NCBI GenBank assembly: GCA_937925845.1
Contig: CALAML010000047.1
Span: forward strand, 1 to 38,245
Direction of reading: 5' to 3'
DNA: 38,245 nt
DNA from: an uncultured Acidimicrobiales bacterium
GTDB taxonomy: Bacteria; Actinomycetota; Acidimicrobiia; Acidimicrobiales; CALAML01
Shown here: positions 1 through 38,245 of the stretch, piece after piece
Position numbering within the stretch: position 1 is the first letter of the stretch
Layout: the number at the start of each line of letters is the position of its first letter
Notes under the pieces: generated by a model
The model's input: the letters and a program-made list of their open reading frames with translations, nothing else
What the model was told of the DNA's origin: nothing
Databases searched by the model: none
Translations under genes and position numbers: made by a program

Positions 1-1357
1 GGTAGTTCCGGGAGATGAGGTGATAGGTGCGACGATCAACGCCAACGGCTCTCTGGTAGTTGAGGCGACTCGGGTGGGTTCGGACACGGCGTTGGCTCAG
101 ATCATCCGTCTCGTCGACCAGGCCCAGGGCAGCCGCGCCGAAGTGCAGCGTCTTGCCGACCGGGTATCGGCGGTGTTTGTGCCGCTGGCCATCGTGATTG
201 CGTTGGCGACCCTGGCCGCCTGGCTGCTGATTGGCAACGAGGCGGGGGAGGCCTTCACCGCGGCGGTGGCGGTGCTGATCATCGCCTGTCCCTGTGCGCT
301 CGGGCTGGCCACACCGCTCGGCATCATGGTTGGCACCGGACGTGGCGCCCAACTTGGGGTGATCCTCAAGGGTGGCGAAGTGCTGGAAGACACCCGAACC
401 ATCGACGCCATCGTGCTCGACAAAACCGGCACCATCACCGAAGCCTCGATGGCGGTGTCCGAGGTGCTGTCGGCCGATCTGTCCCAGGTTGAGGAGGAGC
501 GCCTCCACCGGATGGCGGCTGCGGTTGAAGCCCGGTCGGAGCACCCGATTGCCGCGGCGGTGGCCACCTCGGTTACCGATCACGGCTCGGTTGGAGAAGT
601 GACCGGATTTGAGAACCAGCCCGGCTTTGGGGTGACCGGCACCGTCGATGGCCAGTCGGTGCGGGTTGGCCGCCGCTCCTTGTTCGAATCGATTCCTCCA
701 GCGGTCGAGGCGCTGGCCGCCGACGCCGAGGCCCAGGGTGCCACCGCAGTGTTCGCGGGCCGAGACGGCATCGCCGAACTGGTCTTTGTGGTGACTGACC
801 GCATCAAGGCATCCTCTGCCGACGCGGTGGCGGCGTTCCACGACCAGGGCCTGGCGGTCACCCTGCTCACCGGCGACAACGCTCGCACCGCAGAAGCGGT
901 GGCCCTCGAAGTCGGTATCGGCAGCCGGCCCAACGACGCGGTGATCGCCGAGGTGTACCCCGACGACAAGGCGGCGGTCATCACCCGGCTCCAGCAGCAA
1001 GGCCACCGGGTAGCGATGGTCGGCGACGGCATCAACGACGCCCCGGCCCTGGCCCAGGCCGATCTCGGAATTGCGGTCGGCACCGGCACCGACGTGGCCA
1101 TCGAGGCCTCCGACCTCACCATCGTGTCGGGCGACCTGCGGGCGGTAGCCGATGCCATCGCCCTGTCGCGCCGCACCCTGGCGGTGATCAAAGGCAACCT
1201 GTTCTGGGCGTTCGCCTACAACGCCGCGGCTATCCCGCTGGCCGCCCTCGGAATCCTCAGCCCGATGATTGCCGCGGCGGCCATGGGACTGTCGTCACTG
1301 TTTGTTGTGTCCAACAGCCTCCGACTGCGAAGCTTCGCCGGCTACCGCCGTCCGTAA
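1..1357 (+). CDS. copA: Copper-translocating P1B-type ATPase, C-terminal part (5' end outside window)
   Basis: Membrane pump that would export Cu(I) at the cost of ATP. The frame is open from base 2 and enters at the end of the actuator domain (PGDEVIGATINANG), so the metal-binding N-terminus, first helices and TGE loop lie upstream of the window. Visible in order: the transport-site helix with ACPCALGLATP (CPC codons at 287-295), the phosphorylation motif DKTGT (Asp codon at 419), the SEHP motif of the nucleotide-binding domain, TGDN, the hinge GDGINDAPALA, and the last two helices. These carry a YN pair and a MxxSS pattern, both usual in Cu(I) pumps of the CopA group. The internal GTG at base 20 is not a start. 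Copper as substrate follows from family knowledge; silver is an alternative. A CopD-like gene follows on the same strand. Confidence 0.95.
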   Translation, partial: VVPGDEVIGATINANGSLVVEATRVGSDTALAQIIRLVDQAQGSRAEVQRLADRVSAVFVPLAIVIALATLAAWLLIGNEAGEAFTAAVAVLIIACPCALGLATPLGIMVGTGRGAQLGVILKGGEVLEDTRTIDAIVLDKTGTITEASMAVSEVLSADLSQVEEERLHRMAAAVEARSEHPIAAAVATSVTDHGSVGEVTGFENQPGFGVTGTVDGQSVRVGRRSLFESIPPAVEALAADAEAQGATAVFAGRDGIAELVFVVTDRIKASSADAVAAFHDQGLAVTLLTGDNARTAEAVALEVGIGSRPNDAVIAEVYPDDKAAVITRLQQQGHRVAMVGDGINDAPALAQADLGIAVGTGTDVAIEASDLTIVSGDLRAVADAIALSRRTLAVIKGNLFWAFAYNAAAIPLAALGILSPMIAAAAMGLSSLFVVSNSLRLRSFAGYRRP

Positions 1358-1461
1358 TGTCGGCGCTAGACGTTAACTATCTGCGTCTAGCGCCGACATT
1401 TCCGACGCCCGTCCGTAATGTCGGCGCTACACGTTAAATATCTGCGTGTAGCGCCGACATT
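1356..1461. repeat. Two tandem 45-nt interrupted palindromes with a compensatory base change
   Basis: Copy 1 has perfect 17-bp arms, AATGTCGGCGCTAGACG at 1356-1372 and its complement at 1384-1400, around the 11-nt loop TTAACTATCTG. Copy 2 has arms at 1417-1433 and 1445-1461 around TTAAATATCTG. Both copies are preceded by CCGTCCGTAATG. The arms differ at one position (AGACG versus ACACG) and the opposite arm changes with it (CGTCT versus CGTGT), so pairing is kept. The first arm begins on the stop codon of the copper ATPase gene. The pair could act as terminators or mRNA 3'-end stabilisers for that gene, but the duplication and the related element at 22143-22207 suggest a dispersed REP-like family. 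Confidence 0.85.
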
Positions 1462-1488
1462 TCGGTGCTGGCGTTACGATCGGCCGCT

Positions 1489-1902
1489 ATGAGCGCTTCG
1501 TTTGATATCGACACTCTCCGCATTCTGCTTCATGTGCTCGCGGTGACCGTTTGGGTCGGCGGTCAGATTGTGATGCTGGCTCTACTGCCGGTGCTGCGGG
1601 GCGCCGGGGTAGACGGCCTGGCGGCGGAAGCGGCTCGGGCGTTCAACAAAGTGGCCTGGCCCGCTTTTGCTGTCGCCTTCTTCACCGGCATCTGGAACTT
1701 CCTCGCCGTCGACGTCTCCAACGCCACCTCCGGGTGGAACGCCGTCTTCGGTATCAAGTTCCTGCTGGTGGTGATCTCCGGTGGTGCAGCCTTTGTCCAC
1801 TCCGTGACCGACAAGCCAGCAATCCGGGGAATGACCGGAGCGCTCGGATTTCTGAGCGCGCTGGGCGCATTCGTACTCGGGTTTGTGATCTCAGGACACT
1901 GA
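1489..1902 (+). CDS. CopD-like four-helix integral membrane protein
   Basis: Small membrane protein of 137 residues with four hydrophobic segments (about residues 9-28, 45-68, 80-102 and 115-136). The opening helix LHVLAVTVWVGGQ and the spacing resemble the CopD/YcnJ-type copper resistance membrane domain, where helices carry heme or copper ligands; His11 and His104 are candidate ligands. Its place right after the copper ATPase gene supports a copper or heme link, but this is inference. ATG 1489 was chosen because it puts a short polar N-terminus before the first helix; a GTG at 1465 in the same frame would overlap the upstream palindrome region. No clear ribosome site is seen. It ends 5 nt before the next gene, so the two are likely co-transcribed. 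Confidence 0.75.
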   Translation: MSASFDIDTLRILLHVLAVTVWVGGQIVMLALLPVLRGAGVDGLAAEAARAFNKVAWPAFAVAFFTGIWNFLAVDVSNATSGWNAVFGIKFLLVVISGGAAFVHSVTDKPAIRGMTGALGFLSALGAFVLGFVISGH

Positions 1903-1907
1903 GTCGA

Positions 1908-2381
1908 GTGTCGGCAGCGAAGCGCCAACGCTTGGTCGACCGAGCTACGCCGCTGCTGCGATGGGGCAACCGGCTCGAAGTCGCTTCAGTTCGACGCTTT
2001 GGTGTTACCCCGCTGTCGGTGATCATGCGGATCGACGTGGTCGTGCTCGAGACTATCGGTGCCCGCACCGGCACCACCCGGTCCACGGTCGTGGCTGCAG
2101 TCCCAGGTCCCGATGACTCTTTGCTTATCGGCGGCGGCGCCGCCGGTCGAAGCTGCACGCCCGACTGGGTTGCCAACCTTCGAGCCAACCCGTCGGTTGC
2201 GGTCACCAGAAGTCGGCGCCACTATTCAGCCGTCGCTGAAGAACTCCACAACGAAGCCCGCGACGCCGCCCTGGTAGCCATCGCTGAGCAGTGGCCGGCG
2301 GTCGAAGGATACGAACGCCGCTCCGGCCGTCGCACCCCGGTCTTTCACCTAGAGCCGGAATCGGCCACCGCACCGAGTTGA
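1908..2381 (+). CDS. Deazaflavin (F420)-dependent nitroreductase/Ddn family protein
   Basis: 157-residue protein of the Ddn (DUF385, nitroreductase family deazaflavin-dependent oxidoreductase) type, a split-barrel fold that binds reduced F420 in mycobacteria and relatives. Recognisable are the first strand and turn VVVLETIGARTGTTRST, the GGAAGR turn, and PDWVANLRANPSVAV, which corresponds to the family motif P-x-W-x-x-N-L-x-A-N-P. The GTG at 1908 was chosen because it starts just after the preceding stop and leaves a normal N-terminal helix; reading further upstream would only extend antiparallel to the CopD-like gene. Substrate unknown. F420 use is family knowledge; some members bind other cofactors. 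Confidence 0.85.
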   Translation: MSAAKRQRLVDRATPLLRWGNRLEVASVRRFGVTPLSVIMRIDVVVLETIGARTGTTRSTVVAAVPGPDDSLLIGGGAAGRSCTPDWVANLRANPSVAVTRSRRHYSAVAEELHNEARDAALVAIAEQWPAVEGYERRSGRRTPVFHLEPESATAPS

Positions 2382-2446
2382 GGTCAAGCCGGGCCGAACA
2401 GTCCTAGTATTTCCTCGGGCATGCGACACGGTTGGGGGCGATCATT

Positions 2447-4885
2447 GTGAGCGACGATGAAACCAGAAAGGTGGGCAACCCGCCGTTTGCTGGGCTTCGG
2501 GTGGTTGAGCTGGGCTCTCGGGTGATGGTTCCGTACTTGGGCAAGCTGTTGGTTGATGCTGGGGCCGCGGTGATCAAGGTGGAACACCCCGACGGTGACC
2601 CCTTCCGGCGCTGGTCGGCTTCGGGCGCGACCATCGCGGAAAACGAAGATGGCGCCTGGTTCCGCTTCCTCAACGCAGGCAAGTCAAGCGAGGTGCTCGA
2701 CCTGGAGGCCGATGGCGGGCTTGATGCGCTCACACAACTTTTGGCTGATGCCCACCTGGTGCTTGATGACCATGACCCTGCCGATGCCCGACGCCTCGGC
2801 ATCAACCCCGATGCGCTTCGATCGCTCAACCGCCAGATCGTGGTGGCGACCCTCACCCGATTCGGAACATCGGGACCGTGGGCCGATCGGGCCGCCAACG
2901 ACTTCACCCTCCAGGCCCTGGTGGGCTCAACCGATAACCGGGGCATTCCCGGCGAGATGCCAGTGGCTGTAGGTGGCGATCTCGGCGACTTTGTTGGCGC
3001 CTCGCTGATCGCCCCCGGCGTGATCGCGACCACGCTGGCCTCGATCGCCAGCGGGAAAGGGGCCCACGTCGACGGCTCGCAGTTCGAGGCCATGATGTTG
3101 GCGTTCCAAACCTACCGGCCAATCTTTGATGCCTTCGCCCCCGAAGTCCGGCCCACCCGCCAGATCGAAATACCCTCGGTCGAGCCCGCCTCCGACGGTG
3201 CGGTCGGCTTTACCTGCATCACCGGCCAGCAGTGGCAGGACTTCTGCGCCATGATCGGCGCCCCCGACCTCGCTGAACAGGAGGACCTGCAGGGGTTCGC
3301 CGGCCGAATGGAACGTCGCGACGAACTGTGGGAGCGCATCCGGAGCTTCACCACCTCCAAGACTGTGGACGAACTGGTTGGGTTGGCCCAGGACTTCCGT
3401 ATCCCGGCGGGGCCGATCGGCACCGGCGATCAGGTGGCGTCGTTCGACCACTTCGCAGAACGCAACGTGTTTGTGGACCACCCCCAGGGTCACCGCCAAC
3501 CCCGACCGCCGTACCGGTTCAGCGAGTCGACGCTGGCCCCGCTGCGAGCGGCCCCGGCACTCGGAAAAACGAGTGCCGCCGACACCGCCGACACGGCGGA
3601 TCCGTCGCCCGACAGGCTGCCTGCTACTGCTACGACTCCGGATCCTGATACTGCTCCGCCCCAACTCGGAGCTTCGGTTGATCACCCACTGGCTGGTTTG
3701 CGGGTTGTCGACCTCTCGGCCTTTTGGGCTGGCCCGGCGGCCGCCAACGCCCTCAGCGCCCTTGGCGCGGATGTGATCAAGATCGAATCCCACGTCCGCC
3801 TCGACGGCATGCGCTGGGCATCGGGGCTCTCGGTGCCGTTGCTGTGGGAATGGTCGCCGGTCTACCACGGCGCCAACGCCGGCAAACGGGTGATCAACCT
3901 CGACCTCACCACCGACGCCGGGCGTGAGGTGGCCTGGCGGCTGATCAGTCAAGCCGATGTGGTGATCGAGAACTACAGCCCCCGGGTTGTTGAGCAGTGG
4001 GGTTTCACCTTCGACCGTATTCATGAAGCCAACCCCCGTACCATCTACGTGCGGGTACCGGCCTTTGGGCTCGATGGACCGTGGCGGGATCGGGTGGGGT
4101 TTGCCATGACCATGGAACAGGTCAGCGGCCTAGCCAACCGCACCGGTTTTCCCAATGGACCACCCCTGATGCCCCGAGGTCCGGTCGACACGCTCGCGGG
4201 GATGCACGCCTGCGTCGCCATCCTGATGGCGCTGACCGACCGCGAGAAAACCGGTCGAGGTCAACTGGTGGAGGTGCCTCTGATCGAAGGGGCACTCCAG
4301 GCCGCGGCCGAACAGGTAGTGGAGCACTCGGCCTACGGGCAGGTGCTCACCCGAACCGGCAACCGAGCCCCCGGTGCGGCACCCCAGGGCCTCTACCCCA
4401 CCCGCGACCCCGACATCTGGCTCGCAGTCAGCGTTGAGACCGACAGCCAGTGGGTCGCATGCAGAACCCTTGTAGGGGAGGGGCTGGCCCCGCTCGACCG
4501 CCATAGCCAGACCGACCGGGTCGACGAAGCCATCGGCGAGTGGTCGAAGCAGTTCGGTGCCAAACACGCAGCGGCCCAGCTCTGGCGCAAGGGTGTGCCC
4601 GCGGCCGCGTGTGTGTATCAGAACGATGCCGGGGACTCGGCCCAACATGGTGCGAGGGAGTTCTTCCAGTGGTACGAGCATCCGGTTACCGGATCCACCC
4701 CCTACCTTTCGTATCCCTATCAGGTAAACGGTCGCCGCCACCTCCTCGGCGGGCCGGGCCCCACGTTGGGCCAACACAACGAGGAACTGCTGGCGGAGCT
4801 CGGCTACAGCCAGGAGGAGATCAACCGGCTCAACGAAACCGGCGTGACGGGAACCTGGCCCGCTATGGTGCCCCGACGGGACTGA
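2447..4885 (+). CDS. Tandem-domain CaiB/BaiF family (class III) CoA transferase
   Basis: 812-residue protein made of two class III CoA-transferase domains, about residues 10-365 and 405-795, joined by an Ala/Thr/Asp/Pro-rich linker. Each repeat opens alike (FAGLRVVELGS, LAGLRVVDLSA) and contains the [DE]VIKIE/VIKVEHP segment that contacts CoA. The catalytic Asp that forms the acyl anhydride in formyl-CoA transferase fits Asp581 in GPVDTLAGMHA of domain 2; domain 1 has Asp178 and Asp181 in GGDLGDFVGA. Single-domain members are about 400 residues and act as dimers, so the fusion probably folds into an internal pseudo-dimer. GTG 2447 is preferred over TTG 2432 because a GGGGG run sits 8 nt before it. 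Moves CoA between organic acids; substrate unknown, with steroid, terpenoid or carnitine-like acids possible. Confidence 0.93.
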   Translation: MSDDETRKVGNPPFAGLRVVELGSRVMVPYLGKLLVDAGAAVIKVEHPDGDPFRRWSASGATIAENEDGAWFRFLNAGKSSEVLDLEADGGLDALTQLLADAHLVLDDHDPADARRLGINPDALRSLNRQIVVATLTRFGTSGPWADRAANDFTLQALVGSTDNRGIPGEMPVAVGGDLGDFVGASLIAPGVIATTLASIASGKGAHVDGSQFEAMMLAFQTYRPIFDAFAPEVRPTRQIEIPSVEPASDGAVGFTCITGQQWQDFCAMIGAPDLAEQEDLQGFAGRMERRDELWERIRSFTTSKTVDELVGLAQDFRIPAGPIGTGDQVASFDHFAERNVFVDHPQGHRQPRPPYRFSESTLAPLRAAPALGKTSAADTADTADPSPDRLPATATTPDPDTAPPQLGASVDHPLAGLRVVDLSAFWAGPAAANALSALGADVIKIESHVRLDGMRWASGLSVPLLWEWSPVYHGANAGKRVINLDLTTDAGREVAWRLISQADVVIENYSPRVVEQWGFTFDRIHEANPRTIYVRVPAFGLDGPWRDRVGFAMTMEQVSGLANRTGFPNGPPLMPRGPVDTLAGMHACVAILMALTDREKTGRGQLVEVPLIEGALQAAAEQVVEHSAYGQVLTRTGNRAPGAAPQGLYPTRDPDIWLAVSVETDSQWVACRTLVGEGLAPLDRHSQTDRVDEAIGEWSKQFGAKHAAAQLWRKGVPAAACVYQNDAGDSAQHGAREFFQWYEHPVTGSTPYLSYPYQVNGRRHLLGGPGPTLGQHNEELLAELGYSQEEINRLNETGVTGTWPAMVPRRD

Positions 4886-4924
4886 GCCTGATCAGATTCG
4901 GCTCAGGCCTCAGCAAGGTGAGGC
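4882..4924. terminator. Two adjacent hairpins between convergent genes
   Basis: CTGAGCC (4882-4888) pairs with GGCTCAG (4900-4906), and directly after it GCCTCA (4907-4912) pairs with TGAGGC (4919-4924). The first arm covers the stop codon of the CoA transferase gene, and the minus-strand hydrolase gene ends at 4928. The place between convergent genes suits a two-way terminator. There is no T-run, as is common in high-GC bacteria. Confidence 0.55.
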
Positions 4925-4927
4925 TGG

Positions 4928-5953
4928 TCAGGCAGTGTCGGACCTCAGCCTGAACCGGGTGCCAACCACACTTGGCGCATACCGTTCGGTCGGCGAAAAC
5001 GCTCCGGCCAGCGCGGCCTTGGCCCGCCAACCGGTGCAGTGCCCGGGGGCGACGAGGCGTGGCTCGAGCCGACCCAGGGCCTCCACCGTGGCCGGAATCC
5101 GTTGCTCCATGGTCTTGCCAGCCAGGTGATAGCCGCCGAGCACCAGATCGAGGGGGCCATCCAGCAACTCGACCGCGGCGGTGGCGGCATTGACCACACC
5201 GGCATGCGAGCACGCCGACAGCACCGACACCCCACGACCCGCCACCCGTGCCGCCAGGAACCGCTCATCGAGAATCAGCGGATCATCGACGAACTCTCCC
5301 CCCGCACGACGCGAGACGTGACCATGAAGCCCGGTCTCGAACTCCGTCACCCTTGGGATTTCTCCGCTCCCCACAAAGAAACCGCCAGCCACATCGTGGG
5401 CCTCCCCCTCCCGAACCACCTCGGACCCGGTGGCGGCCAGCGCTTCCAACGTTGGTTCCGGCGGCAACAGGCTCACCCGGCCATCCGGTAACCGGATGCC
5501 ACGATGGTCGGGTCGATCGGGATGAACATCGAGCAGCGGCGGCGCGAGACCGGCGGCGGCCCGGGCGGCCACAATCGCCGGAAGTACCTCGGTGAGGGCG
5601 CCGCTGTGATCCCAGTGCCAATGGGAGAGGAACACCGCCTCGATCGAGGCCAGGTCGAGGTTGAGGCGCTCGGCGTTGGCCAGCCAGATGTCGGCATAGG
5701 GGCCAACATCAAAGAGCATGCTGCGCTGCTCGTCACCGCGGCGACCGGTCAGGAGCACCGAAAAGCCGTGACAGGCACAACAGAAATGATCAAAGACGGT
5801 GGTGTGGGCATGACCATCGACCACCTCGGTGGGCTCCAAGCGGTCGAGCAGGCTGGCGCTCTCGGCCGACTGCTCCACATTGTCGATGCTGGACAGGGTG
5901 TCGGTTTCGTTGTCGACCACCACTACCAACGACAGTTCATCGAGTTCGATCAC
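4928..5953 (-). CDS. Metallo-beta-lactamase-fold hydrolase of the dihydropterin-phosphate-synthase-like (COG1237) type
   Basis: 341-residue MBL-fold protein. Metal ligands are visible in order: SHWHWDHSG (His111, His113, Asp115, His116), ACSHAGVVN with the third-site His, and the C-terminal GGYHLAG and PGHCTGW. The CSHAG-V-N and GG-H-L pattern is that of the MJ0301/COG1237 group, named for a methanopterin-related synthase but broadly of unknown substrate in bacteria. The N-terminal 45 residues begin VVVVDNETDTL, the usual first strand of this group. A cluster of Cys at FCCACHGFS (58, 59, 61) is unusual for the fold. The gene is divergent from the aminotransferase gene, and the 142-bp space between them holds a 7-bp inverted repeat. 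Confidence 0.87.
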   Translation of the reverse strand: MIELDELSLVVVVDNETDTLSSIDNVEQSAESASLLDRLEPTEVVDGHAHTTVFDHFCCACHGFSVLLTGRRGDEQRSMLFDVGPYADIWLANAERLNLDLASIEAVFLSHWHWDHSGALTEVLPAIVAARAAAGLAPPLLDVHPDRPDHRGIRLPDGRVSLLPPEPTLEALAATGSEVVREGEAHDVAGGFFVGSGEIPRVTEFETGLHGHVSRRAGGEFVDDPLILDERFLAARVAGRGVSVLSACSHAGVVNAATAAVELLDGPLDLVLGGYHLAGKTMEQRIPATVEALGRLEPRLVAPGHCTGWRAKAALAGAFSPTERYAPSVVGTRFRLRSDTA

Positions 5954-6036
5954 GAGGCCTCCACGGCGTCAGGTCATTCCGGTTCCATTGTCTGGGTACC
6001 CGCTGGTACGGTTCCCCGGAGAGCAACCCCGTTTGT

Positions 6037-6068
6037 CTAGCAGGGTGCATGGGTCAGGAGTCTGCTAG
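6037..6068. promoter_or_regulatory. Spaced inverted repeat upstream of the aminotransferase gene
   Basis: CTAGCAG (6037-6043) is repeated as CTGCTAG (6062-6068) with an 18-nt spacer, 28 bases before the aminotransferase start and within the divergent intergenic region 5954-6095. It could be an operator or a leader hairpin. No partner regulator is adjacent, so the call is weak. Confidence 0.3.
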
Positions 6069-6095
6069 GCCGCAGCCTCGAAGACTGGATGTTTC

Positions 6096-7223
6096 TTGCA
6101 ACTCCCCGACTTCCGCCTCGAACGCCACTTCTCCACGTGGGAGTTCAAAGCCGAACATCACCTCACCGCTTCCGATGCAGAGAGCATGTCGCTGCCGGAT
6201 CTCCTGGCCATGGCCAGTCCAGAACAGCGCGACAGTTTCGAGAACATGTGGCTGGGCTACACCGAAACGTGGGGTGCTCCCGATCTTCGCGAAGCCATCG
6301 CCGGGACCTACACCTCGATCGCACCGGATCAGGTTCTCTGCTTTGCCGGAGCTTCCGAAGGAATCTTCGCCGCCAACAACGTCATCCTCGACGCCGACAG
6401 CCACGCGGTGGTGGTAACCCCGAACTACCAGAGTCACGAGGCGCTACCCCTCACCATCTGCGAGGCCACCGGCGTGCCCCTCGACCCCGACGATGACTGG
6501 TCGCTCGACATCGACCGTGTGGCGGCCGCCATCCAACCAAACACCAAGCTCGTCACGATCAACTTCCCCCACAACCCCACTGGAACCATCCTGGCCCCGG
6601 ATCGGTATCACGCCCTGATCGAGCTCTGCCGCCACCACGGGATCTACATCCTGCACGACGAGATCTTCCATGGGCTTGGCCCTACCGGCACCGCCCATCT
6701 GCCGTATACCGCTGACGTTTACGAGCGGGGCCTGTCGCTGAACGTGACCTCGAAAGCCCTGGGCCTTCCCGGTCTCCGGGTCGGCTGGATCGCCAGCGCC
6801 GATGCCGACGTGCTGTCGAGGATGGAGCGGATGAAGCACTACCTGTCGATCTGCAACTCGGGCCCCAGCGAACGCCTCGCCATCATCGCCTTGGAGAATC
6901 GCAAGCAGATCCTGGCCCGCAACTGCACCATCGTCGACAACAACCTCCCGAAATGGGATGCATTCTTCGCCCAGTTTCCGGCGATGTTCGACTGGGTCCG
7001 GCCCGATGGATCCTGCACCGGGTTTCCCCGTTACACCGGGGCTGGAGATGTTGAGTCCTTCACCCGATCCCTCGTCGAGGAAGCAGGCGTGCTGCTCCTT
7101 CCCTCGACGATCTACCGGTCCGATCTTTCGCCACCCATCACCGATCGATTCCGGCTCGGCTTTGGCCGGCGGGGCCTCGATGCCGGACTCGCAGCCATGG
7201 CGGATCACCTGAAACAGAGCTGA
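6096..7223 (+). CDS. PLP-dependent aminotransferase, class I/II (fold type I)
   Basis: 375-residue cytosolic PLP enzyme. Visible motifs: the N-terminal arm FRLERHFSTWEFKAEHHL, typical of the short-armed class I/II branch; GASEGI for phosphate binding; NFPHNPTG with the Asn that contacts the pyridine oxygen; ILHDEIFHGL with the Asp that pairs with the ring nitrogen; and the Schiff-base Lys220 in TSKALGLPGLRVGW. The distal Arg is in RFRLGFGRR near the end. The branch includes capreomycidine-synthase-like and arginine-beta-hydroxy-processing enzymes, but the substrate cannot be told from sequence. TTG 6096 is the only plausible start: an in-frame TAG lies at 6066 and no ATG or GTG occurs between. 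The ribosome site is weak. Confidence 0.9.
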   Translation: MQLPDFRLERHFSTWEFKAEHHLTASDAESMSLPDLLAMASPEQRDSFENMWLGYTETWGAPDLREAIAGTYTSIAPDQVLCFAGASEGIFAANNVILDADSHAVVVTPNYQSHEALPLTICEATGVPLDPDDDWSLDIDRVAAAIQPNTKLVTINFPHNPTGTILAPDRYHALIELCRHHGIYILHDEIFHGLGPTGTAHLPYTADVYERGLSLNVTSKALGLPGLRVGWIASADADVLSRMERMKHYLSICNSGPSERLAIIALENRKQILARNCTIVDNNLPKWDAFFAQFPAMFDWVRPDGSCTGFPRYTGAGDVESFTRSLVEEAGVLLLPSTIYRSDLSPPITDRFRLGFGRRGLDAGLAAMADHLKQS

Positions 7224-7304
7224 TATACCTGCGTGGTTCGCAGCCGAATTGTCGCCGAGATCCCAATGGTCTGATCCCAACAGCGTGATCGGGATGGCGG
7301 AGCG

Positions 7305-7823
7305 TCAGTGTTGCCCGGCAGCGAAGTGGTCGGCCAACAGCTCCACCAGCTCGCGTTGCGACCCTGCTTCGGGCCCGGCCATGGGACGATGGGCGGCCAC
7401 CGTTGCCTCGGCCTGAGTAGCGTCCAAACCCAGAGCCAGCAGCACCGCCACCGCAAAGGTGCCAGCCCGGCCGATCCCGGCCCCGCAGTGGGCGATTACC
7501 CGAGCCCCGCTTCGGAGGTCGTCAGCCACGGCGTCGACCAGCTCCAGGAACTCCTCGAAGGGCCGCACTCCGAGGTCAGGAGTCGGAAACCAGCGGGCGA
7601 ACGATTCCGGGTCCCGCAACCAGTCGACGTAGCCGGGATAGCGCTCGTCGATCTCGTGGGTCTGGTTGAAACAGACGATGCTGGTTGCCCCGACGCGAGC
7701 CAGAGCTCCGGCGGGGTCGGGCCCGACCACGTGCTTGCCACAAAGCCACAGCTGGCCCGAGACCGGCACGGGAATTTCATCGATACCGCCGTCCGCAGAA
7801 CGGCCACGGGGCCAGGAACTCAT
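7305..7823 (-). CDS. Dual-specificity/tyrosine protein phosphatase family protein
   Basis: 172-residue protein with the cysteine-phosphatase P-loop HCGAGIGR, giving nucleophile Cys113 and Arg119 (HCx5R). The likely general acid is Asp83 in FPTPDLGVRP, about 30 residues before the loop as in the compact dual-specificity family. The segment IVCFNQTHEI at residues 49-58 matches the strand and turn that precede the family's substrate lid. Acts on phosphotyrosine or related phosphoesters in the cytosol; target unknown. The gene converges on the aminotransferase gene (81-bp gap) and diverges from the GGDEF-EAL gene. It may belong to a signalling group with that protein, but this is inference from position only. 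Confidence 0.85.
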   Translation of the reverse strand: MSSWPRGRSADGGIDEIPVPVSGQLWLCGKHVVGPDPAGALARVGATSIVCFNQTHEIDERYPGYVDWLRDPESFARWFPTPDLGVRPFEEFLELVDAVADDLRSGARVIAHCGAGIGRAGTFAVAVLLALGLDATQAEATVAAHRPMAGPEAGSQRELVELLADHFAAGQH

Positions 7824-7896
7824 CGGTGAACGCTATCGCCCCGCTGGCGCCAATCCCGGTTTCCTCGCCGTTCGGCCCAACTTTCGGTAAATCCTT

Positions 7897-7915
7897 GTTA
7901 CGGAAGTGCCGTTAC
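7897..7915. promoter_or_regulatory. Imperfect inverted repeat before the GGDEF-EAL start
   Basis: GTTACGG (7897-7903) and CCGTTAC (7909-7915) pair at six of seven positions around AAGTG, ending 7 nt before the GTG start. It overlaps where a ribosome site would be, so it could mask translation or be an operator in the 99-bp divergent promoter region. It may equally be chance. Confidence 0.25.
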
Positions 7916-7922
7916 CCCCAAG

Positions 7923-10412
7923 GTGGCACACGAGGTACCAGTCGCACCGAACGGAGCGACGTCGTTGGACGAGCCGGCGCAGGACAACTCCGCCGGGTTG
8001 ATCCCTGCGGACAGTCTTGCGGACTTTTTCGGCTTCGCCGGAGACTTTGGCCGACTGGTCCCCACCGCGGCCGACCTACACCTCCTGGTCGACCCATCGT
8101 TTCGGGTTGCGACCGTGTTGTCCCAGCCCGAAAGCTGCGATGCCCAGGGTCGCTCACTGCTTTACCTGGTCGATGTCTCGGTTCGCCAGCAGCTTCGCGA
8201 GGCGGTCGAGAGGTGCGTAAACGCCAAGACGAGCGAACGGCTCTCGATCCGGCTGATCGGTGACCAATCCACCGAGTTGACCGCTGTGCTCACGCCCTTC
8301 GAGCACGTCGATGGTACCTACTTGGCGCTCACCGCCATCGAGAACCAAATGGCGTCGGCCGCGATCAGCCAGGCGGAATCGCAGCTGGCGATGCTGCGGC
8401 GGATTCTCGACTTGATGGACGTCGCTGTCTTTTGGAAAGACCTCGATTCCCGCTTTCTTGGCGCAAATCAGAAGCTGATCACCATGCTAGGAGCCTCGAA
8501 CCTGTCGGAGGTGTTGGGGAAAGACGACTTTGCCTTCTTCCCCGAGGAGGACGCTCAGGCTTATCAGCAGGCCGACCGGGAAGTGATGGAGACGGGTAAT
8601 GCCATCATTGACCACGTCGAAACACTGACGGCGGCGGATGGAACGGTAGAGACGCTCGTCACCACCAAGATGCCGGTTCGCGACGGGCTTGGCGAAGTGG
8701 TCGGCATGATCGGCTACTTCCAAGTGGTCACCGACGCGCTCAACACCGAACAGGAACTGCGAAGCCTCGAGAGCCGCTACACGCTTGCGCTCGACGTTGG
8801 GCGCGACGGCGTCTGGGAATTCAACTACCTGACCCGTGAGCTGGAAGTCACCCCCCGATTCGCCGAGCTGGTCGGCCTTGACCGTTCCTACGGGCAGAAA
8901 CTGAAGTTCCAGGACCTGGCCAGCCTGGTGAACGACGACGCCATGCATCTGCTCAGCGACACCGCCGAAGGGGTGCGGGCCGACCCCGATCGTCACATGG
9001 CGCTGGTGCAGTCGGTGGTCATGCAGGATGGTTCCACCCGATGGCTCGAAGTCGTGGGCTATCCGTTTGTGGAGCAGGGAACCGTTACCCGACTGATTGG
9101 TTCGGTGGCGGATATCAGCGACAAAGTCGAGCGCGAGCGGGACCTGCTGTACCGGGCCACCCACGACTACTTGACCGGCCTGGCCAACCGCCGCGCTCTG
9201 CTTGACCGGATCGACACGTTGCTTGCGGCCGGCACCGCGATCTGCCTGCTCTACCTGGATCTGGACCAGTTCAAAGTGGTCAACGATTCGCTCGGACACC
9301 AGGTTGGCGACGAACTCCTTGAAGCGGTTTCGGACCGGCTGTCAGGTCTGGTTGACGAAGACCATCTTCTCGCCCGACTCGGCGGTGACGAGTTCGCCAT
9401 CGTTGGCACCAAGGGAAGTTGTGCGCTGGAACGGCTTGGCGAGGACATCCTTGAAGCACTCGAGGCACCGTTGGCTCTCGGAGAGTTTGAGATCTACACC
9501 ACGTGCTCGGTAGGTGTCGTGCATGCCGACCGCGACTACGACAGCGCCCTCGACATTCTGCGCGATGGCGACATCGCTCTTTACCGGGCCAAGGCCGACG
9601 GAAAGAGCTGCGTTCGAGTCTTCGAGGAATCGATGCGCGATGAAGCAGAGGGCCAGCACGAGCTGCAGAACCGAATTCGCCATGCCGTGGTTAAAGACGA
9701 GTTCGTGCTCCACTACCAGCCCGTGGTGGAACTCCACACCGGAGCGATCAGCGGGATCGAGGCGCTGTTGAGATGGGACTCCAGCGACGGCCTCCTCCTG
9801 CCCAACACCTTCCTGCCGTACCTCGAACAGTGCGGTCTAATCGTGGACGTCGGCGAGTGGGTGCTTCGCGAAGCCGTAGCCCAGCTGGCGCAGTGGAACC
9901 GCGACATCCCAACGGCGGACCCACTGGTGATGTCGGTCAACCTTTCCCGCGTCCAGTTTCGGTCGCCCGATTTGGTGGAGATCATCCTCGGCTGCCTTGA
10001 GGAACACGAGGTCGACGCTGGTCAGCTGATCGTAGAGATCACCGAAACCGCCATCTCGGACAACTTCGAATCCATGGTCGAAACGCTTGAGACGCTCCGC
10101 AAACACGGGGTTCGGGTCGCCATTGACGACTTCGGTGTCGGGCAATCATCGTTGAGCTCGCTGTTCCAGCTTCCGGCTGACATCTTAAAGATCGACCGCG
10201 CCTTCCTAGCCAGGGTCGAAGATGAAGCGGCCGAATCGGTTCTGATCGCAGTACTTGAGATGGCCCGCGCCGTGGGCCTCAGGACCACCGCCGAAGGAGT
10301 CGAGACCGAAGTTCAGCGCGCCTTCCTGCGGGGCGCCGGCTGCGACTTTATGCAGGGACACCTGGTGGGGAAGTCGATGGCCCCAGACGAGCTGGCCAAG
10401 CTCCTGCAGTAG
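7923..10412 (+). CDS. PAS-PAS-GGDEF-EAL c-di-GMP signalling protein
   Basis: 829-residue soluble protein with no membrane segment. The first 130 residues look like a degenerate PAS-like sensor. Two PAS domains follow, about 155-275 (FWKDLDSRFLGANQKLITMLG) and 285-405 (GVWEFNYLTRELEVTPRFAELVG). Then comes a GGDEF domain with intact GGDEF at 487-491 and no RxxD inhibitory site just before it. The EAL domain has Glu613 in EAL, Asn in SVNLSR, Glu in EITETA, the DDFG pair, Lys in LKIDRAF and Glu in TAEGVE, so the usual phosphodiesterase residues are present. It could therefore make or break c-di-GMP; the net direction is unknown. Start is a GTG with only a weak AAGG before it. A second cyclase lies at 14052-15731. 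Confidence 0.93.
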   Translation: MAHEVPVAPNGATSLDEPAQDNSAGLIPADSLADFFGFAGDFGRLVPTAADLHLLVDPSFRVATVLSQPESCDAQGRSLLYLVDVSVRQQLREAVERCVNAKTSERLSIRLIGDQSTELTAVLTPFEHVDGTYLALTAIENQMASAAISQAESQLAMLRRILDLMDVAVFWKDLDSRFLGANQKLITMLGASNLSEVLGKDDFAFFPEEDAQAYQQADREVMETGNAIIDHVETLTAADGTVETLVTTKMPVRDGLGEVVGMIGYFQVVTDALNTEQELRSLESRYTLALDVGRDGVWEFNYLTRELEVTPRFAELVGLDRSYGQKLKFQDLASLVNDDAMHLLSDTAEGVRADPDRHMALVQSVVMQDGSTRWLEVVGYPFVEQGTVTRLIGSVADISDKVERERDLLYRATHDYLTGLANRRALLDRIDTLLAAGTAICLLYLDLDQFKVVNDSLGHQVGDELLEAVSDRLSGLVDEDHLLARLGGDEFAIVGTKGSCALERLGEDILEALEAPLALGEFEIYTTCSVGVVHADRDYDSALDILRDGDIALYRAKADGKSCVRVFEESMRDEAEGQHELQNRIRHAVVKDEFVLHYQPVVELHTGAISGIEALLRWDSSDGLLLPNTFLPYLEQCGLIVDVGEWVLREAVAQLAQWNRDIPTADPLVMSVNLSRVQFRSPDLVEIILGCLEEHEVDAGQLIVEITETAISDNFESMVETLETLRKHGVRVAIDDFGVGQSSLSSLFQLPADILKIDRAFLARVEDEAAESVLIAVLEMARAVGLRTTAEGVETEVQRAFLRGAGCDFMQGHLVGKSMAPDELAKLLQ

Positions 10413-10456
10413 ACGCCACCCAGCCCGGACCAGCCGTTCGCCACTAGCCTTGGCCG

Positions 10457-12364
10457 ATGGCACCCGAAGCAACTGTTTCCCATCCACTTGATCCCGCCAC
10501 CAGCGAGGAACTCCTCGCGGCGGTGGATCAACTCAGGAATACCGGGCACCTCAGCGAGCGGGCCTTCTTCTCCTTTGGCCACCGCGTGGAGCCCACCCGT
10601 TCTGAACTCGGAACCCACACCACCGGCGTCGCCGTCGACCGCACGATACGGCTTGTCGGTCACGACGGGGCGCAGGGTAAGAGCTTCGAAGCTCTGGTCT
10701 CGCTGGCACCATCAGCGGCCGAACCGGTCGCTCTGGAATGGATCGACCAAGGCCAGGCCCCGATCGGCATGGTTGATGTGATCGCCATCTACGGTGCTCT
10801 TTATGAAGACGCGGCCTGGCTTGCCGCGCTGGCTCGACGAGGTATCGACGACCCGGCGAAAGTCCACATCGAACCGTGGCTCGCAGGCATCAACCCGCCG
10901 GAGATGCCGACCGGGCGGGTCTTCCGGGCGCTCGGTTTCCTCCATGAAGATGCCAGCACCAACCACTACAGTCGGCCCATCGGCGGTCTGGTCGCTTTTG
11001 TCAATGCGGATACGGGCGAAGTGCAGGTCAACGATCTCGAAGTGATCCCCATCCCCGATGACCCGGCTGAGTACGCCGCTGATCAGATGGGGGAGATGCG
11101 CAGCGATCTGCGGCCGCTCGAGATCACACAGCCGGAGGGGCCAAGCTTTAGCGTCGATGGGCACCGCATCGAATGGCAGAAGTGGGGCATGCGAATCTCC
11201 GTCGACCCGATCGAAGGGCTCGTGCTTCACGAAGTTTCTTATCGCGACGGGGACCGAGACCGGCCGATCCTGCACCGGGCCGCGCTCTCCGACATGGTGG
11301 TCCCCTACGGTGACCCGTCGGTGCTGCACTACTGGAAGCACGCCTTCGACGCGGGCGAGACCAGCCTCGGGCAACTCGGCAACTCCCTGAAGCTCGGTTG
11401 CGATTGTCTCGGGGAGATCCATTACTTCGACGCCACGTTCCTCGGCGCCGACGGAGTTCCCGGCGTGACCGAAAACGCCGTCTGTCTTCACGAAGAGGAT
11501 TTCGGCATCCTGTGGAAGCACACCAACAGCTTCCAGCCGGAGTCGGCGCCCGAGGTGCGGCGCTCCCGCCGGTTGGTGGTGAGCATGATCCACACCATCG
11601 GCAACTATGAATACGGCTTCTACTGGTACTTCTACCTCGACGGCACCATCCAACTCGAAACCAAACTCACCGGCATCATCGGAGTGTCACCTTTCGACGG
11701 AACCGAGACCGATACCTCGCCACTGGTAGCGCCTCAGATCACGTCGCCGATTCACCAGCACCTCTTTTGTTTCCGCCTCGACTTCACCCTCGATGGTCCC
11801 AACAATTCGGTTGTCGAGAGCAACGTGACGGCCGCAGAAGATGGCCTCCATCCGTACGGTGCCGGGTTCCGGGCCGTCGCCACGCCGCTGCTCACCGAAA
11901 GCCAGGCCCGACGCGACATTGAACCGGCGGCGTCGAGAACCTGGAGCATCACCAACCCCAACTCGCTCAACCAGCTCGGTAAACCGGTGGCCTACAAGTT
12001 GTTGCCGCAGGCCTCGCCACACTTTATGGTCCCGCCCGACACGCCCGCAGGCCGGCGCGGCGGCTTCGCCCGGCACAACCTGTGGGTGACCCGCAACGAT
12101 GAGAGCGAACACTCGGCCGGTGCCGGAGCCTTTACCAACCTGCATCCGGGCGAGGTTGGCCTGCCGGCCTACAGCGCAGCCGACCGCTCGATCGACAACA
12201 CCGACATCGTTGTCTGGCACACGTTCGGAGTCACCCACGTGCCTCGCCCCGAAGACTGGCCGGTGATGCCGGTCGAGTACGCCGGTTTCACCCTGATTGC
12301 CAACGGGTTCTTCGATGCCAACCCGTCGCTCGACGTGCCCCCATCAGCGAGCGCCTGTCACTAG
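10457..12364 (+). CDS. Copper amine oxidase (topaquinone-dependent)
   Basis: 635-residue enzyme that would oxidise primary amines to aldehydes with release of ammonia and hydrogen peroxide. Tyr384 in IGNYEYGF is the precursor of the topaquinone cofactor. Copper ligands fit His433 and His435 (HQH) and His594 (THVPRPEDWPVMP). Asp298 in HAFDAGE is in the region of the catalytic base. The spacing closely follows the Arthrobacter phenylethylamine oxidase (Tyr382, His431, His433, His592). No signal peptide is seen, as in other actinobacterial cytosolic forms. The gene starts 44 nt after the GGDEF-EAL gene on the same strand and 60 nt before a SRPBCC gene. The amine substrate is unknown; phenylethylamine, tyramine or histamine types are possible. 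Confidence 0.95.
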   Translation: MAPEATVSHPLDPATSEELLAAVDQLRNTGHLSERAFFSFGHRVEPTRSELGTHTTGVAVDRTIRLVGHDGAQGKSFEALVSLAPSAAEPVALEWIDQGQAPIGMVDVIAIYGALYEDAAWLAALARRGIDDPAKVHIEPWLAGINPPEMPTGRVFRALGFLHEDASTNHYSRPIGGLVAFVNADTGEVQVNDLEVIPIPDDPAEYAADQMGEMRSDLRPLEITQPEGPSFSVDGHRIEWQKWGMRISVDPIEGLVLHEVSYRDGDRDRPILHRAALSDMVVPYGDPSVLHYWKHAFDAGETSLGQLGNSLKLGCDCLGEIHYFDATFLGADGVPGVTENAVCLHEEDFGILWKHTNSFQPESAPEVRRSRRLVVSMIHTIGNYEYGFYWYFYLDGTIQLETKLTGIIGVSPFDGTETDTSPLVAPQITSPIHQHLFCFRLDFTLDGPNNSVVESNVTAAEDGLHPYGAGFRAVATPLLTESQARRDIEPAASRTWSITNPNSLNQLGKPVAYKLLPQASPHFMVPPDTPAGRRGGFARHNLWVTRNDESEHSAGAGAFTNLHPGEVGLPAYSAADRSIDNTDIVVWHTFGVTHVPRPEDWPVMPVEYAGFTLIANGFFDANPSLDVPPSASACH

Positions 12365-12424
12365 TGTCCTGTCAGCGTCGGGATTGCTGTTGTGCGAACG
12401 CGGACAAGGCACAAGAATCAACCC

Positions 12425-12928
12425 ATGCCAAAGCTTGAGCTTGCGCCGCCGGAGTTCCTTGATACTGCGCCATTCCGGGTTGTCACCGAGGTGACCGTGG
12501 CCGCCCCCATCAGCCGATGTTGGGAGCTGCTCGCCGACCAAGCCTCCTGGGTGCAGTGGTTCGATGCCATGGCGTGGGTGGAAGCAACTCCCTGGATCTG
12601 GACCGAGCCGGGCCAGAAACGCCGAGTTTCGGTGAACGGTCTCACGGTGCACGAACAGGCCATCTCGGTGGAACCTGAGAAAGAGTACGCGTTTTCGATC
12701 GTGAAGTGGCCGCTGCTGAACGCGGTCCGCGCCGCCGAAGGGGTGCGACTGGCTGATGCCTCCGCTGATGGCGAGACGGCCACCCGACTGACCTACATCG
12801 GAGCGTTCGAGTCCACCTGGCTCGGTGGCAAACTCGAAGGAGTTCTTGGCAAACAGTTGGACGGGGCCTGGAAACCGGCGCTGGAACAACTCGGTCGGAT
12901 GGCCAACACCGCGGCGGTGACCCCATGA
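12425..12928 (+). CDS. SRPBCC (START-like) family protein
   Basis: 167-residue protein with the polyketide-cyclase/START-like opening FRVVTEVTVAAPISRCWELLADQASWVQWFD cut here to its key pattern: beta strand, then xVAAPxxxxWxLLxDxxxWxxWF at about residues 14-45. The ending LEGVLGKQLDGAWKPALEQLGRMA is the long C-terminal helix that closes the hydrophobic pocket. These proteins bind or cyclise hydrophobic ligands; no catalytic role can be read. ATG 12425 gives the usual short N-terminus. The stop overlaps the start of the next gene by 4 nt (ATGA), so translation of the two is coupled. Confidence 0.8.
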   Translation: MPKLELAPPEFLDTAPFRVVTEVTVAAPISRCWELLADQASWVQWFDAMAWVEATPWIWTEPGQKRRVSVNGLTVHEQAISVEPEKEYAFSIVKWPLLNAVRAAEGVRLADASADGETATRLTYIGAFESTWLGGKLEGVLGKQLDGAWKPALEQLGRMANTAAVTP

Positions 12929-13860
12929 CCGAACGATCGCGAGCAGCCCGGCTCACGAACCGACTTCTTCCCGCCGCATCAAAGCGGGCGTTCCCCCAGG
13001 AGTGGCTCGACGCCGGTGACCACCGGGTGAAGCTGCTCGCCATCGCCAAAAAGCGGCGCGCCCTCGACGGGCCCCGACCCGACCCTGTCCTTGGCCGCAA
13101 GTGGAAACGAGCCACCACGGAGCTGCGGGGGAATGCGCTGCATCTGCTCACCCCCAAAACCGGCAGTTCCGGGCGAGTGCTGTTCTACTGCCACGGCGGT
13201 GCCTTTGTCATCGGCCCGAGCTCGATCGAGTGGCTCTTCGCGGCCAAGTTCGCCAACGCGATCGGTTGTGACCTGGCCCTCTTCGACTACCCGCGGGTGC
13301 CCGAGGTCGACTCAGCCACGATTCTCGAGTCGACGATGAGCGCCTACGACGCCGTGGTCGAGCGCTATGACGTCGACCAGTTGGTGATGGCTGGCGGGTC
13401 CGCCGGAGGCGGACTGGCCGCCTCCACTCTGATTCAGCTCAACCGCCTCGGCCGAGACCGACCTCCGGTCGCAGCGCTGTTCTCCCCCTGGCTGGACATG
13501 AGCGTGTCTCATCCCGACGCAGAGTCCTTCACCGACACCGATCTTTTGCTGCCGATCGAACAACTCCGTCGCGACGGCGAGCTCTATGCCGGATCAACCG
13601 AACTGACCGATCCGCTGGTGTCACCCCGGTTTGCGTCGGCTGATGATCTTGGCGCCCTGCCGCCAGTCGTCGCCACCGCAGGAGATCAGGAAATCCTGTT
13701 ACCGGAAGCCAAGGAGTTCGTCGACGGCATCGTTGCCGTTGGCGGAACCGCCCACCTGGTTGTCGAAGCTCACGGCCAGCACGTCGGTGTCCTCGGACCA
13801 CATCCTGAAGGGGCCCAGACCCTTGCCGAAACCGTCGACCTGGTCCGGCAATACCTGTAG
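12925..13860 (+). CDS. Alpha/beta hydrolase, hormone-sensitive-lipase (HSL) type esterase
   Basis: 311-residue esterase or lipase. The HSL-family oxyanion-hole motif HGGAFVIG is at 90-97. The nucleophile is Ser159 in AGGSAGGGLA. The acid is probably Asp254 in TAGDQEILLP, and the catalytic His is His283 or His286 in EAHGQHVGVL. The cap is the N-terminal 80 residues, rich in Arg and Lys. No signal peptide. Coupled to the SRPBCC gene by a 4-nt overlap, which suggests both act on the same hydrophobic ester or lipid. Substrate unknown. Confidence 0.9.
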   Translation: MTERSRAARLTNRLLPAASKRAFPQEWLDAGDHRVKLLAIAKKRRALDGPRPDPVLGRKWKRATTELRGNALHLLTPKTGSSGRVLFYCHGGAFVIGPSSIEWLFAAKFANAIGCDLALFDYPRVPEVDSATILESTMSAYDAVVERYDVDQLVMAGGSAGGGLAASTLIQLNRLGRDRPPVAALFSPWLDMSVSHPDAESFTDTDLLLPIEQLRRDGELYAGSTELTDPLVSPRFASADDLGALPPVVATAGDQEILLPEAKEFVDGIVAVGGTAHLVVEAHGQHVGVLGPHPEGAQTLAETVDLVRQYL

Positions 13861-13920
13861 TCGCCCGCAACCAAGCCTGTAGCCGCTAGCCAGCGGTGAC
13901 CGAATCTACGGACGCCTGCA

Positions 13921-13947
13921 CTTTCCCACCGCTGAAACGCGGGAAAG
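13921..13947. terminator. Hairpin in the intergenic region after the esterase gene
   Basis: CTTTCCC (13921-13927) pairs with GGGAAAG (13941-13947) around a 13-nt loop, and CACT/AGTG just outside can extend the stem across a bulge. It sits in the 190-bp gap between the esterase gene and the Cache-GGDEF gene. It may end the upstream transcript or be a 5' leader structure of the cyclase mRNA. It does not match the c-di-GMP riboswitch pattern I looked for. Confidence 0.4.
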
Positions 13948-14051
13948 CGCCCAGTGTTGTCCAACCATGAGCGGCTTTCGAGTCGAGGGAAGGTCAACAG
14001 ATGTGGTGAACGGTGCTCAACCCCGGGGTCCAACCTGTCGTTGATATAGGC

Positions 14052-15731
14052 GTGAAGTCGAAATTCCGCGCAACGATTCTCTGCGGACTCCTGGTCGCGC
14101 AGCTGGTTACCGTGCTCGCGCTCGTACTTGTTTCCGGCCGCATCACCGGCGCGGCCGAGACCGAACACAAGGACGCGCTCCTCGAACAGGCCGCAGCCGA
14201 AACCGCTGATCGCGTCCGTTCTCACGTCGAGCCGGTCGAGTCGATCGTGGAGATCACCGCCGCCCTAGCCTCCGAGCCCGGGGTCGGCGCTGAAGAGTTC
14301 CAGCGCACGTTCTCTGCCGCGTTGGCCAGCACGCCACAGATGGCCGGAGTCTTTGTGGGTCGACCAGACGGCGGGTTCGTGGATGTTCGACGCGACGGCG
14401 ACGGGACCCGCATCAAGTCCATTGAGATCGACGATGCCGGTGAACGCACGGTCACCCTCCGCTTCTATGATGAGCGCGGAATCCTCCTGCGGTCGGAAGA
14501 AGACCCCACCGATACCTTCGACCCGCGAACTCGGCCGTGGTATCAGAAAGCTCAGGCCAAACGGGGACAAGTGGCATGGACCGACCCCTATGTGTTCTTC
14601 ACTTCTCGTGAGCCCGGCATCACCGCGGCGATGACCATCATGCAAAACGATCAAGTCGCCGGTGTCGTGGCTGCCGATATCGAGCTGGGCTCGCTCTCGA
14701 GCTTTTTGGGTAGTCGGACCATCAACAACGTTGGCGGCACCGTCATCGTGAACGAACTTGGCTTTGTGATCGCTCACCCCGATCCCACGTTGGTGCAGAC
14801 CGAGGACGCAAACGGGACCCGGACGGTCAGCATCAGCGAACTCGATGACCCCTTTGCCCGAGCCGCCGTTGGCTCGCTTGTAGGCGTGGGTGGGGCGGGC
14901 AACGGCACCCACCAGTTCGAAGTTGATGGCATCGGCAATGCCCGTGCCGCCTTCCGATCGGTACCGGTCGACCAGGGAGGTTGGACCGTCGGAGTGTTTG
15001 CGCCCGACGGTGAGCTGGTGCCCGGCCTGGCGTCGGCTCGGAGCCAGGAGCGGTGGCTGACGATCGTGGTCGGTATTCTCTCGGTGCTGCTGGCCGGCCT
15101 TATGGCCCTCAGCCTGACCCGCCCACTCGGTGAGCTTGAGACCAGAGCAAGTACCGACGCACTCACCGGCCTGCCCAACCGACGAACCTCCCTCGAAGCT
15201 GCAGACCGAGCCATGGACTCCGGCACGACCATCGGGGCCGCCATTCTTGATCTCGACTACTTCAAACTGATCAACGACACCTACGGCCATTTGGTCGGCG
15301 ATGAGGTTCTTGTCGGTGTGGCGAGGAGGATTCAAGCCGCGGTCCGCGACGGTGAAGCCCACGTTGGCCGGATCGGCGGCGAAGAGTTTCTGGTGCTGTT
15401 CAGCGAAACCAAGGAAGCCGACGCCATCACGGTATGTGAGCGGATCATCGAGCGCATCCGCTCGAAGTCGTTTGCGACGTCGGTGGGCCTGATCGACGTG
15501 ACCGCAAGTATCGGGCTAGCCGTTGTTGATTCCGGCGGCACGGTGAGCCAACTGATGGCCCGCGCCGATGCCAGCCTGCTTGAAGCGAAACAGTCGGGAC
15601 GGGATCAACTGGTTCTTCACCGAGAGGCGGGGGCCATGCCGGCTGATCCCGAGAGTGTGGCCGGACCACCGGGAGCACACGCCGAATCGGCCGAGCCGAG
15701 CGCAACCGAGCACATCGTCCGGGCCGAGTAG
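14052..15731 (+). CDS. Membrane diguanylate cyclase with extracytoplasmic Cache sensor
   Basis: 559-residue protein. A signal-anchor helix at about 5-27 (TILCGLLVAQLVTVLALVLV) is followed by an extracytoplasmic region of about 300 residues. That region has dCache features, including RPWYQKAQAKRGQVAWTDPY and the later strands AGVVAADIELGSL. A second helix lies at about 335-357, then a GGDEF domain with intact GGEEF at 442-446, LDLDYFKLINDTYGH for GTP and metal, and SIGLAVVD. No clear RxxD inhibitory site is present. It would sense a small ligand outside the cell and make c-di-GMP inside. GTG 14052 gives the normal short basic N-terminus (MKSKFR); GTG 14013 in the same frame would add 13 residues. 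The last 35 residues are a polar tail. Confidence 0.9.
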   Translation: MKSKFRATILCGLLVAQLVTVLALVLVSGRITGAAETEHKDALLEQAAAETADRVRSHVEPVESIVEITAALASEPGVGAEEFQRTFSAALASTPQMAGVFVGRPDGGFVDVRRDGDGTRIKSIEIDDAGERTVTLRFYDERGILLRSEEDPTDTFDPRTRPWYQKAQAKRGQVAWTDPYVFFTSREPGITAAMTIMQNDQVAGVVAADIELGSLSSFLGSRTINNVGGTVIVNELGFVIAHPDPTLVQTEDANGTRTVSISELDDPFARAAVGSLVGVGGAGNGTHQFEVDGIGNARAAFRSVPVDQGGWTVGVFAPDGELVPGLASARSQERWLTIVVGILSVLLAGLMALSLTRPLGELETRASTDALTGLPNRRTSLEAADRAMDSGTTIGAAILDLDYFKLINDTYGHLVGDEVLVGVARRIQAAVRDGEAHVGRIGGEEFLVLFSETKEADAITVCERIIERIRSKSFATSVGLIDVTASIGLAVVDSGGTVSQLMARADASLLEAKQSGRDQLVLHREAGAMPADPESVAGPPGAHAESAEPSATEHIVRAE

Positions 15732-15764
15732 TTTCGCTAGTGTTCCGGGACCCCGAGCAGACTC

Positions 15765-16880
15765 CTAGAGATCGCTGACGTCGACCACCCGAAGCGTTGG
15801 CGGAACATCGGTCGTGACCTGGTTGTAGCGCAGGCCCATCGTGCCGTGGCGATGGTGAGCGGTGTCGATCCAGTTTCCCTGGCCGGGATCATGGTCGGCC
15901 ACGATGATGCGCACCGATCCATCGGCTTCGTACCGGGCGGTGTGTTTGTTCACGGTTACCTGCAGGCGCCGGTAGTCGAGCGATTCTTCCCACAGGTTGT
16001 TCAGCTGGAAGTTCCAGTAGAAGGCTTCGATGGGCGGGACGTCGATCACCAGTGCCTGACCAGGCTCCAGCGTCCAGTAGCCGTGACGGAACTTCTGGTT
16101 CGGGTCGCCCCAACCGTTGGCGGTGTCGCCCTTGGGAAGGAACTCCAAGGTGTTGGGTCGGTCGGCAAAGAGGTCCTCGACCCAGCCGATGAACATTCGG
16201 GCCACCCCGTGGACGTACAGCCCAGACATGGCCAAGCCCCGGGTGAGCTCGGTGGCGCTGAGCGCCCCGGGCCCTTCGACTGGCGGATTCAGACACTCGA
16301 TGTGCAGGTTGGACACCACTTCCGAAGTGCGGTCCAGGTAGAAGTTCCGAATGATGATGGTGGTGGTCTCGGGCGACATCCTTAGCCACCGCTGGTCGGG
16401 CTGCAGCTCCGCTGGCTCGTCGACGCTGACAATCAGGTCGATGAACTCGTCGCCATCGGTGGCGTTCGACTCGATCACGTCTTGGCAACCGGGCGTGGCC
16501 GCGCCGGCCCCGTAGCCACCCGAGTAGGCGCCGATGCTGAGATATCCGACCGTTCCTCGGGTGCCAGCGATCCGGTAGCGGTAGGCCGGATCGATGGGCA
16601 CGTTCTGGTAGTAGGAGTCGGGGTTGTCACACCCGATCTTCAGGTTGTGGGGGATCGGGAGGATGTCGGCGAATACCCGGTCGCCGTTTTCGATGAAGGC
16701 ATGGAGGCCGCCCCGGGTCAGCCGGGACAGATAGCGAAAACCTTCGATGCGATCGAGGTCGTCGGTGCTGTGATCAAGGATCAACTGGCCCGCCGACTTC
16801 AGCGAGTCGCAAAAGTCCTCCCAAGCCTTACCCGAAACCGCATCGTTGAGGTAGGGATCTGCTTCGTTGTCTGCCGTCAT
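15765..16880 (-). CDS. DUF1214 domain-containing protein
   Basis: 371-residue soluble protein. The C-terminal third has the DUF1214 pattern: NGWGDPNQKFRHGYW, LEPGQALVIDVPP, FYWNFQLNNLWEESLDY and the ending around RHGTMGLRYNQV. The family has no proven activity and often lies beside catabolic or CoA-metabolism genes in actinobacteria. Here it follows the acetoacetate-decarboxylase-like gene with a 12-nt gap, so the two are surely one transcript. No signal peptide is present, unlike the DUF1254/DUF1214 double-domain proteins. Function unknown; a carbohydrate-like beta-sandwich fold is likely from the composition. Confidence 0.85.
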   Translation of the reverse strand: MTADNEADPYLNDAVSGKAWEDFCDSLKSAGQLILDHSTDDLDRIEGFRYLSRLTRGGLHAFIENGDRVFADILPIPHNLKIGCDNPDSYYQNVPIDPAYRYRIAGTRGTVGYLSIGAYSGGYGAGAATPGCQDVIESNATDGDEFIDLIVSVDEPAELQPDQRWLRMSPETTTIIIRNFYLDRTSEVVSNLHIECLNPPVEGPGALSATELTRGLAMSGLYVHGVARMFIGWVEDLFADRPNTLEFLPKGDTANGWGDPNQKFRHGYWTLEPGQALVIDVPPIEAFYWNFQLNNLWEESLDYRRLQVTVNKHTARYEADGSVRIIVADHDPGQGNWIDTAHHRHGTMGLRYNQVTTDVPPTLRVVDVSDL

Positions 16881-16892
16881 CGGTGGACCGGC

Positions 16893-17654
16893 TCAGCGGC
16901 GGGGTCCACCGCGGTCGCCGGGCCAGCGGCTGCCACCGATGACGTCGGCGTGGGGCCAGAACGCATCAGGGTCGAGTGGGCCGGCCTTGGTGATGTTGCG
17001 AGCCTTGGCCTGATGGGTAACCAGCTTGGCGGAAACGTCGCCGGCAACTGGCAGGTAGCGGGCGATCGGATCCCAGGGGCTGTCGAGCAGCTTCAGTTCG
17101 CCGTCGAGATTCTCGACATGTTTTTGTTCGAACGTGGTAGCGACGTCGACCACCACTGGAGCGAAGTCGTATTCCTTTTCCACCCCACCCACAGCCCGGC
17201 TGTACTTGGTCCACCATTCGTGTTCGGTGAAGTCGCCATCTACCGGTTCCCCCGGGCCGGTCACATCGCCGGCGTACTCAATGAAGGTGTAACCCTGATG
17301 GATCGTTCGGGCGCCGATGTGGTCGCCGAGGCGGAAGTACTCGATGTCGCACAGAAACTTGGGCTGACCGTTCAGCTCGCCACTGATAAAGACGGCCGCT
17401 TCCTGGTCGATCCCCATGCCCAGGTTGTACTTGCCTTCCACACCGTTGAACTCGGCCGGCACCTTCACACTCACGCCGTATTCCGGTTCGCCCTGAATCG
17501 GCACGCAGTAGATACCGATCTGCACCGTCGGGTCGAGTGGGGTCAGGCCGGGCGGCAGAAGAGGGGCGATGTTGGCCTCTTCGGTGCGGTAGTTGATGAC
17601 CAGCTTGGGCCAGCCGGCCACCTCGCCGGGTCGGCTCATCGGATTCTCGGTCAT
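16893..17654 (-). CDS. Acetoacetate decarboxylase-like family protein
   Basis: 253-residue protein of the acetoacetate decarboxylase (ADC) superfamily. Typical traits are LLPPGLTPLDPTVQIGIYCVP near the start, the MGIDQEAAVF strand, and NGQPKFLCDIEYF, where the Lys falls in the position of the Schiff-base Lys of ADC (usually in G-x-P-K-K). Only one Lys is present at this site, whereas true ADC uses a pair to lower the pKa, so activity may be aldolase- or hydratase-like instead. A good ribosome site (AAGGAG, 8 nt from ATG) starts it. It lies downstream of the TetR gene and upstream of the DUF1214 gene on the same strand. Confidence 0.85.
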   Translation of the reverse strand: MTENPMSRPGEVAGWPKLVINYRTEEANIAPLLPPGLTPLDPTVQIGIYCVPIQGEPEYGVSVKVPAEFNGVEGKYNLGMGIDQEAAVFISGELNGQPKFLCDIEYFRLGDHIGARTIHQGYTFIEYAGDVTGPGEPVDGDFTEHEWWTKYSRAVGGVEKEYDFAPVVVDVATTFEQKHVENLDGELKLLDSPWDPIARYLPVAGDVSAKLVTHQAKARNITKAGPLDPDAFWPHADVIGGSRWPGDRGGPRR

Positions 17655-17681
17655 GGCGTAGCTCCTTGGCTGATCTGTATT

Positions 17682-17775
17682 GGGTGGTTGGTGGTCTTGT
17701 CGGGGTGGTTGGTCTCTGGGGTGGGGAAGATTGGGTCGAGCGGTCGGTCAGGGATGGTTGGTCAGAGATGGTTGT
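17682..17775. repeat. Short direct repeats between the TetR and ADC-like genes
   Basis: GGGTGGTTGGT occurs at 17682-17692 and 17703-17713, one phase of 21 bp apart. GATGGTTG then recurs at 17753-17760 and 17768-17775, the last inside the TetR 3' end. The purine/T-rich strand bias makes this 107-bp gap look low-complexity. It could hold helically phased regulator sites for the ADC-like gene or be slippage products. Confidence 0.4.
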
Positions 17776-18436
17776 CGATTACCGCTTGAAGGGTGATTTC
17801 AAAAAGCTTGTTTAAGTCAGGCTCGGTAGCGAGGGCATCGAGGGTGGAGCGGTCGAGTTCGGCCTCGGAAGCGGCCCACACCGCGGTCGTGCGCCGATCC
17901 CTGGGGATCGACGATTCATCCCGCAGGGCCAGGACCAGGAAGCCGGTGACGGTGGCCCGGATACTTTGCAAGGCCAGGGCCGCTTCGGGCCCAACCAATC
18001 CGGCCGCTTCCAGTTCGGTGGCCAGCACCACCTCGAACGGGTACTGCAACAGCGAACTCGACCCGGCCTGGTGGGCGAGCGACGTGATGGCCCGATGCTC
18101 GATCGAGCTTTCCCAGATGTGGGTGGCGGCCGACATGATGCGATCCCGCGGCTTTTTGCCCTTGATGGGGCGCGCCGCAAGCCGCTCCGACTGGTGCCGG
18201 ATGATCTCGGTCACGAGTTCGTCGCGACTACCGACGTGCCAGTAGATCGTGGTGGTGGCCACGTTTAACTCGGTGGCGAGCCGCCGCATCGAGAGGGCAT
18301 CTGGCCCTTCGGCCTCTACCAACTCGATGGCCTTGGCCACCATGTCCGCTCGATCGAGACCGGCGCGTCGACCGGTGCCGGGGGTTGCCCCCTTGACCCT
18401 TTTGGCAGTCTCGGCTCGCTTGGCTGGCTGGGCCAT
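17762..18436 (-). CDS. TetR/AcrR family transcriptional regulator
   Basis: 224-residue DNA-binding repressor. After a basic Ala/Lys/Arg-rich leader of about 35 residues comes the TetR helix-turn-helix (LSMRRLATELNVATTTIYWHVGSRDELV, about residues 57-84, with the canonical TIYWH at the recognition helix). The rest is the all-alpha ligand and dimer domain. ATG 18436 was chosen over an in-frame start 120 bp upstream because GGAGA stands 5 nt before it. The gene is divergent from the amidohydrolase operon, and a 17-bp palindrome at 18552-18568 is the likely operator. The ligand is unknown but probably a substrate or intermediate of the surrounding pathway. Confidence 0.93.
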   Translation of the reverse strand: MAQPAKRAETAKRVKGATPGTGRRAGLDRADMVAKAIELVEAEGPDALSMRRLATELNVATTTIYWHVGSRDELVTEIIRHQSERLAARPIKGKKPRDRIMSAATHIWESSIEHRAITSLAHQAGSSSLLQYPFEVVLATELEAAGLVGPEAALALQSIRATVTGFLVLALRDESSIPRDRRTTAVWAASEAELDRSTLDALATEPDLNKLFEITLQAVIDNHL

Positions 18437-18551
18437 CTGTTCTCCCCGGTCCGGCGATGTTCCTCCGGTCCGATGTCGGTAACTGATCGGTGACTGGTTT
18501 GTGTCGCTTCGATGTTGCGTCGAGCGCATCGGTCTGTAACAGTGTGCAAGT

Positions 18552-18568
18552 AACACTATGACAGTGTT
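18552..18568. promoter_or_regulatory. Candidate TetR operator in the divergent promoter region
   Basis: AACACTATGACAGTGTT has perfect 6-bp arms (AACACT/AGTGTT), near-symmetric centre and the 17-bp length common for TetR-family sites. A further half-site AGTGT (18541-18545) lies one turn upstream and forms a second weak palindrome with ACACT (18553-18557). The site is 38 nt before the first amidohydrolase start and 115 nt from the TetR start, so binding could control both directions. Confidence 0.65.
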
Positions 18569-18606
18569 CTAGTTCTAGCAACCAGTTCTGGGCAAGAGGA
18601 GCCGAC

Positions 18607-19896
18607 ATGCCAAACCCCGTCGAAGGAATTGACCAGACCAACACGCCCTACATCATCGTGTCCTCCGACACCCATGCCGGGCTGTTTGTCGAGGATTATC
18701 GCGAGTACCTCGACTCGTCGGTGCACAAACAGTTCGACGAATGGCTCGTCGATCGTCACGAGCATCGAGCCATGGTTGAAGAGATGAACGGCGAATATGT
18801 CGAGCAGTGGGAGCGGGAGAACGAGGTGGGCCTCAAAGGGGCCTACGACCCGGCCATTCGTGACAAGACGCTCGACGCCGATGGCATCGCCGGCGAGATC
18901 ATCTTCGCCGATGGCGACGCGGTGACGGGTATGGAAGCGCCGCCCTTTGGCGCCGGCCTTCAGGCCGGCATGATCACCGACCCGAAACTGGCCTGGGCCG
19001 GCGCCCGGGCCCACAACCGCTGGCTCGAAGAGTTTTGTGCCACCAACCCTCCCCGCCGTGCCGGTGTGGCCTTGGTGCCGATCACCCACGGGGTTGAAGA
19101 GTCGGTGAAGGAGATCGAGGCCCTGGCCGGCAAGCCGGGCATCCGCGGCATCATGATCCCAACGATGTGGCACGACAACCCGTCCTATGGGGCCGAGCAC
19201 TACGACCCGGTTTGGGCCGCCTGCGCGGAAGCCGACCTGGTGGTACACACCCACTCCGGTGAAGCCGACACTGAGTCCTACAACGAGAACATGGCCCAGT
19301 ACATGCTCGAAGTGGCCTTCTGGACCCATCGCCCGCTCTGGCAGCTACTGCTGGGGGGCAAGTTCGACAAATTCCCGAACCTCAAATACGCGCCCGTCGA
19401 ATGTGGCTCGTGGTGGCTGGGCGACCTTCTCTTTAAGACCGATGCCATGTTTGGCGGTCGGAACTGGAAGGTAAAGAAGATGGCATCGCGAACCCAGGGC
19501 CTGATCGAACGCCTGCCATCGGAATACGTCGGCACCAACGTGTTCGTGGGCGCCTCAACCATGAGCAAGGTCGAACTGCGCCGTCGCTACGCCAACGGCA
19601 TCGACGCCCTGATGTGGGGCACCGACTACCCGCACCCCGAGGGCTCCTGGCCCAACACCCAGGAGCGGCTCGAAACTGACTTCCGCGATATTCCGGTGGA
19701 AGAAACCCGGCTGCTGCTCGGCCTCAACGCGGTGCGCTGCTACAACCTCGACATCGACGGCCTGACCAAGATCGCCGCCGATATCGGACCCACCCCGGAA
19801 CAACTCAACCAGGATCTCAACCTGCGGACGCCGCCCAACGCCATCCGCGAAGCCCGCTTCTGGTTCGACGACTACAACATCGAGTGGAAGGACTAA
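18607..19896 (+). CDS. Amidohydrolase family protein (amidohydrolase_2 type), first of a pair
   Basis: 429-residue TIM-barrel metal hydrolase or decarboxylase. Metal and catalytic residues visible: SSDTHAG (Asp21, His23), VHTHSG (His214, His216) and WGTDYPHPEG (Asp340, His343). This is the ACMSD/2,6-dihydroxybenzoate-decarboxylase-like branch, whose members act on carboxylates, lactones or amides. The first strand has D-T-H in place of the more usual D-x-H-x-H, as is common in the actinobacterial subgroup. A strong ribosome site (AGAGGAG) precedes the ATG. It is the first gene of a three-gene unit controlled by the candidate operator at 18552. It shares the SDTH and DYPH layout with the next gene, which suggests an old duplication. 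Confidence 0.9.
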   Translation: MPNPVEGIDQTNTPYIIVSSDTHAGLFVEDYREYLDSSVHKQFDEWLVDRHEHRAMVEEMNGEYVEQWERENEVGLKGAYDPAIRDKTLDADGIAGEIIFADGDAVTGMEAPPFGAGLQAGMITDPKLAWAGARAHNRWLEEFCATNPPRRAGVALVPITHGVEESVKEIEALAGKPGIRGIMIPTMWHDNPSYGAEHYDPVWAACAEADLVVHTHSGEADTESYNENMAQYMLEVAFWTHRPLWQLLLGGKFDKFPNLKYAPVECGSWWLGDLLFKTDAMFGGRNWKVKKMASRTQGLIERLPSEYVGTNVFVGASTMSKVELRRRYANGIDALMWGTDYPHPEGSWPNTQERLETDFRDIPVEETRLLLGLNAVRCYNLDIDGLTKIAADIGPTPEQLNQDLNLRTPPNAIREARFWFDDYNIEWKD

Positions 19897-19898
19897 CC

Positions 19899-21221
19899 GT
19901 GGCCGACAGCACCACCGACGCCGAGAAACACATCATCATCAGCGCCGACACCCACTGCGGTGCGGCACTGCTCGACTACCGGCCCTACCTCGAAGCGAAG
20001 TACCACGCCGAGTTCGACGAGTGGGCCGAGTACATGCAGGCCAGCATCGCCCGCCGCAAAGAGCTCTTTAAAGATATGGAACGCTCGCCCGACGAAGTCG
20101 GCGTCGACGGCGACCCCGAGGTGTTTGGCTACCGCAACCACTCTTCCGAACAGCGTCTTCAAGAGCAACAAGAAGACGGTGTTGTCGCCGCGGTGTTGTT
20201 CCCCAACACCCAGCCGCCGTTTGCCCCACCACCGGCGACCTCGTTCGAAGCACCGCCGTACTCTGACAACTTCGAACACCGCTGGGCCGGCCTAAAGGCC
20301 CACAACCGATGGCTGGCCGACTTTGTGAGCGAAGCACCGGAACGCCGCGCTGGCATCTTCCAAATCTTCCTCGGTGATGTCGAAGGCTCGGTAGCCGAAA
20401 TCGAATGGGCAGCGGAACAAGGGCTGCGCGGGGGAGTGCTGGTACCGGGCGCCCCGCCCGACTCGCCTTTTGAGCCGCTCTACTCCAAGAGCTACGAACC
20501 GATCTGGGCCGCGGCCGCGGCGGCAGGAATGCCGCTGAACCACCATGCCGGTGGTGCCACCCCCAACTTCGGCAACCACTTCCCATCGTCGCTGGCCATG
20601 TTCATGCTCGAGGTGCAGTGGTGGACCCAACGGGCCCTTTGGCACCTGATGTTCTCCGGTGTCTTCGAACGCCACCCCGAACTGCCCTATGTGATCACCG
20701 AGACCGGCACCGCATGGGTGCCCGACACTCTCGCCAAACTCGACAGCTTCCATCACCGGATGAAGTACTCCAAGTACGGTTCGGAATCGATCTTCGGCGG
20801 CCAAGCCGTGGCCACCATGTCGCTCACCCCAACCGAATACTTCAACCGGCAGTGCTACATCGGCGCCTCGTTCCTGCGGCCCGCCGAGACCACCATCGCC
20901 CAGGAGCAGGTGGGCGTCGACCGGATCATGTGGGGCTCCGACTACCCCCACATCGAAGGGTCCTACCCCCACACTCACGAGCATCTGCGGCTCACCTTCG
21001 CCGACATCGCCCCGCAAGACGCAACCAAGATGCTCACGACCAACGCCGCCAACGTCTACAACTTCGACCTCGACGCACTGCGTCCGTTGGCCGAGCAGTA
21101 CTGCCCCACCAAGGAATTTGTGTCCACCCCCATCAGCTACAGCGAGATTCCGGAACGAGCCAAGGGCTGCCCCGGAATGAACCCGCTCAACCAGGTCCAG
21201 GAAGTGGCAGAAGTCGCATGA
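19899..21221 (+). CDS. Amidohydrolase family protein (amidohydrolase_2 type), second of a pair
   Basis: 440-residue paralogue of the preceding protein, with ISADTHCG (Asp17, His19), NHHAGG for the middle ligand and WGSDYPHIEG for the late Asp/His. Compared with its partner, VHTHSG is changed to NHHAGG, so the active sites differ and the two may take different substrates or form a heteromer. GTG 19899 starts 2 nt after the preceding stop, with GGAAGG just upstream inside the previous gene. The stop overlaps the SDR start (ATGA at 21218). Substrate unknown; ring-cleavage or decarboxylation steps are likely from the branch. Confidence 0.9.
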   Translation: MADSTTDAEKHIIISADTHCGAALLDYRPYLEAKYHAEFDEWAEYMQASIARRKELFKDMERSPDEVGVDGDPEVFGYRNHSSEQRLQEQQEDGVVAAVLFPNTQPPFAPPPATSFEAPPYSDNFEHRWAGLKAHNRWLADFVSEAPERRAGIFQIFLGDVEGSVAEIEWAAEQGLRGGVLVPGAPPDSPFEPLYSKSYEPIWAAAAAAGMPLNHHAGGATPNFGNHFPSSLAMFMLEVQWWTQRALWHLMFSGVFERHPELPYVITETGTAWVPDTLAKLDSFHHRMKYSKYGSESIFGGQAVATMSLTPTEYFNRQCYIGASFLRPAETTIAQEQVGVDRIMWGSDYPHIEGSYPHTHEHLRLTFADIAPQDATKMLTTNAANVYNFDLDALRPLAEQYCPTKEFVSTPISYSEIPERAKGCPGMNPLNQVQEVAEVA

Positions 21222-22132
21222 GTGACGGCACCGAAGTAGACAACATCGACCCGATGGAAATCGCCGGAATGGTCGCAGTGGTGACCGGTGGCGCCGGAGG
21301 TATCGGCAAAGGCATCTGCGGTGCGCTGCTTCGCGCCGGAGCCACCGTGGTCATCGCCGATATCGAACAGGCCGCCATCGATGCCGCAGTCGCAGAACTT
21401 TCGTCGCAGGGGCCGATCTCCGGCATGCAGACCAACATCGCCGACGAGCACTCGGTGAGAGCCCTGGCCGACCACGTCTATGCCACCCACGGCAAGTGCA
21501 ACCTGCTCTACAACAACGCCGGTGTCACCTCAGGCGGAGGCGGGAAACCCTGGCAACAGGAGCCCAACGACTGGCGCTGGTGCTTCGGCGTCAACGTGTT
21601 CGGCACCGCGATCTGCGTCAGCGAGTTTGTGCCGCGAATGATCGAGTCCGGCGAACCGGGCCAAATCATCAACACCTCATCCGGCGATGGCGGCTTCGCC
21701 CCGGTCCCGACCGCCTCGGTCTATGCCGCGTCGAAGGCCGCGGTGTCCTGCTTCACCGAAGCGCTCCACCACAACCTGGTGAGCGAAGGAACCAACCTGC
21801 GGGCGTCGGTGTTTTACCCGTCGGGCGGGCTGCTACGCACCGGGCTATTCACCGCCAGCCGCAACCGGCCCGAGGAACTGCAGCGCGTCGGCGATGCCAC
21901 CGGCCGCAAGAGCATGACCTTCGACGAGATGAAGGAAATGCTGGCCAAGGCCGGTCGCGACGTTACCGAAGCCAACCTCGACGAGCTCGGCGACTTCGTG
22001 GTGGACAGAACTGCAGCCCGTCAGTACATCATCATCATGGACCTGCGCGAAACCATCGACCTGCTCCACCGTCGAGCCGACGCCATCGAAAAACTCGACG
22101 TTCCACCCCACCACGGCATGCCTGTTTCATAG
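21218..22132 (+). CDS. Short-chain dehydrogenase/reductase with extended C-terminus
   Basis: 304-residue NAD(P)-dependent oxidoreductase. The Rossmann motif TGGAGGIGKG is at about 25-34, with Asp after the second strand (VVIADIE) favouring NAD. NNAGV and the catalytic YAASK are present, with Ser in NTSSG. It is about 50 residues longer than a classical SDR; the extra part (TFDEMKEMLAKAGRDVTEANLDELG onward) is a helical C-terminal tail. The start overlaps the end of the second amidohydrolase gene by 4 nt, so the three genes form one tight operon. It probably oxidises or reduces an alcohol/ketone intermediate of the same pathway. Confidence 0.92.
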   Translation: MSDGTEVDNIDPMEIAGMVAVVTGGAGGIGKGICGALLRAGATVVIADIEQAAIDAAVAELSSQGPISGMQTNIADEHSVRALADHVYATHGKCNLLYNNAGVTSGGGGKPWQQEPNDWRWCFGVNVFGTAICVSEFVPRMIESGEPGQIINTSSGDGGFAPVPTASVYAASKAAVSCFTEALHHNLVSEGTNLRASVFYPSGGLLRTGLFTASRNRPEELQRVGDATGRKSMTFDEMKEMLAKAGRDVTEANLDELGDFVVDRTAARQYIIIMDLRETIDLLHRRADAIEKLDVPPHHGMPVS

Positions 22133-22142
22133 CGTTCCCCGG

Positions 22143-22207
22143 CCAAACCCCGAAATGTCGGAACTATGCGACAACGTTTGTCGTTTTCTTCCGACATTTC
22201 GGTTTGG
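22143..22207. repeat. Nested palindrome sharing AATGTCGG arms with the element at 1356-1461
   Basis: The left outer arm 22143-22163 (ending GAAATGTCGGAA) pairs with 22189-22207 (starting TTCCGACATTTC) except for two extra C. Inside, CGACAA (22169-22174) pairs with TTGTCG (22178-22183). The core AATGTCGG/CCGACATT and the inner AACTAT resemble the tandem elements at 1356-1461. It lies between convergent genes (SDR and M23 peptidase) and may also end both transcripts. Confidence 0.75.
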
Positions 22208-22224
22208 TTGGTCGGTTTGGTTGG

Positions 22225-23391
22225 CTAGGTCTGGCAGACCTTGAGGAGTAGGGGTCGGGGGTTGATGCGGTTGCCGAAGCGGCCGTTGGGTCCGATCTCG
22301 AAGTGGAGATGGGGCGGGGTGTTCCGAGCGTTGCCCGTTTTGCCGAGGGTGCCGAGAACCTCACCGGCTTCGACATGGCGAGGGGTGTCGTCGGCGATCG
22401 TGTCCATATGGCCGCCGAAGTAGTAGTGGCTGCCGTCGTCGGAGTTGATGCGGAACGAGTTGCCCTCACGGCTGCCGTTACGAGTGAACCAGGCCCAACC
22501 ACTGGCCGGGGCCACCACCGGGCGTCCGATCGGCGTAAAGATGTCGTTGCCCTGGTGGCGCCGGCCACCGGACCGGGCCGCCTGCCAATCGACCCCGAGG
22601 GCAACCTTTCCTGTGACCGGACACACCGACATTCCGCCGGTGTAGCTGCCGTCAGTCGTCGGAGCGAAGGTGAGCGGCCCCCGTTCCTGAGTCGGGGTGT
22701 CAGGGGTGATGATGCCAGCGTCGCCGCCGCGGTCTTCACGATTGAGGTTGCGGTAGCCGCACCGCCGAGGAGCATCACGCTTGTAGGTCGGGATCACCCA
22801 CTTGCCCTGTCGCCCCGCCTTGAAGTTGAACCTGAAGTTGGTGTGGCCGCCCTTGATCGACGGCATACGAAACACCGCATGGGAACCCTCGACGTACTTG
22901 ACCAGTTTGTCGTCGAAGAGGTCGCTGAGCTTTCCGTACACCTGAGGACCGGCGATTCCGTCGATGTCGCGCCCGCTGAAGTAGCGGCGCTGGAACGGTA
23001 GGAGAAGATCCTCCATCGAGCCCGGCCCCCACCATCCATCAACGTGATCTTTCAGGTCGAGACCAAGATGGGCAGCCAACAACGCCTGAATCAGGGCGGC
23101 GTGCTCGCCAGCCATGCGATCCTTCTTGAAGGCAAACAACACCGGCGCCTCCGCAGCCAGGTTGGCGTGACCCCACTCGGCGCGCATATTGCACTTCGGC
23201 CGCTTCTCGGCGGCGGCGTTCACCCGGTCCGGGACAATCACCCCGAATCCTGAGAACAGCACCACAGTGGCCAGAAAGCCAACCAGGATGTGCCATCTCG
23301 GTCTTGGCGGGGGTTCCGAGTCGGCAGGTTGATCAGAGCTTGACGATCCAATCGACACCATCGGCGTGGCAGCTCGCGTGCGAAGTCTCAT
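22225..23391 (-). CDS. Secreted or membrane-anchored M23 family metallopeptidase
   Basis: 388-residue peptidoglycan-hydrolase-like protein. One hydrophobic segment (HILVGFLATVVLFSGFGVIV, about residues 33-52) after a basic/polar start is a signal peptide or anchor, putting the rest outside the cytoplasm. A middle part resembles a peptidoglycan-binding fold (LLAAHLGLDL through DIDGIAGPQVYGKL). The M23/LytM domain has HQGNDIFTPIG (Zn ligands His and Asp) and HLHFEIGP (HxH). It would cleave peptide cross-links of the wall. ATG 23391 is preferred because GGAGAATGC stands directly before it. It converges on the SDR operon, separated by a palindrome. Confidence 0.9.
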   Translation of the reverse strand: MRLRTRAATPMVSIGSSSSDQPADSEPPPRPRWHILVGFLATVVLFSGFGVIVPDRVNAAAEKRPKCNMRAEWGHANLAAEAPVLFAFKKDRMAGEHAALIQALLAAHLGLDLKDHVDGWWGPGSMEDLLLPFQRRYFSGRDIDGIAGPQVYGKLSDLFDDKLVKYVEGSHAVFRMPSIKGGHTNFRFNFKAGRQGKWVIPTYKRDAPRRCGYRNLNREDRGGDAGIITPDTPTQERGPLTFAPTTDGSYTGGMSVCPVTGKVALGVDWQAARSGGRRHQGNDIFTPIGRPVVAPASGWAWFTRNGSREGNSFRINSDDGSHYYFGGHMDTIADDTPRHVEAGEVLGTLGKTGNARNTPPHLHFEIGPNGRFGNRINPRPLLLKVCQT

Positions 23392-23736
23392 GCATTCTCC
23401 CGAAGAGGTGGGCGGGTCCTGGTGGGTTCTTGCGGTGATCAAATTCGGTTGGATGGAGCGCAATCCGACGGATCGGCGCGCGTGGAAGCGACGCCGCGAC
23501 AAAGAAGTCACCGAGCGCGCGCAACGGGAAGCTGAACGCGGGACGGTCGGGGGGTGCGCCTGTGGACGTGAAAAGTTAGTCGGACTTCACACGAGTGTGT
23601 TGTCGCCCCCGGGACATTTTTTCGAATTTGTTGTTGCGGCCGGTCCAGGCCCCGGTCCTCGAACGCCAATTCAAGGTTTCCCTGCTGATTACGATGAATC
23701 CGGAGCCCAGGACAGCCCACCCGAATCGGAACTTGC
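23392..23736. other. 345-bp divergent intergenic region, no convincing gene
   Basis: The space lies between the divergent M23 peptidase and oxygenase genes and must hold both promoters. Short open frames occur on both strands, but they run into the neighbouring genes and have no family pattern. The one ordered site seen is the 12-bp perfect palindrome CACACGAGTGTG at 23588-23599, a possible operator. No clear -10/-35 pair was found. Confidence 0.4.
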
Positions 23737-24699
23737 ATGATGTCTATCCCGACTGTTCGGCTGACCGCCGAAGACGCTGCGGACCAACTTGATAGAGCCC
23801 TGCGGGAGTTCGGCTTTGTCCAGCTGGTCGGCCACGGTGCCTCCGCTGCAGCGGCGGCTGCGCTTCGTGACCACGGCGATGCCTTCTTTGCCCTGTCGCC
23901 CGAAGTGAAGAGCCGGTTTGTCCACCCGGCTCCGGAGGCCAATCGCGGGTTCCGGGCCAAGGGCGCTGAAGCCCTCAGCTACAGCCTGGGGCAGCCGTCG
24001 CCACCGGACCTCTTCGAGAGCTTCAATTGCGGAGCCGACGACCGGGTCGACGGAACGCCGCTGTTCCAGAGCACCCCCTGGCCCGATGATGTCGTGCCCG
24101 GTTTCGCAACTGCCGCCCATGGCTGGCTGCGGGAGATGGAGAACCTCAGCGCCCGCCTCGACCGGATCCTCGGAGACCTCCTCGGGATCGACCTGGCGAC
24201 CGTCTCCACCGCCGGGCCCGACACCATGGCCATCATCGACTACCGCCCCGGACCCGATGGTGAAGAAACCCCGGTGGCAGGTCAGCAACGGATGGGTGCC
24301 CACAGCGACTACACCAGCTTCACCATTCTCGATGCCGACCCGGTGCCCGGGCTGCAGATCATCGGTTCCGATGGACGCTGGCTCGATGTGACGCCCGAGC
24401 CCGACGGTTTGTTGTTGAACATCGGCGATGTGGTGGCCATGCTCACCAACGATCGCTGGCCCTCGACCCTGCATCGAGTGGTGCCCATGGCCGATGGGTG
24501 CGCTCCGACCCGTCGCTCGGTCGCCTACTTTCACTATCCCGACCGCGACTACCTGATCGGGCGGCAGCCACTGGCCGATGCCATCGACGAATCCCGATAT
24601 CAGCCGGTGACCGTGGCCGAACATCTGCTGGGCAAGCTCACCGCACCGAAGCTGAACCAGCCACCAACCAGCGCATCCACCGCTGGCGATCGTCTCTAG
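23737..24699 (+). CDS. Fe(II)/2-oxoglutarate-dependent oxygenase, isopenicillin-N-synthase-like
   Basis: 320-residue non-heme iron oxygenase of the plant-type DIOX/IPNS family. The C-terminal 2OG-FeII domain has the iron ligands His189 and Asp191 (HSDYTSF) and His246 (LHRVV), with the 2-oxoglutarate-binding Arg259 and Ser261 (RRS). The N-terminal DIOX_N domain begins with FGFVQLVGHG, the family's opening pattern. Catalyses hydroxylation, desaturation or ring closure of an unknown small molecule. Start may be either of two adjacent ATGs (23737 or 23740). The next gene on the strand, enoyl-CoA hydratase-like, begins 139 bp downstream. Confidence 0.92.
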   Translation: MMSIPTVRLTAEDAADQLDRALREFGFVQLVGHGASAAAAAALRDHGDAFFALSPEVKSRFVHPAPEANRGFRAKGAEALSYSLGQPSPPDLFESFNCGADDRVDGTPLFQSTPWPDDVVPGFATAAHGWLREMENLSARLDRILGDLLGIDLATVSTAGPDTMAIIDYRPGPDGEETPVAGQQRMGAHSDYTSFTILDADPVPGLQIIGSDGRWLDVTPEPDGLLLNIGDVVAMLTNDRWPSTLHRVVPMADGCAPTRRSVAYFHYPDRDYLIGRQPLADAIDESRYQPVTVAEHLLGKLTAPKLNQPPTSASTAGDRL

Positions 24700-24838
24700 C
24701 GGAGAGAAGTCGGGCTGAACCCTCCGTCGATGCTTCGGCCTGGCCGGCTGTCAGCGCCAGCGGTCAGAACCGTTCTGGCCTACGGTACGGGGACGGTTCG
24801 CGGCTGCTGCGAGCCATGGTTAGGACACGGAGGTTGGG

Positions 24839-25621
24839 ATGGCCGAGGAACGGGTGACGTTGGAGATCGATGGCTCGATCGCCACGATCACGAACCGCAA
24901 CATCGAGAAACACAACGCATTCGATGACTCCATGGACGCTCGGCTCTTCGAGATTTTCGACGAGCTGATCGACACCCCCGCGGTGCGGGCCGTGATCTGG
25001 CGAGGCGAGGGAAAAAGCTGGTCATCGGGCCGCGATGTGTCGGCGATCGGCACCAACGTCACCGACCTGACCCACCATGAACTCATGACCCGCGGCCTGC
25101 GCGGCATCCAAAAGATCTGGAAGATCGAGGCGCCGATCATCGTGGCTATCCAGGGTTGGGCTATCGGCGGTTCGTTCCAGCGAGCCCTCCTGTGCGACGT
25201 GCGCATCGCCGCCGAGGGGGCCAAGTTCATGCTGCCCGAGCTGGGCCACGGTGTGATCCCCGACACCGGCGGCATGGGAGTGCTCTACCAGATGGCGGGT
25301 CATGGGCTGGTCAGCGACATGGTGCTCACCGGTCGCCGACTCTCCGCCGAAGAGGCGTTGTCGCACGGGATTGTGAGCCGGGTGGTGACACCCGAGGAGC
25401 TGCACGCCACGGCGCAGGAGATGGCGGAGAAGATCGCCGCGTCACCCGCGGTCACGGTAAAGATGGCCCGGCGGGTGATCCAACACCTGGCCCGAGAAGA
25501 GCAGTTCTCGTCGATGGAAGACGAACTGATCTATCAGACGTTCGTGAATCAGTCGGCCGACTTTGCCGAGTTCCGGGCCGCTCGAGCCCAAGAACGCGAA
25601 CCCAACTACCGAGGTTCGTAG
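24839..25621 (+). CDS. Enoyl-CoA hydratase/isomerase (crotonase) family protein
   Basis: 260-residue crotonase-fold protein that binds acyl-CoA; the oxyanion hole is formed near SSGRDVSAIG and GWAIGGSF. Of the two Glu of classical enoyl-CoA hydratase (rat Glu144 and Glu164), the second is kept as Glu134 in LPELGHG. The first is replaced by Gln114 in GGSFQRA. This makes ordinary hydratase activity doubtful; isomerase, hydrolase or decarboxylase activity is possible. A good GGAGG site lies 5 nt before the ATG. It converges on the ABC-F gene with only 9 bp between. Confidence 0.9.
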   Translation: MAEERVTLEIDGSIATITNRNIEKHNAFDDSMDARLFEIFDELIDTPAVRAVIWRGEGKSWSSGRDVSAIGTNVTDLTHHELMTRGLRGIQKIWKIEAPIIVAIQGWAIGGSFQRALLCDVRIAAEGAKFMLPELGHGVIPDTGGMGVLYQMAGHGLVSDMVLTGRRLSAEEALSHGIVSRVVTPEELHATAQEMAEKIAASPAVTVKMARRVIQHLAREEQFSSMEDELIYQTFVNQSADFAEFRAARAQEREPNYRGS

Positions 25622-25630
25622 CCAGTCTCG

Positions 25631-27271
25631 CTACAGCTGAGTGAGGCGTTTGGCGAACTTGATATTGGCGGTGTTGGCCGGGTCTTGCAGCGCGGTCAGA
25701 GCAACCGGCCAGTCCGGCAGCGAGAACACGTCGCCATCGTCGTTGATCAGAATGAAACGATCGAGGCTGGAAAGAAACGTGCGATCGTGACTCACCGCCA
25801 ACACGGTGCCGACAAACCCGTCAAGGGCCTGTTCCAACGCTTCCGATGACTCGATATCAAGGTTGTCGGTTGGCTCGTCCAGCAACAACACGTTGTGACC
25901 CTCCAGTTCCAGACAGAGCACCTCAAGCCGAGCCTTCTGGCCCCCCGAAAGCGTGTCGAACTCCTGTCGGGCCTGGCCCGAGAGCCCGTACCGCCCGAGC
26001 GACTTCATGGCCGCCTCCTCCGCGGTGACCCGCTCGCGCACGATGGCCAGGGCCTCACGGCCGAGGAAGTCGGGTCGATCGTTCACCTGGGTAAAGGTGC
26101 CGACGCTGGTGCGAGGGCCCAGGACCATCTCGCCGAGATCGGCCTCGATCTCGCCCGCCAAGGCCCGCAACAGATGGGTCTTCCCGGTGCCGTTCGGGCC
26201 GATCAAACCCACCCGCTCACCGAAGTGGATCTCATCCGAGAACGGCAGAAACAGGTCACCAACCGACAACTCGCGCATGTCGATCACCCGCCGGGCCGAG
26301 TCGGCCCCGCGCAGCTTGACGTGAATGTGCTGATCGGGAACTGGCGGCGGGGGAGGGCCGGCGGCCACGAACTTCTCCCAGCGGGTCTCGGCCCCGTTGG
26401 CCTTGGTGGCGTTCTTGAAGTTCAGCGCGGCCCGCTGCTTCATGATCTTCATGTGGCGGTAGAGCCGACGCTCCTCATCATTCCAGCGCTTGAGCGCGTC
26501 GCCGAGTTGGGCCTGACGCTGCTCACGAGCCTCGGCAAAGGTGGCGTAGGACCCACCGTGCACCCAACAGCCACCACCTTCGAGGACCACCAATTTGGTG
26601 GCGCAGCGTTCCAGCAGCGTGCGATCGTGGCTGACCATCAAGATGGTGGTGGGGCAGGCTTTGATCTGGCTTTCGAGCCACACCCGGGTCGGAATATCGA
26701 GATAGTTGTCGGGCTCATCCAACAGCAGCACATCGGCGCCCGCATTCAACAAGAGATCCAATACCAACCGCTTGCGTTCGCCGCCCGAGAGCTCGCCCAC
26801 TTTCCGGGTAGCGAAGTCCTCGACGGGCGACTTGACGCTGCGATCGGCGGCCGCCGCCCACTGGGCCTCGAGGTCATAGCCACCTAAATCGCCCCACGTG
26901 GTCAGGGCTTCGGCATAGGCCATGCCGTCGTCGGTGCCGTCGGCCATCGCCTTCTCGGCGGCTACCAGGGCCTGGCCGGCGGTGCGGAGTTCGGGAAGGG
27001 CAACCTCCAACAACATCTCGCGCAGCGACTGCTCGGGGTTCGACATGCCCACGTCTTGGGTCATGGTGAGCACCTTGCCGCTGACCGCCACGTCTCCACC
27101 GTCGGCGGCCAGTCGGCCCGCGAGAATGTGCAGAATCGTGCTCTTCCCGACACCGTTGGGGCCAACAATCGCGGCGTGGTCCCCTGGTGACACGCCAAAA
27201 GAAATGTCAAAGAACAACGAGTCCGACCCGGGTGGGGCGTAGTCGAGATCGGATACAACAATGCTGGCCAC
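25631..27271 (-). CDS. ABC-F family ATPase (ribosome-associated type)
   Basis: 546-residue soluble protein with two ABC ATPase domains and no membrane segment. Domain 1: Walker A GPNGVGKST (37-45), signature LSGGERKRL, Walker B VLLLDEPDNYLD. Domain 2: Walker A GPNGTGKTH, signature LSGGQKARLEV, Walker B VLLLDEPTDNLD. The linker between them is charged and helical (EQRQAQLGDALKRWNDEERR), as in ABC-F translation factors that act in the ribosomal E site. Role could be general translation support or antibiotic protection; the short linker without a long tip does not settle it. Convergent with the crotonase gene and divergent from an SDR gene. Confidence 0.93.
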   Translation of the reverse strand: MASIVVSDLDYAPPGSDSLFFDISFGVSPGDHAAIVGPNGVGKSTILHILAGRLAADGGDVAVSGKVLTMTQDVGMSNPEQSLREMLLEVALPELRTAGQALVAAEKAMADGTDDGMAYAEALTTWGDLGGYDLEAQWAAAADRSVKSPVEDFATRKVGELSGGERKRLVLDLLLNAGADVLLLDEPDNYLDIPTRVWLESQIKACPTTILMVSHDRTLLERCATKLVVLEGGGCWVHGGSYATFAEAREQRQAQLGDALKRWNDEERRLYRHMKIMKQRAALNFKNATKANGAETRWEKFVAAGPPPPPVPDQHIHVKLRGADSARRVIDMRELSVGDLFLPFSDEIHFGERVGLIGPNGTGKTHLLRALAGEIEADLGEMVLGPRTSVGTFTQVNDRPDFLGREALAIVRERVTAEEAAMKSLGRYGLSGQARQEFDTLSGGQKARLEVLCLELEGHNVLLLDEPTDNLDIESSEALEQALDGFVGTVLAVSHDRTFLSSLDRFILINDDGDVFSLPDWPVALTALQDPANTANIKFAKRLTQL

Positions 27272-27403
27272 ACCCCATCATGGGCCAAGACGACCCGTTC
27301 ACCACCACAAGTTTCCAGCCGGTTTGCGGGCGCACCGTCGCTCGGGATGCAAGGCTCGGAGAACGCGTCAAGAACAACGCGATGAGAAACAAGGAGACAA
27401 ACC

Positions 27404-28267
27404 GTGCCAGAAACCGATGATGGAACACTGCAGGGAGCCCACGCGCTGGTCACCGGCGGGGGCACCGGGATCGGTTTGGGAATCGCGCGCCGGCTGGCCG
27501 AGGCCGGCGCGGTAGTCACTCTGTCCGGGCGGCGGGTCGAGGTGCTCGACGAAGCCGCGGCCGTGCTTCGGAGTGAGCTGTCGTCGGCCGAGATCCGCAC
27601 CGTGGGGTGTGACGTCACCGATGCCGATGCGGTCGAAGCGGCCGCAGACGCGGCAGCCGATTCCAATGGTGCTCTTCAGGTGGTGGTGGCTAACGCCGGC
27701 ATGGGCACCGGAGGGCCGTTCCTCATGATGGAGGCCGAGACCCTGCGGAATGTACTGGACATCAACGTCGTCGGCGCCTTCAACACCATGAAGTCAGGCG
27801 GTCTGCGGATGCGGGACAGCGGCGGGTCGATCATCGCCATCTCGTCGATCGCCGGTGCCCTCGGTGGCCGCTTTCGAGCCGCCTACGGTGCCAGCAAGGC
27901 GGCCCTCGACATGATGGTCCGCAGTGCCGCCGATGAGCTCGGCGGCTTCGGGATCCGGGTGAACTCGATCCGCCCCGGCGTGGTCGAGTCTGAAGCGACA
28001 GCCATGATGTTCGAACACATGCCCCAGGTCATCGACGACTACGTTCGCCAAATGCCGCTTGGGTTCGTCGGCGACCCCGAAGACATCGGCGATGCGGCGG
28101 TGTGGTTGGCCAGCGCTCAGAGTCGGTGGGTGACCGGCCAACAGATCGCCGTCGACGGCGGCCATACGTTGCGCCGAGCTCCCGATCTGGAAGCGGCGAT
28201 CAAGGCCCGCCTCGGCGACGACAAGTTTGCCGAAGTGGTCAAGCCCGGTTTCGGCCCCAACGGCTGA
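27404..28267 (+). CDS. Short-chain dehydrogenase/reductase
   Basis: 287-residue classical SDR. TGGGTGIGLG binds the dinucleotide, ANAG replaces NNAG, and the catalytic Ser and YGASK are intact (Ser 13 residues before Tyr). GRR after the second strand favours NADP(H). GTG 27404 has AAGGAG 7 nt upstream. It ends 23 nt before another SDR gene on the same strand, so the two are probably co-transcribed. It fits 3-oxoacyl or alcohol dehydrogenase chemistry; substrate unknown. Confidence 0.92.
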   Translation: MPETDDGTLQGAHALVTGGGTGIGLGIARRLAEAGAVVTLSGRRVEVLDEAAAVLRSELSSAEIRTVGCDVTDADAVEAAADAAADSNGALQVVVANAGMGTGGPFLMMEAETLRNVLDINVVGAFNTMKSGGLRMRDSGGSIIAISSIAGALGGRFRAAYGASKAALDMMVRSAADELGGFGIRVNSIRPGVVESEATAMMFEHMPQVIDDYVRQMPLGFVGDPEDIGDAAVWLASAQSRWVTGQQIAVDGGHTLRRAPDLEAAIKARLGDDKFAEVVKPGFGPNG

Positions 28268-28290
28268 CCGGGCTACCAGGAGACGTAACC

Positions 28291-29064
28291 ATGAGTGCCT
28301 ATGACCTGAGTGGCCGGGTGGTGATCATCACCGGTGCAACACGCGGGATCGGCCGGGGTATTGCCCATCACCTGGGTCGGCTCGGAGCCCGAGTAGTGAT
28401 TACCGGACGCAAGCCCGAACGGCTCGACGCAGCGGTGGCGGAACTCGTGGCGCTCGACATAGAGCACCTGGCTGTAGCTGGTGATGTCGCCGACCGGGAC
28501 GGCAACCTGGCACTGGTCGACCAGGTGGTCCAGCACTTCGGCCGACTCGACGGGATCGTGGCCAATGCCCAGTCGTTTCGCCCGGTTACCGCCCTCGAAG
28601 CGGTTACCGAAGCCGATTTGGATCTGTTGTTTAGCACCGGACCCAAGGCCACACTCTGGCTGATGCAGGCGGCCCACCCCCACTTTGTTGCCGCCGGTCG
28701 AGGTCGGATCGTGACGATGGGGACCGGGATGGGAATCACCGGCGCGCCCGGCTACGGACCCTATGGCGCGTCGAACGAAGCCATTCGCTCGCTGACCCGG
28801 ACTGCGGCGCGTGAGTGGGGTCGCCAGGGCATCACGGTGAACTGCGTGCTGCCCGCCTCGGCCCAACATCGATTGGCGCCTGATGGGTCCGACCCAAGCC
28901 GCGAAGCGGCGTTTGCGGCCATGTACAAAGACCATCCGATTGGTCGAGACGGAGACCCCGAAGCCGACATCGCTCCGGCTGTTGCGTTCCTGCTTTCGGA
29001 TGCCAGTCAATACGTCACCGGTCAAACGATGATGGTCGACGGCGGCGGCGTGATGCGGGCCTAA
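28291..29064 (+). CDS. SDR family protein with altered catalytic residues
   Basis: 257-residue SDR-fold protein. TGATRGIGRG and GRKPE for NADP(H) are intact. The active site is not classical: NNAG reads ANAQ, the Ser position 13 before Tyr158 is Thr145 (MGTGMG), and the Lys of YxxxK is Asn162 (YGASN). The fold, substrate loop and C-terminal DGGG are otherwise kept. AGGAGA precedes the ATG. It may need a different proton relay, work as a structural partner of the intact SDR encoded 23 nt upstream, or be inactive. Confidence 0.88.
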   Translation: MSAYDLSGRVVIITGATRGIGRGIAHHLGRLGARVVITGRKPERLDAAVAELVALDIEHLAVAGDVADRDGNLALVDQVVQHFGRLDGIVANAQSFRPVTALEAVTEADLDLLFSTGPKATLWLMQAAHPHFVAAGRGRIVTMGTGMGITGAPGYGPYGASNEAIRSLTRTAAREWGRQGITVNCVLPASAQHRLAPDGSDPSREAAFAAMYKDHPIGRDGDPEADIAPAVAFLLSDASQYVTGQTMMVDGGGVMRA

Positions 29065-29115
29065 CTCAGCTTGGTCCTGATCGGAGCTTGTATCAGCTTG
29101 TGTTGGGCATCTGGC

Positions 29116-29889
29116 TCAGCTTCTTGGCGGTTTGCGGCTGGCGCCGCGGATGTTGCTGCGCACACAGATGCCGCTGATGCTTGAAGCCTGGTCCGACGCC
29201 AACCAGGCCACGGTGGCAGCCACTTCGTGGGGCTCGGTCAGGCGTTCGAGGTTTAGCGACGCAGTGTGGGCTGCCACGCCACCGGGTTGGCGGTCGAGAT
29301 AGGAAAGCAGCGGGGGAGTGGCGGTGGGGCCCGGTGTTACCGCGTTGGCCCGGATACTGAGATGGCCGTACTCGGTAGCCACCGTCTCCATCAGCGATAT
29401 GACCCCAGCCTTAGCCGCGGCGTACCCGCCGAGGCCGGCCTGGCCTCCGATCCCGGCGCCAGACGACATCGACACGATCGATCCACCTCCGGCGGCCACC
29501 ATCGGTGCCAGTACCGCCCGGGTGCAGAAGAAGACGGTGTCGAGGGTGGCTCGCTGCTGGAAGCGCCAGTCGTCGTCGGAGAGGTCGCCGATCAGCCCCG
29601 AGCGCGACACCCCGACGTTGTTGTACAGCACGTCGACCCGACCGTGTTCGGCTACTGCGGCATCAACCCACTCCTGGGCCACGGCTCCTTTCGATATGTC
29701 TCCGGGCGTACCCGCAGTAGCGGCGCCGGCCTCGATACATTCGGCAACAACGGAGGTAAAGCGATCCCCATCGATGTCGTTCAGCCAAAGCGTTGCCCCC
29801 TCTGCAGCAAACCGGAGAGCCACCGCCCGGCCGATGCCGGCACCGGCACCAGAAATCAGGCAGACCTTGTTCTCGAGCAGAGGCACCAT
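29116..29889 (-). CDS. Short-chain dehydrogenase/reductase
   Basis: 257-residue classical SDR. SGAGAGIGRA for dinucleotide binding, Asp in WLNDIDG (NAD preference), NNVG, catalytic Ser in SMSSG and YAAAK are all present. It converges on the preceding SDR gene (51-bp gap) and is divergent from the MFS gene with only 55 bp between the starts. The C-terminus (RSNIRGASRKPPRS) departs from the usual DGG ending, so the last strand may be modified. Substrate unknown. Confidence 0.92.
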   Translation of the reverse strand: MVPLLENKVCLISGAGAGIGRAVALRFAAEGATLWLNDIDGDRFTSVVAECIEAGAATAGTPGDISKGAVAQEWVDAAVAEHGRVDVLYNNVGVSRSGLIGDLSDDDWRFQQRATLDTVFFCTRAVLAPMVAAGGGSIVSMSSGAGIGGQAGLGGYAAAKAGVISLMETVATEYGHLSIRANAVTPGPTATPPLLSYLDRQPGGVAAHTASLNLERLTEPHEVAATVAWLASDQASSISGICVRSNIRGASRKPPRS

Positions 29890-29944
29890 CCCCTGAAGCT
29901 AACCGACCGCGGAATGCGGCGGGCAGTAGGTACGTTCAGTGGGT

Positions 29945-31174
29945 ATGGAGCCCGAGCCGAGCGAACAACGACAGCAGTTGCTGATGTTGGGTTTCGGCTT
30001 GGTACTGGCGATGTCGCCATGGTTTGCCACCGCAGCAGTGCTGGGCCAGCTGCGAGAAGCCTGGAACCTGTCAAACGCCCAGGCCAGTTGGCTCACCATC
30101 GTGGTGCAGCTTGGCTTTGTGGCTGGAGCGGTTGTGTCGTCGGCCACCAACCTGGCCGACCGGCTCAGCCCCCGACGACTCATCCTGTGTGGCGCCGCCG
30201 CGGCTGCTACCGCCAACCTTCTGGTTGTTGTCGGCAACTCGTTCTCGTTTGCGTTGCTGGCCCGATTTCTTACCGGCGCCAGCCTCGCGTTGGTGTACCC
30301 GCCGGCCCTGAAGGCGATGTCGGCCTGGTACCGAAAAGGGCGGGGTATGGCGCTCGGGGTGATGATCGGAGCCCTGACCATCGGCTCCGGACTACCCCAT
30401 CTGCTCAACGCCCTCGGCGAGATCGACTGGCGAGTGCTCCTGCTCGCCGTTTCTGTCCTCACCCTCGCCGGAGGCATCATCGCCGAACGGTTCACCAGCG
30501 AAGGTCCATATGCCGCACCATCGGCGGTGTTTGATCCGGCCCAGTTGCGCGCCATCGTGGCCAACCGAGACTTCCGACTGGCCAGCGCTGGATACTTCGG
30601 TCACATGTGGGAGCTCTACGCGATGTGGGCGTGGATCGCAGCCTTCTACGGAGACGTTTTCTCCTCGCCTCGGGTCGCCAGCCTCACCGCTTTCGCCGTC
30701 ATCTCTGCCGGCGCCGCCGGATCGGTCTACGCCGGGGTGATGAGCGATCGACGCAGCCGAACCGATGCCGCCGCACTCGCCATGCGTTGGTCGGCATCGA
30801 CCGCGGTAGTCACCGGGTTTCTTCTTGATGCGCCCCGACCCATCGTGGTCGGCGTCGGACTGGTGTGGGGATTTTGGGTAGTGGCCGATAGCGCCCAGTT
30901 CTCAGCCATCGTCACCGAAGTGGTCGACCATCGCTACGTCGGCACCGCCCTCACGATGCAGTTGGCAACCGGCTTTGTGCTCACCGTCTTCACCATCTTC
31001 CTGGTGCCGGTGATTCGCGACGCCCACGGTTGGGGCTGGGCGTTCCTCCTTTTGGCTCCGGGCCCGATGCTTGGGGCGTGGGCGATGCGGGCGCTGCGGA
31101 TCGGTCCCCGGAAAGCGCCGGAGCCCGAACCGGCACCTCTGCCCGAAACGGCGTGGGTCAGCCCGTTTTTCTAG
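29945..31174 (+). CDS. Major facilitator superfamily transporter
   Basis: 409-residue inner-membrane transporter with about twelve hydrophobic segments in two halves. The loop between helices 2 and 3 reads NLADRLSPRRL (MFS motif A type), and the helix 4-5 segment is YRKGRGMALGVMIGALTIGSGLP. The second-half loop has GVMSDRRSRTD, a second motif A. The proline-rich C-terminal tail is cytoplasmic. The family moves sugars, organic acids or drugs with protons; the substrate cannot be read. ATG 29945 is favoured over GTG 29939, with no clear ribosome site for either. The gene starts divergently from an SDR gene. Confidence 0.9.
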   Translation: MEPEPSEQRQQLLMLGFGLVLAMSPWFATAAVLGQLREAWNLSNAQASWLTIVVQLGFVAGAVVSSATNLADRLSPRRLILCGAAAAATANLLVVVGNSFSFALLARFLTGASLALVYPPALKAMSAWYRKGRGMALGVMIGALTIGSGLPHLLNALGEIDWRVLLLAVSVLTLAGGIIAERFTSEGPYAAPSAVFDPAQLRAIVANRDFRLASAGYFGHMWELYAMWAWIAAFYGDVFSSPRVASLTAFAVISAGAAGSVYAGVMSDRRSRTDAAALAMRWSASTAVVTGFLLDAPRPIVVGVGLVWGFWVVADSAQFSAIVTEVVDHRYVGTALTMQLATGFVLTVFTIFLVPVIRDAHGWGWAFLLLAPGPMLGAWAMRALRIGPRKAPEPEPAPLPETAWVSPFF

Positions 31175-31194
31175 GACAGAAGGGATCTGATCGG

Positions 31195-31236
31195 TAGCCG
31201 CCCGCTCCAATGGGTGCCTCTCGGGGGACGCGGCTA
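31195..31236. terminator. Hairpin downstream of the MFS gene
   Basis: TAGCCGC (31195-31201) pairs with GCGGCTA (31230-31236), with a GC-rich 28-nt loop that can pair further. It lies 20 nt after the MFS stop in the 171-bp gap before the beta-helix gene, where a terminator would be expected. No T-run follows. Confidence 0.4.
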
Positions 31237-31345
31237 GGGTTCAGACCGGAATGAACTGGAATGCTTCGAAATGCATCTCGCGGCGCGAGGCTATCGCTGG
31301 GAGCCATGTTGGGGTTTGTGGCCGGTGTTGCCACAGTTGGAAGTC

Positions 31346-33004
31346 ATGACACGGATTCGAGTGTCGCCGGCTGGTGCCCTTGCTGTCTTCTTTGCTGCGC
31401 TGGGCCTTGGTCTTGTCGCGGGCCCTGCTGCGGGTCAATCAGCTGACGCCGAAGTGGGGAGTTTTGTCGGCAGTCCCCAGGGAACACTCTTTGGGTGCAC
31501 GGTTGAAGTCGCCGGCGGCGAAGTTGGCGAACCGGCATCGATCGACGAGCTGGCCCTGGCCCTTAAGGACAACCCAGCCTGCACCACCTTCGAACTGAGC
31601 GGTCACTTCTCCGGCACTACTCCGGTGATCATCAACCGGGCGGTCACCATCACCGGACTGGCTTCGAAGCCAAACCCGGTGCTCTGGGGTTCGACACTAC
31701 GACTTGAGGCACCGCACATCGCCGTGAGGCAATTGCACTTCCGGCGTCAGACCGGAACGGCCATCACCGTTGGCCGCAGGGAGGGCATCCTCGGGCCAGC
31801 CCAGCGCGCCGACGGCGCCATCATCGAGAACAACCGCTTCACCGAGAGCTTCAACGACGGGGTGTTCGCGGGGGCGGTGATCCAGGTGGCTGGCATCGAC
31901 GGCAACTCGGTGACGCCGACAACGGCAGAGCCCATCACCATTCGATCGAACGAGATCCTCGACTACGGCCGCAATCCGGTGGACTACCGAGGCGATGACC
32001 CCGGTATCGACGAGATCTCGAGCCGCTTCTTTCACGGCATTCGGGTGGGCCGGAGCCAGCTGCGGGCCGACCGAAGTGAGGCCCCCTACACCTTTAACCC
32101 GATGCGCCAGCGAGTGGCGGGGCCCGATGGCCGGGTTCGATCGGAGCCGGTACGGGTCATTATCGAAGACAACACGATCAAGACCGATGTTGCGTGGGGT
32201 AGCGGTTACCACTCGGCGGTCCAGGTCCACGACCCAAGCAGGATCGAAGGCAACTGTGTCGTCGGTGGCGATATCGGCATCGAAATCAAAGGCCACGACA
32301 ACGTGGTGACCGGCAACAAGCTGGTCCGGGTAGTCCGGCGGAACCGTCACGCCTCCGGTGCCGCCCTCTACCAGCGAGACGGCGATCGAAACCGGTACAC
32401 CGAGAACCTGGTGGTGCAGTCCACGCTCGGCTTTGAGGCCTACAGCGGGTCCAACAATGTGTTCTTCCGCAATGTGGTGCTTGGCAGCCGGGTAAGTATC
32501 GGTCGAATTCATGGCGCCTACCACGGAGGGTCCCGCGGCGACACCGATATCGCGGTGGACGAGCCCGATCTCCTGACCGGCCAAACCACCTACCGGTTTG
32601 CCTTCGAGAACTCGTTGATCGCCCACAACACCTTCGCCAACAACAACGGTGGCATCCACTGGCATCTCCCCGAAGCCGGCAAGTGGGAGCTGCCCAATCG
32701 CATCTTGCTGCGGAACAACACCTTCGACCGGGGTCGGCGGGCGCTTCACGAGAAGCAGGCGGTGCTTGACCTCGGCGATGAACCACCGGCGCAAGCGCTG
32801 CTGCTGGAGCGATGGCTGCGGGCTCTCAACTCCGCCGACGGCAACAACCTGGCCAACGGCTTCCGGTGGAACCGGCTTCCAGGAAAGACCGCCATCCGGC
32901 CAATGCAACCGCGGGCCGAACTACCGAACCGCTGGACGCCCTACACCCGCAACGGAGTAGGCGCGGGCCAAGGCATCGGTGCAGCAGTCGAAGCCTGCAA
33001 CTAA
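31346..33004 (+). CDS. Secreted right-handed parallel beta-helix protein
   Basis: 552-residue protein with a signal peptide (basic MTRIR, hydrophobic GALAVFFAALGLGLVAG, likely cut after AAGQSA). The mature part has repeated beta-helix rungs with Asn ladders: IIENNRF, ITIRSNEIL, VIIEDNTIK, NVVTGNKLV, NVFFRNVV, ILLRNNTF. Such folds occur in polysaccharide lyases and surface proteins; I see no defined catalytic set. ATG 31346 is chosen because it starts the signal peptide, with GGAAG before it. Two Cys near the N-terminus (GCTVEVAGG, NPACTTF) and two later ones may form disulfides. Convergent with the seleno-redoxin-like gene. Confidence 0.85.
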   Translation: MTRIRVSPAGALAVFFAALGLGLVAGPAAGQSADAEVGSFVGSPQGTLFGCTVEVAGGEVGEPASIDELALALKDNPACTTFELSGHFSGTTPVIINRAVTITGLASKPNPVLWGSTLRLEAPHIAVRQLHFRRQTGTAITVGRREGILGPAQRADGAIIENNRFTESFNDGVFAGAVIQVAGIDGNSVTPTTAEPITIRSNEILDYGRNPVDYRGDDPGIDEISSRFFHGIRVGRSQLRADRSEAPYTFNPMRQRVAGPDGRVRSEPVRVIIEDNTIKTDVAWGSGYHSAVQVHDPSRIEGNCVVGGDIGIEIKGHDNVVTGNKLVRVVRRNRHASGAALYQRDGDRNRYTENLVVQSTLGFEAYSGSNNVFFRNVVLGSRVSIGRIHGAYHGGSRGDTDIAVDEPDLLTGQTTYRFAFENSLIAHNTFANNNGGIHWHLPEAGKWELPNRILLRNNTFDRGRRALHEKQAVLDLGDEPPAQALLLERWLRALNSADGNNLANGFRWNRLPGKTAIRPMQPRAELPNRWTPYTRNGVGAGQGIGAAVEACN

Positions 33005-33024
33005 CCGACCTCTGTCCTCGGCGA

Positions 33025-34131
33025 CTAATTGGTCCACTTGGGGTAGTAGTTGGCCGGACCCATCTCGCGAACATCGCTGAGCCAGTCGCCGTCGTAGGGC
33101 CAGTCAGCCTCGGACCCCTCGGTTGGGCCCTGCCAGAATCGATTTAGGGGACCCTCGGGGCCGGGCTCGAGGGACCAGGCCTGCCGGCGATAGGCGAAGT
33201 TGTCGGGCACCAGTTCCTGGGCCGCTTTGAAGTGGGGTATTGCCGCAGCATGGTTCCCCGCTACCTCGAGATGGGTGGCCAACTCGAAGTGGGCATGGCC
33301 TCTGGCCGCGTCAGCGTTGCGTGGTCCGGACCGCTCCACCACCTGCTCGGGTGAGAGTGCGAACGGGCTCTCAGCACCGTTGGTGATCCAATCGCGCAAC
33401 GCCGCCTCGTAGGCCGGAGGGTCGGCCTCGATCTGCATGGCCTCGCCAAAGATCTCCAGCATGCGCGGCGGCAACTCGGCTGGATCGCCGATGTTCATGT
33501 TGCGCTCCATCTCGATCGATGGGGGCGCCGGTGCCGGTTCGGCGGGCCGGACGATCATGCCATCCTCATCGATCCACACCGCATTGGGGATGTTGATCAC
33601 CCCAAACAGCTCGGCCACCCGATGATGCTCGTCGATCAGCGACGGGTGCTCGGGGCTAGCGGCCTCGATGAAGGGACGACAGGCTTCGACGCCGGCGGCA
33701 TCGATGCCGACCGTCACCACCTCGACACCCTGCTCGGCCACTTGGCTGCGAAAGGCCTGCCACACGGGCAGGTCAGCCGAGCAACCTCAGTAGGGCGACC
33801 AGGCCACCAACAGCACCTTTTTGCCCCGGAGGGAGGCCAACTCGAACATCTCGCCGTCAACGGTGGGCAAGGTGAGGTTCGGGGCCTCGGCAGTGGCCAG
33901 GGCCCGCGAGCCGATCGACTCCGGACCGAGAGCCCAAAGGCCGGCATCGGCGTCATGAACCAGCGGTAGACCAAGTTGTGCGGCCAGTGGTTCCAGTTCA
34001 ATGGTGTCGCCCGTGATCTGCTCGGTGAGCGGAATGCAGACCTCCCCTTTGCAGGCCCCCTCCGGCTTGAGTTCCCAGCCAGTTCGGCTTTCGAAATCGG
34101 CCCGGTCGACGGTCAGCGTGTTGGTGATCAT
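33025..34131 (-). CDS. Probable selenoprotein: thioredoxin-fold (TlpA/redoxin-like) protein with in-frame TGA at the redox site
   Basis: Read through the TGA at 33787-33789, this is one 368-residue protein. Residues 1-80 are a leader domain with a CX4C motif (Cys27, Cys32). A redoxin domain starts near 81 (APNLTLPTVDGEMFELASLRGKKVLLVAWSPY is its beta-strand and loop pattern, residues 83-114). It reaches the redox site at residue 115 (TGA), Gly116, Cys117, followed by SADLPVW, the same layout as W-C-x-x-C-R-x-x-x-P in TlpA. The cis-Pro is Pro182 in INIPNAVWID. The C-terminal 100 residues have a TPR-like helical hairpin. Frame is kept on both sides, with no other stop, and a strong hairpin follows the TGA. 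A nonsense mutation is the alternative. Flavin-type redox genes lie upstream on the same strand. Confidence 0.8.
33731..33783 (-). promoter_or_regulatory. SECIS-like RNA structure directly 3' of the in-frame TGA
   Basis: Counting from the base after UGA in the mRNA, CCUGCC (15-20) pairs with GGCAGG (26-31) around the loop CGUGU. UGCUCGGC (4-11) pairs with GCCGAGCA (49-56) as an enclosing 8-bp stem; GGCUG (9-13) with CAGCC (39-43) is an alternative lower stem. The apical loop starts 20 nt after UGA with G as its second base. Bacterial SECIS elements lie in the coding frame just after UGA, with a small loop about 16-37 nt away and a G among the first loop bases, so the geometry fits. High GC makes chance stems common, so this is support, not proof. 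Confidence 0.6.
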
Positions 34132-34201
34132 GACACGAGACTAGACGGCGCCATGATCACGTACCGATGAAACCAAACGGCGGGGATCGGTTGGCTTGTC
34201 C

Positions 34202-34726
34202 CTACACCTGGGTGGTGGTGGGGCCGGCGGGGGAGTCTTTGAACATGGCTTCGCTGTCGAAACCGATCCTGGTGTCGGGCGCGATGCGGATCACGACCCG
34301 GCCCGGCGTGTCGAGATGGCCGGCGAACGCGGTCTGGGCGTCGACGCTGGCTGGGCGAACCTTGGCCGCCAGCGTGGGATAGAACCAGGCCTTCGTGGCG
34401 TCGTCTTCCAGCACCTCAGCGTCACCCTTGTAAGTGACGGCCTGGCTGATTCCGATGTTGGTGCCGCGACTGGAGATGGCCAACGCCACCCGGGGTCGGG
34501 CCTCGACCGCCGACACCCGTTTGCGCCGACGGGTACAGGTAACCCAGAACGCGCCCTCGTTAAACACGAAGTTCATGATCACCCCGACCGGCTCATGTGC
34601 TTTCGTGGTCCACATGAAGGTGCACTCGGTCTGCTTGTCGAGCAGTTCCTGTTCCCGAGCGTTGGACAACTCGTACATCGACACGTCGTCGTAGCTATCG
34701 GCGTACTCTGCGTCGGCCTGGTTCAT
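34202..34726 (-). CDS. PNPOx-like FMN/F420-binding split-barrel protein
   Basis: 174-residue protein of the pyridoxamine-phosphate-oxidase-like fold. The pattern CTFMWTTKAHEPVGVIMNFVF, then AFWVTCTRRRKRVSAVEARPRVALAIS, matches the first strands and the R-K-x-x-x-x-x-R-V-A-L segment that binds the cofactor phosphate. GDAEVLED is the usual late strand. Could use FMN or F420; substrate unknown. A strong GGAGGAG site stands 6 nt before the ATG. The gene lies 17 nt after the nitroreductase gene and 70 nt before the seleno-redoxin gene on the same strand. Confidence 0.85.
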   Translation of the reverse strand: MNQADAEYADSYDDVSMYELSNAREQELLDKQTECTFMWTTKAHEPVGVIMNFVFNEGAFWVTCTRRRKRVSAVEARPRVALAISSRGTNIGISQAVTYKGDAEVLEDDATKAWFYPTLAAKVRPASVDAQTAFAGHLDTPGRVVIRIAPDTRIGFDSEAMFKDSPAGPTTTQV

Positions 34727-34743
34727 GATGACTCCTCCCGCCC

Positions 34744-35418
34744 CTACGCTGGTGCGCTGCCGCCCCAGCTGTCCCAGTGCAGGGAGCTTTCGAGGGGATT
34801 GCGGTTGCCGGGTTTGAAGTCGGTGCCCTTGGTGTAGGCGATCGGGATCAACGCCACCTGCACCATCTCGGCGTAGGGGATGCCAAGAATCTCGGCCGCC
34901 TGCTCTTCAAACATCGAATGCAGGGTGGTCCACGACGTGCCCAGCCCGCGCTCGCGCGCCGCCAACATGAAGCTCCAACTAGCTTGCACGATCGAGCCGA
35001 TCGTTGCCGAAGCGGTGGCCCAATCCGGATTTTCCGGGGTGCGCCCCGGCATCACCGGAATCAACATCGCCGGCGCCTTCTCCATGTTGTCGGCCAGATA
35101 CTGCGCCGACGAAGCCGAACGGTCGTAGGACGCCTTCACGTCGGGATCGTCACCGGTGTAGATGTTGCCGATGGCGAAGGGCAGGTCGATGTAGATGTTC
35201 CAGGCCTGGCGATACAGCTCGGCCAGCGCCATCCGCTTATCGGGATCGGTCACCACCATCCACTGCCAACCCTGCGAGTTCGAACCGCTCGGCGCTTGAA
35301 GCGCCAGTTCAAGACACTCCTTGATCACCTCCGGCTCCACCGGACGATCAAAATCCATCCGCTTGCGCACCGCCCGGGTCGTGCTCAGCACCTCATCGAC
35401 CGAAAGGTCCAGCTTCAT
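34744..35418 (-). CDS. Nitroreductase family protein (FMN-dependent)
   Basis: 224-residue flavoprotein. TTRAVRKRMDFDRPV is the family's opening that contacts the FMN phosphate, and APSGSNSQGWQWMVV carries the S-x-x-N-x-Q-W flavin site. The late segment GLGTSWTTLHSMFEEQAAEILGIP is the conserved G-x-G-T/S and helix. Acts on quinones, nitro compounds or enoates with NAD(P)H. ATG 35418 (MKLDLSV) is preferred over 35433 because GGGGAAA stands before it. Likely an operon with the PNPOx-like gene 17 nt downstream. Confidence 0.9.
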   Translation of the reverse strand: MKLDLSVDEVLSTTRAVRKRMDFDRPVEPEVIKECLELALQAPSGSNSQGWQWMVVTDPDKRMALAELYRQAWNIYIDLPFAIGNIYTGDDPDVKASYDRSASSAQYLADNMEKAPAMLIPVMPGRTPENPDWATASATIGSIVQASWSFMLAARERGLGTSWTTLHSMFEEQAAEILGIPYAEMVQVALIPIAYTKGTDFKPGNRNPLESSLHWDSWGGSAPA

Positions 35419-35531
35419 CGACGTTTCCCCCAACTCGTGTGGCCCCGAACCTCGAGGCCTCAGCCCCGAACGTAGCCGCGAAGTATCGGCTCTACATCAG
35501 AACGAACCGATTGGTATGTTTCGTCGACGGT

Positions 35532-36422
35532 TCAGGCCTTCACCGCCGGCATGACCTGCTCGGCGAAGCGTTCGATGGGCTCGGTCGATTCCGGGTTGCC
35601 GAAGTCCATCACGAAGTAGCTGATTCCCAACCCCCGGTAGCGGGTGAGCAGCTCGACCAGCTTCTCGGAATCCTCGTCGGTTTCCGGCAGCGGCTTTTCG
35701 ATCGTGGTGCACTGAACGATGGCATCGGGATCCCTCCCAGCACCGGACGCAGCTTCGGCCACGATGTCCCACTTGCGCTTCCAGTCCTTGGCCGCAGCGG
35801 CCTCGTCGGCGCCACCAACAAAGCTGTTCCAGATGTCGGCCTGACGCCCAACCAGTGGCAGACCAACCTTTGGCCCCGACGCACCGATACAGATCGGCGG
35901 AACCACCTCCGGTAACGGCGGCGCCGCTGCTTCGGTGATCTGAAAGTGCTCGCCGCTGTAAGTCGGGAGGTCCTCGGTCCACATCAGCCGACAGATGTCG
36001 ATGGCCTCATCGAGCTGGGCGAACCGCACCGACGCTTTCGGGAAGTCGTAGCCGTAGGCCTCGTACTCGTCGCCCCGCCAACCGGCTCCGATCCCCAGTA
36101 TGAAACGGTTCTTGGAAAACACCTGGAGGGTGGCCGCCATCTTGGCGGTGAGCGCCGGCGGTCGATAGCCAACGCCCAGAACGTGATGGCACACCTCGAC
36201 GTTGTCGAAGCGGGCGGCGATCCACGTGAGCGTTGTCCACGCCTCCATAAACGGATCGGTCTTGGCATCAAAGCCGTAGAAGTGGTCGGCGATCCAGACC
36301 GCATCAAAGGAGTTGGTGGCGGTCGGCAGAATCCGATCGACCTGCGAAACCACAATCGGCTGGTGATCACTCCACTGATTCCCGATCACCGGGGACAACC
36401 ATCCGAACTTCACATCATGCAT
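35532..36422 (-). CDS. Luciferase-like (LLM class) F420-dependent oxidoreductase
   Basis: 296-residue TIM-barrel flavin enzyme. The conserved GIGAGWRGDEYEAYGYDFP loop, together with the earlier DAVWIADHFYGFDAK and VCHHVLGVGYRPPALTAKMAATL, marks the actinobacterial LLM class F420-dependent group. PPICIGASGPK is the late strand and phosphate loop. The frame continues upstream without a stop for 450 bp, but ATG 36422 gives the usual MHDVKFGWLSP start. Hydride transfer or oxygenation of an unknown substrate. It is upstream of the nitroreductase gene (113-bp gap), and its start faces an SDR gene across a palindrome-bearing gap. Confidence 0.9.
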   Translation of the reverse strand: MHDVKFGWLSPVIGNQWSDHQPIVVSQVDRILPTATNSFDAVWIADHFYGFDAKTDPFMEAWTTLTWIAARFDNVEVCHHVLGVGYRPPALTAKMAATLQVFSKNRFILGIGAGWRGDEYEAYGYDFPKASVRFAQLDEAIDICRLMWTEDLPTYSGEHFQITEAAAPPLPEVVPPICIGASGPKVGLPLVGRQADIWNSFVGGADEAAAAKDWKRKWDIVAEAASGAGRDPDAIVQCTTIEKPLPETDEDSEKLVELLTRYRGLGISYFVMDFGNPESTEPIERFAEQVMPAVKA

Positions 36423-36520
36423 GGCCACACTTCTACCGCATCGCTCATCCGAACGCATTCGATCGCCGGCCGGACAACGCTGAGGGCAACGAGGGTTTGG
36501 TCGAACTGGTCCGCCGATCG

Positions 36521-36572
36521 AGATCTGTGACGCCCAGCGCGCCAAAAACAGCGCGTCAGGCGTCACAAATCT
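36521..36572. repeat. Nested palindrome between divergent start codons
   Basis: AGATCTGTGACGCC (36521-36534) pairs with GGCGTCACAAATCT (36559-36572) with one mismatch, and the inner GCGCGC (36537-36542) pairs with GCGCGT (36551-36556) around an A-rich 8-nt loop. Since both flanking genes (LLM minus, SDR plus) begin on either side, it is not a 3' terminator. It could be a regulator site or a REP-like insertion of the same design as the other palindromes in the window, although its sequence differs. Confidence 0.75.
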
Positions 36573-36602
36573 TGAAGGGCGGGTTGGGCTAGGTTGGCGG
36601 CC

Positions 36603-37403
36603 ATGACCGGACGACTTGCAGACAAGGTGGCCATCATCGTCGGCGGGGCGAGTGGCTTTGGCCTCGCCACCGCCCAGGCGTTTGCTCGCGAAGGAGCCCA
36701 CGTGGTGGTGGCTGGCCGCCGAGTCGACCTGGCCCGCGAGGTGGGGGAGTCGCTCGGCGGGTCGGGGGTGGAGTGCGACATCACCAACTACGACCAACTC
36801 AACGCCATGACCGACCAGGTGATGGCCGACCACGGCCGCATCGATATCGGCGTCAACTATGCCGGCTATCAACAGTCGATGACGGTGCGGGAGATGACGC
36901 CGGAACTGCTTGAGCCGATGGTGGCGGTTCAGTTCAACGGAGCGGTCTACTTCATCCGAGCCATGGGTAACGCCATGGCAACGGGAGATGGCGGTTCGAT
37001 TATCTCCACGTCATCGCTCACCGCCCAGAACCCATCGACCGGTCACGCCGCCTATGCCGGCGCGAAGAAGGGCCTGGAGTACGTCACCCAGATCGCCGCG
37101 GTTGAATACGGCCCCGACAACGTGCGGGTCAACGCCATCGCCGCCCATCTGATCGACACGCCGATGACGGCCGAGATCTTCAAGAACAAGCTGGTGGTGG
37201 AAGCGGTAAAGAACCAAACCCCGATGGGGCGGATGGGCCACGTCGACGACATCGCCAACTGCGCGCTGTTCCTGGCCAGCGATGAATCGGCCTACATCTC
37301 CGGCGAGACCATCCGCGTTGATGGCGCGGCCCACACCCAAAAGCTGCCCAACGCCACCGACTACCAACTGCTGGCAACCGCGAAGCCGGAGTTGCTCAAG
37401 TAG
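36603..37403 (+). CDS. Short-chain dehydrogenase/reductase
   Basis: 266-residue SDR. GGASGFGLA replaces TGxxxGxG with the first Thr changed to Val-Gly, and NNAG reads NYAG, but the catalytic Ser (STSSL), Tyr and Lys (YAGAK) are intact. AGRRVD after the second strand favours NADP(H). Ends with the usual IRVDGAA strand. ATG 36603 is favoured over an upstream in-frame TTG. Its stop overlaps the Rieske gene's 3' end by 8 bp on the opposite strand. Substrate unknown; the neighbour suggests diol or alcohol oxidation after ring hydroxylation. Confidence 0.9.
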   Translation: MTGRLADKVAIIVGGASGFGLATAQAFAREGAHVVVAGRRVDLAREVGESLGGSGVECDITNYDQLNAMTDQVMADHGRIDIGVNYAGYQQSMTVREMTPELLEPMVAVQFNGAVYFIRAMGNAMATGDGGSIISTSSLTAQNPSTGHAAYAGAKKGLEYVTQIAAVEYGPDNVRVNAIAAHLIDTPMTAEIFKNKLVVEAVKNQTPMGRMGHVDDIANCALFLASDESAYISGETIRVDGAAHTQKLPNATDYQLLATAKPELLK

Positions 37404-38245
37404 CGATCCCGTCGAGCAGCGGTAGCGGTTCCTGGCCGAGCAGCTTGCGATAGGTGTTGTGGTAGTGGTGCAGGGCGGGCTCATTGCGGCCGAACACGAT
37501 TTCTTCGAGGGCGCCGGCATTGGCCGCGGTCTGCTGGCTGGCGCCCATCACATAGTCCTCGTCGCGGATGACCTCGCCGAAGGTTCGGGCAATCTCGGCC
37601 GCCAGCTGATGAAGATCGGCGATCTCCATGTCGAAGTTGGCCCGCTCGATGGCATCGGCACGTAGATAGAAGTCGATCTTCGACACATGGTGGCCCGGGT
37701 CATCGGGGGTGGGGATGGCCCGAACAACAAACACTCCGGCCTCGAACGGCATGATGATCACGTTCGGAAACAGCCAGTACACCGGCAGCCCGGCCACGGT
37801 GATGTCCCACTCCTCCTCGGGTAGGTGACGCATCTCATCGATGGCCCGCTTGCACAAAATCATGCGATGGAGATGGCCGTCCTCGTCGTAGCACTGGACG
37901 TTGCCGTAGAAGTTGAGGGCCAACGTGTCGGAGTGCAGCGAGGTGAAGTGATACGTCTCGCCAAAGGTGTCCATGGCCAGCTTCCAGTTGCACGCAGTGG
38001 GATATTCGGTCGCGGTGAGCAGCTCCAGCTCAGCGAAGTTCCAGGTTGCGAACTCGTCGTTGAACCATTCCCCCAAAAGGTGGTCGAGATCGACCGAACC
38101 TTCGGGGTCGGGGTTCACAAACAGCAACCCGTGACGTTCCTCAGCAGGCAGCTCACGAAGGCCGAGACACTCTTTGTCGACCGGCCCGAAGTGCTCCGGT
38201 TTGGGTAGGCCCACCAGCGTCCCTTCGGCGTCGTAACTCCAGGCG
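37396..38245 (-). CDS. Rieske non-heme iron oxygenase, large subunit (5' end outside window)
   Basis: The window holds the C-terminal catalytic part and the tail of the Rieske domain. The frame is open past the right edge and reads AWSYDAEGTLVGLP, the segment right after the second Cys-x2-His of the 2Fe-2S motif (C-P-Y-H-x-W-x-Y). Iron ligands fit the two His of ETYHFTSLHSD, with the bridging Asp in LAMDTFGE between the two centres. The third ligand is likely an acidic residue in the last 80 residues (IRDEDYVMG region). It would dihydroxylate or demethylate an aromatic or alicyclic substrate with a separate reductase, which is not seen here. Convergent with the SDR gene, overlapping by 8 bp. 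Confidence 0.92.
   Translation of the reverse strand, partial: AWSYDAEGTLVGLPKPEHFGPVDKECLGLRELPAEERHGLLFVNPDPEGSVDLDHLLGEWFNDEFATWNFAELELLTATEYPTACNWKLAMDTFGETYHFTSLHSDTLALNFYGNVQCYDEDGHLHRMILCKRAIDEMRHLPEEEWDITVAGLPVYWLFPNVIIMPFEAGVFVVRAIPTPDDPGHHVSKIDFYLRADAIERANFDMEIADLHQLAAEIARTFGEVIRDEDYVMGASQQTAANAGALEEIVFGRNEPALHHYHNTYRKLLGQEPLPLLDGIAT

Follow-up and report, generated by a model that had tools for sequence, protein, structure and literature searches.

Gene organization and the in-frame TGA codon

The window, i.e. the whole stretch of 38,245 nucleotides analysed here, contains on its minus strand (34131-33025) one open frame of 368 codons, which is interrupted only by a TGA at 33787-33789 when that TGA is translated as a residue. 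The standard code breaks this frame into 114 and 246 codons; the first-pass annotation had described the region as two minus-strand frames lying in the same frame and split by this TGA alone, and translation confirmed this description. The features identified are as follows.

33025..34131, minus strand: putative selenoprotein gene of 368 amino acids, with TGA as codon 115 and TAG as the stop codon (translation and match to NF041054)
33886..34131, minus strand: N-terminal domain, residues 1-82, with invariant C27 and C32 (CX4C) (alignment and structural model)
33547..33891, minus strand: ResA/redoxin-type domain, residues 81-195, with U115-G-C117 and cis-Pro182 (Pfam, AlphaFold2 model and structure matches)
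33787..33789, minus strand: TGA predicted to be read as selenocysteine (U115), the single odd codon of the frame and kept at this site in most relatives
33756..33772, minus strand: SECIS-like hairpin CCUGCC-CGUGU-GGCAGG, beginning 14 nt past the UGA (folding and comparison of relatives)
33028..33462, minus strand: C-terminal region, helical from approximately residue 224 onward, with a TPR-like stretch at approximately residues 277-313 (Pfam, model and profile matches)

The context of U115 is LLVAWSPY-U-GCSADLPVW, and the third-position GC contents of the two halves of the gene are similar (0.78 and 0.80). Because the GC content of the window is 65% and 10 of the 993 TGA codons in its six frames are likewise preceded by at least 114 and followed by at least 200 open codons, the open frame past the TGA is by itself weak evidence, and so is the earlier argument that 246 codons would be unlikely to stay open in a dead gene. 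That the frame extends beyond chance is indicated by homology across the TGA. The Pfam models AhpC-TSA and Redoxin both matched residues 81-195 above their cut-offs, with AhpC-TSA being the best Pfam model (51.6 bits), and the NCBIfam equivalog model NF041054 (WAxxUGC_long, 'ResA-like WAxxUGC motif-containing protein') matched residues 1-367 of 368 over model positions 1-353 of 354, with a score of 505.9 bits (cut-off 300); the TGA itself is retained in most relatives, as described below. The gene is thus an unexceptional representative of a selenoprotein family already known, as the full-length match to NF041054 and listings in the literature since 2008 indicate. This family has a wide distribution, and some genomes carry several copies.

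Codon usage at site 115 among relatives

In 90 loci, a number that includes the window's own gene and some near-duplicates, the codon at site 115 is TGA in 85 and TGC in 5, and no other codon was found. These loci come from records titled Acidimicrobiales, other Actinomycetota, Chloroflexi, Proteobacteria, Acidobacteriota, and others. Within the same order, matches above the family cut-off were obtained in 54 of 298 genomes, and each of the matches listed has one TGA. The TGA form also occurs in a named strain, Pseudonocardia kunmingensis DSM 45301. Of the genomes sampled for SelA, all 11 carrying the TGA form had it (10 strong matches and 1 weak match), versus one of the five with the Cys form, although absence of SelA is a soft observation because most of the sampled genomes are drafts. 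The exception among the latter is Gordonia hydrophobica, which has the Cys form and yet possesses SelA, suggesting that losing the machinery does not by itself account for the loss of Sec here.

SECIS-like hairpin and codon constraint

The five inner base pairs of the hairpin and a G at loop position 1 or 2 are kept in 85 of 85 TGA loci, while the retention expected from the codon usage of the family is 36% per sequence, a value that counts sequences singly and ignores shared ancestry. All five pairs are kept in just one of the five TGC loci, the hairpin being degraded in the other four, and the mean folding energies of the TGA and TGC loci are -9.8 and -4.2 kcal/mol, respectively. When the register was slid by 1-3 nt, pairing fell from 98% to 22-66%. 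Codon choice is also restricted here: normalised codon entropy is 0.26 in the hairpin (five usable positions within residues 118-126) versus 0.72 (sd 0.14) across 49 conserved positions outside it. Strict covariation is small (3 compensatory cells) because the stem is almost invariant. The window's own hairpin showed no unusual stability against shuffled sequences (z = -1.0).

Selenium-insertion machinery and other selenoprotein candidates

The genome (5.1 Mb, approximately 87% complete, 328 contigs) was found to contain selA (318 bits) and selB (269 bits), adjoining on one contig (C162), as well as selD (382 bits) and a tRNA-Sec with the anticodon TCA (66.5 bits, above the Rfam cut-off), so that all four components for which the genome was searched are present. 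The selD gene (L009, 1465-2670, plus strand) has an in-frame TGA of its own, in the context SHGAGUGCKLPPGE, which corresponds to the known Sec form of SelD.

Two paralogues were identified in the same genome. One (L110; G000:C68:10621-11733, minus strand) has TGA at the UGC site (VVVAWAPYUGCRYDL) and scored 429.7 bits to NF041054; the other (L111; G000:C260:30680-31555, minus strand) also has TGA (VVFASWUGCALDL), scored 205.2 bits, below the cut-off, and resembles a diverged subgroup present in many relatives. Further candidate selenoproteins are two thioredoxin-like genes in which an in-frame TGA occupies the position of the first redox Cys, namely L112 (1300-1887, plus strand; WAPWUGTC), which has a lipoprotein-like leader, and L113 (1435-2100, minus strand; WAPWUVRC). 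Counted on top of the UGC genes and SelD, they suggest that the genome may hold at least six selenoproteins. When the genome was scanned for UGC sites with a degenerate DNA pattern, nothing matched, and even the window's own site was missed, which leaves this negative result without weight. A tblastn search of plasmids yielded no full-length copy; the matches were confined to ResA-like domains and to a C-terminal remnant from Rhodococcus. The latter lies on plasmid pRhX5 of Rhodococcus erythropolis (L117, 2501-2838), where residues 236-365 are matched in two pieces with 43% identity; this region, partly annotated as 'hypothetical protein', appears to be a remnant lacking the redox domain.

Evidence for selenocysteine at position 115

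The sequence features by which a bacterial selenoprotein is recognised were all found here: an in-frame UGA aligned with the Cys of homologues, selA, selB, selD, and tRNA-Sec in one genome, and a hairpin just 3' of the UGA with an early loop G, for which true covariation is thin. Selenocysteine at position 115 of this thioredoxin-fold protein is strongly supported by the genomic machinery, the restriction of the site to TGA or Cys codons, the conserved hairpin, and the freezing of codons within it, and the gene very probably encodes a selenoprotein of the NF041054 family, with Sec presumably being inserted at U115. The first-pass annotation had proposed a probable selenoprotein, a proposal that the machinery, the TGA/TGC-only site, and the SECIS-like hairpin bear out. 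Two of the outcomes that it had named as refuting, a genome lacking selenium-insertion genes and homologues with neither Cys nor Sec at the site, were looked for and not found. The case is a clean one, in that recognition from raw sequence was followed by support from the machinery, the homologues, and the hairpin.

Reading the TGA as a genuine stop, with either a pair of distinct proteins or a gene in decay as the result, agrees with the split of the frame under the standard code, but is very improbable given that the TGA is shared by nearly all loci, that the protein and its codon pattern are conserved across both halves, and that the hairpin and complete Sec machinery are present. An error of sequencing or assembly, the real codon being TGC or TGG, might be suspected in so fragmented an assembly; the likelihood of this is negligible, however, because independent genomes from several phyla share the identical TGA, and the hairpin is intact in the window's sequence.

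Domain structure

The AlphaFold2 model (pLDDT 94.9, pTM 0.92) is closest to Bacillus ResA, with TM-scores (normalised by target) of 0.75-0.80 among the best rows, and the profile matches of the central domain are solved ResA-type structures; a ResA-like fold of this domain is therefore predicted with confidence. In the pairwise alignment with ResA, U115 lines up with the first Cys and C117 with the second, and the spacer between the two is one residue shorter here, in agreement with the earlier suggestions that the TGA stands for the first redox Cys and that U-G-C is one residue shorter than CxxC. D120 aligns with the acidic residue three past the second Cys of ResA, namely Glu80, for which a variant, E80Q (2h1b), has been studied. 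Across an alignment of 44 sequences that also covers Cys forms, C27, C32, U/C115, G116, C117, D167, N180, and P182 are invariant, so that the cis-Pro from which a continuing fold downstream of the TGA had been deduced is present in all relatives. The score to the ResA model NF002854 was 65.3 bits, below the cut-off of 170, and the protein is a relative of ResA in fold, not a ResA.

Both flanking regions noted previously, an N-terminal CX4C domain and a TPR-like tail, are present, although the TPR-like stretch is short. In the AlphaFold2 model, C27 and C32 lie on the two strands (25-28 and 31-33) of a tight hairpin. A Foldseek search of the N-terminal domain alone against solved structures gave nothing at E below 1, a search of viral contigs detected no relative, and a literature search on the guess that the domain is MerB-like found nothing. 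The domain was detected in 16 of 40 related genomes searched, and its three places in the home genome are exactly the three UGC genes; it has so far been found only on the NF041054-type selenoprotein family. Lacking a match to a solved structure, it is worth a biochemist's attention.

Proposed mechanism and function

SelB with Sec-tRNA(UCA) would supply ribosomes at the UGA (33789-33787), where the closely following hairpin is proposed to cause its reading as selenocysteine. Sec115 would then attack as the nucleophile and Cys117 resolve, generating a tight U-x-C selenenylsulfide that a cellular thiol donor would reduce, and binding of a partner or substrate is the probable role of the C-terminal TPR-like region. 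A thiol-disulfide oxidoreductase role is fairly probable, most likely in the cytosol, as no hydrophobic leader is apparent by eye. Electrons may be relayed via the invariant C27 and C32. The fuller version of this idea, in which the N-terminal domain is a dedicated internal redox partner and the strained selenenylsulfide of U115 and C117 is regenerated by its C27/C32 hairpin, is a speculative one that we consider unlikely, as is the relay itself; if true, such a self-contained relay would not have been previously described. The neighbours of the gene in the window (PNPOx-like, nitroreductase, luciferase-like, SDR, and NosD-like) are not kept beside homologues elsewhere, and the gene neighbourhood therefore gives no hint of substrate or electron donor. 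No report on the function of the NF041054 family was found in the literature.

A selenoprotein acting chiefly as a peroxidase (peroxiredoxin- or GPx-like), in which U115 would reduce hydroperoxides and the selenenic acid would be resolved by C117, has a lower probability, at roughly the level of the relay. The U-G context of the site, which resembles that of GPx, counts for it, as does the top Pfam score of AhpC-TSA, and there is a weak match to the glutathione peroxidase model PF00255 (GSHPx), which at 17.8 bits is nonetheless under the cut-off of 27. The site also lacks a Pro or Thr at the spacing required for a PxxxTxxC-type peroxiredoxin site, position U-3 being A or S in relatives rather than the Thr/Ser of Prx, and the nearest structures are ResA-type disulfide reductases. 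Although the family was named Prx-like in a 2008 survey (PMC2398784), the motif and the nearest structures argue, not decisively, against a peroxidase.

Comparison with known selenoproteins and ResA

The first-pass annotation regarded the selenoprotein as probably new; with an equivalog model and published inventories since 2008, this novelty is not supported. The ocean metagenome survey of Zhang and Gladyshev listed a 'Prx-like (UGC-containing)' protein with pfam00578 (PMC2398784), and reviews of 2022 and 2026 list a UGC-containing Prx-like protein or a UGC-containing TlpA disulfide reductase family protein (PMC9312934, PMC13188914). These published selenoproteins, compared by tabulated domain and motif alone, have the same AhpC-TSA/cd02966-type domain and U-G-C motif as the window protein. 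None of the papers searched contained the word WAxxUGC. NF041054 members share the UGC site and the length of the window protein; the motif in the model's name is WAxxUGC, whereas the window protein and its nearest relatives have W-S-P-Y-U-G-C, with S for A. The UGSC-containing selenoprotein (NF041046) has a similar motif name but carries U-G-S-C and is represented by a separate NCBIfam model, which the window protein did not match.

Bacillus ResA (PDB 1su9, 1st9, and 4nmu) has the same thioredoxin-like fold with 25-30% identity, and its redox pair, the following acidic residue (D120 here), and cis-Pro line up with those of the window protein. However, ResA is a single-domain CxxC protein, whereas the window protein has UxC and two extra domains and, unlike ResA, which is extracytoplasmic, carries no leader discernible by eye.
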